Shown here: positions 1-54,479 of the stretch, one piece after another
Layout of the letters: each line of letters begins with the position of its first letter
Numbering within the stretch: the first letter of the stretch is position 1
Origin: an uncultured Ruminococcus sp.
GTDB taxonomy: Bacteria; Bacillota; Clostridia; Oscillospirales; Acutalibacteraceae
Reading direction: 5' to 3'
DNA length: 54,479 bases
Assembly (NCBI GenBank): GCA_902793125.1
Contig: CADBCC010000007.1
Coordinates: forward strand, 1-54,479
Notes under the pieces: model-generated
Database searches by the model: none
Told to the model about the DNA's origin: nothing
What the model saw: the letters and a program-made list of their open reading frames with translations, nothing else
Program-made: the position numbers and the translations under genes

Positions 1-2
1 AA

Positions 3-98
3 GACCAAAACGGAAAGGTGTTCTACGCGCCTTATACAAATTCCGTGGGAACAACTTTCAACAGCTGTTCGGCGGATTGGAACGCGCTTAACGTATAA
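3..98 (+). CDS. C-terminal end of an unidentified protein (partial)
   Basis: The reading frame enters from the left edge and stops at TAA 96-98, giving 31 visible residues ending in CSADWNALNV. The composition (Asn, Ser, Thr, aromatic) looks like the last beta strands of a secreted domain. A hairpin terminator follows five bases later, which supports a real gene end. Too little is visible to name a family. Frame 2 also stops nearby, so the frame choice rests on composition and on the terminator position. Confidence 0.5.
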   Translation, partial: DQNGKVFYAPYTNSVGTTFNSCSADWNALNV

Positions 99-102
99 AA
101 AT

Positions 103-131
103 AGGCAGTTCGTTTTCGGACTGCCTTTTTC
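103..131 (+). terminator. Rho-independent terminator
   Basis: A 7-bp perfect stem, AGGCAGT paired with ACTGCCT, has a short T/C-rich loop and is followed directly by a T-run. It closes the partial gene at the left edge. Confidence 0.8.
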
Positions 132-174
132 TTTGATAATCTTCAACAAAATTATAATAATATGAGCAAAAATA

Positions 175-203
175 TTGACATTAAATTATAATAAATGTAT
201 AAT
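175..203 (+). promoter_or_regulatory. Sigma-A type promoter for the nine-repeat surface protein
   Basis: A perfect -35 TTGACA (175-180) and a perfect -10 TATAAT (198-203) are separated by 17 bases. The start codon of the 1098-residue protein lies about 32 bases downstream. Confidence 0.85.
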
Positions 204-235
204 TAATACATCATTTTTGAAAGGACGGAGATTAA

Positions 236-3200
236 ATGAAATTTTTCTCAAAAGCAGCTAAAGACTCTCTCAGTTTGCTTTTAGCGTTTGTAATGCTGAT
301 GAGTGTATTTTCCGTAGGCGCGCCGTTAGTTTTCGCGGCGGAAAGTAAAAAGGCGCCTGTAGGAGACGCTACTCCCGACGAGTTAGCGCCCGATAATATT
401 CTGGGTTTCGAGCTTAAACCCATAACTGTTTATAAGTATTCCGAAGATGAGGACTACCAATACGATGACGATGAAAAGTGGTATTACTATTCTTATACTG
501 AAAAACTCAAAGGTTCGCTGAATACTAAGGACGGCAAGAGTTATCCGATTAGCTACGGATGTATAGAATTCGACGAAGAAGATGACAGATATTTTGACCT
601 GGAAGTCAAGGATGATCAGAGCCCGACCAACGAATGGGGCGCGGGTAAACACGAAGCCGAGGTTTCCTTTAACGGCTATAAACAGAAAATCGAGGTTGAG
701 GTCGTTGAATTGGAAATCGAAAAAGTTGAAATCGAGGATACAGAGGCGACTGTCGGAGTTGATTCAAAGACTGAATTTACATATGATGACGATGAAATAA
801 TCGACAGTTACAGCTACATTAATTATTCTGTAAATTATAAAATAACATTTAAAAACGGCGATGTTGTTAGAGATGAGTTTTCTCGTGAGTTTTACGACTC
901 TTTCAGATACAAAAATACTGATTTTAGAATTTATGTTAATGACGGCCAGTTCAGCAATCCCTGGGGACCGGGAGTTCACGAGGTGTCTTTAGAGATTTTT
1001 GGAAAAGAATATAAGTTTAACGTAAATGTAAAAGAAAGTAAGATTAAAAAAATAGAGGTTGAGGACATCGACCTTTATGAGGATATCGACAAGGAAGACG
1101 ATGTATTCTACGAGTATACTCCCAAGTTTACGGTTACTCTTAATGACGGAACCGTTAAAAAGAGCTCAAACGGTTACACTAATATTGACAATAAATTTGT
1201 TGAATTAGAGTATGATGATGACCAGTCTTACGATAACCCGTGGGGTGTCGGAGCTCATAAAGTTACGGGTTATATACTCGGAATGAAAGTCGAGTTTACC
1301 GTTAATATTAAAAAGTTACCGATTAAGTCCTTAAAGGTTGAGGATTGCGTTGTTTTCAAAAACAGCGATTATTCAGAGCTTAATCCCGACTTTACAATTA
1401 CACTTGAAAACGGCGAGGAATATAAATTTGTTAACAACTACAGCGAAAAGATGAACAGGTATTTATTCCCGCAATTCTCAGAAGACGTCGAAGATTTATC
1501 CGAAGGTCAGCATACCGTAAAAGCGAGCCTTGCGGGCAAAAAAACCGAATTTACCGTTACTGTATATGATAGTCTTGTAAAGAAAATGGAAGCCGAAGAT
1601 ATTACAGTTACCCAGGGCATTGATGTTTCTTTCAGATCCAATCTTGAAATTGAAACGAAAGTTAAACTTACTCTTTCTGACGATACCGTTATTACGACTT
1701 CCAAAACAGGAAGTTTCGAAATAGATGATTATTATGATGAGGTTAAGTTTGAACTTGACCTGGGCGGCGCGGATTACCTGAAGCCCGGAACATATAAAGC
1801 CATAGCTAAATACGGCGATGTTTCAACTGAATATAACGTTACCGTATTGCCCTCAAAGTTCAAGAAGGTTGTTTTCGATAATGTTATAATGTATAAAGAT
1901 ATTGACAACAAACCTTTGGAATCTTCTTTCGATGAAGATGCTCCCGCGGGAGTTAAAAAGAAATACCATTACGACCCCTCGTTTAAGGTTATCGCCGAAG
2001 ACGGTTCGGTTTACAGAAGCGAGGATTATCTTTACGGAGAGGAAAGCCTTTACGGTAAATATGTTAAGTATGAAGGCAATAACTATATGCCCGCGTTCTT
2101 CGACGACCAGTATACAAACGCATGGGATGTCGGCGTACATAAGGTAAGAGGTTATATTTTAGGTGTAGAAGCTGAGTTTACTGTAGAGATTAAGCCAAAC
2201 CCGATAAAATCAATAACGTGTGATGATATATATATAATTGCTCCTGATAATGAATACGACTCAGGCAGCGGTTATATTGAGGATGCTCTTCTCAATTTAA
2301 ATCTTAACGACGGAAAAACCGAAAAAGTAAAAGTTAGGGACAGCATGTTTAAATATAACGGCGCTTGGTATAATGTTGACTTCGACCATGTTGATGTTTA
2401 CGAATTAGAAAACGGCGACGTTGTAGAAGTTAACGGTGAAGCTATGGGAATAGAATTTAAAGCGAAAGTGCATTACGTCTCCACTCCTGTAAAAAGTGTA
2501 TCTGTAAATCCGCTGACAGTTATTAACGGCTGGGATAGTTATTTCGAAGATGGTGATAACTACTACAGAATTAATAGAAGTAATCTCAGATATACCGTTA
2601 CTCTAAAAGACGGAACAGTTCTTCAGAGTGATGAAAACGGCGAAGTAGAATATAAGAATACTTATTATCGTTTTGATGAAATATATAGCGCGTCTACGTG
2701 GGAATGGAAAACCGGCAACACTTATAAGGGTTATGGTGATATTCTTGGATTCACAACAGAGTTTGACATTAATGTAATTGAGTGCCCCGTTAAATCAGCG
2801 CAGATTGAAGATGTTAATATTCAGGAAAGCGATTATTATAAATACTATGATTACGATGCGCAAGAGTATTATAAATGCTACAGATATTCTCCCGATAAAT
2901 TCACCTTAACTCTTAAAGACGGAACGGTTCTTAAGGGCGAAAACGGCAGCGTTGAGTACAACGGAATAAATTATCAAATCAATTATTGGGAGCATTGCGA
3001 GCAGAATCAGTCGTTTGAAAATCAATGGAGCGTTGGTAATTCGTACAATGTTACCGTTAATGTGCTCGGATACGAAGCGTCCGCTAAGGTTAACATTGTT
3101 AAAGACGCCGAAAGGGAAAAGGAGGCTTTCGATCCCGATACGCCCGTGATTGCACCGACTCTTCCAGTTAACAATAACAACAGCGCGCCTAAAGCGTCTG

Positions 3201-3532
3201 TCGCTAAACCGGCTAAGAAGAAAAACCCCGTAAAGGTTTCGACGATGAAAAATGCATTAAAAGCAAAGAAGCTTAAAAAGAAAGCTCAGAAGGTTAAAGC
3301 TATTAAAATTAGTAAGAACAAGGGCGCGGTTACCGTAACCAAGGTTAAAAGCGGTACAACCAAGGCGATTTACAAGAAAATCAAAGTCAATAAAAAGACA
3401 GGTGTGATTACCTTTAAGAAAGGTAAGTACGCTAAAAAGACTTATAAGATTAAACTGAAAATCGCGGTTAAGGGCAACTCAGGCTACAAGCCCGCGACAA
3501 TCACAAAAACAGTTAAGGTTAAAATTAAATAA
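236..3532 (+). CDS. Large secreted protein with nine Ig-like acidic repeats and a Lys-rich C-terminal domain
   Basis: The 1098-residue product starts at ATG 236 behind the purine-rich site AAAGGACGGAG. Residues 1-35 form a signal peptide with an Ala-rich cleavage region. About nine repeats of 80-110 residues follow (starting near 53, 162, 272, 363, 445, 542, 656, 752 and 851). Each opens with a motif such as IKKIEVEDI, has a central LNDGT-like turn, and most end with NPWGVGAHKV then EFTVNI. The layout resembles bacterial Ig-like group 3 domains, but the repeats are unusually rich in Asp, Glu and Tyr. From about residue 985 the protein becomes strongly basic (Lys-rich), a C-terminal domain type seen in many clostridial exported proteins that may bind wall polymers. 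No LPXTG sortase motif is visible. A structural or adhesive cell-surface role is inferred; the ligand is unknown. Confidence 0.85.
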   Translation: MKFFSKAAKDSLSLLLAFVMLMSVFSVGAPLVFAAESKKAPVGDATPDELAPDNILGFELKPITVYKYSEDEDYQYDDDEKWYYYSYTEKLKGSLNTKDGKSYPISYGCIEFDEEDDRYFDLEVKDDQSPTNEWGAGKHEAEVSFNGYKQKIEVEVVELEIEKVEIEDTEATVGVDSKTEFTYDDDEIIDSYSYINYSVNYKITFKNGDVVRDEFSREFYDSFRYKNTDFRIYVNDGQFSNPWGPGVHEVSLEIFGKEYKFNVNVKESKIKKIEVEDIDLYEDIDKEDDVFYEYTPKFTVTLNDGTVKKSSNGYTNIDNKFVELEYDDDQSYDNPWGVGAHKVTGYILGMKVEFTVNIKKLPIKSLKVEDCVVFKNSDYSELNPDFTITLENGEEYKFVNNYSEKMNRYLFPQFSEDVEDLSEGQHTVKASLAGKKTEFTVTVYDSLVKKMEAEDITVTQGIDVSFRSNLEIETKVKLTLSDDTVITTSKTGSFEIDDYYDEVKFELDLGGADYLKPGTYKAIAKYGDVSTEYNVTVLPSKFKKVVFDNVIMYKDIDNKPLESSFDEDAPAGVKKKYHYDPSFKVIAEDGSVYRSEDYLYGEESLYGKYVKYEGNNYMPAFFDDQYTNAWDVGVHKVRGYILGVEAEFTVEIKPNPIKSITCDDIYIIAPDNEYDSGSGYIEDALLNLNLNDGKTEKVKVRDSMFKYNGAWYNVDFDHVDVYELENGDVVEVNGEAMGIEFKAKVHYVSTPVKSVSVNPLTVINGWDSYFEDGDNYYRINRSNLRYTVTLKDGTVLQSDENGEVEYKNTYYRFDEIYSASTWEWKTGNTYKGYGDILGFTTEFDINVIECPVKSAQIEDVNIQESDYYKYYDYDAQEYYKCYRYSPDKFTLTLKDGTVLKGENGSVEYNGINYQINYWEHCEQNQSFENQWSVGNSYNVTVNVLGYEASAKVNIVKDAEREKEAFDPDTPVIAPTLPVNNNNSAPKASVAKPAKKKNPVKVSTMKNALKAKKLKKKAQKVKAIKISKNKGAVTVTKVKSGTTKAIYKKIKVNKKTGVITFKKGKYAKKTYKIKLKIAVKGNSGYKPATITKTVKVKIK

Positions 3533-3542
3533 CTAAAACAAC

Positions 3543-3574
3543 AAAACGGTCGGGAAGAAATTCCCGACCGTTTT
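3543..3574. terminator. Bidirectional terminator between convergent genes
   Basis: A 13-bp perfect inverted repeat (AAAACGGTCGGGA and its complement) with a 6-base loop lies between the forward surface-protein gene and the reverse anti-sigma gene. A/T runs on both sides let it work on either strand. Confidence 0.85.
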
Positions 3575-3604
3575 AAAATCAATCCTTTAATATTGTATTA
3601 GCAA

Positions 3605-5113
3605 TTATTCTTTAGATTCATTAGGGCAGAGCATAGAACCGACAATATTACCTATAGATGTTTTAGAAAGGTGAGGTCCGTAATTTTGGTTGTTTAAATC
3701 CCAGAGTGCTTCATATGTGTTTTTATCACAGTCTAAAGGGTTTTCAATTATCTTGCCTGTTATTAAAAGCGTGTCGCCTATACAAGATGAACCGAAAGTA
3801 CAGTCGTAAGTCTGCATACCGTTATTTGTACTGAAAACCACAAGATAATTTTCGCCATCTTTTAATTTACATGCTGTAGATTTCTCGAGTACGGAAATAT
3901 CATAAATGTAAATTCCGTTCCCCGCGTCAACGCATTTTTCGCTATCGCTTTGCCATACAAAGAAACTGTTTCCGTTCAAATTCCATATGTGACAGTATAC
4001 TTCGGAAAAACCGCTCCATTTGGCGGTGTTGATACTAATATATTTTTTAAAATATCCGAGGTTAATGAATCTGATTCCGTTTTTTACCGCGTATTCATAA
4101 GCGGCAGTATCGGAATAACCGCTGATAGTGATAATATCTGATGGGTTAAATGCGCTACGCTCTATTGTCTGAATCCCTTTACCTATTTTAACATTAGATA
4201 ATTTTTTGCAATTAGCGAAAGCTCCTTTTTCTATTTTTGTTACATTATCGGGAATATCAATTTTTTTTATTGCTGTTGTTCTAAACGCTCCTCTGCCGAT
4301 TGAAAGTAACGTGTTCGGAAGCTTAACGGAAGAAAGGTTTTTACATCCGTAAAAAGCTTTTTCGTTTATTGAATTAACTCCCTCGGGGATGCTAATGTCT
4401 GTAATATTGTTTTGGCAAGTAAACGCCCAGCCATCTATACAAGTAATCTTATAATTGTCTATTTTATCGGGAATATTTACTTTTTCTTCATTACCTGAAT
4501 ATCCGACTATTTTAGCTGTTGAAGCGCTAATCGGTAAGTAGATGTAGTCGTTCTTTATGAGTTCCTCCTTGTTTTGTGTTTCCGATATTTTGTTTTCAGA
4601 TGACGAAATAATTTTATCTTTTGTTTTTTTATCGGGTGACTCAATATTTTTATTTTGGATGGTTTTATAATTGCTTGTTTTGTTTGCGACCGATTCGATT
4701 GCGGCGGGAGGATAGCGTTTTTTTACAGAATTTAAAAGAATTCTTTCGGATGTGTTTTTATTTTGAAATGCTTTTGCATCTTTTTTCTTGCCTATTTGTG
4801 TTGAGACGGGAGATGTAGTATGCGCGACGGATAATTTTGTTTTTCTATCCGAAATTTTAGAGCTGATATGGATATTGTTTTTTCCGAGAAGTATAGCACT
4901 TATATTTTCAAACAACATTCCGCCTGAAAAAGCGTTAATTGTGAACGTCGAAAAAACAGCGATAGTTGAGATTATAGCGGCTATAAGAAGTATTTTCTTG
5001 GCTGATCTATTGTTATTGCTCTTTTTGTTTGAAATATTATTCCAGGCTTTTTGCTTTTGGCTTTCATTTGGGTTTAGTTTATCAAACAAGCTTTTAATTT
5101 CTTTTTCTGTCAT
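3605..5113 (-). CDS. Membrane anti-sigma-like protein with extracellular BspA-type leucine-rich repeats
   Basis: This 502-residue protein is encoded directly after an ECF sigma gene: its ATG touches the sigma stop codon, with a GGAGG site inside the sigma gene. Residues 1-40 are a short charged cytoplasmic segment, 41-60 one membrane helix, and 65-195 a Ser/Thr/Lys-rich linker. Residues 198-352 are BspA-like leucine-rich repeats (pattern SIPEGVNSINEKAFYGC). Residues 355-497 form a Trp/Tyr/Cys-containing domain with a pattern recurrent in exported ruminococcal proteins (quoted from memory). Family knowledge: a small cytoplasmic end plus one helix encoded behind an ECF sigma factor usually binds that sigma. 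The outside part would then be the sensor, perhaps of a carbohydrate or of wall state. No classical zinc anti-sigma motif is seen, so the inhibitory role is inferred from synteny. Confidence 0.7.
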   Translation of the reverse strand: MTEKEIKSLFDKLNPNESQKQKAWNNISNKKSNNNRSAKKILLIAAIISTIAVFSTFTINAFSGGMLFENISAILLGKNNIHISSKISDRKTKLSVAHTTSPVSTQIGKKKDAKAFQNKNTSERILLNSVKKRYPPAAIESVANKTSNYKTIQNKNIESPDKKTKDKIISSSENKISETQNKEELIKNDYIYLPISASTAKIVGYSGNEEKVNIPDKIDNYKITCIDGWAFTCQNNITDISIPEGVNSINEKAFYGCKNLSSVKLPNTLLSIGRGAFRTTAIKKIDIPDNVTKIEKGAFANCKKLSNVKIGKGIQTIERSAFNPSDIITISGYSDTAAYEYAVKNGIRFINLGYFKKYISINTAKWSGFSEVYCHIWNLNGNSFFVWQSDSEKCVDAGNGIYIYDISVLEKSTACKLKDGENYLVVFSTNNGMQTYDCTFGSSCIGDTLLITGKIIENPLDCDKNTYEALWDLNNQNYGPHLSKTSIGNIVGSMLCPNESKE

Positions 5114-5572
5114 TTATATTCCCTCCGTTTCAAGAATATTTTTTAGTCTTTTTCGTCCGTCATAAAGACGAGTTTGCACAGTGCTTTCTTTTATATCTAA
5201 AAGCTTCGATATTTCTTTTGTTTTATAGCCTTCGTAGTAGTATAAATAAAGCACCTCGCTGTACTTATCAGGTAAATTAAGGATAACAGGAATCAGACTT
5301 TCGGTATTGTTTTTGTTTTGAGAATCAGGAATTTCACCCAGCTTGACATTTCGGTTCCAAAAGCTTTTTAAAAAATCTTTGCAATAGTTTTTTGTTGTAG
5401 TTATAAACCACGCTGTTTCGTGATCTTGGTTTTTAAAACCGGGCTTTTTTTCAATATATTTTACAAATATTGTTTGTGCGGCGTCTTCAGCATCAACGGT
5501 GTTCTTTAAATACAAAAGTGCTATGCGGTATATTCTGTTGTATTGTCTGTCAAATATTTCTTTTGTATCCAT
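5114..5572 (-). CDS. ECF-type RNA polymerase sigma factor
   Basis: The 152-residue product is short, as expected for group 4 sigma factors. Region 2 is visible near residues 8-60, including the core-binding segment DAEDAAQTIFVKY. Region 4 is a helix-turn-helix at about 98-148 with YYEGYKTKEISKLLDI then STVQTRLYDGRKRLK. The start ATG follows AAAGGAGG. It would direct transcription of a small regulon, probably including itself and the adjoining membrane protein, which is presumed to hold it inactive until a signal arrives. The two genes abut exactly, which indicates translational coupling. The regulon cannot be seen from this window. Confidence 0.93.
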   Translation of the reverse strand: MDTKEIFDRQYNRIYRIALLYLKNTVDAEDAAQTIFVKYIEKKPGFKNQDHETAWFITTTKNYCKDFLKSFWNRNVKLGEIPDSQNKNNTESLIPVILNLPDKYSEVLYLYYYEGYKTKEISKLLDIKESTVQTRLYDGRKRLKNILETEGI

Positions 5573-5623
5573 TTTTTAACCTCCTTTGCTTAATAAACGA
5601 TTCTATTCTTAAAAATATCCTAT

Positions 5624-5652
5624 AAAAAAGGAACAAATTAAATATTTGTTCC
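5624..5652 (-). terminator. Terminator of the HAD phosphatase gene (minus strand)
   Basis: A 9-bp perfect stem, GGAACAAAT paired with ATTTGTTCC (5630-5638 and 5644-5652), lies just past the HAD stop codon. Read on the minus strand it is followed by a run of six T. The stem overlaps the region upstream of the sigma gene. Confidence 0.8.
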
Positions 5653-5653
5653 C

Positions 5654-6208
5654 TTATTTCCAATCTTCTATTTTATCTTTTTTAACGATAAACGCCTTTT
5701 TGCTTATATTTGCGAGCGGGTCGTCGCTATGGCTGTCCGAGTAAAACTCGTCGATTTCTCCGCCGTAAAGCTTATTAAAAAGTCGAACCTTTTCTTCGCC
5801 GTTACAATTAATTCCTGTGTAACGCCCTGTATTGACGTCAACCTGTGAAGCGATAAGATTTTTAATCTTCAACCTACCGCAAATCGGCTTAAGGAGAAAT
5901 TCGGGAGACGCCGAGATTATCAAATCGTCTTTAGCCTGCTGTTTTAAATACCACTTTTTAATATTTTTTTCGTGAGTATCCCAAAACTTCTTTATATCGG
6001 TTTCGGGATTTATTTTTGTTAAGAAACGATACATAGTCTGTTTCATTTCGGTTTTACTTCCTTTTTTTAAGGCGTAAAAACGCATTACCGCCTTTAAAAG
6101 CGACGGAAGAAATTTAATTATTGACGGGTGATTTTTAAGGCTGAAAAGGTAAAAGTGAGCCGTTGAGTCACCGTTATAAATTGTTTTGTCAAAATCGTAA
6201 ACATTCAT
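5654..6208 (-). CDS. HAD-superfamily phosphatase, subfamily IB (phosphoserine-phosphatase-like)
   Basis: The 184-residue product begins MNVYDFDKTI, placing the catalytic Asp pair of HAD motif I at residues 5 and 7. Motif II is the Ser in LIISASPEF, and a motif IV-like acidic cluster is SDSHSDDPL near the C-terminus. The helical cap between motifs I and II fits subfamily IB, whose members hydrolyse small phosphomonoesters such as phosphoserine or lipid-linked phosphates. The substrate cannot be told from sequence. The start codon abuts four copies of a heptamer with no ordinary ribosome binding site, which is unusual. The gene has its own terminator, so it is probably monocistronic. Confidence 0.85.
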   Translation of the reverse strand: MNVYDFDKTIYNGDSTAHFYLFSLKNHPSIIKFLPSLLKAVMRFYALKKGSKTEMKQTMYRFLTKINPETDIKKFWDTHEKNIKKWYLKQQAKDDLIISASPEFLLKPICGRLKIKNLIASQVDVNTGRYTGINCNGEEKVRLFNKLYGGEIDEFYSDSHSDDPLANISKKAFIVKKDKIEDWK

Positions 6209-6236
6209 AGTTCTCAGTTCTCAGTTCTCAGTTCTC
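6209..6236. repeat. Heptamer microsatellite (AGTTCTC)x4 against a start codon
   Basis: Four perfect tandem copies of AGTTCTC occupy the 28 bases immediately upstream of the minus-strand HAD gene start. They replace the usual GGAGG-type site. On the minus strand the unit reads GAGAACT, which might itself offer a weak purine-rich site. Confidence 0.85.
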
Positions 6237-6290
6237 GGTTTATTATATCCTAAAATTCCTTTATTGTAAACATTTCCGTTTATTTAACCC

Positions 6291-6319
6291 TTGTTGGAAT
6301 CTGAGTTTTATGCTATAAT
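6291..6319 (+). promoter_or_regulatory. Promoter for the DUF5685/J-protein/membrane-protein operon
   Basis: TTGTTG (6291-6296) and TATAAT (6314-6319) are separated by 17 bases, ending about 35 bases before the GTG start of the DUF5685 gene. Confidence 0.75.
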
Positions 6320-6354
6320 CGATTTATAATGGGGTAGTTTCGGGAGAGATTAAA

Positions 6355-7209
6355 GTGTTCGGATATATTAAAATCTACAAAAATGAATTGCTTGTGCGTG
6401 AGTACGAGGCGTATAAATCCGTATACTGCGGTCTGTGCAAAAAAATCGGAAAGGACTATTCCTTTATATCCCGTATGCTGTTAAGCTACGACTGCACCTT
6501 TTACGCGGTTTTCCTTATGTCGCTTAAGAGGAGCTGTTCGGGATTTTATACGGGAAGATGCCGTTTTAATCCGTTTAAAAAATGTTCCTATTGCGAATGC
6601 GGCGGCGACGCGCTGTCGAAAGCAGCGGCGGTGAACGTGATTTTAGCCTACTATAAACTGCTTGATGATATAAGCGACAGCGGATTTTTTAAAAGAATAG
6701 TTTTAAAAATCATAAAGCCGTTTTTCTCGCGTCCGCGTAAAAAGGCTTGTAAAAAATTCCCCGAAATTGACAGACTGGCGAAAGAAATGCTGAACGCCCA
6801 GCAAAAAACCGAAAAGAATCCCGACTGCACTCTTGATATGGCGGCTCACCCGACCGCTGAGTTTTTGGCTTCTCTGCTTGAGTCGGAGGGCTGCGGGAAC
6901 GATGGAAGAATCTACCGCCGTATAGGCTACGGCCTCGGACGGTTTATTTATCTTGCCGACGCCGCGGACGATTACGAAAAGGATATTAAATCGGGTTCGT
7001 TTAATCCGTTTAAACCCTACGGCGATAATTTAGCCGAAATAATTAATAACAATCTCTCGTCATCTCTCGCTATGGCGTATGACGCGTATAATCTGCTGAA
7101 TTTAGTGGATTTTAAGGGAATAATTGACAACGTAATTTTAAAAGGACTTCCGACAGTCCAAAGTGAAATATCAGAAAAATTTGAGGTAAAAAATGAAAAA
7201 TCCGTATGA
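6355..7209 (+). CDS. DUF5685-type protein with Cys cluster and two Asp-rich motifs
   Basis: This 284-residue product starts at GTG 6355 behind a GGGAGAGA site. It matches what I recall as the DUF5685 family, which has no established function. The N-terminus carries YCGLCKKIG (Cys25, Cys28), and a second Cys group lies at 61, 69, 77, 80 and 82. Two Asp-rich helical motifs stand out: LLDDISD (104-108) and DAADDYEKD (202-210). Their spacing, about 100 residues apart in a mostly helical protein, resembles the diphosphate-binding motifs of squalene/phytoene synthase-type enzymes. That similarity is my inference. The next gene, a J-domain protein, overlaps it by 17 bases, so the two are probably translationally coupled. 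Confidence 0.7.
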
Positions 7210-7780
7210 GGTGCTCGGCGTATCTCCGAGCGCGAGTGAAGATGAAATAAAGGCGGCATACCGCGAGCTTGCGAAAAAATATCATCCCGATAAATACACC
7301 GACAGCCCGCTTGCCGATGTTGCCGAAGAAAAAATGAAAGAAGTAAACGAAGCTTACGATGAGATTATGAACTCGAAAAAAAGCGGTTCGCAGGGTTATT
7401 CCTCATCTTCCTACACAAATACTTCTTCCGAGTATTATAACGTGCGTATGCTTATCCAGCAAAACCGTCTTGACGAGGCGGAGCGTATTTTAGACTCCGA
7501 AACAGGTCCCGACCATAAGGCGGAGTGGTATTTCCTGCGCGGTATGTGCTATTTCCGCAGGGGATGGATGCAGCAGGCTGTCCAGTATTTCCAGCGTGCG
7601 TGCCAGATGGAACCCAATAACGCGGAATACCGCCAGGCGCTCGAAAATATGTCCCGCCGGCAAAGCTACGGTTTCGGCGGTTACAATACCGCGGGCGCGG
7701 GTACACAAAGCGACTGCGGTGTTTGCGATATCTGCGCTACAGCTATGTGTTTAAATTGTCTTTGCAATTGCTGCAGGTAA
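7193..7780 (+). CDS. J-domain/TPR protein with Cys-rich C-terminal tail
   Basis: The 195-residue product opens with a complete J domain (residues 1-65) holding the HPD motif at 31-33, which stimulates DnaK ATPase. A Ser/Tyr linker follows, then a tetratricopeptide-like helical region at about 80-165. The last 21 residues contain eight cysteines ([12 protein letters not shown] and LCNCCR), a pattern suited to metal binding or membrane anchoring by acylation. It lacks the zinc fingers and C-terminal domains of true DnaJ, so it is a specialised co-chaperone. It overlaps the upstream DUF5685 gene, which suggests that protein or a shared partner as client. Start ATG 7193 follows a GAGGT site. Confidence 0.85.
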
Positions 7781-7785
7781 GGGAT

Positions 7786-8319
7786 ATGAAAGATTCGTTT
7801 CGTGTCGCTTTTTGCGGATTGGTTACGGCGCTTTCCCTTGTGCTTATGATTTCAACCTCGATTATCCCCGTCGCGACTTACGCTTTTCCGTGTTTTGCGG
7901 GAATAATGCTTGTCGCTGTTGTAATCGAGTTCGGCGAAAGATGGGCGCTTGCCGCTTACGCCGCGGTGTCGCTTTTGTCGCTTTTCTTGGCGGGTGATAA
8001 GGAAGCGGTCGTTTACTTTATAGCGTTTTTGGGATTTTATCCGATCTTAAAAAGCTATATTGAAAAGTTAAGTTCAAAATTATTGCAGATGATTGTAAAA
8101 TATTCTGTTTTTACTTTTTGTATGATAGGCGCGTTTTTGGTTTGCAAGTTTTTACTCGCGATACCCGACGAGGAATTTAACGTGTTCGGAGTTTACGTTC
8201 CGTGGCTGTTTTTGATTGCGGGGGAAATCGTCTTTTTCTTTTACGATAAATGCGTTACGATACTTGTGTACCGATATGTTACCTCATTAAGAAACAAAAT
8301 TTTTAAAAATACAAAGTAG
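7786..8319 (+). CDS. Small polytopic membrane protein, transporter S-component-like
   Basis: The chosen ATG at 7786 follows TAAGGGAT and lies five bases after the J-protein stop, giving 177 residues. An upstream in-frame start at 7723 would sit inside the J-protein gene and add a non-hydrophobic leader, so it is rejected. Five or six hydrophobic segments are visible, beginning with FCGLVTALSLVLMIST. The layout resembles the substrate-binding S components of ECF vitamin transporters, but no ligand motif is recognised. It closes the three-gene operon. Confidence 0.65.
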   Translation: MKDSFRVAFCGLVTALSLVLMISTSIIPVATYAFPCFAGIMLVAVVIEFGERWALAAYAAVSLLSLFLAGDKEAVVYFIAFLGFYPILKSYIEKLSSKLLQMIVKYSVFTFCMIGAFLVCKFLLAIPDEEFNVFGVYVPWLFLIAGEIVFFFYDKCVTILVYRYVTSLRNKIFKNTK

Positions 8320-8357
8320 ATATATTAGATTTGAAACAATAATTACATTATTTTAAT

Positions 8358-8386
8358 TTGAAATTATAATTCTTTTATGATAAAAT
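8358..8386 (+). promoter_or_regulatory. Promoter for the GH24 lysozyme gene
   Basis: TTGAAA (8358-8363) and TAAAAT (8381-8386) have a 17-base spacer and lie 44 bases upstream of the chosen ATG. Confidence 0.65.
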
Positions 8387-8429
8387 AAATTACGGTTATA
8401 TTTAAGGACATTTGGAAGTGAGTGAAAAT

Positions 8430-10712
8430 ATGAAGTTGCATAAAAAAATAATTGTAATTGCCTTAGCGGCTTTAACGGGATTAAGTTCCGCTGTTCCCGT
8501 TTCGGCTCTCGGAGCTTCGGCGTATGTAAAATCGCCGACATTAAATGTCAGAAAGAAACCCTCGACTTCGAGTAAAGTCGTAGCAAACCTGAAAAAGAAA
8601 AAAGCCTTAACTGTTTTAAGTACAAAGAAATATAAAAACAAATGGCTTAAGGTTAAGACTAAATCAGGCAAAAAGGGATATGTACATAAAAATTATATTA
8701 AAGTAAAATTCAACCAGCTTCTTCTACCTGAAAGCGTTACAGGCTATTCGGGCTATTCTGTTAATGTAAAAAACGCTATTAATACAACTAAAAAGTCAAT
8801 AAAATGGACAAGCTCTAATAAATCGCTTGCCGAGATTAAAACGAACGGAAAAATAATCTGCAAAAAAACGGGAAAGGTTTCCTTAAAAGCCAAAGCTAAA
8901 TCCAAAACCGCTTCTTGTAGTTTAATAATTAAAAAAGCGTCGGTTAAGTTTAAAAAGTCTTCTTATTCAACTCCTCTTAACCGAAAACTTAAAGTTAAAG
9001 CGCAGTGCAAAAAATCCGTTACCTATAAAAGCAGCAATACTTCAATTGCGACAGTAAGCTCAAGCGGAGTTGTAAAACCCAGGAAGAAGGGAACCGTAAA
9101 AATTACCGCTGCGAGCAAATCGGGATGCCGCGCTGTCTGCACAGTAAAAGTAACCAATAACGCTATAAGCGCGTCAATTTCCGATACTTCAATTTACAAA
9201 GGCTGCCGCGCCATTATAAAAGCGTCAGGCTCAAGCGGATATTCCTACTCAAGCTCGAATACAAAGGTCGCTACCGTTAACCAGTCCGGATTGATAACGG
9301 GAGTAGGCGCGGGAAAAGCTAAAATTACAGTAAAAGCAAACGGAAGCTCAGCTTCAAAAGATATTACGGTAGTAAAAGGTTCGGCTGTAAATATCTCCCT
9401 CGATTCCGATACCGTAAATAAAGATATGACTTTAGTTATAAAATCCTCTACAAAGGGTGTAAAATGGAAGTCGACCGATACTTCCGTAGCTACGGTTGAA
9501 AACGGATTTGTTTTAGCTAAAAACAAAGGAACGGCTGTTATAAGAGCCTATAAATCGGGCGGAGCCAACGACTGCGTTGTAAAAGTTACGGACGCCGAAC
9601 CCGTTAAGTTCGTTTATACTTCCGAAAATTCCGCCTTGCTTAACAAGACAATTAAACTTTACGCTATAACCGATAATAAAAGAACTAACGTTAAATTCAG
9701 AATAATAGATTCCGCTAATAAAACGAGTTGGGCTACAAGCCATACCAGGGCGGCAAACGGTTCGGGTTATATCTGGACCTTCAGCAAAAAAGTTACCACT
9801 CCCGGCTACTGTTCGATAAAAGCCTACACAAAAACTTCCGCGGCAGCCGAATGGAAAAGCTGTGAAAGCGGCGAGGGAAGATTTTTTGTAAATAAAAGCA
9901 CAAGCCGTACCGCCTGCGCTAAAGGCGAAAGACTTATAACCACAAAAGTAATTAAACATATTGCCGAGTACGAGGGATTCCTTTCTAAAGTCGCCGAGGA
10001 CGAACTGGTTGCGGATTCTCCGACTGTCGGCTACGGAAGAGTTGTATATTCGGGAACAAAGTTCTATAACGGACTTACTAAAAACGATGCCTTCGCGTAT
10101 CTTGTACAGACTCTTAACGATTCGCTTTATACAACAAGAACAAACCAGATTCTGAAAAAATATAAAATCAGTTTTAACCAGAATCATTTCGACGCGCTGG
10201 TTGATTTAGCTTACAACCTCGGACCTTATATGATTACCAACCATAAAGAAATGCTTTCAACGCTTACATCTACCTACGGAAAAACCTCCTATAAAAACAC
10301 GGGTTATATTAATAAACCGTCCGTTGTTATGAGAAAAAGCGCGAAAGCAAGCTCTAAAAAAATTAAAAAGATTAAAGCCGGAACAGTAGTAAAACTCGTA
10401 AGCAAAAAAGTTTATAAAAAGCAATGGTACCGCATTAAGTACAAAGGTAAAAAGGGTTATATTAAGAAAAACCAGATTACAAAACGCACAACGAAAAAGA
10501 CGGTAAGAAATCTTAAAAATGTTCCCGTTAAAAAGTACGCGAAAAATTTCCTTAAGTACCATCACGCAAGCCAGAAATGCTACAAGGGACTTCTGTACCG
10601 CAGACTCGACGAGCTTGAAATATTCTTTTTTAACGAGTATGACAACGACGCTCGGAAGAATTCGTACAAGATTTCTTTCACCTGTCCGAAAAATTCAAGT
10701 TTCCATCTTTGA
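8430..10712 (+). CDS. Secreted GH24 lysozyme with SH3b and Ig-like (BIG2) domains; SH3b inserted in the lysozyme
   Basis: ATG 8430 gives a clean signal peptide (about residues 1-28) and a 760-residue protein; the in-frame TTG at 8412 is less likely. Order: SH3b at about 28-90, several BIG2-type Ig-like repeats to about 390, a beta domain to about 485, then a GH24 phage-type lysozyme domain from about 500. Catalytic Glu is in EYEGF (near 515), with Asp and Thr in ADSPTVGYG. Helices with FDALVDLAYNLGPYM follow. A second SH3b (about 624-684) comes next, and after it the expected lysozyme C-terminal helix, GLLYRRLDELEIFF. The hydrolase therefore seems split by an inserted SH3b. Role: cleavage of the peptidoglycan glycan strand, probably in wall remodelling. 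Confidence 0.88.
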   Translation: MKLHKKIIVIALAALTGLSSAVPVSALGASAYVKSPTLNVRKKPSTSSKVVANLKKKKALTVLSTKKYKNKWLKVKTKSGKKGYVHKNYIKVKFNQLLLPESVTGYSGYSVNVKNAINTTKKSIKWTSSNKSLAEIKTNGKIICKKTGKVSLKAKAKSKTASCSLIIKKASVKFKKSSYSTPLNRKLKVKAQCKKSVTYKSSNTSIATVSSSGVVKPRKKGTVKITAASKSGCRAVCTVKVTNNAISASISDTSIYKGCRAIIKASGSSGYSYSSSNTKVATVNQSGLITGVGAGKAKITVKANGSSASKDITVVKGSAVNISLDSDTVNKDMTLVIKSSTKGVKWKSTDTSVATVENGFVLAKNKGTAVIRAYKSGGANDCVVKVTDAEPVKFVYTSENSALLNKTIKLYAITDNKRTNVKFRIIDSANKTSWATSHTRAANGSGYIWTFSKKVTTPGYCSIKAYTKTSAAAEWKSCESGEGRFFVNKSTSRTACAKGERLITTKVIKHIAEYEGFLSKVAEDELVADSPTVGYGRVVYSGTKFYNGLTKNDAFAYLVQTLNDSLYTTRTNQILKKYKISFNQNHFDALVDLAYNLGPYMITNHKEMLSTLTSTYGKTSYKNTGYINKPSVVMRKSAKASSKKIKKIKAGTVVKLVSKKVYKKQWYRIKYKGKKGYIKKNQITKRTTKKTVRNLKNVPVKKYAKNFLKYHHASQKCYKGLLYRRLDELEIFFFNEYDNDARKNSYKISFTCPKNSSFHL

Positions 10713-10740
10713 TTTAATATTCTAAAATAAAAGCTCCCGG

Positions 10741-10779
10741 CATATTCTCAAGTAGGACAAGTATCCGACTTAGAATATG
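10741..10779 (+). other. Hairpin in the leader of the spoIIM-like gene
   Basis: CATATTCT (10741-10748) pairs with AGAATATG (10772-10779), and shorter pairs (AAGT with ACTT, GGA with TCC) extend the stem inward. No T-run follows, so it is unlikely to be a terminator. It ends 13 bases before the next start codon, next to the ribosome binding site, and could act in cis on translation or mRNA stability. Confidence 0.5.
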
Positions 10780-10792
10780 AAAGAGTGATAAT

Positions 10793-11464
10793 ATGACGGG
10801 AGTAATATTTACCCTTAAAAGAAAAAGATTCAGAATCAGGCTTCCGAAATTGAGAATGCCTGATTTTGAGCGTGTAAAGTCTTTTTTACAGCGAAGGGGA
10901 AAACTGATGTTTTTCCTTTTTGCGATGATTGCGGGCTTGATTTTCGGCTCGCTTACCGTTAACAGCCTCAGCAAGAAAACGCTTGACTATTTAGATTTGC
11001 TTTTCGCTTTGAATTTTCCCGAAAGGCTGAAAAGCGGATTGGCGGGCGCGTTTTTCGCGGAGTTTTCTTCCGATTTTATTTTTATTTTTGCGGCTGTATT
11101 TTTTTCGTTCAGCCTTTTCGGAGCTTTGTTTTTACCGCTTTTGGCGTTTTTTAAGGGCTTCGGAATAGGGATTAGCGCGGCTTATTTAATCTCGGGCTAC
11201 GGGCTTAAGGGAGCATTGTTTTATTTTCTGATAATTCTCCCGGGGGTATTTCTTTTCGGAATGATACTCTTGTACGAGCTTTCGGCGGGATTATCTATAT
11301 ACAAAAAGATTTTTTATAATATCGCGCGGGGAAGAACTTACCCGCTTAAAGGAGCGCTGTCGGCGTTTTTGAAAAAAAGCGTCAAATTTCTTTTGCTGAC
11401 GCTCGCGGTATCCGCGGGAGACTCTTTGCTTTGGTTTTTATTCGCGGGACTGTTTAAATTTTAG
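10793..11464 (+). CDS. Stage II sporulation protein M-like membrane protein
   Basis: The 223-residue protein has a basic N-terminus (about 1-35) followed by about five hydrophobic helices, including the pattern FFKGFGIGISAAYLI typical of the SpoIIM/DUF95 family. In endospore formers SpoIIM joins the SpoIID-SpoIIP engulfment complex. Family members also occur outside sporulation, next to other membrane proteins, as here. The YesL-like gene starts 9 bases after its stop, so they share an operon. A sporulation role here is uncertain. Confidence 0.8.
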   Translation: MTGVIFTLKRKRFRIRLPKLRMPDFERVKSFLQRRGKLMFFLFAMIAGLIFGSLTVNSLSKKTLDYLDLLFALNFPERLKSGLAGAFFAEFSSDFIFIFAAVFFSFSLFGALFLPLLAFFKGFGIGISAAYLISGYGLKGALFYFLIILPGVFLFGMILLYELSAGLSIYKKIFYNIARGRTYPLKGALSAFLKKSVKFLLLTLAVSAGDSLLWFLFAGLFKF

Positions 11465-11473
11465 GAGAAATGA

Positions 11474-12409
11474 ATGGATAAGGCAAAATTAGGTATTACA
11501 AGATTTTTTACGGGATATTTTAAGAATATTCACAGGCTTCTGCTTCTGAATATTCTTTTCGCGGTTCCTCTCTTATTTTTCGGTACGGTTTTTTATTTTA
11601 TAAGTAAATTTACGGGTTTAAATACAGCGTTTATAACTCTTGCTCCGATAATTTTTGTTTATCCTTTTTTTGCGGGAATAACGCTTTGCACCCGTGATAT
11701 TGTAAAGGAAAAAGAAGAAGTTCCCGTAGTAAGACTTTTCTTTAAAGGGTTTAAGGAAAACTTTTTAAAATTTATTGTACACGGAATTCTGCTTTATTTA
11801 GCTGTTTTTTTCTGCTATTCTTCTGTTTCTCTGTACTATAGAATGGCGCTTACAAACGGAATTTTTTATATCGCTTTGGGCGTTGCCGTGCTGATTTCGG
11901 TTTTAGTCCTTTTTATATTTTACAATGTTCCCGTTATGACGGTTACGTTTGATTTATCGCTGAAAGATATATATAAAAACTGCGGACTGATTTCATTCGG
12001 CGAGGTTAAAAACAATTTCTTCGCGACTTTGGGACTTTTTATCCTTTTCCTTTTCGGAGCGACGATTTTCTTAGTTGCTCCCGACGGATTATCACGCCTT
12101 ATAACAATAATCGCGGTAAGCGTTCTTATCTTTCCGTCGACGGCTTCCTATATAATCAACTTTTACGTGTATAAGGATATGGAGATTGTTATTTCAAAAG
12201 GCGAGGTTAAGTCCGAGGAGATAAAAAGAAAAATATCCGAAAAAGAAAATGAGAATAAAATGGACGAGGAAGCCGAGCCCGACTTTTCCGCGCTCGACCT
12301 CGACGAAAGAAAAGACGGGGAAGAGTACCTTTATTTTAACGGAAAAATGATTAAGCGGAAAGTGCTTATCGAAATGAAAAAAGAGAGTGAAAAGAATGAG
12401 CAAAAGTAA
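11474..12409 (+). CDS. YesL/DUF624-like membrane protein
   Basis: The 311-residue protein contains about six hydrophobic helices in residues 20-235, with the YesL-like core NVPVMTVTFDLSLKDIYKN. A long charged tail (about 240-311) is rich in Glu and Lys and probably cytoplasmic. The ATG 11474 follows AGGAGAAATGA. YesL proteins have no firm function but are common beside exported-protein and carbohydrate genes in Firmicutes. Its 3' end overlaps the next gene by 14 bases, indicating coupled translation. Confidence 0.65.
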   Translation: MDKAKLGITRFFTGYFKNIHRLLLLNILFAVPLLFFGTVFYFISKFTGLNTAFITLAPIIFVYPFFAGITLCTRDIVKEKEEVPVVRLFFKGFKENFLKFIVHGILLYLAVFFCYSSVSLYYRMALTNGIFYIALGVAVLISVLVLFIFYNVPVMTVTFDLSLKDIYKNCGLISFGEVKNNFFATLGLFILFLFGATIFLVAPDGLSRLITIIAVSVLIFPSTASYIINFYVYKDMEIVISKGEVKSEEIKRKISEKENENKMDEEAEPDFSALDLDERKDGEEYLYFNGKMIKRKVLIEMKKESEKNEQK

Positions 12410-12884
12410 AAAAAATAAGCGTAAAAAAACTATCCAAAAGAAAAAGAAAAAAAGCTTAAAACCTTTTATTATTTCAGCTGCTGCCGTAGTTTTAATCGCG
12501 GCGGTTGTAGTGATATCCTATATTGTTTATGCTAATACATCGCTTTCCGCGCAGGATTTTACCGATAAAACTTTAACCGGTGTAAAAGCGTATAACGCAA
12601 GCGGCGACGAAGCGCCGCTCGGCGAGGTTTACAACGTAAGGTATGACAACTACCGGGGAACGCTAAAACTTAACGGTGATTCAACTTTCGAGCTGTGGCT
12701 TACTCCGGGCTCAAAGGACGACGGTGTCCACGGCGGAAAGTACACCTACAACAAAGAAAAAGAAGTAATTAACGCGAAATTCGACAACGGAGAGAAAGCA
12801 CAGTTTAAAGTTGTGCGAAAGAAAGACGGGGCATTTAAGCGTGTAGAAGTTCCTTATCAGGGATACACTGTTTATATGAAATAG
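12396..12884 (+). CDS. Membrane-anchored protein with a small extracellular beta domain
   Basis: The start is placed at ATG 12396, about 8 bases after AAGAGAG; GTG 12387 would add three residues. The 162-residue product begins with a very basic stretch (residues 1-22, mostly Lys), then one membrane helix (about 25-48). A soluble outside region follows with strand-turn-strand elements such as YRGTLKLNGDSTFELWL and GGKYTYNKEK, a lipocalin-like pattern. No family is recognised. It overlaps the YesL-like gene and is followed by a terminator, so it is the last gene of the spoIIM-like operon. Confidence 0.75.
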   Translation: MSKSKKNKRKKTIQKKKKKSLKPFIISAAAVVLIAAVVVISYIVYANTSLSAQDFTDKTLTGVKAYNASGDEAPLGEVYNVRYDNYRGTLKLNGDSTFELWLTPGSKDDGVHGGKYTYNKEKEVINAKFDNGEKAQFKVVRKKDGAFKRVEVPYQGYTVYMK

Positions 12885-12892
12885 ATTTAAAA

Positions 12893-12924
12893 CGGCCGGG
12901 AATTTTTCCCGGTCTTATTTTTTT
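12893..12924 (+). terminator. Rho-independent terminator
   Basis: GGCCGGGAA (12894-12902) pairs with TTCCCGGTC (12906-12914, one G-T pair), followed by a T-rich run. It separates the membrane-protein operon from pgk. Confidence 0.85.
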
Positions 12925-12945
12925 GGCGCTTATTAGAAAAAAGTG

Positions 12946-12974
12946 TTGATAAATATTGTCTTTTAAGTTATAAT
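12946..12974 (+). promoter_or_regulatory. Promoter of pgk
   Basis: TTGATA (12946-12951) and a perfect TATAAT (12969-12974) are 17 bases apart, 55 bases before the pgk start codon. Confidence 0.85.
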
Positions 12975-13029
12975 AGAAAATGATTATAAGTGCGTGAAAA
13001 CGCCCTGAAAAAAGAAAGGAAGTAAACTT

Positions 13030-14238
13030 ATGAAACTTAACAAGGTTACTGTTGACGACATCAATGTAAAAGGAAAGAAAGTCCTCGTAAGAGTTGACTT
13101 TAATGTTCCGCTTAAAGACGGCGTTATTACTAACGATAACAGAATTACCGCCGCTTTACCGACAATTAAAAAGCTTATCGAGGACGGCGGAAAACTTATT
13201 TTATGTTCCCACCTCGGAAAACCCAAGAACGGTCCCGAAGAGAAATTCTCTCTCGCTCCCGTAGCAAAAAGACTTTCCGAGCTTCTCGGTAAAGATGTTG
13301 TATTCGCTAACGACGATGAAGTTGTAGGCGAAAACGCTAAAAAAGCTGTTGCCGAGATGAAAGACGGCGACGTAGTTCTTCTCCAGAATACACGCTTCAG
13401 AAAAGAAGAAACCAAAAACTTAGAGCCGTTCTCAGGCGAATTAGCTTCCTTAGCTGAAGTATTCGTAATGGACGCTTTCGGTTCAGCTCACCGCGCTCAC
13501 TGTTCAACAGCGGGTGTTACAAACCATATTAAGGATACAGCTGTAGGCTACTTAATGCAGAAAGAAATCGACTACCTCGGCAACGCGGTAGAAAATCCCG
13601 TAAGACCTTTCGTAGCTATTTTAGGCGGAGCTAAGGTTGCGGATAAACTAAACGTAATCTCCAACCTCCTCGAGAAGTGTGACACACTTATTATCGGCGG
13701 CGGTATGGCGTATACATTCCTTAAGGCTAAAGGCTTTGAAATCGGTAAGTCATTAGTTGACGATACAAAGCTTGACTACTGTAAGGAAATGATGGATAAG
13801 GCTGAAAAGCTCGGCAAAAAACTTCTTCTTCCCATCGATACTGTTATTGCCGCTGGTTTCCCCGATCCTATTGACGGACCTATCGACGTTAAAACTGTTG
13901 ACGCTGACAGCATTCCCGCTGATATGGAAGGTCTCGATATCGGTGAAAAAACTCAGGCTCTCTTCGCGGACGCTGTTAAATCCGCTAAGACTGTTGTTTG
14001 GAACGGACCTATGGGAGTATTTGAGAACCCGACTTTAGCTAAAGGTACAATCGCTGTAGCTGAAGCTTTAGCTGAGACAGACGCTACTACAATCATCGGC
14101 GGCGGCGACAGCGCGGCAGCGGTTATACAGCTTGGTTATTCCGATAAGATGAGCCATATTTCAACAGGCGGCGGCGCTTCTCTCGAATATTTAGAGGGTA
14201 AAGTTCTTCCCGGAATTGATGTAATCGCTGATAAATAA
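13030..14238 (+). CDS. pgk: Phosphoglycerate kinase
   Basis: This 402-residue enzyme transfers phosphate from 1,3-bisphosphoglycerate to ADP in the cytoplasm, making ATP and 3-phosphoglycerate. Full family length is present. Visible signatures are RVDFNVPL near the N-terminus, CSHLGKPK, the central GGAKVADKL, and the nucleotide-binding GGGDSAAAV near the C-terminus. The ATG follows AAAGGAAG. It heads a glycolytic series with tpiA and gpmI in the same direction; gapA is not in the window. Codon choice is strongly restricted (for example GCT, CTT, CTC), as expected of a highly expressed gene. Confidence 0.98.
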
Positions 14239-14348
14239 TCAGTTAGTTTATGTATTAAAATTTCTGAAAACTCATTATTAAATTTATAATGATGAGTTGA
14301 AGATACAATGTTTTGATACGTTTATTGAGTAAAGAAAGGATAAAACCT

Positions 14349-15119
14349 ATGAATAAATCTAAAAGAAAGGCGATAATCGCCGGTAACTGGAAAATGAATA
14401 AAACTCCTTCTGAGGCTAAAGCGCTTCTTCAGGAGATTATACCCGTAGCCGAGGGCGCGGGCTGCGAAGTAATCGCATGCGTGCCTTATGTTGATTTAAC
14501 TGTTGCTGTTGAAACAGTTAAAGGCACAAACGTAAAAGTAGGCGCCGAAAACTGCCACTGGGCTGAAAGCGGAGCTTTCACAGGCGAAATCTCAACAGGT
14601 ATGCTTAAAGAAGTAGGCGTAGAGTACGTTGTACTCGGCCACAGCGAGCGCCGCCAGTATTTCGGCGAAACTGATGAAACAGTTAATAAGAGAACCAAGG
14701 CCGCTTTAGCCGAAGGCTTAAAGCCCATCGTATGCGTAGGCGAGCTTCTTTGGGAGCGTGAGTGCGATATTACCGAAGAAGTAATCGCGCGCCAAATTAA
14801 ACTCGACCTCTATGATGTTTCCGCCGAGGACGCTAAAAAGTGCGTTATCGCTTACGAACCCGTTTGGGCTATCGGCACAGGAAAAACAGCTACAGCCGAT
14901 CAGGCTGAGGAAGTGTGCGCGTTTATCCGTAAGGAACTCGCTAAGAAGTACGACGAAGAAACAGCTCAGGCTATTACAATCCAGTACGGCGGTTCTATGA
15001 ACGATGCTAACGCCGCTGAGCTTCTTTCCAAGGAGAATGTTGACGGCGGACTTATCGGCGGAGCTTCTTTAGTAGCGGCTAAGTTCGGCGCGATTATTGA
15101 CGCGGCTACAAAAGGATAA
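14349..15119 (+). CDS. tpiA: Triosephosphate isomerase
   Basis: ATG 14349, preceded by GAAAGGA, gives 256 residues; a TTG at 14313 in frame is discounted. The enzyme interconverts dihydroxyacetone phosphate and glyceraldehyde 3-phosphate. Catalytic residues are present: Lys in NWKMNK, His in VLGHSERR, and Glu in AYEPVWAIGTGK. The phosphate-binding loop GGSMNDANA is also seen. It lies 110 bases after pgk. The gap holds a 7-bp inverted repeat without a T-run (AACTCAT at 14269, ATGAGTT at 14292), so co-transcription with processing is possible. Confidence 0.98.
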   Translation: MNKSKRKAIIAGNWKMNKTPSEAKALLQEIIPVAEGAGCEVIACVPYVDLTVAVETVKGTNVKVGAENCHWAESGAFTGEISTGMLKEVGVEYVVLGHSERRQYFGETDETVNKRTKAALAEGLKPIVCVGELLWERECDITEEVIARQIKLDLYDVSAEDAKKCVIAYEPVWAIGTGKTATADQAEEVCAFIRKELAKKYDEETAQAITIQYGGSMNDANAAELLSKENVDGGLIGGASLVAAKFGAIIDAATKG

Positions 15120-15138
15120 TAAAAGATTATACTTTTGT

Positions 15139-15171
15139 AATTGAAAATTGAAATTGAGAATTGAAAATTGC
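15139..15171. repeat. Imperfect heptamer array (AATTGAA)n between tpiA and gpmI
   Basis: The units AATTGAA, AATTGAA, ATTGAG, AATTGAA and AATTGC run head to tail about 20 bases after the tpiA stop. One unit is six bases long. The array resembles two other heptamer arrays in this window in unit size and intergenic location. Confidence 0.7.
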
Positions 15172-15272
15172 GGTCGTGCAGACAGCCCGACGTTAAATCC
15201 TTGTTAGTTTCCCGGCCGGATTTTTAAGCGCGGACGCGTGAATTGTTCTCTTTTAAGAAAGGTATGTTTAAT

Positions 15273-16784
15273 ATGAAAAAGCCTTTAATTCTTATGATAT
15301 TAGACGGATTCGGCATAGCTCCTCCCGAGGGTAACGCTATTGCCGCCGCGAATAAGCCTAACCTTGACAGGCTGTTTAAAAACAACCCGATTACCCAAAT
15401 CGGCGCATCTGGTATGGATGTAGGTCTTCCCGACGGTCAGATGGGCAACAGTGAGGTCGGCCATACAAATATCGGCGCGGGACGTATAGTTTACCAGGAG
15501 CTTACCCGTATTACAAAAACAATCGAGGAAGATAAGCTCAAGGATAACGAGCCGATAGTTAACGCTATTGATTCGGCGCTTAAAAACGGAACTTCCCTGC
15601 ACCTTATGGGACTTATGTCTCCGGGCGGAGTTCACAGCCATATAACTCACCTTTACGGTATTCTCGAGCTCGCTAAGAAAAAAGGACTTGAGAAGGTTTA
15701 TGTTCACGCTTTTCTTGACGGACGTGACGTACCTCCCTCATCCGCTAAGGAATATGTAGCTGACGCCGTTGAAAAGATGAAAGAAATCGGCGTCGGAAAA
15801 ATCGCCACAGTCCACGGACGTTACTACGCTATGGACAGAGATAACCGCTGGGAACGCGTACAGAAAGCGTACAGCGCTTTGGTCTACGGAAAAGGCGTAG
15901 AAGCGGATTGTCCTGTTGACGCTATTCAGAAAAGCTACGATGAAGGCGTTACGGATGAATTCGTAGTTCCGATAGTTATAAACGGAGGAGATACAATAAA
16001 AGAAAACGACAGCGTTATTTTCTTTAACTTCCGTCCCGACAGAGCCCGTGAAATCACACGAACTTTAGTTGATCCCGATTTCGACGGCTTTGAGCGCGAT
16101 AAAGGTTTCTTCCCGCTTAATTACGTTTGTATGACTCAGTATGACGCTACAATGCCGAATGTTGAGGTTGCGTTTAAGCCACAGAGCTTAAAGAATACTT
16201 TGGGAGAATATATTTCCGACCTCGGTATGAATCAGCTTCGAATTGCCGAAACCGAAAAGTATGCCCATGTTACCTTCTTCTTTAACGGCGGAGTTGAAAA
16301 GCAGTACAAAAGCGAGGACAGAATTTTAGTTAAGTCTCCCGCGGTTGCTACGTATGACTTACAGCCCGAAATGAGCGCTCCCGAAGTAACGGAAAAGCTT
16401 GTTCCCGCGATTAAATCAGGTAAGTACGATATGATAATCTTAAATTTCGCCAACTGCGATATGGTAGGACACACAGGCGTGTTTGAAGCCGCGGTTAAAG
16501 CGGTTGAAGCTGTCGATGAATGTGTAGGAAAAGTTACCGACGCAATTGCCGAAATGGGCGGTGTAGCTATTATTACCGCCGACCACGGTAACGCCGACAA
16601 GATGATTGACGAAGACGGTGAACCTTTTACGGCCCATACTACAAACCCTGTTCCGTTCTGTGTAATCGGTTACGACTGTAAACTCAGAGAGGGCGGAGTG
16701 CTTGCGGATATAGCTCCCACAATGCTCAAGATTATGAACATTCCTCAGCCCGAGGAAATGACAGGAAAAAGTATCATAGTTTAA
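15273..16784 (+). CDS. gpmI: 2,3-bisphosphoglycerate-independent phosphoglycerate mutase
   Basis: ATG 15273 has the best spacing from AAGAAAGG and yields 503 residues, close to the usual 510. The enzyme interconverts 3- and 2-phosphoglycerate using two Mn ions. Family motifs are visible: LMILDGFG (metal Asp), the catalytic Ser loop [14 protein letters not shown], the [10 protein letters not shown] substrate region, and C-terminal metal ligands in ADHGNADKM. It completes the run from 1,3-bisphosphoglycerate to 2-phosphoglycerate started by pgk. The leader from 15172 contains GC-rich complementary segments (AAATCC with GGATTT) of unknown role. Confidence 0.97.
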
Positions 16785-16790
16785 TTGAAA

Positions 16791-16817
16791 GCAACCCGGA
16801 TTTTCCGGGTTGTTTCT
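16791..16817 (+). terminator. Rho-independent terminator of gpmI
   Basis: CAACCCGGA (16792-16800) pairs perfectly with TCCGGGTTG (16804-16812) around a 3-base loop, and TTTCT follows. Confidence 0.85.
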
Positions 16818-16921
16818 GCGTTTTTTACGAAGTCTTACGATAATAAATGTATAGGAGATATAACATTAAATAATATTAAAAGCAGGAATTGATAAAGATA
16901 AATAAAATTTTTAAAAAAGTA

Positions 16922-16950
16922 TTGTAAATACCGTAGATATGTGATAAAAT
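16922..16950 (+). promoter_or_regulatory. Promoter of the 147-residue lipoprotein gene
   Basis: TTGTAA (16922-16927) and TAAAAT (16945-16950) with a 17-base spacer lie 43 bases upstream of the start codon. Confidence 0.7.
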
Positions 16951-16993
16951 AAACTGTAAATTTTTATTCTGTAAAAAAGAAAGGCTGATAAAA

Positions 16994-17437
16994 ATGATAA
17001 AGAAAATTATATGCGCGGCAATGATTATTGCTACTGTTGCTGCTTTCGCAAGCTGCGGATGTTCTTCCGCTCCCGAACCGACTAATCCCCCTGAGTCTAT
17101 CGCAATCACACCGAAGATTCAAACTGCTCAGTACGCGGCTATCGTTACTGATTATAAATGGATTAACGGTAAATCCGGCGATACTATTGCTTTTGATGAT
17201 AACGGTACATTCAGCGGAAAGATTGATAAGAAAAGCTATAGCGGTACATTTACCCTTAAAGCCGATAAGAAGAATCCCGGTACGGTTTACTCCGACGTTA
17301 CTTTAAAGGATGCTAAAAAGGCAGTTACCTGGACATTCAAGTTCAAGGACAGCGCACATATGACTCTTACAACAGATCAGAAAGTAAGCGAAGATTACGC
17401 TTGCGAGTGGACTTTTGATAAAAAAGAAGATAAATAA
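16994..17437 (+). CDS. Small lipoprotein of unknown function
   Basis: The 147-residue product has a lipoprotein signal peptide ending in AAFASC, with the lipidated Cys at residue 21, then a Pro-rich spacer. The remainder is a small beta-rich domain with strand pairs such as DDNGTFSGKIDKKSYSGTF and AVTWTFKFKDSAHMTL. This resembles the beta domain of the membrane-anchored protein at 12396 in style. No family name is assigned. It has its own promoter and terminator, so it is monocistronic and probably faces the outside of the membrane. Confidence 0.8.
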   Translation: MIKKIICAAMIIATVAAFASCGCSSAPEPTNPPESIAITPKIQTAQYAAIVTDYKWINGKSGDTIAFDDNGTFSGKIDKKSYSGTFTLKADKKNPGTVYSDVTLKDAKKAVTWTFKFKDSAHMTLTTDQKVSEDYACEWTFDKKEDK

Positions 17438-17443
17438 TAATTT

Positions 17444-17480
17444 AAGGCTCAAAACTCTAATCGGGTTTTGAGCCTTTTGC
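17444..17480 (+). terminator. Rho-independent terminator
   Basis: The 12-bp stem AAGGCTCAAAAC pairs with GTTTTGAGCCTT around a 9-base loop, followed by a T-rich tail. It separates the lipoprotein gene from a convergent small gene. Confidence 0.88.
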
Positions 17481-17486
17481 TTTTAA

Positions 17487-17669
17487 TTATTTAAATAAAT
17501 ATTGCGCCGTATCTACGAACTGGCCTATAGTATTAATCGCTTTATTGGCTTTTTTCTTCATTTTGGGTTTGCTGTCTATCATAGCTTTTCCCGCCATTCC
17601 TACCGCGACGCCCGCAATCATTCCGCCCGCGACTCCTTTTACAATACTCGACATATGACCTTTTTCCAT
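17487..17669 (-). CDS. Small glycine-zipper membrane protein
   Basis: The start is set at the ATG whose minus-strand leader reads CTGGAGGTGAAATT, giving 60 residues; a longer frame from 17735 has no ribosome site. The product has one glycine-rich hydrophobic segment, VAGGMIAGVAVGMAGKAM (a glycine-zipper pattern), and then a basic region with KPKMKKKANKA and an amphipathic end. Comparable short YtxH-like proteins occur in clostridia. Function unknown; a membrane-associated oligomer is plausible. It is divergent from trmL. Confidence 0.7.
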   Translation of the reverse strand: MEKGHMSSIVKGVAGGMIAGVAVGMAGKAMIDSKPKMKKKANKAINTIGQFVDTAQYLFK

Positions 17670-17777
17670 AATTTCACCTCCAGAGAAAGCAAGTTTCTTT
17701 ACCGCTGATATAAAATTATTGCAAATCACTTGCAAAATTATTATTTGCGGTTAAAATATATTTAGAGGTGATAAGTT

Positions 17778-18281
17778 TTGGCAACATTAAATATTGTAAT
17801 GGTTGAGCCGGAAATTCCCGCCAATACGGGAAACGTCGCTCGAACCTGCGCCGCGACAGGCGCGCGTCTGCATCTTGTTAAACCGCTCGGATTTTCCGTA
17901 AGCGATAAGCATTTAAAACGCGCAGGTCTCGATTACTGGGATTTGCTCGATATTACATATTACGAAAATTTAGACGATTTTCTTGAAAAAACCAAAGGCG
18001 GAAAATATTACTTTTTTTCAACAAAAGCGTTAAACCGCCATACCGACGCGAAATACGAGGATAACTGCTATCTTGTTTTCGGAAAAGAAACCCGCGGTCT
18101 GCCCGAAAGTCTGCTTTTAAAAAACAGGGATAACACCGTGCGTATCCCGATGATTGAAGAAGCCCGAAGCCTTAATCTCTCGAACTCGGTCGCAATCGCC
18201 GCTTACGAGGTTTTGCGTCAGTGGGATTATCCCGAGCTTTTAACCCACGGCGAACTTCACCGCCATAAATGGAATACTTAA
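17778..18281 (+). CDS. trmL: tRNA (cytidine(34)-2'-O)-methyltransferase, TrmL/SPOUT family
   Basis: The start is TTG 17778, seven bases after GAGGTG, giving 167 residues, near the TrmL norm. Signatures are EPEIPANTGNVARTCAATG at the N-terminus, the SPOUT trefoil knot segments LVFGKETRGLPE and IPMIEEARSLNLSNSVAI, and a C-terminal RQWDYPEL. The enzyme adds a 2'-O-methyl group to the wobble base of certain leucine tRNAs using S-adenosylmethionine. A weak promoter (TTGCAA at 17730, TAAAAT at 17752, 16-base spacer) precedes it. Confidence 0.93.
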   Translation: MATLNIVMVEPEIPANTGNVARTCAATGARLHLVKPLGFSVSDKHLKRAGLDYWDLLDITYYENLDDFLEKTKGGKYYFFSTKALNRHTDAKYEDNCYLVFGKETRGLPESLLLKNRDNTVRIPMIEEARSLNLSNSVAIAAYEVLRQWDYPELLTHGELHRHKWNT

Positions 18282-18312
18282 TTTTTTCGTCTTTGATGAA
18301 TGTTCTGTAGAG

Positions 18313-18347
18313 TTTATGGTTTCAATGTTAATTAATTATACCATAAA
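18313..18347. terminator. Possible weak bidirectional terminator
   Basis: TTTATGGT (18313-18320) pairs with ACCATAAA (18340-18347) across a 19-base AT-rich loop between convergent trmL and the GH25 gene. There is no strong T-run, so the assignment is tentative. Confidence 0.35.
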
Positions 18348-18355
18348 GCTGAAAA

Positions 18356-19078
18356 CTACTGCTTATAAATTACGTCTAAATCAACCTCCGCGTTTATACC
18401 TTTAACTTTTCCTGTTTTTGAGTATTGCAGAATTTCGTATCCGCTTTCGTAAGGTTTTCCGTAATTTGCGTACCAGATTTTATATTCCTTAAAATCTTCA
18501 GCTTTAAGAATACTATCCTCGCCGATATACACCATTGGTGTGTATCCGAGCGAGTTTATTTTTTTTAGAAACGCTTTAGCGTATTTAACGCTGTCTTTAT
18601 ATTTTACGTTATCAATACGCGAAGTATCTCCCTTGATTCTTTCAACATCATACGCTACAGGAAGCTTAATTTTCCTGCCGTTAAGCGTTTTTTTGACGAA
18701 AACGGCTTCTTCTTCGGCTTCCTTAACGGAAGCTGCCTGGCTGAAAAAGTAAACTCCGGTATCAATTTTTTGCTTTTCGGCGTTTTTTAAGTTGTATGAA
18801 GCGTATTTGTCTTCGTAAATTCCGCCTTCGGCTCCGTAACCGCGTCCGCCGGCTCTTATTATCGCGAATTCTATACCGTCGCTTTTTACTTTTTCCCAGT
18901 CGATAACTCCGTTAAAGGAGCTTACGTCAATTCCGTGTACCGTTGTTTTTTTCGGAGCTTCCGTGGTTGAGACGGTTTCGGATTTTTCGGGCATTTTCGC
19001 GTTTTCGGATTTGTTTTCCGAACAGGAAGCCGTAAAAATACACAACAGAATCAGTATAGCTGTTATTATTCTTTTCAT
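18356..19078 (-). CDS. GH25 muramidase lipoprotein
   Basis: The start is placed at the ATG after AGGTGAGG on the minus strand (240 residues); a GTG nine bases earlier lacks a site. The signal peptide ends in FTASC, so the mature protein is lipid-anchored. A Ser/Thr/Glu linker leads to a GH25 domain from about residue 50: GIDVSSFNGVIDWEKV, AIIRAGGRGYG, the catalytic pair in AYDVER, and EILQYSKTGKVKGI near the end. GH25 enzymes cleave the N-acetylmuramyl beta-1,4 bond of peptidoglycan. It is the second glycan-cleaving enzyme in the window after GH24. Confidence 0.93.
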   Translation of the reverse strand: MKRIITAILILLCIFTASCSENKSENAKMPEKSETVSTTEAPKKTTVHGIDVSSFNGVIDWEKVKSDGIEFAIIRAGGRGYGAEGGIYEDKYASYNLKNAEKQKIDTGVYFFSQAASVKEAEEEAVFVKKTLNGRKIKLPVAYDVERIKGDTSRIDNVKYKDSVKYAKAFLKKINSLGYTPMVYIGEDSILKAEDFKEYKIWYANYGKPYESGYEILQYSKTGKVKGINAEVDLDVIYKQ

Positions 19079-19145
19079 TTTCCTCACCTATATGGATATT
19101 ACCACAATTTTTTATATAAGTAAACAAATTATTCGTAATTAACTG

Positions 19146-19174
19146 TTGATAAAACAGTCGATTTAAAGTATAAT
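19146..19174 (+). promoter_or_regulatory. Promoter of the small-protein/dockerin-esterase operon
   Basis: TTGATA (19146-19151) and a perfect TATAAT (19169-19174) have a 17-base spacer, 38 bases before the 77-residue gene. Confidence 0.85.
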
Positions 19175-19212
19175 GATTTAATAGGTAAGTAGTTTTTGAA
19201 AGGAGTGAGGCT

Positions 19213-19446
19213 ATGGAAAAGCAAATGTCAAAATCCGAATTGCTGAAAGCAATCGACAAAAGCAAAACTATAGCCGATCTCTTTAAACTTGTTAAAGAAC
19301 AGAATATTAATATGCGTATGCATACTTTACCGAGCCCGAGCAACTCTAAGCCTAAACGTCTTGAGCTGAGGACGTTCCCGCCGAACACCTCGCATTTTGA
19401 CAGACTTAAAGCGGCTGTAAGGCTTACTGTAGAACACACAAAGTAG
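19213..19446 (+). CDS. Conserved-looking 77-residue protein of unknown function
   Basis: ATG 19213 follows a strong GAAAGGAGTGAGG site and a good promoter, so this short frame is very likely expressed. The product has no signal peptide or membrane segment. It starts with an amphipathic helix (SKSELLKAIDKSKTIADLFK), has a Pro/Ser/Arg-rich middle, and ends with another helix (FDRLKAAVRLTVEHTK). No family is recognised. It lies 15 bases before the dockerin esterase and would be co-transcribed with it, so a regulatory or accessory role for that secreted enzyme is possible but not shown. Confidence 0.75.
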   Translation: MEKQMSKSELLKAIDKSKTIADLFKLVKEQNINMRMHTLPSPSNSKPKRLELRTFPPNTSHFDRLKAAVRLTVEHTK

Positions 19447-19461
19447 AAAGGTGGTTTTAAA

Positions 19462-20979
19462 ATGAAAAAATTTTTATCAGTAATTTTATCGGCTTTTTTA
19501 TTCCTTAGTATAATCCCCGCGGCGGCTTATTCTTCCGGCGGTTTCGGAAACGGCGATGTGAATATGGATAAAGCGCTCTCTATAAAAGACGCTTCGTTAA
19601 TTCAGCGCTCAATCGCCAAGCTGACCGATTTAGACGAAACCCAGAAAGAATTAGCGGATTTTAACCTCGATGGTTTTGTTAATATAAAGGACGCTACAAA
19701 AATCCAGAAAGTAATAGCTGAAATCGATCCGATGCCCGAAGAACCGACAACGGAAACTCAGCCCGCTACGGCCGAAACCGAGGCAGTTACTTCCGGGACC
19801 GAACCCGCTACAGCAGCCGAAACCACCGAACCTACCTCTGCTGAGGAAGCTACGGCTCCTAACCCCGAAGTAAGCAGCAAGGTTAAAATATATTTTACAA
19901 ATAATAAAAACTGGTCAAAGGTTTATTTCTTCCTTTACAATTCTAAAACAGGCGACGGCCCCGCTGAATGGCCGGGAACCCAGATTAAAAATTCGACTTC
20001 AAACGGGCAGGGAGAAAAAGTCTTTTCGTCCACGGTTGATGTAAGTAAATACGACAGAATTATCTTTAATGACGGCGCCAATAACCAAACTGTAAACGTT
20101 GCGGTTAACCGCGCAAGTTCGGGATTCTTTATCTACGAAAATTCCAATCATACCCAGAAAGAAAAGCTTGTCGGCACTTACGCTTATACAGGCGCCGATA
20201 AGGGAAACTTAAAGGAACTCAGCTTCGACTATCCTATGGGATACAAAAAGAAAGTATGGATCTGGACACCCGCTGATTATGATAAAAACTCAAAAGAGCC
20301 GTATAAGACGGTTTATATGCCCGACGGCCAGAATATCTTTGACTTTAACAATGTCGCCTGGGGCGGCTGGGAAGTATCCGACGCGGTTGAGTCTTATATG
20401 TCTAACGGCGGCCGCGGTATGATTATTGTCGGAATTGAATCTACGGGTACTAAGCGCGATACCGAGCTCACTCCCAACCTCGGCGATATCCAGCCCGGAG
20501 TAGGCAACCAGTATAAAAACGGTAAGGGAAAAGAGTTCTCCGACTTCGTTGTAAATACCGTTATGCCTTACGTAAGAGAGAATTATAATTCGTCCTCAGC
20601 ACGAGTAGATAATATTGTAGCGGGTTCAAGCTCAGGCGGACTTGAAGCGTTCTATATCGGAATGGAACACCACGATAAATTCAGCGCAATCGGCGCGTTC
20701 TCGCCCGCCTTTATCCTGTTCGGCGACAAAGTGTGGAACGATTATCTCAGTAAGTTTGATTTTAGTTCCGAAAAAATGCCGAAAATTTATCTCTACGACG
20801 GAAAAGTAGGACTTGAAGATACTCTCTATCCGTATATCGAAGATATGAATACCCGTCTTTCGGACGGCGGTTACGACAGCAGCAAGCTTACGTTTGTTGT
20901 TGAGGAAAAGGCTGAGCATAACGAAGCCTGGTGGAGAGTTGTATTCCCGGAATTCATTGAATGGGGGATTATTAGTTAA
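19462..20979 (+). CDS. Secreted dockerin-CBM-esterase protein (amylosome/cellulosome-type)
   Basis: The 505-residue protein has a signal peptide (about 1-23). A type I dockerin follows at about 30-90, with two Ca-loop repeats beginning GDVNMDKALSIKDAS and ADFNLDGFVNIKDAT. Residues 90-138 are a Thr/Glu/Ala linker. A starch-binding module of CBM26 style is at about 140-232 (KIYFTNNKNWSKVYFFLYN). The rest, about 240-505, is a PF00756-type esterase with nucleophile motif AGSSSGG near residue 390 and a late His in EHNEAWW. Dockerins attach enzymes to scaffoldin cohesins, so it probably acts in an extracellular complex. The CBM suggests starch-type substrates, while the esterase family also includes feruloyl and acetyl esterases. 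Substrate unproven. Confidence 0.88.
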   Translation: MKKFLSVILSAFLFLSIIPAAAYSSGGFGNGDVNMDKALSIKDASLIQRSIAKLTDLDETQKELADFNLDGFVNIKDATKIQKVIAEIDPMPEEPTTETQPATAETEAVTSGTEPATAAETTEPTSAEEATAPNPEVSSKVKIYFTNNKNWSKVYFFLYNSKTGDGPAEWPGTQIKNSTSNGQGEKVFSSTVDVSKYDRIIFNDGANNQTVNVAVNRASSGFFIYENSNHTQKEKLVGTYAYTGADKGNLKELSFDYPMGYKKKVWIWTPADYDKNSKEPYKTVYMPDGQNIFDFNNVAWGGWEVSDAVESYMSNGGRGMIIVGIESTGTKRDTELTPNLGDIQPGVGNQYKNGKGKEFSDFVVNTVMPYVRENYNSSSARVDNIVAGSSSGGLEAFYIGMEHHDKFSAIGAFSPAFILFGDKVWNDYLSKFDFSSEKMPKIYLYDGKVGLEDTLYPYIEDMNTRLSDGGYDSSKLTFVVEEKAEHNEAWWRVVFPEFIEWGIIS

Positions 20980-21002
20980 TTCGCAATTCGTAATTCGTAA
21001 TT
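20978..21002. repeat. Heptamer array (AATTCGY)x3
   Basis: AATTCGC, AATTCGT and AATTCGT followed by AATT begin within the stop codon of the esterase gene. The array ends where the tandem RNA-like repeats begin. Confidence 0.75.
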
Positions 21003-21104
21003 AAAACGCAGAACCTGTCTTCCATATCCAAAACCTCATAGGACTTTAAAGGTACGGGGGATATGACATCTCAGAGAGGAACTTTCACGTCTGACGTGGA
21101 AAAA
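21002..21104 (+). promoter_or_regulatory. Tandem structured RNA-like element, copy 1
   Basis: The unit has an 81-base core (21002-21082) and a 22-base 3' hairpin. In the core, CATATCC pairs with GGATATG and the flanking TGT pairs with ACA, enclosing ACCT...AGGT. The hairpin (21083-21101) is 8 bp with a CUG loop. The core differs from copy 2 at only two of 81 positions, whereas the hairpin sequence has diverged but keeps its fold. This suggests a cis-acting RNA such as a tandem riboswitch. I do not recognise the class. Confidence 0.55.
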
Positions 21105-21207
21105 TAAAACGCAGAACCTGTCTTCCATATCCAAAACCTCATAGGGCTTTAAAGGTACGGGGGATATGACATCTCAGAAAGGAACGTCCTCGTTTGACGC
21201 GGACTTA
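21105..21207 (+). promoter_or_regulatory. Tandem structured RNA-like element, copy 2, abutting cysK
   Basis: This copy starts exactly 103 bases after the first. The core is 21105-21185, with changes A to G at 21146 and G to A at 21179. The 3' hairpin (21186-21204) keeps 7 of 8 pairs, with a compensatory U-A to G-C change at its base and a UUG loop. It ends 7-10 bases before the cysK start, in the place where a ribosome binding site is expected, so folding could gate translation. Confidence 0.55.
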
Positions 21208-21214
21208 TAAAAAA

Positions 21215-22144
21215 ATGATATATAATAATGTGCTTGAAGCGGTAGGACAAACTCCGCTGATAAAACTGAACAGAATGGTCGACGAGGACAGCGCCGATAT
21301 ACTCGTAAAATTCGAGGCGCTGAATGTCGGCGGTTCAATAAAAACCCGAACAGCGCTTAATATGATAAACCAGGCTGAAAAACAGGGACTTTTAAATAAG
21401 AACAGCATTATTGTTGAACCCACAAGCGGAAACCAGGGAATCGGCCTCGCACTTGTCGGAGCGGTAAAAGGCTATCGTGTTATAATAATAATGCCCGACT
21501 CGGTAAGCGAGGAAAGACGCAAGTTAATCCGCCACTACGGAGCCGAGGTTAAGCTTATCCACGACGCGGGCGATATCGGCGCGTGTATAGATGAGTGCCT
21601 GAAAATGGCGCTGAGAATGAGAGATAAAGACAAGCGCGTTTTCGTACCTCAGCAGTTTGAGAATATTAATAATGTAAAGGCGCACAAAAAGTACACAGCC
21701 CTCGAAATAATGCAGCAATGCGCCGACCCGATAGACGGTTTCTGTTCGGGAATCGGTACGGGCGGAACTATTACTGGTATCGGCGAAGTGCTTAAAGCGC
21801 AGTATCCCGATATTGAAATCTGGGCGGTTGAGCCTGAGAACGCCGCGATTTTAGCGGGCGGTACAATCGGAACCCACCTGCAAATGGGAATCGGCGACGG
21901 TATTATTCCCGATATTCTTAACCGAGAAATCTACGACGAAATTTATGTCGTAACCGACGAGGAAGCGTTAGACACCGCTAAACGTTTAGCGAGGGAAGAA
22001 GGTTTGATGTGCGGAATCTCAGCGGGTACAAATGTCGCGGCAGCTCTTAAATTGGCTAAAAAATTAGGCAAGGGAAAAACAGTTGTTACCGTTCTTCCCG
22101 ATACCGCCGAAAGATATTTTTCAACTCCGCTGTTTGAAGAATGA
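21215..22144 (+). CDS. cysK: Cysteine synthase (O-acetylserine sulfhydrylase)
   Basis: ATG 21215 gives 309 residues, the usual CysK length; the in-frame TTG at 21194 lies inside the upstream hairpin. The enzyme makes L-cysteine from O-acetylserine and sulfide with PLP. Visible are VGQTPLIKLNR, the PLP Lys in GGSIKTRTA, the Ser/OAS loop PTSGNQGIGLA, the phosphate cradle GIGTGGTITGIG, and the C-terminal PDTAERYFST. No ordinary GGAGG site precedes the start. Instead a hairpin of the tandem RNA-like element occupies that spot, suggesting RNA-level control. No cysE is adjacent. Confidence 0.95.
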   Translation: MIYNNVLEAVGQTPLIKLNRMVDEDSADILVKFEALNVGGSIKTRTALNMINQAEKQGLLNKNSIIVEPTSGNQGIGLALVGAVKGYRVIIIMPDSVSEERRKLIRHYGAEVKLIHDAGDIGACIDECLKMALRMRDKDKRVFVPQQFENINNVKAHKKYTALEIMQQCADPIDGFCSGIGTGGTITGIGEVLKAQYPDIEIWAVEPENAAILAGGTIGTHLQMGIGDGIIPDILNREIYDEIYVVTDEEALDTAKRLAREEGLMCGISAGTNVAAALKLAKKLGKGKTVVTVLPDTAERYFSTPLFEE

Positions 22145-22180
22145 TTTTTAATTTACAATTAATAATTTGAATTAACAGTT

Positions 22181-22235
22181 ACGGCCGGGAAGATAGCTTG
22201 ATGAAAAATCAATGCTTTTTCCCGACCGTATTTTA
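22181..22235 (+). terminator. Long-hairpin terminator of cysK
   Basis: ACGGCCGGGA (22181-22190) pairs with the TCCCGACCGT segment ending at 22229. An inner stem AGC-TTGAT with ATCAA-TGCT extends it, and TTTTAC follows. Confidence 0.7.
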
Positions 22236-22262
22236 CGTGATACTTAAAATTTTAAAAAATAA

Positions 22263-22320
22263 TTCGGTCGGGAGATAATGGTAAATGATTTACCGTTTTA
22301 TCTGCCTGACCGAAATTTTT
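22263..22320. terminator. Bidirectional terminator between cysK and the DUF1015 gene
   Basis: TTCGGTCGGGAGATAA pairs with TTATCTGCCTGACCGAA (with small mismatches), and GGTAAAT pairs with ATTTACC at the tip. T-runs lie on both sides, so it can stop the reverse DUF1015 transcript as well. Confidence 0.75.
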
Positions 22321-22329
22321 AATCTTTAA

Positions 22330-23520
22330 TTATTTTATCTTTCTTGCCTCAATATAGAAGCGTTTATCCGCGGCATGTCCCATCGAGAATGTTTTTCTCG
22401 GGAGTGAACCGTCCGCCGCGATAGCGGGGAAGAGCTCGGATTTTTTCATACCGTTAAATAAAAATCCCAAAGTGTTCGGAGCTTTACAGAGAGTTCTTAC
22501 TGTTTCACTTCCGTGAATGTAATCGACTCTTACGTTCGGGTGTGCCTGAATATAGCGGTCGATATATGCCTGGAGCGTACCTATGGGGAGTTTTGCCGTG
22601 GACTTAACCTCTAAAAAGCCGCTTTTCTTAGTGGAAATATACTCAAACCATTGTGTGCTGTTACCGCCCATATGGTCGGTGTAAATCTTAAAGTGTTCTA
22701 TAAATTCAATGGGGTCAACATTAAACAGAACTCTGTAAATAGGCTCGAATTCAATACTTTTATCATGGATGTTTACAATTTCAACAAGCGCGTATCGCTG
22801 TTTCGGGTCTTTTGAAAGGTTGTAGCATTCTTTAGCCGTTGCCAAAGAGTGGTTACCGTCGCCTACAGCGAAAAGCATATTGTCTTTCTTTGTTTTTAAA
22901 AGATTATCAAGGGAGCTTTCTACTTTATTAATTGCTTTCTTGTCGAGGAACCAGCCTTTTACAATTCCGCCGCCCTTCATAAGGCGGAAATCATAAGCTT
23001 TTTTATAATCGGATTTGTTTTTGCTTAAAGGCTCAATAACCGAAAGCTCGGGGTCGTCCACCAAAAGCATTACGTGAGGCATTTCAAGAGAAGCGTTCTT
23101 ACGTATTTCGATACGCGGAGGAAGTCTGTCGAGTACGGTTGCCTCTGTAGCTCTTATAAGCGCGTCGGTACCGCTTGTGTATTCGTAATCCTCCAAATCA
23201 ATAATGCCGACAATACCGCGCCTGACAGTATGGTTTGATTCGCGCTCAACGTAAATCATACTGTCTTTGTACTCGTTGAATACATCGCCGTCGATATATT
23301 CTTCCATTGTCTTATTGATTGCGTCAATACGTTCTGTATTATCCTTTTTAAGATAAACTTCGGGAAGAATAATGTTAAGAGCCGAAGGAGAGCCTTCTAC
23401 CATTCTCTCAACATCCATCCAATAATCTCTTTCAGATGTGTACTGATCGCAGGCAACTACAGCCCATTTCTCGAAATTCTTTTTAGGAAGCAGAATATCC
23501 GCGGGAAAAAAATGACTCAT
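22330..23520 (-). CDS. DUF1015 family protein
   Basis: The start is placed at the ATG after GGGGTGCGAT on the minus strand, giving MSHFFPADILLPKKN and 396 residues; an ATG at 23538 in frame is less well placed. The family signature GDGNHSLATAKECY is present near residue 225, with ARG-like and His/Asp residues typical of DUF1015 (COG4198). The family is widespread in anaerobes near amino-acid and serine metabolism genes, but its reaction is not established. Here it sits convergent to cysK and is probably monocistronic. Confidence 0.88.
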   Translation of the reverse strand: MSHFFPADILLPKKNFEKWAVVACDQYTSERDYWMDVERMVEGSPSALNIILPEVYLKKDNTERIDAINKTMEEYIDGDVFNEYKDSMIYVERESNHTVRRGIVGIIDLEDYEYTSGTDALIRATEATVLDRLPPRIEIRKNASLEMPHVMLLVDDPELSVIEPLSKNKSDYKKAYDFRLMKGGGIVKGWFLDKKAINKVESSLDNLLKTKKDNMLFAVGDGNHSLATAKECYNLSKDPKQRYALVEIVNIHDKSIEFEPIYRVLFNVDPIEFIEHFKIYTDHMGGNSTQWFEYISTKKSGFLEVKSTAKLPIGTLQAYIDRYIQAHPNVRVDYIHGSETVRTLCKAPNTLGFLFNGMKKSELFPAIAADGSLPRKTFSMGHAADKRFYIEARKIK

Positions 23521-23644
23521 ATCGCACCCCATAATCATAAATCAAACTTTTACCTATCTTTGTAATTCTATCACAATTCGACATACTTTAGATACTTTTA
23601 AGGAATTAAAATTACATTTAACGGCTTAAACAGTAGACTTTTCA

Positions 23645-23673
23645 AAAAAATAAAGCCTGCAGAAGCAGGCTTT
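23645..23673 (-). terminator. Terminator of the L,D-transpeptidase gene (minus strand)
   Basis: AAAGCCTGC (23652-23660) pairs with GCAGGCTTT (23665-23673). On the minus strand it is followed by TATTTTTTT, a strong terminator nine bases after the stop codon. Confidence 0.88.
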
Positions 23674-23681
23674 AAAAATTT

Positions 23682-25436
23682 TTAATATACAATTACAGGC
23701 ATACCTACATATGCTTTTGAGTAGATTTTCGCAACAGCGGATCTCGGAGTATTAACGCATCCGTGAGAACCTCTGCTTGAAAGCTTATAGAGCTCTCCGC
23801 CGAAGTTTGACTGCCAGCTTGCGTCGTGGATACCCTGACCGTCGCCTGTGAATCCAAGCCAGTAGCTTACGGTTACGTTCCATGAGCTTCCGCCGTAGGA
23901 ACCCGATAAATTAGCCGGTGACTTTTTGCTGAGAACCCTGTGGAATCCGGGAGTTGTTCTTCTTGAGTTATAAGCGTATCCCGTGATAACAGGTGTTGAG
24001 CAGTAAAGCTTGTTGTTTACGTACATATACATCTTCTGAGTTTCAAGACAAACTTCAACCCAGGTTCCCGAAACTGTCTTTCCGTAAGCGGTGGCTTTTA
24101 CGTTAACGTTAAATACCTTTGATTTTCCGTAAACTCTCTGGCCGCCTGAAGTTTTGTAGGATCTGATGCGGTATGTATAAGTCTTGCCGACTTTTAACTT
24201 TTTGGTAAGGAAGTTTCTGTACTTTGTAGAACCTTCTGATTTCCATGTGCCGTTGCTCTTCTTAACGGAGATGTTGTATCCGCTTGCGCCTTTAACGGCT
24301 TTCCAGCTGAACAGTCCGCGTCTGAGGTAAGTTTTTACAGTAACACCCTTTACGGAGTTAACGGCAGTAGTTGTAGAAAGAGTAGTGTAGCTGCTGTAGT
24401 ATTTCTTTTTATCAACTTTTCTGTAAGCTCTTACTTTGTACTTGTATTTTTTGCCGACTTTAACTTTTTTGTCTGTGTAGGATGTTGAAGCTGTTGTTTT
24501 AATTTTCTTGTATTTAGCTTTACCTGTTTTTCTGTAAAGCTCATATTTTGTAGCCTTAGTTACCTTGCTCCAGGAAATTTTTATGCTTTTTGCGGTAGCT
24601 TTTTTATTTACAAGAGTTTTGGGAGCCGCGGGGGATGTAACGGTCTTTACGTTAGCGCCCGAGCTTAAAGCAGAAATAGAGCTCTTGGTTCTTTTAACCT
24701 TTACTCTGTACTTGTAAATATAACCGGATTTAAGACCTGTGTTTTTAAGTGATGTTGTAGTATTAGCAGTTGTTTTAATTGTCTTATAGCTTGAGAACTT
24801 GCCTTTGTCGTTTTCAACCGAACGCTGAACAACGTAGTTTGAAGCCTGGGAATGTTTGCTCCACTTAATTGTGATATAGTCTTTAGTTCTCTTCGAAACC
24901 TTAAGCGAGGAAACATTTGTAGGATTAGTCATAGCTGTAAGAGTAGCGGCTTCACTTGTTGTAATAATTCCGCCTGAGTTTCTTTTAGCTACAATCTTGT
25001 ACTTGTAGAGCTTGCCTGATTTAACATTGGCTGTATTGTTATAGGAGTTGTACTCCATATTATCGATGGTCTTAATAACGGAATAGTCTCCCATTTTACC
25101 GTCTGAACCTTCGTCCGCTCTGCTGATAACGTAGCTTGTAGCGTTTTTAACTTTATCCCATCTTATTGTTACGCTTTTATCGGTAGTTGTTTTTACGATA
25201 AAGTTTTTGGGCTTTGCGGGAGTGATTACCGAAATAGAAGTAGGCTGCTGAGTGGGAGCCTGTGTTACGGGTTCTGTCTGGGGCTGAGTCTGAGGCTGTG
25301 TTTCGGATACAGGAGAGGCTGTTGCCTGAGCACTTGAACCTGCGGCGCTTGTCTCGGCAGCGCTTGCGGAAATAGCCATCGGAACCATTGAAGCGATAAT
25401 AACCGCTGAAAGTAAAAGTGAAACGAATTTCTTCAT
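23682..25436 (-). CDS. Secreted L,D-transpeptidase (YkuD) with four FN3-type repeats
   Basis: The ATG at 25436 follows AGAAAGGAAG and starts the signal peptide MKKFVSLLLSAVIIAS; the frame extends 11 codons further up without a site. Order in 584 residues: signal peptide to about 38, Gln/Pro/Thr linker to about 75, four fibronectin type III-like domains (about 80-430, each with WxKV and YKYKV patterns, very Lys-rich), and a YkuD domain from about 445. The catalytic motif is SRGSHGCVNTP with the nucleophile Cys. YkuD enzymes form 3-3 crosslinks in peptidoglycan or attach proteins to it. The basic FN3 repeats may hold the protein to the wall. Confidence 0.93.
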   Translation of the reverse strand: MKKFVSLLLSAVIIASMVPMAISASAAETSAAGSSAQATASPVSETQPQTQPQTEPVTQAPTQQPTSISVITPAKPKNFIVKTTTDKSVTIRWDKVKNATSYVISRADEGSDGKMGDYSVIKTIDNMEYNSYNNTANVKSGKLYKYKIVAKRNSGGIITTSEAATLTAMTNPTNVSSLKVSKRTKDYITIKWSKHSQASNYVVQRSVENDKGKFSSYKTIKTTANTTTSLKNTGLKSGYIYKYRVKVKRTKSSISALSSGANVKTVTSPAAPKTLVNKKATAKSIKISWSKVTKATKYELYRKTGKAKYKKIKTTASTSYTDKKVKVGKKYKYKVRAYRKVDKKKYYSSYTTLSTTTAVNSVKGVTVKTYLRRGLFSWKAVKGASGYNISVKKSNGTWKSEGSTKYRNFLTKKLKVGKTYTYRIRSYKTSGGQRVYGKSKVFNVNVKATAYGKTVSGTWVEVCLETQKMYMYVNNKLYCSTPVITGYAYNSRRTTPGFHRVLSKKSPANLSGSYGGSSWNVTVSYWLGFTGDGQGIHDASWQSNFGGELYKLSSRGSHGCVNTPRSAVAKIYSKAYVGMPVIVY

Positions 25437-25653
25437 ATTATTATCTTCCTTTCTCGATATAGTATACATAGTATTTTTATATACTTGTAACTCAATTTTA
25501 CCGCTAAATTTCTGGATTTACAAGCCTTTTTATTAATTATTTTTATTTTTATAAATAGTATACAAATAATTATAAAATGAAAGACTATAATTGAGAAGAA
25601 AGTGCAATTAAAATCGGAGTTTTGAGTGCAATTTATGTCGAAAAATAATTAGG

Positions 25654-25682
25654 TTGCTATTTTTTGTAAAATCAATTATAAT
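25654..25682 (+). promoter_or_regulatory. Promoter of the DUF951-prfA-tsaC-coaE operon
   Basis: TTGCTA (25654-25659) and a perfect TATAAT (25677-25682) are 17 bases apart and end 34 bases before the DUF951 start. Confidence 0.75.
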
Positions 25683-25716
25683 TAAAAGAGTATATTACTT
25701 GGTATCGGAGGAGATT

Positions 25717-25893
25717 ATGGACCTTAAAGCCGGAGATAAAATTGAGCTGAAAAAGCCCCATCCCTGCGGCAATAAGATTTTTACCCTTCTAAGAGTGGGA
25801 ATGGATTTTAAAATCCGTTGCGAAAACTGCGGCCGCGAGGTTATGGTTCCGAGAAAAAAGATTGAAAAAAATATTAAGAAGGTAATTGACTGA
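25717..25893 (+). CDS. DUF951 family small protein
   Basis: ATG 25717 follows GGAGGAG and yields 58 residues, the usual size for DUF951; the frame is open further upstream but lies in the promoter. It begins [18 protein letters not shown] and carries the family CGNK and CENCGREV motifs, suggesting a small zinc-ribbon-like or OB-type fold. Family members are common next to translation or replication genes in Firmicutes; their function is unknown. Its stop codon overlaps the prfA start (TGATG), which indicates coupled translation. Confidence 0.9.
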
Positions 25894-26969
25894 TGTTTGA
25901 GAAAATTGAGATTTTTGATAAACGTTACAGCGAACTGAATAAAAAAATCTACGAGCCGAGCGTTGCCGCGGATGTTGACGAATACCAGAAAATTATGAAA
26001 GAAATCCGTGAGCTCGAACCTGTGGTTCTGAAATACAGAGAATATAAAAACGCACTTTCAACAATTGACGAGAGTATGGAGATTTTAAACGATTCCTCTA
26101 TGGACGCGGAGATGAAAGACCTTGCCCAGGCGGAACTCGACGAAGCTAAAAAAGCGGTTGAAACAATCTCCGACGAATTAAAAATCCTTTTACTTCCGAA
26201 AGATCCGAACGACGAGAGAAATGTTATTGTGGAAATTCGCGGAGGCGCGGGAGGAGAGGAAAGCGCGCTTTTCTCGGCGGTACTTTATCGAATGTACAGT
26301 ATGTACGCCGAAACAAAAGGTTTTAAAACCGAAATTATAAACGCCAACGAAACCGAACTCGGCGGCTTTAAGGAAATATCGTTTATGATTAACGGCAGCG
26401 GAGCGTACAGCCGTTTTAAATACGAAAGCGGAGTTCACCGTGTACAGCGTGTACCCGAAACCGAGAGCCAGGGAAGAATCCACACTTCCACAACAACGGT
26501 AGCCGTTTTGCCGGAAGCCGATGAAGTCGAAATGGAGATTAATCCCAAAGATTTAAAAATTGATACGTTCAGAAGTTCGGGCGCGGGAGGACAGCATATC
26601 AACAAAACTTCCTCCGCGATTCGAATTACCCATCTTCCTACAGGAATGGTTGTTGAGTGTCAGGATGAAAGAAGCCAGTACAAAAATAAGGATAAGGCGA
26701 TGAAGGTGCTGAAATCGAGGCTCTTGCAGGAAAAACAGCAGGCTCAGGACAGCGCTATTTCCGCCGAAAGAAAATCCCAGGTCGGAAGCGGAGACCGAAG
26801 CGAGCGTATCCGAACTTATAACTATCCCCAGGGACGTCTTACCGACCACCGTATCGGACTTACTTTGTATAAATTGGAAGATATACTCAACGGCGATTTA
26901 GACGAGGTAATCGACGCCCTTGTTGCGGCCGACAGAGCCGAAAAACTCAAAGAGAGTATGGAAAGCTGA
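25893..26969 (+). CDS. prfA: Peptide chain release factor 1
   Basis: This 358-residue factor recognises UAA and UAG stop codons and triggers peptide release on the ribosome. The universal catalytic motif GAGGQH is seen in [14 protein letters not shown]. The codon-recognition tripeptide is PET within RVPETES, the RF1 type also used by Bacillus (from memory), rather than SPF of RF2. The N-terminal coiled helical domain covers about residues 1-100. The start overlaps the DUF951 stop by one base, and the next gene follows after 4 bases. Confidence 0.97.
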
Positions 26970-26973
26970 TTTG

Positions 26974-28008
26974 ATGAATACATTATTACTGAATGATAAT
27001 GAGGAAGATATAAAAAAGGCGGGAGAAATTCTCCGCGAAGGCGGACTTGTGGCTATTCCTACCGAAACCGTTTACGGACTTGCCGCGAACGCGCTCGACG
27101 GCGGCGCGGTAAAAAGGATTTTTAAAGCCAAAGGACGTCCCGCAGATAACCCGCTTATTGTGCATATCGCGGACTTTTCGGATATAGAGAAGTATAATCT
27201 TGTTTCGGAAATTCCCGAAAAGGTAAAAATTCTTGCCGAAAAATTCTGGAGCGGACCTCTTACAATTATTATGCCGAAAGGAAAGGCTGTGCCCGACGAG
27301 GTGAGCGCCGGACTGGATACCGTCGCTATCCGTTTCCCGTCGCATAAGGTTGCTCAGGCGGTTATAAAAGCGGCAGGCTGTCCGCTTGCGGCTCCTTCGG
27401 CGAATTTATCAGGCTCGCCGAGCCCGACGGAAGCTAAGCACGTTATGAATGATTTGAACGGACGGATTGACGCTGTAGTCGACGGCGGAGAATGTTCGGT
27501 CGGACTTGAAAGCACGGTTATTACGTTAGCTGAAGATAAGCCGAAACTTTTGCGTCCCGGAGAAATAACTGTCGGTGAAATCGAAAAGGTTATCGGAAAA
27601 ATCGAGGTTGACGACGCTGTGCTGAACCAGCTGAAAGATGATAAAAAGGTATCGTCCCCGGGAATGAAATATAAGCATTATTCTCCGAAAGCAACAGTAA
27701 TTCTCGTCGATTCGAATGATGAAGAATATATTGATTTTGTGAATAAAAATAACGGAAAAGGCGTTGCCGCGCTGTGCTACTACGGCGACGAAAAAAATAT
27801 AGAAGCCGAATGTTTTATTCTCGGCGAAAAGAATAATTATAAAAACCAGGCTCAGCGCCTTTTTAAAATGCTGAGAAAAATTGATGAAGAACCCGAGATA
27901 AAAACCGTCTACGCCCGATGCCCGAGTGTTGACGGAGTGGGTATGGCGGTTTATAACCGCCTTATCCGCGCGGCGGGATTCGAGGTGATTAAGCTTGAGG
28001 ATGTATAA
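26974..28008 (+). CDS. tsaC: Threonylcarbamoyl-AMP synthase (TsaC/Sua5 long form)
   Basis: ATG 26974 gives 344 residues: an N-terminal YrdC/TsaC domain (about 1-200) and a C-terminal Sua5 domain. Motifs include PTETVYGLAANA, KGRPADNPL, and APSANLSGSPSPT with the SxxN signature. The enzyme forms threonylcarbamoyl-AMP from Thr, bicarbonate and ATP, the first step to the t6A base at position 37 of ANN-reading tRNAs. It is four bases after prfA and overlaps coaE. In Bacillus prmC stands between prfA and this gene; here it is absent from the order. Confidence 0.95.
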   Translation: MNTLLLNDNEEDIKKAGEILREGGLVAIPTETVYGLAANALDGGAVKRIFKAKGRPADNPLIVHIADFSDIEKYNLVSEIPEKVKILAEKFWSGPLTIIMPKGKAVPDEVSAGLDTVAIRFPSHKVAQAVIKAAGCPLAAPSANLSGSPSPTEAKHVMNDLNGRIDAVVDGGECSVGLESTVITLAEDKPKLLRPGEITVGEIEKVIGKIEVDDAVLNQLKDDKKVSSPGMKYKHYSPKATVILVDSNDEEYIDFVNKNNGKGVAALCYYGDEKNIEAECFILGEKNNYKNQAQRLFKMLRKIDEEPEIKTVYARCPSVDGVGMAVYNRLIRAAGFEVIKLEDV

Positions 28009-28588
28009 GCTTGTCGGGCTTACCGGAAGAACCGGCTCCGGAAAAAGTATCGCGCGCGAAGTTTTCGAGGAGTGCAGATACAAGGTTATCGACGCCGATT
28101 CTCTCGCCAGAGAAGCGATAGATTATAAGATTGTAAAGGGCGATATACTTGCCGCGTTCGGAGTAGATTTGCTTAAAGCGGACGGAGAAATAAAACGCGG
28201 AGAGCTCGCTAAACGCGCTTTTAAGAACGAAGGCAGCGTGAAAACTCTTAACTCAATTATTCATCCGCATATAGCTTCGGTTTTCTTATCCAGGTTAAAA
28301 ACGCTGTCTGAAGAGGGAAATAAAAAAATTCTCTTTGACGCGCCGCAGCTTTTTGAGGCGGGACTTGATATTGTCTGCGACTCAATTATTGCGGTCGGAG
28401 CGTCCGAAGAACTAAGAATTGCAAGAATAACCGAGCGCGACGGTATTACGGAAGAAATGGCGAAAAGACGTTTAAATATCCAGTTTTCCGACGGCTTTTT
28501 TAAAGAAAACTGCGATTACTTTATAGAAAACAATTCATCGGTTGAAAAGCTGAAAGCAGAAGTCAGGGAGATAATTCCCCGCGTTTGA
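28001..28588 (+). CDS. coaE: Dephospho-CoA kinase
   Basis: The start is taken as ATG 28001 (195 residues); TTG 27995 is two codons earlier and better spaced from GAGGTG, so it remains possible. The P-loop GLTGRTGSGKS is at the N-terminus, then DADSLARE, the NSIIHPHI region, and LFDAPQLFEAGLD (usually VPLLFE, here with the AP variant). The enzyme phosphorylates dephospho-CoA in the last step of coenzyme A synthesis. It overlaps tsaC by 8 bases. Confidence 0.94.
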   Translation: MYKLVGLTGRTGSGKSIAREVFEECRYKVIDADSLAREAIDYKIVKGDILAAFGVDLLKADGEIKRGELAKRAFKNEGSVKTLNSIIHPHIASVFLSRLKTLSEEGNKKILFDAPQLFEAGLDIVCDSIIAVGASEELRIARITERDGITEEMAKRRLNIQFSDGFFKENCDYFIENNSSVEKLKAEVREIIPRV

Positions 28589-28596
28589 GGTGTGTT

Positions 28597-29202
28597 TTGG
28601 CTAAAAGAAGATACAAAAGAAAATCTCACCGTCTCAGAAATTTTATGATTTTTCTGATTATCATTTCGATAATCGGAGGGGTTGCTTTTTGGTTTTTTTC
28701 AGGCAGCAATTTAAAAAATGCCCAGAACGCAATAGGGCGTAAGCTTTATCCGGTTAAATACAGCGAGTACGTCGAAAAAGCGGCTGAGGACTACGGGCTT
28801 GACCCGGCGCTGATTTACGCCGTTATACGTACGGAATCCAAGTTTAACCCGAATTGCGAAAGCCATGCCGGAGCTGTAGGCCTTATGCAGATGATGCCCG
28901 ACAGCTTTAAATGGGTTCAAAAACTTCGAAAAACCTCGCTTGACGATTCCGAACTCGAAAATCCGTCGGTAAATATCGACTACGGGTGTTATCTATTAAA
29001 ATACTTTTTAAAGCATTATAAAGACGAAAAATGCGCCGTTGCGGCGTATAACGCGGGTTTCGTAGTTTCGGACTGGCTGAAGAATAAAAAATACAGTCCC
29101 GACGGAAAAACGCTTGAAAACATACCTTACAAAGAAACCGAAAAGTACGTAAAAAAAGTTGAACAAACGAAAGATATGTATAATAAAATTTATTTCAGTT
29201 AA
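28597..29202 (+). CDS. Membrane-anchored lytic transglycosylase (SLT)
   Basis: TTG 28597 is preferred because GAGGTG lies just upstream, giving 201 residues starting with a very basic segment. A membrane helix follows (about residues 17-35), then an outside SLT domain with YGLDPALIYAVIRTESKF, where the Glu is catalytic, then GLMQMMP and AAYNAG. Such enzymes cut the glycan strand to leave a 1,6-anhydro end. It follows coaE within 8 bases, so it belongs to the prfA operon, an arrangement that I recall from other clostridia. Confidence 0.93.
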   Translation: MAKRRYKRKSHRLRNFMIFLIIISIIGGVAFWFFSGSNLKNAQNAIGRKLYPVKYSEYVEKAAEDYGLDPALIYAVIRTESKFNPNCESHAGAVGLMQMMPDSFKWVQKLRKTSLDDSELENPSVNIDYGCYLLKYFLKHYKDEKCAVAAYNAGFVVSDWLKNKKYSPDGKTLENIPYKETEKYVKKVEQTKDMYNKIYFS

Positions 29203-29250
29203 AAATAACGCAGATAAGCGTTTAATAAAAGAAAGGCAAAGGTGATAAAT

Positions 29251-30651
29251 ATGGACGAAAAAAGCAAGGCTAAACAGCTTAAAGAAAAACTGTTTATTCC
29301 GGCAAAAAAAGGTATTTGTATTGCAAAAGAAAAGGATATAAATAAAGCGGATGAATTTTGCGAAGGCTATAAAAAGTTTTTAGATAATTCTCCCGTTGAG
29401 CGCGAGGCGGTTCGGTATTCGCTGAAACTCGCGAAAGAAAACGGTTTTAAAGAATTTGAACAGGATAAAAAGTATAACCCGGGCGATAAGGTTTATTACA
29501 TTAACCGCGATAAAGCGATAGCTTTGGCGGTAATCGGTAAGAACGGAACCAAAAACGGCGTTAAGCTTTCTATCGCGCATATTGACTCTCCGAGAGTTGA
29601 TTTAAAACCCAACCCGATGTATGAGGATAATAATTTAGCGTATTTTAAAACTCATTACTACGGCGGAATTAAAAAATATCAGTGGACAGTAATGCCTCTT
29701 ACGCTTCACGGTACTGTTGTAAAACTTGACGGAACAAAGGTTGATATCTGCGTCGGCGACGACGAGAGCGAGCCATGCTTCTGCATTACGGATCTGCTTC
29801 CTCACCTTGCCCGTGAGCAGGCAACTAAAAAAATGAGCCAGGCTATCGACGGCGAAAATCTAAATGTTTTAATCGGTTCGCGTCCGCTTAAAAGCGAAGA
29901 TGACGAAAGCGACCTCGTTAAGCTTAACGTAATGAAGATTTTAAACGAGAAGTACGGAATTTGCGAGGGCGATTTCCTTTCCGCCGAACTTTGCTTTGTA
30001 CCCGCCCAGAAAAGCCGTGACGTAGGATTTGACCGCGGACTCATAGGCGGCTACGGCCACGACGATAAGGTTTGCGCATATCCCGCTTTGATGGCGGCGA
30101 TAAACTGCGGTGTTCCCGAGAATACCTGTATAACTTACCTGACCGATAAAGAAGAAACAGGTTCCGACGGAAATACAGGTATGCAGAGCGACTTTTTAAG
30201 ATATTTTGTTTATGACCTCGCGAAAGCCGACGGCGAGGAAGGCTACAGGGTTCTTTCCAAGAGCAAGTGCCTTTCCGCTGATGTTAACGCTGCGTTTGAT
30301 CCGATTTACGCGAGTGTTTACGAGGCTAAAAACGCAAGCTATATTAACCAAGGTGTTATTATTTCGAAGTATACCGGCCACGGCGGAAAGTACGATACTT
30401 CCGACGCTTCCGCCGAGTATATGGGCGAAATCCGCTCAATGCTCGAGAATAACAATATTACCTGGCAGGTAGGCGAGCTCGGAAAAGTTGATATCGGCGG
30501 CGGCGGAACAATCGCTAAATATGTCGCTAATATGAACGTCGATGTTGTTGATTTGGGCGTTCCCGTGCTTTCAATGCACGCTCCGTTCGAGCTTGTAAGT
30601 AAGTTTGATGTTTACGAAACTTACCGTGCGTTCCTGACGTTTTTCGGTTAA
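29251..30651 (+). CDS. M18 family zinc aminopeptidase
   Basis: ATG 29251 after AAAGGTG gives 466 residues, the usual size. Metal and catalytic motifs of the M18 family are present: SIAHIDSPRVDLKPNP, GYGHDDKVCAYPAL, DKEETGSDGNTG, the DVNAAFDP segment, YTGHGGKYDTSDAS and MHAPFELVSKFD. These cytosolic enzymes remove N-terminal acidic or neutral residues from peptides. The gene is 48 bases after the transglycosylase without an obvious terminator, so it may be the last gene of that operon. Confidence 0.95.
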   Translation: MDEKSKAKQLKEKLFIPAKKGICIAKEKDINKADEFCEGYKKFLDNSPVEREAVRYSLKLAKENGFKEFEQDKKYNPGDKVYYINRDKAIALAVIGKNGTKNGVKLSIAHIDSPRVDLKPNPMYEDNNLAYFKTHYYGGIKKYQWTVMPLTLHGTVVKLDGTKVDICVGDDESEPCFCITDLLPHLAREQATKKMSQAIDGENLNVLIGSRPLKSEDDESDLVKLNVMKILNEKYGICEGDFLSAELCFVPAQKSRDVGFDRGLIGGYGHDDKVCAYPALMAAINCGVPENTCITYLTDKEETGSDGNTGMQSDFLRYFVYDLAKADGEEGYRVLSKSKCLSADVNAAFDPIYASVYEAKNASYINQGVIISKYTGHGGKYDTSDASAEYMGEIRSMLENNNITWQVGELGKVDIGGGGTIAKYVANMNVDVVDLGVPVLSMHAPFELVSKFDVYETYRAFLTFFG

Positions 30652-30675
30652 TAAATGCGTAATGTAAAAAAACAC

Positions 30676-30704
30676 TTGCATTTTTATTTTGAAAGTGTTA
30701 TTAT
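30676..30704 (+). promoter_or_regulatory. Promoter of tRNA-Arg
   Basis: TTGCAT (30676-30681) and TATTAT (30699-30704) have a 17-base spacer and end 30 bases before the mature tRNA. Confidence 0.65.
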
Positions 30705-30734
30705 ATACGGGCGGAAAAAATTTCCGCTCGCTAT

Positions 30735-30811
30735 GCGCCGGTAGCTCAGCTGGATAGAGTGCGCGGCTACGAACCGCGAGATCGGGGGTTCGAGTCCCTT
30801 CCGGCGTGCCA
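30735..30811 (+). tRNA. tRNA-Arg (anticodon ACG)
   Basis: A full cloverleaf is visible. The acceptor GCGCCGG pairs with CCGGCGT, the D-arm GCTC with GAGT, and the anticodon stem CGCGG with CCGCG around loop CTACGAA, giving anticodon ACG. The T-arm has TTCGAGT, and CCA is encoded. A34 would be converted to inosine to read CGU, CGC and CGA. The gene stands alone at the left edge of an accessory region. Confidence 0.97.
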
Positions 30812-30925
30812 AAAAAGTAACGAGTCCAATGGACTCGTTATTTTTTTTGGCGAGCCGAGAAGAAGGGACTCGAACAGGCTGTGCCGAGCAAAGCGAGGCA
30901 AAAATGCTCCAGTGGAGCATTTTTA
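30809..30925 (+). repeat. 117-bp two-hairpin repeat, copy A (abutting tRNA-Arg)
   Basis: The repeat begins at the tRNA CCA end. It contains hairpin 1 (TAACGAGTCC with GGACTCGTTA), a spacer with GAAGGGACTCGAAC (30862-30875) that is an exact 14-base reverse complement of the tRNA T-arm at 30788-30801, then hairpin 2 (AAATGCTCC with GGAGCATTT). Nearly the same sequence recurs at 32597-32712 on the far side of the XRE gene, with a handful of differences. Confidence 0.9.
30818..30848 (+). terminator. Terminator of tRNA-Arg within repeat copy A
   Basis: TAACGAGTCC (30818-30827) and GGACTCGTTA (30831-30840) form a 10-bp perfect stem with an AAT loop and eight T downstream. Confidence 0.9.
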
Positions 30926-31289
30926 GGGAGGAACGTTGCAGAACCTATAGCTCTGCCTAACAAAGCAAGGTTCGAGATGTAAGGCTTTTGAAAGATGAAA
31001 CGAACTTGCAGCGCGCCACTTCCAATATATCATACCCAAGTGGGTGCCTGTTATTTTATGCGCTGAAAGGGACTCGAAGCCAATCTCGCCCAAATATAGT
31101 CGTCCCGTTTCGCTCTGAGGGCGAGCTCACGGTGCTCCTTATTTTGCCGAGCGCTTTTACTCCCTTCATCCGCCACAGGCGGCGGTCGCAACGCTACCGC
31201 AAAATGTTAAAATCTAAACAAATAGAGATGTTAGAATGAAATCAATTATATATCGCAAGTGTTGCTTGACAGGCGCAAGTAAAATATTC
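30926..31289. other. Gene-free degenerate region after repeat copy A
   Basis: No convincing gene is seen. The stretch includes GAACCTATAGCTC and GCAAGGTTC, which could pair, another GGGACTCGAA segment at 31069-31078 like the antisense T-arm, and GC-rich hairpin-forming pieces. The 83-codon open frame at 30988-31239 has no ribosome site and a repetitive, non-protein-like composition. It reads as decayed repeat or mobile-element debris. CGCAAGT occurs twice near its end (31255 and 31274), a possible operator for the XRE regulator. Confidence 0.5.
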
Positions 31290-31318
31290 TTTACTTTTTG
31301 TGGGGTGTTAATTATAAT
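31290..31318 (+). promoter_or_regulatory. Possible promoter of the XRE regulator gene
   Basis: TTTACT (31290-31295) and a perfect TATAAT (31313-31318) have a 17-base spacer, 31 bases before the start codon. An isolated TTGACA at 31266 has no well-placed -10. Confidence 0.5.
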
Positions 31319-31349
31319 TAGCTTATGAATTAAGAGGAGGGAAGACATA

Positions 31350-32342
31350 ATGACAGTTGGCGAAAGGATAAAAACTTACAGGAAAGCCGGCAATATGTCT
31401 CAGGAGCAATTAGCTGAAAAAATGATGGTTAGCAGGCAAACAATAAGTCTTTGGGAGAAAAATCAAACGTATCCTACCATTGAAAATTTAATAAGATTAA
31501 AGGATGTTTTTGGAGTAAGTGTTGATGATCTATTAGGAGAAAAAAGAAATGAAGATACGAATGAGGAATGTTTAGAAACACTCAAGTTTAATTATTCTCC
31601 GGAGGAGTTTAAAAGAATAATAAATCTATCAAGCCGAAGTAGTTTGTTAAGAGATATAGCGGCTATTGTATTATTAACTCTTTTAATTATACTGGTAATC
31701 ATAACAAAGGCAAACGAAGTTATTAAAGGCATTGCAGTATTAGCTATTGCTTGTATACTAATTGCCTGCATTAAGTACTTGGTTGATTTGAATATAACAA
31801 AAAGAAGAGCGGAGGAAAGAATTTCCTCAAATACATTTGAGTATAGAATATACAAGGATTATATGCTTCTCAATATATTAAAAAATAATGAAATTCATCT
31901 TAGTAAAAGAATTGCTTATAAGACAATATCAAATGTTAAAGATTTAGGGGATTATATTATTTTTGTTTATGAAGGTCAGCTGTATGTTATAAGAAAATCT
32001 CAGTTACAAGATTCTTTGGTTTTAAAAAGTGTCTTTCTTTTTGCTCCGGTTGAACGCGTTAATTCGACAAAGTATAAAACAATCTCAATACTATTTGTGA
32101 TTTTATCAATAACATCCTTTTTTGTCGGATTAATGGTGTGTATCATGAATGTATCGCCAAGTTCAAAACTTGACAATAATATGTGGATGATGTTGTTGTT
32201 TTTACCTGTGCCGATAGGCTCATTTGTATATGGACTGTTTCTGAAAGCGAAGGGATATAAATACATGAAGAATATAGTTGTTGGTTTGGTTATATCATTT
32301 TTAATTATGTTGTGCTCAACCTCTGTTATACAAGTTGGATGA
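31350..32342 (+). CDS. XRE-family regulator fused to a membrane domain
   Basis: The 330-residue protein starts after AGAGGAGGGAAG. Residues 1-65 form a Cro/C1-type helix-turn-helix (MSQEQLAEKMMVSRQTISLWE). After a short linker come two membrane helices (about 100-148), a soluble PH-like segment (about 150-235), and three more hydrophobic helices to the end. Membrane-tethered XRE regulators of this plan are common in clostridia near transport or stress genes and may sense the membrane. The gene is visibly AT-richer than its neighbours and lies between two direct repeats next to a tRNA, which suggests horizontal gain. Its target is unknown. Confidence 0.88.
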   Translation: MTVGERIKTYRKAGNMSQEQLAEKMMVSRQTISLWEKNQTYPTIENLIRLKDVFGVSVDDLLGEKRNEDTNEECLETLKFNYSPEEFKRIINLSSRSSLLRDIAAIVLLTLLIILVIITKANEVIKGIAVLAIACILIACIKYLVDLNITKRRAEERISSNTFEYRIYKDYMLLNILKNNEIHLSKRIAYKTISNVKDLGDYIIFVYEGQLYVIRKSQLQDSLVLKSVFLFAPVERVNSTKYKTISILFVILSITSFFVGLMVCIMNVSPSSKLDNNMWMMLLFLPVPIGSFVYGLFLKAKGYKYMKNIVVGLVISFLIMLCSTSVIQVG

Positions 32343-32596
32343 CTGATATAATATAGCATTTTACGAGTGTTTTCAACGCGAAAAAAATGGAAGCAGTTGA
32401 ATCAAATGTACAGAAATTTACAGGTAAATAAACAGAACGACTGTAAAAATATGGATTGCTTAAATGTGGCGTATCAAGAATTGTTATACAAAAACTCCCG
32501 CGTATTTTAAAATCGGTTCAAATTTTACCGCGGGCAAGTTGCGAGAGCCTTACTCATCGACCGCATAATATTTCGTATCAAAATTGCGGTACAAAC

Positions 32597-32712
32597 CCAA
32601 AAAAATAACGAGTCCAATGGACTCGTTATTTTTTTGGCGCGCAGAGAAGAAGGGACTCGAACAGGCTGTGCCGAGCAAAGCGAGGCAAAAATGCTCCAGT
32701 GGAGCATTTTTA
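32597..32712 (+). repeat. 117-bp two-hairpin repeat, copy B
   Basis: This direct copy of 30809-30925 has both hairpins identical or nearly so, and the same 14-base antisense T-arm (32649-32662), but no tRNA in front. Differences from copy A cluster in the short spacer after hairpin 1. The two copies bracket the XRE regulator gene. Confidence 0.9.
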
Positions 32713-32811
32713 AGCCGCCGCGTAGATGAACTGATAGCTCCGAACACGCCGCATCAAGCGAGGCAGGTGTTCTCTGATAAAACCCAACATACTTCCGGCA
32801 TGCCACGATTG

Positions 32812-32846
32812 TACCGCACCGTTGATACGATTTCAACGGTGCGGTA
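32812..32846 (+). terminator. Strong inverted repeat, possible terminator
   Basis: TACCGCACCGTTGA (32812-32825) pairs perfectly with TCAACGGTGCGGTA (32833-32846) around a 7-base loop, followed by TTTCCCTTTCTT. It could be a terminator or the relic of a mobile-element end. Confidence 0.5.
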
Positions 32847-33074
32847 TTTCCCTTTCTTATGCGGTTTTTTACACTACCGCAACTATAATACTACTCGTAA
32901 AAAGAACGAAAACCGCACTTTTTTTCTCTGTTTCTTGCCGATTGATACCAAAGCTTTTGCTGAGCGTATACCCTTTGATTATATGGAGAGATTTTTTAAC
33001 GCAATGTAACATATAATAAGGAAAGTGAAATGTATATATAGATGATTTTTCACACAGATCATGTCGTGTTTATA

Positions 33075-33103
33075 TTGACAAATTCTTTGCCGCGTGATAT
33101 AAT
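33075..33103 (+). promoter_or_regulatory. Promoter of the trp operon
   Basis: Perfect TTGACA (33075-33080) and TATAAT (33098-33103) boxes are 17 bases apart, just upstream of the T-box leader. Confidence 0.92.
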
Positions 33104-33109
33104 CCAAGT

Positions 33110-33394
33110 AATTTAATACGCTAAACCGTTGAAGCGGAGATAACGGCAATTATGCCTCTACAGAGAGTTCGGGAAGCTGAAAACCGAGCGTGAAACAGGT
33201 TGTCAAATGGACCGCCGAGGGCGCAGTCAAACGGATTTATCCGGAGTATTCTGCGACGTTGCAGGCAGACGTAATTTGCCGGGGATATGATGGTATCCCG
33301 CTAAGCGCACGGACAGCCGTGAATTAAGGTGGCACCGCGGATATGATTTATTCGCCCTTAACAAAGTTTTATGATTTTGTTAAGGGCGTTTTTT
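33110..33394 (+). promoter_or_regulatory. T-box leader, tRNA-Trp responsive, controlling trpEGDCFBA
   Basis: The leader holds the canonical T-box AAGGTGGCACCGCGG (33326-33340), which pairs with the uncharged tRNA acceptor end. It is followed by an intrinsic terminator: CGCCCTTAACAAA (33353-33365) with TTTGTTAAGGGCG (33376-33388) and six T. Stem I contains the AGAGAG and GGAAGCTGAAA-type elements. The likely specifier codon is TGG (33208-33210) in the context CAAATGGACC, matching tryptophan and the downstream genes. High uncharged tRNA-Trp should favour the antiterminator and readthrough. Confidence 0.93.
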
Positions 33395-33512
33395 ACGTTA
33401 TAGGAAATTGATTTATTTTAACCACGCCGTTGAAGGAGTTTCCCGGAAATATCAATCTTTTCCAAAGGCGTGATTGGGAGCGGCGGCCCGCCGTTTAACA
33501 GGAGGTACGAAA

Positions 33513-34979
33513 ATGAATATTATTCCCTCATTACAGCAGGTAAGAGAGATTGCGTCTTCGGGGAACTACGATGTTTTTCCGCTTAGCTGCGAGCTTTTCT
33601 CGGATTTTACTACACCAATAGAAACTATGAGAATACTGAAATCCGTATCAACTCACTGCTATATGCTTGAGTCGGCTCAGGCAAATGACCGATGGGGACG
33701 TTATACCTTTCTTGGATTTGACCCGAAGCTGGAAATTACATGTATCGACGGAGTTATGAAGCTTGGCGATGTAGAAGTTAAAACAGAAAACCCGTCTAAG
33801 TATTTAAGACAGATCCTTTCTTCTTACAAAAGTCCGCGCCTCGATTATCTTCCGTCATTTACAGGCGGTCTGGTAGGATATTTTTCATATGATTACCTCG
33901 GCTACAGCGAGCCGCGGGTTAGATGTGAGGTTGACGACAGCGAAGAGTTCAAGGACGTTGATTTGATGTTGTTCGATCAGGTTATCGCCTTTGATAATGT
34001 ACGACAGAAAATAATACTTATAGCTAATATGAAGCTTGATGATATTGAGGTGGGCTATAATAAGGCGTCGGATGAACTGAAGCGGCTTGCGGCGCTTATT
34101 ACGCGCGGAGTAAAGAAAGAAGAACCCGCGGGCAGGCTGATTGGTGAGGTTAAGCCGTTGTTTAACAGAGAAAAGTATTGCTCTATGGTCGAGAAAGCAA
34201 AACGCCGTATCTATGAGGGCGACATTTTTCAGATTGTACTTTCCAACCGTTTAAGCGCTGCATTTGAGGGAAGTCTCCTGAATACCTACCGTGTGCTTCG
34301 GACTATTAATCCCTCGCCGTATATGTTCTATTTCTCGGGGACGGACGTTGAGGTCGCGGGAGCTTCTCCCGAAACTCTTGTAAAGCTTGAGGACGGAGTT
34401 TTACATACTTTCCCGTTAGCCGGAACAAGACCGCGCGGTAAAACCGAGCAGGAGGACAAGGCTCTCGAAAAAGAACTGCTTGCCGATGAAAAAGAGTTGG
34501 CAGAACATAATATGCTTGTTGACCTGGGAAGAAACGACCTCGGTAAAATAAGTAAGTTCGGAACCGTCAGCGTTGAGAAACTTCATTCTATAGAACGATT
34601 CTCTCACGTTATGCATATAGGCTCTACGGTACGCGGAGAAATCCGTGATGATAAGGACGCTCTTGACGCTATAGAAGCGGTTTTACCCGCCGGAACACTC
34701 TCGGGAGCTCCGAAAATCCGAGCCTGTCAGCTTATAGGCGAGCTCGAGAATAATAAGCGAGGTATTTACGGAGGCGCGATAGGCTATATAGATTTTACCG
34801 GGAATATGGATACCTGTATCGCTATTCGTATCGCGTATAAGAAAAACGGTAAGGTGTTTGTAAGAAGCGGAGCGGGAATTGTCGCCGATTCCGATCCCGA
34901 TAAAGAATTTGAGGAATGTCTTAATAAGGCGAGAGCGTCGCTCAGGGCGCTCGAGCTCGCGCAGGAGGTGGATTTATGA
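33513..34979 (+). CDS. trpE: Anthranilate synthase component I
   Basis: ATG 33513 follows a strong AGGAGGT, giving 488 residues; an in-frame TTG at 33474 precedes that site. With TrpG it converts chorismate and glutamine to anthranilate. The N-terminal feedback region holds [19 protein letters not shown], whose LES element typically binds Trp. The catalytic half has [39 protein letters not shown] and [11 protein letters not shown]. The 118 bases between the T-box terminator and the start contain a CGGCGG/CCGCCG hairpin close to the ribosome site. Confidence 0.97.
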
Positions 34980-35551
34980 TTCTGTTGATTGATAATTACG
35001 ACAGCTTTTCATATAACCTCTACCAGTATATCGGAGAAATAAATCCCGATATTAAGGTTGTCAAAAATGATGAGCTTAGTGTTGATGAGATAAAAAAACT
35101 TAAACCCGACAGGATTATACTTTCACCCGGCCCCGGAAGACCTGAGGACGCGGGAATGATAATCGAAGCGGTAAAAAAACTCGGCGGTGAAATACCGATA
35201 TTAGGTGTATGTCTCGGACATCAGGCAATATGCGCGGCTTACGGAGCTAAGGTGACATACGCGAAACAGCTTATGCACGGTAAACAGAGCGAAGTGAAGT
35301 TCGATAAAAACTGTCTGCTATTTAAGAATTGCCCCGAACGCGCTAAAGTAGCAAGATATCATTCCCTCGCGGCGGATGATACTACCGTGCCCGATTGTTT
35401 AGCTGTTACAGCGATTACCGGCGAGGGTGAGATTATGGCGGTACAGCATAAAGCGTACCCTGTATTCGGAGTACAATTCCACCCCGAATCTATAATGACT
35501 CCGGACGGAAAAATAATGTTAAATAATTTTATTAAAAATATTTCAATTTAA
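34976..35551 (+). CDS. trpG: Anthranilate synthase component II (glutamine amidotransferase)
   Basis: The 191-residue class I amidotransferase supplies ammonia from glutamine to TrpE. It shows [11 protein letters not shown] at the start, [11 protein letters not shown], the nucleophile Cys in GVCLGHQAI, and the His-Glu pair in FHPESIM. The ATG overlaps the trpE stop (ATGA). It is a stand-alone subunit, not fused to TrpE or TrpD. It could also serve aminodeoxychorismate synthase, since pabA-type sharing is common, but that is not visible here. Confidence 0.97.
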
Positions 35552-35564
35552 AGGATGTTGTATT

Positions 35565-36581
35565 ATGATTAAAGAGGCTATTGTAAAAATTGTAAGTAAA
35601 GAGGATTTAACCTATAATGAGGCATATGAGGTTATGAATGAAATAATGAGAGGAGAAACAACTCCGACTCAGAACGCCGCGTTTCTCGCGTCATTGTCCA
35701 CTAAAAGCGCGAAAGCCGAAACTACAAACGAAATAGCGGGATGCGCTGCGGCTATGCGCGACCATGCCACAAAGGTTGATACCAATATGGACGTATTTGA
35801 AATCGTCGGTACAGGCGGAGATAACGCCCACAGCTTTAATATTTCGACGACATCGGCTATTATCGCCGCTTCGGGTGGAATGAAGGTCGCTAAGCATGGC
35901 AACCGCGCGTCGTCGTCAAGCAGCGGTACAGCGGATTGTCTGGAGGCTCTCGGCGTAAATATTAACCAGAGCCCCGAAAAATGCATTGAGCTGCTCGATA
36001 AGGTAGGTATGTGCTTTTTCTTCGCTCAGCAGTACCACAGTTCTATGAAATATGTAGGCTCTATACGCCGCGAGCTCGGCTTCAGAACAGTTTTCAATAT
36101 TTTAGGCCCGCTTACAAATCCCGCTTCGCCGTCAATGCAGCTTCTCGGCGTATATGACGAGTACCTTGTCGAGCCTCTCGCCCAGGTTCTTATAAATCTC
36201 GGCGTGAAGCGCGGTATGGTAGTTTACGGTACAGACAAGCTCGACGAGATTTCTCTTAGCGCTCCGACAAAAATCTGTGAAATACAAAACGGTTGGTTTA
36301 AGTCATATATAATCAAGCCCGAAGATTTCGGTTTTGAGCGTTGCGAAAAGACTGACCTTAAGGGCGGAAATCCAGATAAAAACGCGCGGATTACCCGCGA
36401 TATTCTCTCGGGTAAAAAAGGACATCAGCGAAACGCTACTTTACTTAACGCCGGCGCGGCGCTTTATATCGGCGGAAAAGCCGACAGTATGAAAAACGGT
36501 ATTAGCTTAGCGTCACAGCTTATTGATAACGGAAGCGCTTATAATACTCTTGAAAAGCTGATTGAAGTCAGTAACGCGTGA
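35565..36581 (+). CDS. trpD: Anthranilate phosphoribosyltransferase
   Basis: The 338-residue enzyme joins anthranilate to phosphoribosyl pyrophosphate. Signatures include [17 protein letters not shown] for PRPP binding, [35 protein letters not shown] and [10 protein letters not shown]. The ATG follows AAGGATGTTG, 13 bases after trpG. Length and motif order are normal for the family. Confidence 0.97.
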
Positions 36582-36588
36582 GGTAATT

Positions 36589-37371
36589 ATGACCATTTTA
36601 GATAAGCTTGCCGATTACGCGCGGGAAAGAGTTAAAACAGCAAAAGAAAATATTTCTTTAGAAGAAATAAAAGAAAGAGCCTATAATCTGCCTAAAGGTG
36701 ATTTTGCGTTTGAAAAAGCCTTAAAAAAAGACGAGCTTTCGTTTATTTGCGAATGTAAAAAAGCATCCCCGTCCAAAGGGCTTATCGCTCCGGAATTTCC
36801 TTATCTTGAAATAGCGAAGGAATACGAAAAAGCGGGAGCTGATTGTATATCCGTTCTGACAGAACCCGGGTGGTTTCTCGGAAGCGACAAATATCTAAGG
36901 GAAATAGCCGAAAACGTAACAATTCCCTGTATCAGAAAAGATTTTACGGTAGATGAGTATATGATATACGAAGCGAAGCTTCTCGGCGCTTCGGCGGTAC
37001 TTTTGATTGCCGCTATACTTTCCTATGCACAGCTAAAAAATTATATTAAAATATGCGATGAGCTCGGCTTATCCGCGCTTGTTGAAGCGCACGATGAACA
37101 GGAAGTTAAGAGAGCATTAAACGCGCGCGCTCGTATTGTCGGGGTAAACAACCGCAATCTAAAAGATTTTTCTGTCGATACAAATAACAGTAAGTACCTG
37201 AGAGAATTAATACCGTGTGATATACTGTTTGTTTCCGAAAGCGGAGTAAAAACCGCCGAGGACGTAAAGGCGCTTCGCAATATAGGAACGGACGCTGTGC
37301 TTATCGGTGAAACGCTGATGAAAGCTCCCGATAAAAAACAAAAGCTGAATGAGCTGAGAGGCGTAATATGA
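36589..37371 (+). CDS. trpC: Indole-3-glycerol phosphate synthase
   Basis: ATG 36589 after GAGGTAATT gives 260 residues; an upstream TTG at 36562 lies inside trpD. The TIM-barrel enzyme closes the indole ring from CdRP with loss of CO2. Visible are the catalytic Lys in ECKKASPSKG, ISVLTEPGWFLGS, CIRKDFTVDEYMIYEA, VEAHDEQEV, VGVNNRNLKDF and VSESGVKT. It is separate from TrpF, with an ATGA overlap between the two. Confidence 0.97.
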   Translation: MTILDKLADYARERVKTAKENISLEEIKERAYNLPKGDFAFEKALKKDELSFICECKKASPSKGLIAPEFPYLEIAKEYEKAGADCISVLTEPGWFLGSDKYLREIAENVTIPCIRKDFTVDEYMIYEAKLLGASAVLLIAAILSYAQLKNYIKICDELGLSALVEAHDEQEVKRALNARARIVGVNNRNLKDFSVDTNNSKYLRELIPCDILFVSESGVKTAEDVKALRNIGTDAVLIGETLMKAPDKKQKLNELRGVI

Positions 37372-37979
37372 CGAGTATTAAGCTTTGCGGGCTTATGCGC
37401 GCTGAGGATATTGAAGCTGTAAATATTCTTAAACCTGAATATATAGGCTTTGTATTTGCCGAAAAAAGTAAGCGCTGTGTTACTCCGGAAAAAGCTGCCG
37501 AACTTAAAAGGCTTTTAAATCCCGAAGTTAAAGCGGTCGGTGTGTTTGTTGATGAAGATATCGACAATGTTTCAAAGCTTCTTAAAAACGGAACTATAGA
37601 TATCGCCCAGCTCCACGGAAACGAGGATAACAGCTATATAGAAAAGCTGAAAAAGCGTATAAATACGCCTGTTATTAAAGCGTTTCAGATTAAGAGCGGT
37701 GAAGATATAGCCGAAGCGCAAAACAGCGCGGCTGACTATGTTCTGCTCGACAGCGGAAAAGGAAGCGGCCAAATATTTAACTGGGAGCTTATTAAAAGTA
37801 TAAACCGTCCGTATTTTTTAGCAGGCGGGCTCGATACCGAAAACATACAATCAGCAATAAGGAGCAACCGTCCTTTCGCTGTTGATGTCAGCTCGGGTAT
37901 AGAAACGGACGGAAAAAAGGATTTAGATAAAATGACCGCGTTTGTAAACGCCGTCAGAAAGGAAGAAGGAAATGAGTAA
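37368..37979 (+). CDS. trpF: Phosphoribosylanthranilate isomerase
   Basis: The 203-residue TIM barrel performs the Amadori rearrangement of PRA to CdRP. It begins TSIKLCGLM with the catalytic Cys, and carries [43 protein letters not shown] with the catalytic Asp, [11 protein letters not shown] and VDVSSGIET. Start and stop overlap its neighbours by 4 and 8 bases, so the whole operon is translationally packed. Confidence 0.96.
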
Positions 37980-39162
37980 TACGGAAGGACGCTTCGGAGT
38001 TCACGGCGGACAGTATATTCCCGAAACGCTGATGAACGCCGTAAACGAGCTGGAGCAAGCATATAATTACTATAAAAACGATCCTGAGTTTAATCGTGAG
38101 CTCAGCGAATTATTCAATAATTACGCGGGCAGACCGTCTCGGCTTTACTACGCCGAAAAAATGACGAAAGACCTCGGCGGCGCGAAAATATATCTCAAGC
38201 GCGAGGATTTAAATCACACGGGCGCGCATAAAATCAATAACGTACTCGGTCAGGCTTTGCTCGCGAAAAAAATGGGTAAAACCCGCCTTATCGCCGAAAC
38301 AGGAGCGGGACAGCACGGTGTAGCCACGGCAACAGCCGCCGCTCTTATGGGTATGGAGTGCGTAGTATTTATGGGCGAGGAGGATACAATCCGCCAAGCG
38401 CTTAATGTATACCGTATGCGTTTGCTCGGCGCTGAGGTTGTTCCCGTGAAGAGCGGTACAAAAACTCTTAAAGACGCCGTCAGCGAAGCTATGCGCGAGT
38501 GGACAACTCGAATTTCCGACACACATTACTGCCTTGGTTCGGTAATGGGACCCCATCCTTTCCCGACTATTGTACGTGATTTCCAGGCGGTGATTTCCAA
38601 AGAAACAAAAGAGCAGATGCTCGAAAAAGAAGGAAGACTTCCCGACGCTGTAATCGCCTGCGTCGGAGGCGGCTCAAACGCTATCGGCAGTTTCTATAAT
38701 TTTATAGAGGACAAAGACGTACGCCTTATAGGATGTGAGGCGGCGGGAAGAGGAATTGATACTTTCGAGACCGCCGCGACAATTTCAACGGGCAGGCTCG
38801 GAATTTTCCACGGTATGAAATCATATTTTTGCCAGGATAAAGACGGCCAGATTGCACCCGTATATTCAATTTCCGCGGGGCTTGATTATCCCGGAGTAGG
38901 GCCCGAACACGCTTATCTGCACGATATCGGCAGAGGAGAATATGTCGCGATAACAGATGAAGAGGCGGTAAACGCTTTCGAGTATCTTTCAAGAACCGAG
39001 GGAATAATTCCCGCGATAGAATCCTCACACGCTTTAGCGTACGCTATGAAAATAGCTCCCGATATGGATAAGGACAAGATAATCGTAGTAACGGTTTCGG
39101 GCAGAGGCGATAAGGATGTTGCCGCTATCGCGCGATACAGAGGGGAGGATATTTATGAGTAA
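37972..39162 (+). CDS. trpB: Tryptophan synthase beta chain (operon copy)
   Basis: The 396-residue PLP enzyme condenses indole with serine. It carries [14 protein letters not shown], the PLP Lys in [11 protein letters not shown], the catalytic Glu in [46 protein letters not shown], the PLP phosphate loop [10 protein letters not shown], and a C-terminal [10 protein letters not shown]. It overlaps trpF by 8 bases and trpA by 8 bases, the arrangement expected for the alpha2-beta2 complex. A second, divergent copy lies at 47403-48629. Confidence 0.97.
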
Positions 39163-39925
39163 TATCAAAAAAGCCTTCGAAAACGGAAAAGCGTTTATTC
39201 CGTTTATAACCTGCGGCGATCCCGATTTGGAAACAACTGCCGCCGTGGTAAGAGCCGCCGTAAAAAACGGCGCCGACCTTATAGAGCTCGGTATACCGTT
39301 TTCCGATCCGACTGCCGAGGGACCTGTTATTCAGGCAGCTAATATCCGCGCGTTAAGCGGAGGAGTTAAGACCGATAAGGTGTTCGATTTAGTGCGCGAG
39401 CTTAGAATTGATGTGGAAGTACCAATGGTATTTATGACATACGCGAACGTGGTGTTTTCATACGGCTCGGAAAAGTTTATATCGACCTGCGCGGAAATTG
39501 GAATTGACGGCTTGATTCTTCCCGATATCCCGTATGAGGAAAAGGACGAGTTCCTGCCTATATGCCGTAAATACGGCGTTGATTTGATATCGCTTATCGC
39601 GCCGACTTCCGAAAACCGAATAGGTATGATAGCGAAAGAAGCAGAGGGCTTTATTTATATAGTATCGAGTCTGGGCGTAACGGGAATGAGAAATGAAATC
39701 AACACGGATTTGGAATCTATTGTTTCCAATATCCGTGAAAATACAGATGTTCCCTGTGCGATAGGGTTCGGCATATCAACTCCCGAACAGGCGAAAAAAA
39801 TGTCAGATCTCAGTGACGGAGTTATTGTCGGATCGGCGATAGTAAAGTTACTCGCCGAGTATGGTAAAGACGCGCCTGATTACGTCGGAGCGTATGTTAG
39901 AAAGATGAAAGACGCAATAAGGTAG
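39155..39925 (+). CDS. trpA: Tryptophan synthase alpha chain
   Basis: ATG 39155 after GAGGGGAGG gives 256 residues. The enzyme splits indole-3-glycerol phosphate and channels indole to TrpB. Catalytic Glu49 is in [10 protein letters not shown]. The position of the second catalytic acid, Asp60 in Salmonella, is Glu here ([11 protein letters not shown]). This is a conservative change that I recall from other clostridial TrpA proteins. GFGISTPEQ and [10 protein letters not shown] form the phosphate site. It is the last gene of the trp operon. Confidence 0.97.
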
Positions 39926-39998
39926 TTGTAGTTGATGTATTCTCCTATGAGAGGGTGCGTAAGTGTTAATTGTATCAATCATATAGTTAAATGCCAAT

Positions 39999-40035
39999 AA
40001 AACAGGACGGTCCAACGGACTGCCCTGTTTTAGTT
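39999..40035 (+). terminator. Terminator of the trp operon with conserved apical hairpin
   Basis: AAAACAGG (39999-40006) pairs with CCTGTTTT (40024-40031). The inner CGGTCC pairs with GGACTG around AAC, and TAGTTT follows. The tip GTCCAACGGAC matches that of the two-hairpin repeats (GTCCAATGGAC). Confidence 0.75.
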
Positions 40036-40383
40036 TATCACGCAAGGCAGAAACTCGAAAGGGCGTTAAGAAAACAGTCTGCCGTGCCGTGTAGTCGCGG
40101 ACTTTCTCAACCATTCATTAGGCTACGGAAACTTGAGAAATCGTAAATCCAATTGATTTCTTTTAAGCGAGTTTTTATGTTTTGCATTTGTTATATGAAT
40201 AACTTTAGGTAAAATTGTGCAACTTATACAAAATAAGCGTGTGAACTTTGGACGCAAAGAGCAAAAAAGATGACAAATGTCACTTTTGGCTGATAGTTAA
40301 ATTTGATAAAATATATTAAATTAAAAGTATAAGTGTAATTATGCGTGTTTTTTCTATACTGAGTAAAGGAGGGCTGGATTATT
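40036..40383. other. Intergenic region before the Crp-type gene, with further hairpins
   Basis: No gene is seen. GGCAGA (40046 region) can pair with TCTGCC (40078 region) around AACTCGAAAGGG, and TTTCTCAA (40103 region) with TTGAGAAA (40133 region). AAACTCGAAAGG resembles the GGACTCGAACAGG piece of the 117-bp repeats. The right half is AT-rich and presumably holds the promoter of the Crp-type gene, but no pair of boxes is convincing. Confidence 0.4.
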
Positions 40384-41118
40384 ATGATACATAGATATAT
40401 GAATTATTTGCGACAGTCTTCCTTGTTCAAGGGCTTTGAGGATTTAGAGATAGAAACCTTCCTTAACGGCGTTGAGAATAGATTCATCGAGGTTAAGGCA
40501 AATAATAAATATGAACCGCGTAATAGCCGATATGTTATAGTCCTTTCGGGGTTGTTGACCGTTTGTGTGACAAACATAAAAGGCAGAAAGGACACTATCC
40601 AGGGTTTTTATCCCGTTTACAACGAGTTTTTATCTTTTGATGTATCTGATTATAATAACAAGATAAGAACTAACGTTTTTATGTCAAGCATCATAGCGCA
40701 GTTCGATTCGCTGTTGCTCGAAGTAGACGCGAGAGATGTTTCGTCAAACAGCATTGAGCAAATTGAACTTCATTACCGTTTTCACCAGAATGCTGTTCGC
40801 GCGCTTAATGATACTATGCTTCACCGTGATATCCGCGTGTGGTGCGCGATAGCTCCCTCGGCACGTGAAAAGGTTTTGAGATATCTTCTTTATGTATATG
40901 TAAGCCAACAAACCGAGCGTTTGGATATCAGAATTACCCGTGATGAAATCGCGTCTTTACTGTTAATTGACACAAGAACGCTTTTGCGTGAATTGAGAAA
41001 TTTAAAAAACGACGGAATTATAGACTATAAAGGAAAGAGTATTACGATTTTAAAACCCGAAGAAATAGCAAAGCATTCGGAAACAATTAATAAAGAAGGA
41101 GGTAATCAGAATGAGTAA
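40384..41118 (+). CDS. Crp/Fnr-family transcription regulator
   Basis: The 244-residue protein has an N-terminal cyclic-nucleotide-binding-like beta barrel (about 10-120) and a C-terminal winged helix (about 165-235) with RITRDEIASLLLIDTRTLLRELRNLKNDGIID, matching Crp-family DNA-binding helices (shown here as one region, residues about 182-213). The PRxSA-type cAMP phosphate motif is not visible and there is no N-terminal Cys cluster for an iron-sulfur centre, so the effector is unknown. The start follows AAAGGAGGG. A 31-codon gene begins within its last codons. Confidence 0.88.
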   Translation: MIHRYMNYLRQSSLFKGFEDLEIETFLNGVENRFIEVKANNKYEPRNSRYVIVLSGLLTVCVTNIKGRKDTIQGFYPVYNEFLSFDVSDYNNKIRTNVFMSSIIAQFDSLLLEVDARDVSSNSIEQIELHYRFHQNAVRALNDTMLHRDIRVWCAIAPSAREKVLRYLLYVYVSQQTERLDIRITRDEIASLLLIDTRTLLRELRNLKNDGIIDYKGKSITILKPEEIAKHSETINKEGGNQNE

Positions 41119-41206
41119 AAAAACTAAATTTCCAAGAGCGCTTACGGCGTTTGTACTTTATTGTGAACCCGAGTACAAGGCGCGGATGAAAGAATTGATA
41201 TCATAA
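41111..41206 (+). CDS. 31-residue small protein, translationally coupled to the Crp-type gene
   Basis: ATG 41111 follows one of the strongest ribosome sites in the window, AAGGAGGTAATCAGA, and overlaps the Crp gene stop by 8 bases. The product begins MSKKTKFPRALTAFVLYCEP and ends in a charged helix YKARMKELIS. A terminator comes 34 bases after its stop. It is too short for ordinary gene finders. Function is unknown; the position suggests a partner or modulator of the regulator. Confidence 0.55.
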   Translation: MSKKTKFPRALTAFVLYCEPEYKARMKELIS

Positions 41207-41240
41207 TCCGATTTGTTGGTAAATATTTAAGAAAAGTAAT

Positions 41241-41279
41241 AGCGCGTTCCCGATGCAACGGAAACGCGCTTTATTCTTT
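41241..41279 (+). terminator. Rho-independent terminator
   Basis: AGCGCGTTCC (41241-41250) pairs with GGAAACGCGCT (41260-41270, one bulge), followed by TTATTCTTTATT. Confidence 0.8.
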
Positions 41280-41579
41280 ATTAGAATTATTTTGTCTCTT
41301 ATAGCTCTGTTTGAACTAAATCAACTGCTTTTTTTCAGCACGCGCGTAAGGTAAAGTTTTCGGTAAAGTACTGTGGACAATTTCTTGGATTTCTGTTATC
41401 ATAAATGCAGATGAACTAAGTTTTACAAAGAAGATTATGGATGGTAATTTTGAAACGGAGTTGGGCAGGTTTAAGCGTTTTATAACGATGAATATTTAAT
41501 TGCACTACTGCTTTTATATAACTTTGGAAATTCCAATCAATTTTTGACGGTAATACAGTGAATCGGAAAGGAACAGAAA
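41280..41579. other. Gene-free stretch before the LtrA-like gene
   Basis: I see no supported gene. A 20-codon frame beginning near 41438 (MDGNFETELGRFKRF) has only a weak AAGAAG site. It may be the decayed end of a lost gene. The region presumably holds the promoter for the LtrA-like gene. Confidence 0.4.
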
Positions 41580-42746
41580 ATGGTTCGGGAAATTTTACAG
41601 CAGAAAGAGAAAAAGGTCGAGTATATCGAGCTGATTTATGACCTGATTTTCGTATATATTATCGGGCGAAACAATCAGCTTCTGCATATTTTTGACAACG
41701 GATTTGTAACAATGCCCGCGTTCCTTACTTACGTTATGTCGACGCTCGCGATTATCCAGATATGGAATTACAGTACCTACTATATTAATGCTTACGGCAG
41801 GCAAAGTATCCGTGACCATATTTTTATGTTCGTGAATATGTTTCTTATGTATTTTATCGGCGAAGGAACAAGAACAGACTGGCAGGCTTACCATATGCAG
41901 TACCACATTGCCTGGGCGCTGATTCTAATCAATATCGGAGCGCAATACCTGATTGAACTGCGAAATCATAAAGGCGAGACGGAAACCCGCAAGCATATTA
42001 CTCAGATGGGGGTTATTCTGTTTATTCAGGCATTTATGGTTGCGTCGAATATTTTTATATATCAATATTTCGACAATACCTGGATGTCGCTAACGGCAAT
42101 AATTTTCGGTATTTGCGCGGTTATGATTTTCGGACATAAGAACAGCGCCGATGTTATTGATTTTTCGCATCTGTCCGAACGCGCTATGCTGTATGTTGTC
42201 TTTACTTTCGGAGAAATGATTATCGGCGTTTCATCATATTTTGAGGGAGGATTTTCATTAGGCGGCGCCTATTTTGCGCTGATGGCTTTCCTGATTGTAG
42301 TCGGGCTGTTTTTAAGCTACGGAATTTTTTATGACCATATAATAGACAGGGAGAAGCGTACTAACGGACTTGCGTATATGCTGATGCATATTTTCCTGGT
42401 TTTCGCATTGAACAATATAACAAACGGACTGGAGTTTATGCGGGAAGAGGAAATCAGCCTGATACCAAAGATACTGTTTCTTATCGGTTCGTTCATTCTG
42501 TTTTTCGGCTTTCTGTTCGCGCTCGGAAACCGTCACGCGAAGGCAAGGTGCAGTAAGTACAATACCCTGTTTCTTAAATCGGGAGCAATAAGCGCGGTGT
42601 TTATAATTTTAATGCTTTTACTGCGCGAGAATATGATGGTTAATATTTTTATAACAGTTGTGTTTGTATTCTCGCTGTTTATTATAATATACAGGTATGG
42701 AAAAAGGATTAGAGAAAATAACATAAATAAAAAATCGGAGGAATAA
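41580..42746 (+). CDS. LtrA-like polytopic membrane protein
   Basis: The 388-residue protein has about ten hydrophobic helices. It carries the low-temperature-requirement A family marks: an N-terminal VEYIELIYDLIFVYII and a mid-protein HLSERAMLYVVFTFGEMIIG (His, Glu-Arg and Gly-Glu conserved). LtrA was named from a Listeria cold-growth mutant; its chemistry is not settled. The ATG at 41580 follows GGAAAGGAACAG. The alcohol dehydrogenase gene begins 2 bases after its stop, so the two are co-transcribed. Confidence 0.88.
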   Translation: MVREILQQKEKKVEYIELIYDLIFVYIIGRNNQLLHIFDNGFVTMPAFLTYVMSTLAIIQIWNYSTYYINAYGRQSIRDHIFMFVNMFLMYFIGEGTRTDWQAYHMQYHIAWALILINIGAQYLIELRNHKGETETRKHITQMGVILFIQAFMVASNIFIYQYFDNTWMSLTAIIFGICAVMIFGHKNSADVIDFSHLSERAMLYVVFTFGEMIIGVSSYFEGGFSLGGAYFALMAFLIVVGLFLSYGIFYDHIIDREKRTNGLAYMLMHIFLVFALNNITNGLEFMREEEISLIPKILFLIGSFILFFGFLFALGNRHAKARCSKYNTLFLKSGAISAVFIILMLLLRENMMVNIFITVVFVFSLFIIIYRYGKRIRENNINKKSEE

Positions 42747-42748
42747 AT

Positions 42749-43915
42749 ATGTTAGGAAATTTTAGTTATTACAACCCCACAAAGCTCTATTTCGGAGATG
42801 AATCGTTAAAGTATCTTAACGAAGAACTGCCCAAGTACGGAAAAACCGTTCAGCTTATTTATGGCGGAGGTTCGATTAAGAAAATCGGTTTGTATGATGA
42901 AATAGTAGAGATTTTAAAATCAAACGGAAAAACAATTGTAGAGGACGCGGGCGTTATGCCGAACCCGACTGTTGAGAAACTTAATGAGGGCGTAAAGCTT
43001 GCGCGCGAGAACAATGTTGATTTTTTACTCGCGGTAGGCGGAGGTTCCTGCTGTGACTACGCTAAAGCGGTGTCGGTATCAGTTCACTGTGATGATGACC
43101 CGTGGGAGAAGTATTATATTCGCTTTGAAGAACCCGAGTGCAAAATTGTTCCCGTCGGCTGTGTGCTTACGATGACGGGTACAGGCTCCGAGATGAACGG
43201 CGGTTCGGTTATCACCAACCACGAGCAAAAGCTTAAAATCGGTCACGTTTTCGGCGACGATGTTATGCCGAAGTTTTCTATTTTAAATCCGAAGTATACT
43301 ATGTCGCTTCCGAAACGCCAGATGGTAGCGGGTGTTTACGATATATTTAATCATATTTGCGAGCAGTATTTTTCGGGCGAGGACGACAATACTTCCGACT
43401 ATATTGCTGAGGCGCTTATGAAATCCGTTGTTCACAGCTCTCTTATCGCCGTTGAAAATCCGAATGACTACGAAGCACGCTCCAACATAATGTGGACAGC
43501 TACCTGGGCGCTTAACACGCTTATATCGCGCGGAAAAACTACCGACTGGATGGTTCATATGCTCGGCCAGTCCGTCGGCGCTTATACGGACGCGACTCAC
43601 GGAATGACCTTGGCGGCGGTTTCGCTTCCTTATTACAGAACTATTATGTCTTACGGACTCAAAAAGTTTAAACGCTTCGCTGTGGAAGTCTGGGGCGTTT
43701 GCTCCGAGGGCAAAACCGACGAGGAAGTCGCGAATGAAGGCCTTGCTGAGATGGAAAGCTGGATGAAAAAGCTCGGGCTTACGCTCTCTATCAGCGAGCT
43801 TGGTGTTACAGATGATATGATCGACGGAATAGCCGAAGGCACGTTTATCCTTGATGGCGGATACAAGGTGCTGACCAAGGAAGAAGTTATAGAAATTTTG
43901 AAGCAGAGTATGTAA
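42749..43915 (+). CDS. Iron-containing alcohol dehydrogenase (butanol dehydrogenase/YqhD type)
   Basis: The 388-residue enzyme belongs to family III alcohol dehydrogenases. It shows PTKLYFGDESL, the nucleotide motifs LIYGGGSIKK and AVGGGSCCDYAKAV, and the substrate/metal segment TGTGSEMNGGSVIT. Metal ligands appear in VYDIFNHICEQYF, WMVHMLGQ and DATHGMTLA. It probably reduces aldehydes to alcohols with NAD(P)H in the cytoplasm, either as part of fermentation or in detoxification. Its start follows CGGAGGAAT, 2 bases after the LtrA-like gene. Confidence 0.95.
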   Translation: MLGNFSYYNPTKLYFGDESLKYLNEELPKYGKTVQLIYGGGSIKKIGLYDEIVEILKSNGKTIVEDAGVMPNPTVEKLNEGVKLARENNVDFLLAVGGGSCCDYAKAVSVSVHCDDDPWEKYYIRFEEPECKIVPVGCVLTMTGTGSEMNGGSVITNHEQKLKIGHVFGDDVMPKFSILNPKYTMSLPKRQMVAGVYDIFNHICEQYFSGEDDNTSDYIAEALMKSVVHSSLIAVENPNDYEARSNIMWTATWALNTLISRGKTTDWMVHMLGQSVGAYTDATHGMTLAAVSLPYYRTIMSYGLKKFKRFAVEVWGVCSEGKTDEEVANEGLAEMESWMKKLGLTLSISELGVTDDMIDGIAEGTFILDGGYKVLTKEEVIEILKQSM

Positions 43916-43941
43916 GATAAAGGAGAAAGATTGGCAGCCTG

Positions 43942-43986
43942 CTTTTCCGCAAGCGAAAAACCGCTGAAGCCGCGGAAAAGTTTTGG
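43942..43986 (+). terminator. Terminator of the alcohol dehydrogenase gene
   Basis: CTTTTCCGC (43942-43950) pairs with GCGGAAAAG (43972-43980). An inner AGCG/CGCT pair sits in the loop, and TTTT follows directly. The T-run merges into a TATAAT (43987-43992) that may be the -10 box for the next gene. Confidence 0.65.
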
Positions 43987-44018
43987 TATAATACAAATGC
44001 GCGGTCGATAACGGTATA

Positions 44019-44678
44019 ATGTTTTTAAATAGTTTTTTTGACAGATACACTTTTATTCCCGAAAAGGCCGTGGAATACGGTTTTAGGCGGGAGAACGGTT
44101 TTTATGTTATAAGTAAACCTCTTGATGAAAAAGGATTTTACGCGGAATTTAAAATATCCGAAAACTTAATTGAAGCCGATGTTTATGAAGAACCCGACGG
44201 CGAACTGTATATGCCATTTAATACAAACAGCGACGGAGCGTTTGTAAGTAAAATACGCGCGTGCGTTGACGAAGCTATGAATCAAATATTAGACAGCTGT
44301 TTCGCGCTTGCCGATGTAAAGTCGATTTTACTTGAATATGTAAGGCAAAAGTACGGAACTATTCCCGAGGCGCCGTGGGGATATCTTAAAGAGCACCATA
44401 CTTTAAATACTCAAAAACGACATAAATGGTACGGGATTTTTATGCTGATTCCATATAATAGTCTCGGGATTGAAAAAGAGGGCAAAATTCACGTTTTAAA
44501 TCTTAAAGCGGAACCCGAAGAAATAGTTAAACTGATTGATAACGAGCATTATTTCCCTGCTTACCATATGAATAAAAAATACTGGATTTCCATTCTCCTC
44601 GACAGGGAAGCGGATGTGGAATTTATTAAAAAGCTGCTTGATAACAGCTACGCGATTGTTGAGTGGAATAAAAAATAA
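44019..44678 (+). CDS. MmcQ/YjbR family protein
   Basis: The 219-residue product has the MmcQ/YjbR (DUF419) fold in its C-terminal half: VRQKYGTIPEAPW, NTQKRHKWYGIFMLIP, VLNLKAEPEEIVKLI, and the terminal pattern YHMNKKYWISILL. This family has a DNA-binding-like double-wing fold with uncertain function. The N-terminal ~90 residues are an additional alpha/beta segment. The leader is short, with a TATAAT at 43987, and no strong ribosome site is visible. Confidence 0.85.
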   Translation: MFLNSFFDRYTFIPEKAVEYGFRRENGFYVISKPLDEKGFYAEFKISENLIEADVYEEPDGELYMPFNTNSDGAFVSKIRACVDEAMNQILDSCFALADVKSILLEYVRQKYGTIPEAPWGYLKEHHTLNTQKRHKWYGIFMLIPYNSLGIEKEGKIHVLNLKAEPEEIVKLIDNEHYFPAYHMNKKYWISILLDREADVEFIKKLLDNSYAIVEWNKK

Positions 44679-44701
44679 AAAGTAAAAAGGAGTCGATTTA
44701 A

Positions 44702-45283
44702 ATGAAAAAGAGTTTAGGAAAAATGCCCGCGCTGTATCCGATGCCTGTGCTTATGATTGCGGCGTATGATGAAAACGGAACCCCCTGCGTTATGAACGCC
44801 GCGTGGGGTACAATCTGCGGACAGGATAAAATCGCGCTGATTATCGGCGAACGCCACAAAACCACAAAGAATATCCGCGTAAGCAAGGCGTTTACCGTCG
44901 CTTTAGCGGATAAGGAGCATATGGCGGAGGCCGATTTCTTCGGTATTGCTTCGGGAAACGATATGCCCGATAAGTTTGAAAAATCAGGCTGTCACGCCGA
45001 AAAGAGCGAGTTTGTTAACGCGCCTGTTATTGAGGAGTTCCCCGTTACAATGGAGTGCGAGCTTGCCGAGATTGTCGAGACGGATAACCTCCACGCTGTA
45101 GTCGGCACAATTGTTAATGTTCTCGCCGATGAAAAAGTACTTGACGAAAACGGAAAAGTGAACCCCGAAAAGCTGAACGCTTTGATTTTCGACCAGTTCC
45201 AAAGAGGATATTATGTAAGCGGCGACAAAGCGGGCAAAGCCTGGGACGCGGGAATGGATATGATGAAAGCCGCTAAAGAGTAA
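44702..45283 (+). CDS. Flavin reductase-like FMN-binding protein
   Basis: The 193-residue protein matches the flavin reductase-like domain: PALYPMPVLMIAAYDENGTPCVMNAAWGTICG at the N-terminus (about residues 9-40), then the FMN-phosphate region ERHKTTKNI and DFFGIASG. Members of this clostridial subgroup are small FMN-binding split-barrel proteins that pass electrons from NAD(P)H or ferredoxin. The ATG 44702 follows AAAGGAGTCG. It is 23 bases after mmcQ and probably co-transcribed with it. Confidence 0.92.
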   Translation: MKKSLGKMPALYPMPVLMIAAYDENGTPCVMNAAWGTICGQDKIALIIGERHKTTKNIRVSKAFTVALADKEHMAEADFFGIASGNDMPDKFEKSGCHAEKSEFVNAPVIEEFPVTMECELAEIVETDNLHAVVGTIVNVLADEKVLDENGKVNPEKLNALIFDQFQRGYYVSGDKAGKAWDAGMDMMKAAKE

Positions 45284-45318
45284 GATTTTCAGTAAAAGCT
45301 ATTGTTCCGGAGAAAATA

Positions 45319-45786
45319 ATGATTAGAAAAGCCGAAATAAAAGACATTCAAAAAATTCTTGAACTTCTTGTTCAGGTTGATATGGTTCACCATAACGGAA
45401 GACCTGATATTTTTAAAGGTCCCGCGACGAAGTACAATGAAGAACAGCTGAAAAACATCTTGTCCGACGAAAACACCCCTGTTTTTGTGTATACGGATGA
45501 AAATGATATTGTGCTCGGCCACGTTTTTTGCGTTTGTAAGCGTACAGAAAACGACGATTTACTGACCAATATTAAAACTTTATATATCGATGATCTCTGC
45601 GTAGATGAAAACGCGAGAGGAAATTATATCGGAAAATCGCTTTATGATTATGTGGTCTCTTACGCTAAGAAACGCGGTTACTATAATGTTACTTTAAACG
45701 TTTGGACGTTCAACACTTCGGCTTTGAAGTTTTACGAGAAAATGGGTATGAAGCCTCAAAAAATCGGAATGGAAATAATACTGTGA
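45319..45786 (+). CDS. GNAT-family N-acetyltransferase
   Basis: The 155-residue protein has the GNAT fold: an N-terminal MIRKAEIKDIQKILELL, the beta4 segment LYIDDLCVDENARGNYIGKSL carrying the acetyl-CoA pyrophosphate loop (R-G-N-Y-I-G; about residues 93-113), and the C-terminal NTSALKFYEKMGMKP. The substrate is unknown. The start follows CCGGAGAAAATA, 35 bases after the flavin reductase gene. Confidence 0.92.
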   Translation: MIRKAEIKDIQKILELLVQVDMVHHNGRPDIFKGPATKYNEEQLKNILSDENTPVFVYTDENDIVLGHVFCVCKRTENDDLLTNIKTLYIDDLCVDENARGNYIGKSLYDYVVSYAKKRGYYNVTLNVWTFNTSALKFYEKMGMKPQKIGMEIIL

Positions 45787-45862
45787 GCATTTGGTTTCTC
45801 GCTTGTTTTTTTCCTGCTTATGTGTTATTATTTTCTTGATTGGAAAAGAAAAGAGGATTAAT

Positions 45863-47368
45863 ATGAGGTATAGCTTTAAAATAATGTCATCCTTACTAAG
45901 CGCGGTGATTCTTATTTCCGCTGTGATATGTATGCCCGTAAACGCTTTGGAGGATACGGAATTAACTGTTCCGAAAATCGTCGTAAATACCGAGAACGGA
46001 AACGGATGCGAGCTTGAAAAGAGCGACGGATATGTAAACGCCGAAATAAGTATTACAGATCTTGACGGTTCTTCCTTGGAGGACAGCGTTAGTTTTAAGG
46101 TGCGTGGAAATACTACTTCTCTTTCGTGGATTGAGAAAAAGGCTTTTACTTTTAAGTTTTCCAAAAAGAAAGACGTGCTCGGTATGGGTAAGGGTAAAAA
46201 ATGGGCGCTTATAGCGAACGCCTTTGACCCTACTTTGCTCAGAAATTACTTAGCGTTTGAAACCGCGCGCGAACTCGGACTTGAATATACATCCAACCAG
46301 AAATTCGTGGAACTTTGGCTGGACGGAAGCTTCAGAGGAAGCTACGTTCTCTATGAACCTGTTCAGGCAGGCGCCGACAGGGTAGATATCGACGTTGAAA
46401 GCAACGACGGAATGAAAGATTTCCTTGTAGAGTATGAAACTGAAACCGCTATGGCGAACGAGGAAGATACATATTTTAAAGCCGAAAATATCCGTTTTAT
46501 CGCCCAGGAGCCCGAAGATCCGAACGATGCGCAGTTAGAATACCTCCAAAATACTTTAGGTGATATTATAAAAGCGTTAAAAACCGGAGATAAGGAGATT
46601 ATAGAAGAAAAAGTCGATTTGCCTTCTTTTGTAAAATACTATATTCTTAATGAGTATTTTAAAACTTACGATTTCAGCGTAACCTCGGTATTTTTCTATT
46701 ATAAAGACGGTAAACTGTACGCGGGACCTCCGTGGGATTACGACTTGTCTATGGGTAATGAAAACGCCAATCTCAGCTCCCAAAGATGTAAGTCCGCAAA
46801 TTCGCCCGAAGGCGTTTTTGCCGACGTGAATCTGTTAGCTTTTATTGCGAAAAAAGATTGGTTTAAGGATATGGTAAAATCCGAGTACGAAGTTCATTAT
46901 GATTATTTTTCAAATATCCATACCGAAGGCGGTATTCTTGATACTATCCGATCAACCTACAGCGATACTATTAACCGTAATTATAATGAAGCGGGCTGGC
47001 AGCCGAGAAGAGCGTGGATTAATATCCAGCGTACGCCCGATTCTACTTATGACGGAAACTATAATTTCCTTAAAAACTGGCTCAGCGAAAGACATAATTG
47101 GTTCGAAGAGTATTTAGAGCCCTTTTCCAGAGAATATATTGTCGGAGATACCGATGGAAACGGTAAGGTTAATATCCGCGACGCTACATATATCCAGCTT
47201 ATTTTAGCGAAAGTAATGTATAATAAACATTATGAGATAAGAGGAAAAGTAACGGGTGATGAGCTGAATATCAACGATACAACCAGTATTCAAAAATACC
47301 TTCTCGGTAAGAATAAAGACAGCGCAGTCGGAGAAACACGAACAGCGCGTTTTGATAAATTAAGTTAA
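45863..47368 (+). CDS. Secreted CotH-kinase-like protein with C-terminal dockerin
   Basis: The ATG at 45863 after AGAGGATTAAT begins the signal peptide (cleavage near residue 28), giving 501 residues; the longer open frame lacks a ribosome site. Residues about 35-420 are a CotH domain: VSFKVRGNTTS, LLRNYLAFETARELGLEYT, GSFRGSYVLYEP and the metal/ATP motif PPWDYDLSMGN. Residues about 428-488 form a type I dockerin with two Ca-loops (GDTDGNGKVNIRDAT and TGDELNINDTTSIQ). CotH proteins are atypical protein kinases in Bacillus spore coats. CotH-dockerin fusions are known from Ruminococcus cellulosomes, where they may phosphorylate or stabilise the complex. Confidence 0.92.
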   Translation: MRYSFKIMSSLLSAVILISAVICMPVNALEDTELTVPKIVVNTENGNGCELEKSDGYVNAEISITDLDGSSLEDSVSFKVRGNTTSLSWIEKKAFTFKFSKKKDVLGMGKGKKWALIANAFDPTLLRNYLAFETARELGLEYTSNQKFVELWLDGSFRGSYVLYEPVQAGADRVDIDVESNDGMKDFLVEYETETAMANEEDTYFKAENIRFIAQEPEDPNDAQLEYLQNTLGDIIKALKTGDKEIIEEKVDLPSFVKYYILNEYFKTYDFSVTSVFFYYKDGKLYAGPPWDYDLSMGNENANLSSQRCKSANSPEGVFADVNLLAFIAKKDWFKDMVKSEYEVHYDYFSNIHTEGGILDTIRSTYSDTINRNYNEAGWQPRRAWINIQRTPDSTYDGNYNFLKNWLSERHNWFEEYLEPFSREYIVGDTDGNGKVNIRDATYIQLILAKVMYNKHYEIRGKVTGDELNINDTTSIQKYLLGKNKDSAVGETRTARFDKLS

Positions 47369-47370
47369 TA

Positions 47371-47401
47371 AAAAGCCGGCTCGTCTGAGCCGGCTTTTTT
47401 G
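47371..47401. terminator. Bidirectional terminator
   Basis: AAGCCGGCTC (47373-47382) pairs perfectly with GAGCCGGCTT (47387-47396) around TCTG. T-runs lie on both strands, serving the CotH gene and the convergent orphan trpB. Confidence 0.92.
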
Positions 47402-47402
47402 T

Positions 47403-48629
47403 TTATTTTTCGGGAATACCGTATTTTTCGATTACATAATCCATATCCTTGTCGCCTCTGCCCGAGAGATTGATAAGAACTGAACCGTGCTCCATCCTCT
47501 CGGCAAGTTTCATACCGTAAGCAACCGCGTGCGAACTTTCTATGGCGGGAATTATTCCCTCAAGTCGTGAGAGTTTATAGAAAGCGTCAATTGTTTCGTT
47601 ATCGTCGATAACGTCGTATTTTACTCTTCCTATATCGCGCAGGAAAGCGTGTTCGGGGCCGGATGACGGATAATCAAGTCCGCTCGCTACGGAATAAACA
47701 GGAGCGGGGTCTCCGTTTTCGTCTTTCAGCATAATGCTGTTGAATCCGTGCATTACGCCCTCGCTTCCGTATTTAAGGCTTGCCGCGTGGTCGCCTAATT
47801 TTGCTCCTCTGCCGAGCGGTTCAACTCCGTAAATATCCACAGGGTCGTTTAAAAATCCCGAGAACAATCCCGCCGCGTTGCTTCCGCCGCCTACGCAGGC
47901 TACAATAGCGTTGGGTAAGTGTCCCGTCATCTCTGTGAACTGTTCTCTTGCCTCAACGCCGACAACGCTTTGAAAATCTCTTACCATCATCGGGAAGGGG
48001 TGGGGCCCAAGTACGGAGCCTATGCAGTAAATCGCGTCGTTGTATTCTTTGCTGTAAGCCTCAAACGCCGCGTCGACAGCTTCCTTTAATGTTTTTAAAC
48101 CGTGGGTAACCTCTACGACATTCGCGCCCAGGACTTTCATCCTCGCTACATTCGGCGCCTGCTTTTTAATATCAACCGAACCCATATATATGTCGCACTC
48201 CAAACCAAAATACGCCGCCGCGGTAGCTAAAGCGACACCGTGCTGACCCGCGCCTGTTTCGGCGATAAGTTTTTTCTTGCCCATATATTTCGCTAAAAGC
48301 GCTTCGCCCATACAATGGTTGAGTTTATGCGCGCCCGAGTGGTTTAAGTCCTCGCGCTTGGCGTAAAGTTGTACGCGTCCGCCGAGAGAGTTTGAAAGGC
48401 GCTCCAAGTGGGTAACGGGAGTCGGCCGCCCCTGAAACTCCTTTCGGATACGTCTTAATTCGGCGATGAATTTGCGTGACTGACAGATTGAGTAGTACGC
48501 CTGGGTGATTTCCGCCATAGCGTCTTTCAGCTTATCGTCCACATATACTCCGCCGTATTTTCCGAAGTATCCGTTTTTGTCGGGATAGTTTTTAAAGTAA
48601 GTATCAAAATTAATATCATTTATAATCAT
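47403..48629 (-). CDS. trpB: Orphan second tryptophan synthase beta chain
   Basis: The 408-residue PLP enzyme starts after CGGAGGAAAAA on the minus strand. It keeps the catalytic core of TrpB: PLP Lys in [10 protein letters not shown], Glu in [13 protein letters not shown], the phosphate loop [10 protein letters not shown], and LSGRGDKD. It differs from the operon copy in the region thought to contact TrpA ([20 protein letters not shown] against [16 protein letters not shown]) and has a longer N-terminus. No trpA is nearby, it has its own promoter, and no T-box was recognised. It may salvage indole or act on another substrate. Confidence 0.92.
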
Positions 48630-48685
48630 TTTTTCCTCCGAGGTATGTAAAATAATACGCTTTTGTGTAAAATGTTGTCTTAATT

Positions 48686-48714
48686 ATAATATCATAACAT
48701 CCCTGATTTGGCAA
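48686..48714 (-). promoter_or_regulatory. Promoter of the orphan trpB (minus strand)
   Basis: On the minus strand TTGCCA (48709-48714) and TATTAT (48686-48691) are 17 bases apart, about 56 bases before the start codon. The short leader leaves no room for a T-box. Confidence 0.65.
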
Positions 48715-48896
48715 CATAAATAACGCTTTCGGATTATTATCCCGCGGTGAGGTATAAGCGGGAGGAACTAACAATTATGTTGAAGTGCACAAATATCAAT
48801 GTAAAAATTACGCGTAAATCTTATCTGGAATGTTTATAACCCCAAAATCATATATTTTTATTGACATATTGACTAAAATTATTGATAGAATGTTAA

Positions 48897-48926
48897 TTGA
48901 CACAAAATAATTTATTATGATATAAT
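48897..48926 (+). promoter_or_regulatory. Promoter of the DUF4234-DUF2752 pair
   Basis: Perfect TTGACA (48897-48902) and TATAAT (48921-48926) boxes have an 18-base spacer, 33 bases before the start codon. The upstream 48715-48896 region shows only a small CCCGC/GCGGG hairpin and no gene. Confidence 0.8.
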
Positions 48927-48959
48927 GCTCCCATTCTAAGATTGAAAGGAATGTTATTT

Positions 48960-49304
48960 ATGATTGAGAACAGAAATATTGCCCTTTACATCGTGCTTTC
49001 CATCATCACATGCGGTATCTTCGGTTTTTATTGGCTTTATACCCTTAACGAGGATATTAACGCTGTATCAAATGAACCTAATCCGATGTCGAGCGCGCTG
49101 GTTATTGTATTAACAATTATTACTTGCGGTATTTTTGGATGGTATTGGTTATACAAACAGGGTGATAACCTCGATAAGGTAGACGGATCTTCCAACAGCG
49201 GAATTATTTATCTCGTTATCGGAATTTTCGGACTTTCCATTATAAGCTGGGCTCTTATGCAGGATAGACTTAATAAATTGTCTACAAATACGCCCGCTAA
49301 TTAA
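48960..49304 (+). CDS. DUF4234 family membrane protein
   Basis: ATG 48960 lies 9-10 bases after GAAAGGA, giving 114 residues. The protein contains two copies of a helix pattern, VLSIITCGIFGFYWLY and VLTIITCGIFGWYWLY, which define DUF4234, and a third hydrophobic helix near residues 80-98. Function is unknown; it is probably a small integral membrane protein. Its stop codon overlaps the start of the DUF2752 gene (TAATG). Confidence 0.9.
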   Translation: MIENRNIALYIVLSIITCGIFGFYWLYTLNEDINAVSNEPNPMSSALVIVLTIITCGIFGWYWLYKQGDNLDKVDGSSNSGIIYLVIGIFGLSIISWALMQDRLNKLSTNTPAN

Positions 49305-49696
49305 TGAGTAAAAGAATCATAAGAATAGTAAAGCCTACAGCTGTAGTTTTAGCTATAGGCTTTATCTATATAGTTTTGCATTACACTACGGGTTTTTCTA
49401 TTTCATGCCCATTTCATAAGCTTACAGGATTAAACTGCCCCGGATGCGGAGTCAGCCGTATGGCGCTCAATATTCTGAAGCTTAACTTTACCGACGCTTT
49501 CAGGTGCAATCCCGTTGTATTTTGTTTACTTCCCGTATTCGGCGGCTTTTTAGCTGTACATCTGTATAAGTATATACGATACGGTGAATGTTCCTTTAAA
49601 AAATGGGAGAATGCCGTTTTATACTCAATAGCCGTTATTCTTATAGTTTTCGGCGTAGTACGGAATGTTTTTTCCGATTTGTTTTTGATACCGTAA
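49304..49696 (+). CDS. DUF2752 family membrane protein
   Basis: The 130-residue protein has a membrane helix at about 10-30. The DUF2752 motif follows: CPFHKLTGLNCPGCGVSRM (three Cys in CPF and CPGC), then NILKLNFTDAFRCNPVVF. Two further helices come after it. The family is found in many bacteria, often beside DUF4234 or TM2-type proteins; the Cys pair suggests a metal or redox site. Translation is coupled to the DUF4234 gene. Confidence 0.9.
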   Translation: MSKRIIRIVKPTAVVLAIGFIYIVLHYTTGFSISCPFHKLTGLNCPGCGVSRMALNILKLNFTDAFRCNPVVFCLLPVFGGFLAVHLYKYIRYGECSFKKWENAVLYSIAVILIVFGVVRNVFSDLFLIP

Positions 49697-49717
49697 AATT
49701 AAATTCAGCTATATTTC

Positions 49718-49748
49718 ATCGCAGCCTTTACGGCTGCGATTTCTTGTT
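49718..49748 (+). terminator. Rho-independent terminator
   Basis: ATCGCAGCC (49718-49726) pairs perfectly with GGCTGCGAT (49732-49740) around TTTAC, followed by TTCTTGTTT. Confidence 0.85.
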
Positions 49749-49782
49749 TATAAAAAAATTTAAAAAATTTTTTAAAAAAGTG

Positions 49783-49811
49783 TTGACAAACGGAAATATG
49801 TGTGTTATATT
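49783..49811 (+). promoter_or_regulatory. Promoter of the 144-residue secreted protein
   Basis: TTGACA (49783-49788) and TATATT (49806-49811) are 17 bases apart. The 5' leader then contains the inverted repeat GGTTAAT (49824) with ATTAACC (49842). Confidence 0.8.
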
Positions 49812-49894
49812 ATATGCACAACAGGTTAATCACTCAGGTAATTAACCAAGAAAACAGTAAAATAAACAACAAGTTAAATAAAGGAGATTGAAAA

Positions 49895-50329
49895 ATGGCT
49901 AAAATCACAAGGAGTATTATCGCTTTAGCGATAGCGGCTTTAATCGCAGTTTCATCCGCAATATTAGTTTCAACAGTAAAGGCAGACGCCGCAACAAAGG
50001 GTTCCGCTAATTCTCACGCTTCGAACAAAATGGCTTATAAACTTCCCGCAAGCACAGAAAAGACAAATGCATTCGCAAAGTCATATGTTTTAAAAGTTAA
50101 TGCAAAGTCTTCTAAAAATGTAAAGTGGAGCGCAACCGCTTCCGCTAAAAACATAAAGACAAAGTATTCTTACAACGCTAAAGCAAAAAAACTTACTTTT
50201 AAGATGACCGGAAAATCCTACGGCCTTACTAAATTCACTATTAAGTTCAAGCAGGGCAGCGGAAAATGGACAACAAAAAAGATGCAGCTTTTCGTTGACT
50301 CCGATAAAAACATTATGAGAATAAAATGA
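49895..50329 (+). CDS. Small secreted Lys-rich beta protein
   Basis: ATG 49895 follows AAAGGAGATTG and a strong promoter. The 144-residue product has a signal peptide (about 1-33, ending near VKADAA) and one basic domain of about 100 residues with alternating strands (YVLKVNAKSSKNVKWSATA, KLTFKMTGKSYGLTKFTIKF). The composition is like the Lys-rich BIG2-type domains of the lysozyme at 8430 and the end of the protein at 236, but here the domain stands alone. It might bind the wall or act as a small matrix protein. No family name is assigned. Confidence 0.8.
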   Translation: MAKITRSIIALAIAALIAVSSAILVSTVKADAATKGSANSHASNKMAYKLPASTEKTNAFAKSYVLKVNAKSSKNVKWSATASAKNIKTKYSYNAKAKKLTFKMTGKSYGLTKFTIKFKQGSGKWTTKKMQLFVDSDKNIMRIK

Positions 50330-50373
50330 CTTCCTCTTTAAAATAAATCCCTCTTTTTTCTTAATTCATTTTT

Positions 50374-50415
50374 AATATCAGCTCAAGTATTCCTGCTTGG
50401 GCTGATATTTTTTGT
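50374..50415 (+). terminator. Rho-independent terminator
   Basis: AATATCAGC(T)CAAG pairs with CTTGGGCTGATATT around an 8-base loop (one bulge), followed by TTTTT. Confidence 0.85.
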
Positions 50416-50487
50416 GCATTGTGCAAGAAAGGCTTTTTGCGCTTGCAAAAGCGCGTGTAATACTGCTTATTTATCGTTTAAAATTGC

Positions 50488-50516
50488 TTGACTTTTAATA
50501 TGGTGTATGATAAAAT
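50488..50516 (+). promoter_or_regulatory. Promoter of the ribozyme-nagB operon
   Basis: TTGACT (50488-50493) and TAAAAT (50511-50516) have a 17-base spacer, about 80 bases before the ribozyme cleavage site. Confidence 0.75.
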
Positions 50517-50598
50517 TTTAGTTGATTAGAGCGTGGTTTTTTCACGTTTTTAATCGCTTATAAAATAGCCACTTGAGAAAGGAGAAGCAGGGACTATT

Positions 50599-50735
50599 AG
50601 CGCCAGGACCGATATGGTTGACGAGGGTTGGCAGTTATCGAAAGACTCGGCGGATGCTGCCACGGCTTCAGGTAAGTCGTTAGAGAGGATTTAAAAAGCA
50701 GAATTAAAACTGTAACAGAGGTTCTCTTAATACTG
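50599..50735 (+). ncRNA. glmS ribozyme in front of nagB
   Basis: The conserved blocks of the glmS self-cleaving ribozyme appear in order: AGCGCCAGGACC (50599-50610), GTTGACGAGG, TTATCGA, TCGGCGGATGC, a P3-type stem ACGGCT with AGTCGT, and AGGATTT, then GAGAGG with TTCTCT (P4-like). Cleavage is expected between A50599 and G50600. In known cases glucosamine-6-phosphate acts as the cofactor that triggers cleavage, and the new 5'-OH end makes the mRNA unstable. The usual target is glmS; here the next gene is nagB. A GC hairpin (CGGCGC, AAA, GCGCCG at 50757-50771) follows before the start codon. Confidence 0.93.
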
Positions 50736-50843
50736 AAATTATTAAAAAGTCTTAATCGGCGCAAAGCGCCGTATCGCAAAAATTATTGTCCGAAAATGTT
50801 AAGCGGTTAAAGACTTAAACACGGACAGAAAGGTTAAATTATT

Positions 50844-51635
50844 ATGAGAGTTATTATTCAAAACGACTACGATAAAATGTGTAAATGGGCGGCTCAGTAT
50901 ATCGCCGACAAAATCAATAATCACAAAGAGGATCGTCCTTTTGTGCTCGGTCTTCCCACAGGTTCTTCGCCTATCGGCGTTTACAAAGAGCTTTATACAA
51001 TGAATAAGGAAGGTAAAGTTTCTTTCGCTAATGTTGTAACATTCAATATGGACGAATATCTCGGACTTCCTCATGAGCACGACCAGAGCTATTGGTATTT
51101 TATGCATGATAATTTCTTCAACCACCTTGTTGATATGAAGAAGGAAAATATCAATATCTTAAACGGTATGACTGACGATCCCGAAGGCGAGTGCGCAAGA
51201 TACGAAGAGAAAATTGCTTCTTACGGCGGAATTGATCTCTTTATGGGCGGTATCGGCGTTGACGGCCATATCGCGTTTAACGAGCCTTATACAAGCCTCG
51301 CTTCACGTACAGGTGTAAGAAATCTTACAACAGATACAAGAATCGTTAACTCGCGTTTCTTCGGAAATGATCCCGAAGCTGTACCCGCACAGGCTTTATC
51401 GGTAGGCGTTGGAACAGTAACCGATTCCAAGGAAGTTTTAATTCTTATCAACGGCCACAATAAAGCAAGAGCTCTTGCCGAGACTGTTGAGGGTTCAGTA
51501 AGCCACAAATGGACTTGTTCAGCGCTTCAGATGCACAATGGCGCGATTATCGCCTGCGACGAAGCTGCCTGCGGCGAGCTTACCGTAGATACATATAAAT
51601 ACTTCCTCGATATCGAACAGAAGGAGAGACTTTAA
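50844..51635 (+). CDS. nagB: Glucosamine-6-phosphate deaminase/isomerase
   Basis: The 263-residue enzyme interconverts glucosamine 6-phosphate with fructose 6-phosphate and ammonia. Motifs: [12 protein letters not shown] for phosphate binding, FNMDEYLGL with the catalytic Asp, the [14 protein letters not shown] loop holding Asp, His and Glu of the active site, and a C-terminal WTCSALQMH. The length matches E. coli NagB. It normally serves catabolism, but here it lies behind a glmS ribozyme and ahead of an acetyltransferase and glmM. Repression by GlcN6P is the wrong sign for a catabolic enzyme. I infer a synthetic role, possibly replacing GlmS. The start follows GAAAGG. Confidence 0.96.
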
Positions 51636-52294
51636 TGTATACAATAAAAGATCTTTATGATCTCGACCATACACTCGCGAAAGATTATCTTTCACAGTTT
51701 ACTTATCCCTGGGAAGCGCTTAAAGGAATTAAGGATTTTATCCTCTCTTTAGGCCCGACTTTAGGTGATGATTATGAACAAAAAGAAGAGGGCGTATGGG
51801 TTCACAAAACCGCGAAGGTATTTCCCTCCGCTTATCTCGGAGCTCCGTGCATTATCGGTCCCGAAACCGAAGTAAGACACGGCGCGTTTATAAGAGGATC
51901 GGCGCTTGTCGGCGCAAACTGCGTTGTCGGCAACTCCGTAGAACTTAAAAATGTTATCCTCTTCGACAATGTACAAACTCCGCACTACAACTATGTAGGC
52001 GATTCTATCCTCGGACATTTCTCCCACATGGGCGCGGGTTCAATTACTTCAAATGTTAAATCCGATAAAAAGCTCGTTGTTGTTCATAACGGAACAGAGA
52101 GCATTGAAACAGGTATCAAAAAGTTCGGCGCTATGCTCGGAGACCATGTTGAGGTCGGCTGTAACGCTGTTTGTAATCCCGGTACCGTTATCGGAAGATA
52201 CTCAAGTGTTTATCCTACATCCTGCGTACGCGGCGTTGTTCCCGAGAATTGTATTTTCAAGAACAGCGGAGAGATTATTGAAAGGAAGTCTTAA
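51635..52294 (+). CDS. GlmU C-terminal-like left-handed beta-helix acetyltransferase
   Basis: The 219-residue protein lacks a uridyltransferase domain. After an N-terminal helix region (about 1-55) it has hexapeptide repeats of a left-handed beta-helix. The segment VELKNVILFDN then PHYNYVGDS and GAGSITSNVK aligns with the GlmU acetyltransferase core (VEVKN, GHLSYLGD, GAGTITCNY), including the catalytic His. It is therefore probably the glucosamine-1-phosphate N-acetyltransferase, with uridylyl transfer done by another protein. The ATG overlaps the nagB stop by one base, and glmM follows 2 bases after its stop. Alternative: a sugar acyltransferase of other specificity. Confidence 0.82.
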   Translation: MYTIKDLYDLDHTLAKDYLSQFTYPWEALKGIKDFILSLGPTLGDDYEQKEEGVWVHKTAKVFPSAYLGAPCIIGPETEVRHGAFIRGSALVGANCVVGNSVELKNVILFDNVQTPHYNYVGDSILGHFSHMGAGSITSNVKSDKKLVVVHNGTESIETGIKKFGAMLGDHVEVGCNAVCNPGTVIGRYSSVYPTSCVRGVVPENCIFKNSGEIIERKS

Positions 52295-52296
52295 TA

Positions 52297-53643
52297 ATGG
52301 GCAAATATTTTGGTACAGACGGCTTCAGAGGCGAAGCCAATAAGGTTCTTACCTTTGAGCACGCTATAAGCATCGGCCGTTTCTTAGGCTGGTACTACGG
52401 CGCTAATATGAATAAAAAAGCAAAAGTTGTTATCGGTAAAGATACACGCCGTTCATCCTATATGTTCGAGTACGCTTTATGCACAGGTCTTATGGCGAGC
52501 GGCGCCGACGCATATATTATGCACGTTACAACAACTCCCTCTGTTGCTTATATTACCCGTACAGATGATTTTGACTGTGGTATTATGATTTCCGCTTCGC
52601 ACAATCCTTTCTATGACAACGGAATTAAAGTTCTTAACAGCAAGGGCGAGAAAATGGAGGAAGAAACCCTCCTTAAAATAGAAGATTATATCGACGGAAA
52701 ACTCGAGATTCCCGTAGCTGAAAAAGAGGCTATCGGCCGTACCGTTGACTATGTATCGGGCAGAAACCGCTACGTAGGTTACTTAATCTCTATGAGCAAA
52801 TACAGCTTTAAGGGCGTTAAGGTTGGTCTTGACGTATCCAACGGAGCTTCATGGCAGATTGCCAAGGGCGTATTCGACGCATTAGGCGCTAAAACTTACG
52901 TTATAAATAACGCTCCCGACGGCTATAATATCAATACCGACTGCGGTTCAACTCATATTGAACATCTCCAGAAATTCGTTGTAGACAATCAGTTAGACGT
53001 CGGCTTCGCTTATGACGGAGACGCTGACCGCTGTCTCGCTGTTGACGAAAAAGGAAATGTTGTTACAGGCGACCATATCATATACATCTACGGACGTTAT
53101 ATGAAGGAAAGAGGAAAGCTCTTAAATAATAAGGTTGTCGCAACAATTATGAGTAACTTCGGACTGTTTAAGGCGCTCGATAAAATCGACATCGGATACG
53201 ATAAGGTTAACGTCGGCGATAAATACGTTTACGAAAATATGGTTCAGACAGGCAACCGCCTCGGCGGCGAAGAAAGCGGACACATCATCTTCTCCAAGTA
53301 CGCTACAACAGGCGACGGTATCCTTACTTCACTTAAACTTATGGAAGTTATGCTCGCTAAGGAAAAGCCGATGAGCGAACTTGCCGCTCCTATGGTAATG
53401 TATCCCCAGGTTCTTAAGAACGTTAAGGTTAAATCCAAACCCGACGCCAAGAACGATCCCGATGTTCAGAAGGCTGTAGAGGCTGTTTCCGAAGCTTTGG
53501 GAGATGAAGGAAGAATCATTCTCAGAGAATCAGGCACAGAGCCCGTTATCAGAGTTATGGTAGAGGCTGATTCCGACGAAACCTGTGAAAAATATGTTGA
53601 CCAGGTTATCGACGTAATCCGTGAGAAAGGCCATATAATTTAA
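52297..53643 (+). CDS. glmM: Phosphoglucosamine mutase
   Basis: The 448-residue enzyme converts glucosamine 6-phosphate to glucosamine 1-phosphate on the way to UDP-GlcNAc. All four active-site loops are visible: the phospho-serine loop ISASHNPFYDNGIK, the metal loop YDGDADRC, the sugar loop GGEESGHII and the phosphate loop LRESGTEPVIRVM. The N-terminal KYFGTDGFRGEAN is the GlmM signature. It is the last gene of the ribozyme-led operon and ends at a terminator. Its presence supports an anabolic, cell-wall role for the whole unit. Confidence 0.97.
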   Translation: MGKYFGTDGFRGEANKVLTFEHAISIGRFLGWYYGANMNKKAKVVIGKDTRRSSYMFEYALCTGLMASGADAYIMHVTTTPSVAYITRTDDFDCGIMISASHNPFYDNGIKVLNSKGEKMEEETLLKIEDYIDGKLEIPVAEKEAIGRTVDYVSGRNRYVGYLISMSKYSFKGVKVGLDVSNGASWQIAKGVFDALGAKTYVINNAPDGYNINTDCGSTHIEHLQKFVVDNQLDVGFAYDGDADRCLAVDEKGNVVTGDHIIYIYGRYMKERGKLLNNKVVATIMSNFGLFKALDKIDIGYDKVNVGDKYVYENMVQTGNRLGGEESGHIIFSKYATTGDGILTSLKLMEVMLAKEKPMSELAAPMVMYPQVLKNVKVKSKPDAKNDPDVQKAVEAVSEALGDEGRIILRESGTEPVIRVMVEADSDETCEKYVDQVIDVIREKGHII

Positions 53644-53655
53644 TTATTATGCTTT

Positions 53656-53690
53656 AAAAGGCTGACTCGGTTTGAGTCGGCCTTTTTCTT
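53656..53690 (+). terminator. Terminator of the nagB-glmM operon
   Basis: AAAGGCTGACTC pairs with GAGTCGGCCTTT (one G-T pair) around GGTTT, followed by a T/C run. Confidence 0.85.
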
Positions 53691-53770
53691 TTTCAATAGT
53701 AATTCTGTACAATAATAAAATGTGATTTTTGTATAATAGGACGATTAAAATTACAATAGCAGAATATCTA

Positions 53771-53799
53771 TTGTGAAATAAATTCATCTATAATATAAT
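53771..53799 (+). promoter_or_regulatory. Promoter of the GH13 amylase gene
   Basis: TTGTGA (53771-53776) and a perfect TATAAT (53794-53799) have a 17-base spacer, 40 bases before the start codon. Confidence 0.75.
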
Positions 53800-53839
53800 T
53801 GAAACATATATGTACTTTTTTACGAAAGGAAGTTTTGAA

Positions 53840-54479
53840 ATGAAAAAAATAATTGCCGTCTCGCTGTGCGTGATAATGCTTTTTGGCTGTATTTTTTCGG
53901 TAATACAGGCCGGCGCGGCAACGTCAAAGGAAACAACATCCTATAACCAGAAAACCAAGCTAAAAAACGCCGACGACTTTTCTTGGGATAACGCTTCGGT
54001 GTATTTTCTGCTTACCGACCGTTTTAACAACGGAAAAACGTCCAACGACCATTCCTACGGAAGAGCGACCGATTCAAGCGGAAACGCGCTTTCGGGCTGG
54101 CAGACTAACCCCGGAACCTTCCACGGCGGAGACTTTGTCGGAATTACGCAGAAAATAAACGAAGGTTATTTTGATAATTTAGGAGTAAACGCTATCTGGC
54201 TTTCGGCTCCTTACGAGCAGATTCACGGATACGTTACCCCGGGTGAGCCTAATGATTTCTGTCACTATTCGTACCACGGTTACTACGTTTTGGACTATAC
54301 CGAATCCGACGCGAACTTCGGTACAAAAGAGGAATTCAAAACTTTGGTTGATACCGCTCATAAACACGGTATCAGGATTGTTATGGATATTGTTATGAAC
54401 CACGCGGGTTATAATACAATTAAGGATATGCTTACCTATAACTTCGGTTCGTTTAAAGATAAATCCACGGCTCAGTCCT
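53840..54479 (+). CDS. Secreted GH13 alpha-amylase-type enzyme (5' part; runs off the window)
   Basis: ATG 53840 after CGAAAGGAAGTTTTGAA begins a signal peptide (about 1-27, ending IQAGAA); 213 residues are visible before the right edge. The GH13 catalytic barrel starts with ASVYFLLTDRFNNG, then FHGGDFVGITQKI, the LGVNAIWLSAPYEQ strand, and conserved region I as VMDIVMNHAG. GH13 enzymes cut or rearrange alpha-glucans. The catalytic Asp, Glu and Asp lie beyond the window, as would any CBM or dockerin. It fits the starch-related dockerin proteins in this window. Confidence 0.93.
   Translation, partial: MKKIIAVSLCVIMLFGCIFSVIQAGAATSKETTSYNQKTKLKNADDFSWDNASVYFLLTDRFNNGKTSNDHSYGRATDSSGNALSGWQTNPGTFHGGDFVGITQKINEGYFDNLGVNAIWLSAPYEQIHGYVTPGEPNDFCHYSYHGYYVLDYTESDANFGTKEEFKTLVDTAHKHGIRIVMDIVMNHAGYNTIKDMLTYNFGSFKDKSTAQS

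Follow-up and report, generated by a model that had tools for sequence, protein, structure and literature searches.

Why would a self-cleaving RNA expected to sense glucosamine-6-phosphate (GlcN6P), normally found in the leader of glmS, stand in front of nagB, whose product is usually read as acting catabolically in the cell? The question arises from one operon in a 54,479-nt stretch of DNA from an uncultured Ruminococcus sp. (hereafter the window, meaning the whole stretch; all coordinates refer to it unless a contig is named). We addressed it by examining the ribozyme, its spread among relatives, the remaining amino-sugar genes and the readings that these data allow.

The ribozyme and the operon that follows it

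Using Infernal with the Rfam glmS model, we found a complete glmS ribozyme (RF00234) at 50588-50737 on the forward strand, with a score of 71.6 bits (E 1.5e-14; gathering score 37) and coverage of model positions 1-167 of 167. This, together with the profile matches of the ORFs behind it (Table 1), confirmed the original prediction of a glmS ribozyme preceding nagB, a GlmU-C-like acetyltransferase and glmM. From the known mechanism of the ribozyme, we take the cleavage site to be the A|G step at 50599..50600 (+), in TTA|GCGCC.

To assess conservation, we aligned 39 ribozymes from nagB clusters. The core blocks were invariant, including TAGCGCC in 39/39 sequences, and 93.9% of cells were paired. 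Two-sided changes occurred at 17 of 30 base pairs, compensatory changes were found in five of six helices, and the covariation score was reached by none of 500 shuffles. The folding energy of the window ribozyme alone was unremarkable (z -1.22) and is not informative here; its identity follows from homology and covariation. A chance match is ruled out by the Rfam score, the recurrence in the genus and the covariation. The window ribozyme was the single RF00234 match in its own genome (2.0 Mb, 97.6% complete), where glmS lies on another contig and carries no ribozyme. The leader of glmS is the usual context of this RNA family, not a requirement for membership.

Table 1. Features of the ribozyme-nagB operon and its flanks, in window coordinates
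Feature	Coordinates	Strand	Basis
Terminator-like hairpin of the upstream transcription unit	50374..50409	+	Consensus scan
Promoter-like site TTGACT-17-TAAAAT, TG before the -10 box	50488..50516	+	Consensus scan, 10/12 matches; just ahead of ribozyme
glmS ribozyme (RF00234), GlcN6P-activated self-cleaving RNA (expected ligand)	50588..50737	+	Rfam match, 71.6 bits; covariation of 39 sequences
nagB, glucosamine-6-phosphate deaminase family, 263 aa	50844..51635	+	TIGR00502, 379.5 bits (cut-off 236.9); PDB relatives
GlmU-C-like left-handed beta-helix acetyltransferase, 219 aa	51635..52294	+	TIGR03992, C-terminal part; PDB 5z09/2ggo, C-terminal part
glmM, phosphoglucosamine mutase, 448 aa	52297..53643	+	TIGR01455, 537.9 bits (cut-off 447.55); sole GlmM in genome at E<=1e-60
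Terminator-like hairpin and T-run closing the operon, after glmM	53656..53686	+	Consensus scan

The window NagB retains the catalytic Asp, His and Glu (DGHIAFNE); in one of 41 NagB copies of the genus, Arg replaces the catalytic His. The acetyltransferase ORF overlaps nagB by one base and matches positions 212-393 of the archaeal-type GlmU model TIGR03992 with 139.1 bits, below the full-length cut-off of 292.1; it is a probable GlcN1P N-acetyltransferase. Position 50488, where the originally predicted region starts, falls in a -35 box. Two promoter-like sites scored best, and this box belongs to one of them; such sites are common by chance (10 found against 8.1 expected in shuffles; no enrichment).

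Spread of the pairing and related operons

We then analyzed how often ribozyme and nagB occur together. Among 100 sampled genomes of the genus, 47 contained the ribozyme, and the same 47 contained a window-type NagB. Altogether there were 49 ribozymes, 47 of them followed by nagB and two running off contigs, so that the order seen in the window is conserved in related genomes and recurs much more often than chance would allow. Locus L141, from Ruminococcaceae bacterium P7 (a species entry in NCBI taxonomy and a cultured rumen isolate), shows the window's gene order behind a 40.7-bit ribozyme, its NagB being 95% identical. Of the other ribozymes in the class sample, 143/149 precede glmS, in keeping with the original expectation that glmS ribozymes almost always do so. 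When we considered NagB proteins of at least 83% identity, 18 of 53 named loci had no ribozyme by pattern or Rfam, so the enzyme is not always accompanied by the RNA; L159 would be a nineteenth, but its upstream sequence comprises only 95 bases. Two pattern matches, a second one in L180 near 7928 and one in L187, did not reach the Rfam threshold. Horizontal transfer seems to have carried the cassette among bacteria of the ruminant gut.

The window copy shares its full-length covariance model, core, peripheral domain, 5' leader and expected GlcN6P sensor with the glmS ribozyme of Bacillus subtilis and other Bacillota, but it precedes nagB-acetyltransferase-glmM and leaves the genome's own glmS without a ribozyme. 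Another counterpart is ribozyme-glmS-glmUC-glmM (class relative G542 and locus L408), where the ribozyme position and the second and third genes are the same (GlmUC 64%, GlmM 43% identical) while the first gene is glmS instead of nagB. Other relatives have ribozyme-glmS-glmUC or ribozyme-glmS-glmM. Since G542 has glmS where the window has nagB, NagB fills the GlmS slot. Locus L205 combines a ribozyme (55.6 bits) with glmM-nagB-glmS, and in genome G603 the ribozyme heads a glmUC-glmM operon that lacks nagB, so consumers alone can also come under this RNA. Among the passages that our full-text literature search returned, none named a glmS ribozyme before nagB; the 2011 and 2012 surveys by McCown and colleagues lie outside its scope, and an earlier mention is possible.

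GlmS and the rest of the amino-sugar gene set

The original prediction also held that the operon provides a GlmS-free route to UDP-GlcNAc, and named a normal glmS elsewhere, combined with NagB kinetics favouring only deamination, as evidence against it. Such a glmS is present: the source genome encodes a 609-aa GlmS beginning MCGIVGY (G000:C2:100417-102240; 771 bits, cut-off 418), intact and without a ribozyme. The unusual placement of the ribozyme on nagB and two UDP-GlcNAc genes therefore stands, while the GlmS-free part of the interpretation falls. With an intact GlmS, the operon would serve as a second route in addition to it, and NagB is dispensable for making GlcN6P in this genome. A weak SIS-domain match in the same genome proved to be an RpiR-type regulator and not an amino-sugar enzyme.

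GlmS, whole or in part, was found in 46 of the 47 ribozyme genomes. The matches were incomplete in G208, G225, G184, G212 and G197, where glmS runs into a contig end. In G182 (100% complete), a stretch of N and a shift in frame interrupt the glmS match, and we treated this as an assembly fault; in G155, the match covers just the first 44 residues before continuing into an unrelated frame inside the contig, and we regard this fragment as a probable misassembly (8% contamination). NagB without detectable GlmS occurred in G165, G174, G189 and G204, plus G206 (80% complete). In the first four, a NagB of another type lies next to an HTH-GlmM fusion, and the stretch around that NagB holds no ribozyme. 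G163 (84% complete) is close to this group by two AsnB-type proteins; neither NagB nor a second GlmM was found in it. Neither GlmS nor a NagB match was found in G234 (85% complete) or in G153, which has cassette-type GlmUC-GlmM on a contig that ends just upstream and is probably an incomplete cassette genome.

NagA reached its cut-off in 0/100 genus genomes, so that NagB has no GlcNAc catabolism of the NagA kind to take part in; as far as NagA marks it, the usual catabolic context of NagB was missing. The GlmM of the operon was the only one found in 11/11 ribozyme genomes tested. Full GlmU was over cut-off in 0/100 genus genomes, and the N-terminal (uridylyltransferase) half only was detected in 88/100. 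RNase J was over cut-off in 16/16 genomes tested, including the source genome; in Bacillus, this enzyme degrades the 5'-hydroxyl product of ribozyme cleavage.

Direction of NagB and the sense of the feedback

Judged from gene content and gene order, the operon is probably a ribozyme-controlled, ammonia-dependent second entry to UDP-GlcNAc in which GlcN6P feeds back on its own mRNA. The gene set, the sense of the feedback and the comparative data are best accounted for by an aminating NagB. NagB would convert fructose-6-phosphate (F6P) and ammonia to GlcN6P, a step drawn onward by GlmM, which turns GlcN6P into GlcN1P, and by the acetyl-CoA-driven acetyltransferase, which turns GlcN1P into GlcNAc1P. 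The module would thereby yield N-acetylglucosamine-1-phosphate from fructose-6-phosphate, and the stand-alone GlmU uridylyltransferase encoded elsewhere would complete UDP-GlcNAc. Plentiful GlcN6P would bind the ribozyme, the 5' leader would be cut after A50599, and the resulting 5'-hydroxyl mRNA would be cleared by RNase J, so that supply falls. Reasoning from the sense of the feedback, this loop is negative only if NagB is the producer. Beside the glutamine-dependent GlmS, an ammonia-fed NagB may save glutamine ATP in ammonia-rich gut contents.

If so, these guts would host an extra ammonia-assimilating step, the glmS ribozyme would track a reaction product and not a gene, and metabolic models would be misled by nagB annotated as catabolic. 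In one group of bacteria from gut and rumen, an RNA that usually shuts off a GlcN6P-making enzyme would instead guard a supposed breakdown gene run in reverse to make cell-wall sugar from ammonia. That a GlcN6P-sensing ribozyme stays linked to nagB throughout a clade, and that the sign of the feedback is clear, speaks on separate genetic grounds for a GlcN6P-making NagB there; whether GlcN6P deaminases can be anabolic, a matter of debate, becomes directly testable in this clade. GlcN6P deaminases have been proposed to aminate F6P (mammalian GNPDA1) or made to do so with high ammonium (engineered GlmD routes), but these cases are eukaryotic or engineered, and the portions of the reports available to us mention no ribozyme control (PMC11593775, PMC12385614).

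The main competing reading, which we consider unlikely but by some way the strongest of the alternatives, is that NagB deaminates as usual, draining surplus GlcN6P to glycolysis within a pathway module with GlmM and the acetyltransferase whose level the ribozyme sets. The available portions of two papers support it: NagB family enzymes favour deamination (PMC5902328, PMC11593775), with an equilibrium constant of 0.2 M that does so at low ammonium (PMC11593775). Akkermansia muciniphila, as far as the excerpted account goes, is our main caution against an anabolic NagB. Like the four GlmS-less genomes above, it has no GlmS and one NagB, yet this NagB (Km 41 mM for ammonium, 5.5 mM for F6P) deaminates under physiological conditions without useful amination, and the cell depends on a supply of GlcNAc or GalNAc; that account names neither a ribozyme nor a neighbouring GlmM (PMC5902328). 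Absence of GlmS together with NagB is therefore no proof of amination. In the source genome, moreover, GlmS is available as a GlcN6P producer, and the G603 operon places the ribozyme on GlmUC-GlmM only. Against a deaminating NagB, high GlcN6P would then switch off every GlcN6P consumer, a positive feedback; it is NagB that occupies the glmS slot in homologous operons; and the genus lacks NagA over cut-off. One contig (L168) carries nagA and a second, divergent NagB in addition to a GlmUC-NagB-GlmM set, an arrangement that points to a dedicated NagB for catabolism there.

It is improbable that the ribozyme acts as an ON switch, with cleavage removing an inhibitory leader or leaving a more stable 5'-hydroxyl mRNA, so that high GlcN6P raises NagB, GlmM and the acetyltransferase as consumers of GlcN6P from a ribozyme-less GlmS. 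Gene set and sensor would be self-consistent with a deaminating NagB, and the source glmS indeed has no ribozyme. However, RNase J was present wherever tested, the L205 ribozyme precedes glmM, nagB and glmS together, and the same RNA family, so regularly placed before glmS in the class, represses in the studied case, as the accessible part of that report has it (PMC6171935). Less probable still is a relic of a rearranged operon that no longer cleaves. The genus ribozymes score only 31-72 bits, against 75-100 bits for glmS-linked copies in other genera of the family, three fall under the gathering score and many contain long inserts, but the invariant core, the compensatory changes and the presence of the ribozyme in every sample genome with window-type NagB argue otherwise. 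That NagB replaces an absent GlmS in the source organism, as first proposed, can be set aside given the GlmS described above, provided that this enzyme is active, and could hold only for the four other genus genomes with another NagB.

Building on the preferred reading of an ammonia-fed, GlcN6P-producing NagB, a wider picture is conceivable, which we offer tentatively and with less conviction than that reading itself. The four-part cassette would be spreading through rumen and gut bacteria as an RNA-feedback entry to cell-wall amino sugars, displacing the native glmM and standing beside GlmS as glutamate dehydrogenase stands beside glutamine synthetase; and in another lineage of the genus, a second NagB with the HTH-GlmM fusion would have replaced GlmS entirely, drawing all cell-wall amino-sugar nitrogen straight from ammonia.

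Finally, we compared the window NagB with the catabolic NagB of Escherichia coli and NagB and GamA of B. subtilis. It belongs to the same family by profile score and catalytic residues, but differs in its linkage to GlmM and in the lack of an accompanying NagA. At Arg158 and Lys160, which we take to be allosteric-site positions in E. coli NagB numbering, all 93 NagB copies with an identity of roughly 83% or higher have Gly and Arg. Since 23 of the 26 less closely related copies share this pair, we rejected loss of the allosteric site as a specific mark of the cassette.

Organization and conservation of the ribozyme-nagB operon

The original prediction of a glmS ribozyme followed by nagB, a GlmU-C-like acetyltransferase (GlmUC) gene and glmM was borne out, both by a match along the full Rfam model (RF00234) and by the gene order. 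This ribozyme is the sole one found in its own genome (2.0 Mb, 97.6% complete). Promoter-like sites around the operon were no more frequent than in shuffled sequence. Nearby, we observed a gene for a CotH-domain protein (45791-47368; Pfam gives CotH only) whose C-terminal repeat is dockerin-like as judged by eye, adjoining genes for DUF4234 and DUF2752 proteins upstream of the operon (48942-49696), and an alpha-amylase gene at 53810.

Features of the operon and of related glm genes (positions in the window unless a genome, G, or fetched locus, L, is named; G000 is the window's own genome)
Feature	Position	Strand	Remarks
Terminator-like hairpin	50374-50409		5' boundary of unit
Promoter-like site	50488-50516		ends 71 bases upstream of ribozyme
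glmS ribozyme	50588-50737	+	Rfam glmS model, 71.6 bits (gathering 37), all 167 positions
nagB	50844-51635		first gene behind ribozyme
GlmU-C-like acetyltransferase	51635-52294		1-base overlap with nagB; probable GlcN1P acetyltransferase
glmM	52297-53643		2 bases after acetyltransferase gene
Terminator-like hairpin	53656-53686		3' boundary of unit
Uridylyltransferase-half GlmU	G000:C23:14311-15033		profile match
Extended GlmM and divergent NagB	L129:2040-4460		also L130, L131, L132

The order is kept among relatives. In 100 genus genomes, drawn evenly from a larger group and including the window's own, 49 ribozymes (46 of them over the gathering score) were detected in 47 genomes, and NagB came next after 47 of the 49; for the other two, the contig ends after 190 and 3 bases. 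Excluding the window, the 40 full-length NagB copies were 90.6-95.8% identical to the window's, the acetyltransferase was present in 41/41 loci extending at least 1218 bases downstream, and GlmM in 16/16 extending at least 2859 bases. One NagB copy has Arg in place of the catalytic His, possibly an assembly error. TIGR00502 detected NagB in 51 genomes, i.e., the 47 with the ribozyme and four whose NagB is of a different type. We built a GlmS tree from 32 genus members (the 30 top-scoring loci plus the window's genome and G216) and one outgroup; it covers just 9 of the 47 ribozyme genomes, and since these nine form a single clade (100/99), it fits one gain of the cassette in the genus, followed by retention.

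We aligned 39 nagB-cluster ribozymes, comprising 26 of the genus's 49 (picked by score and length; the 23 left out were mostly low-scoring, with long inserts) and 13 from other loci. The core blocks were invariant, 93.9% of cells paired under the Rfam-derived structure, and 17 of 30 pairs had changed on both sides. The covariation score was 0.297, against a shuffle mean of 0.153 (reached in 0/500 shuffles), and sliding the partners lowered pairing to 30-51%. Folding energy by itself was not unusual (z -1.22). These alignment data indicate that the nagB-linked ribozyme is under selection.

NagB in the place of GlmS

That glmS ribozymes almost always lie upstream of glmS, as originally stated, holds in a class sample of 391 genomes (148 with a match, 150 hits): excluding the window's own, GlmS was downstream of 143/149, G134 included. 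NagB followed only two, one in G503, with GlmUC and GlmM, and one in G384 (L406:3378-5937), where the ribozyme scores 30.1 bits, short of the gathering score, and nagB is reduced to ~111 matching residues, with an IS1634-type transposase gene after it. In G603 (L405) the ribozyme precedes GlmUC-GlmM, with neither NagB nor GlmS in the operon, and three ribozymes had no glm gene within the fetched 2.2 kb. Of 12 hits in a family sample of 150 genomes, nine precede GlmS, one is the window's, one is cut off by the end of its contig and the last lacks a glm gene. Four loci (L019, L330, L360 and L378) have RF00234 hits that exceed the cut-off although their fetched flanks contain neither glm nor nag genes, and these may represent other target genes or false matches. 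G404 has tandem glmS genes (L308 and L319), each with its own ribozyme, the upstream ORF being just 370 aa.

Ribozyme-glmS operons can include the same downstream genes: ribozyme-glmS-glmUC-glmM in G542, ribozyme-glmS-glmUC in G313 and ribozyme-glmS-glmM in five others. Because the G542 operon shares the ribozyme and the second and third genes with the window, but has glmS rather than nagB first, NagB stands in the place of GlmS. Among the passages of PMC full text covered, there was no description of a nagB-linked glmS ribozyme; as far as checked, the RNA family and enzymes are already known, and the combination and implied direction are new.

We also ran Rfam on 80 named relatives carrying the window's NagB, the top-ranked of at least 589; they are mostly ruminant gut MAGs (taxon names as submitted) plus Ruminococcaceae bacterium P7. 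The ribozyme exceeded the gathering score in 35 of these 80 loci (by search batch 18/18, 16/17, 1/18, 0/13 and 0/14). Besides the window's order, we observed ribozyme-glmUC-nagB-glmM (L149, L151, L154 and L169, of which L169 also has glmS ahead of the ribozyme), ribozyme-glmUC-glmM-nagB (L181) and ribozyme-glmM-nagB-glmS (L205). Within the same best 80, GlmM or GlmUC was in the cluster in 41/53 loci whose NagB is at least 83% identical and in 3/27 below 83%. Among the 53, the ribozyme was found in 33 by Rfam and in one (L187) by sequence pattern alone, and in 18 not at all; the upstream DNA of the 53rd (L159) is too short to judge.

GlmS and the direction of the NagB reaction

The original prediction of a GlmS-free, ammonia-dependent route via NagB fails as to GlmS, because a different contig of the window's genome encodes a full 609-aa GlmS (771 bits, cut-off 418) without a ribozyme, and GlmS or a piece of it was found in all but one of the ribozyme genomes of the genus sample. 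It was present at E<=1e-100 in 44/47, counting G182, where a stretch of N and a change of frame interrupt glmS. G225 has a fragment at a contig end and G155 just 44 residues that continue into an unrelated frame, probably a misassembly; only in G206 (80% complete) was no GlmS found at all.

Were NagB a deaminase, the ribozyme would turn off consumers of glucosamine-6-phosphate (GlcN6P) when GlcN6P is high; with NagB as a producer, it would act as product feedback. None of the 100 genus genomes had NagA over the cut-off (55 had weak matches only, best 34.5 bits). GlmU was likewise over the cut-off in none: the match was confined to the uridylyltransferase half in 88, and 12 had no match at E<=1e-20. 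Since GlmU matches cover that half only, the pathway seems to need the operon's acetyltransferase and its single GlmM. RNase J was over the cut-off in 16/16 genomes examined, which makes the known route of decay available. From the equilibrium constant of 0.2 M quoted for the NagB reaction (PMC11593775), we infer that ~0.05 mM GlcN6P is reachable at 10 mM ammonium and 1 mM fructose-6-phosphate (F6P), and GlmM and the acetyltransferase would draw it onward. Overall, the operon most likely provides a second, ammonia-fed way into UDP-GlcNAc alongside GlmS. G603 and the ribozyme-less loci with window-type NagB do not fit this anabolic reading neatly. One contig (L168:6-7945) carries nagA and two NagB copies, one within a GlmUC-NagB-GlmM set and the other divergent, an apparent split between biosynthetic and catabolic NagB.

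Probable spread of the cassette, and GlmS-less relatives

In four loci with both cassette and GlmS (L157, L169, L183 and L205), identity to the window's copies was 75-90% for NagB and 81-85% for GlmM, while GlmS (partial in L157 and L169) was just 49-51% identical to that of the window's genome; the cassette therefore looks horizontally transferred. All 11 ribozyme genomes tested have a single GlmM, the cassette's, whereas 7/7 tested non-cassette genomes with GlmS (G151, G159, G171, G074, G216, G246 and G247) have another GlmM (42-46% identical), adjoining a gene resembling ruvB by eye. This distribution is most simply explained by displacement of the native glmM by the cassette. MAG binning errors could account for individual cases but are unlikely to account for the pattern as a whole; the variant is real and conserved, and probably mobile.

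Four genus genomes, G165 (99% complete, 20 contigs), G204 (92%), G174 (83%) and G189 (66%), had no GlmS even at E 1e-3, the residual matches being weak glutaminase- or SIS-domain ones (<=41 bits). Their NagB, 38-39% identical to the window's, lies immediately downstream of a GlmM that carries an additional N-terminal stretch; an ordinary GlmM is additionally present, and no Rfam glmS ribozyme was found in the fetched NagB stretches. The pairing of NagB with GlmM in these GlmS-less genomes independently supports the idea that NagB feeds GlmM. Caution comes from Akkermansia muciniphila, also GlmS-less with NagB, which needs GlcNAc or GalNAc and whose NagB has Km values of 41 mM (ammonium) and 5.5 mM (F6P) (PMC5902328). 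In the one extended GlmM scanned (G165), the extra N-terminal part contains an HTH_3 domain, and the protein may be an amino-sugar-sensing regulator-enzyme.
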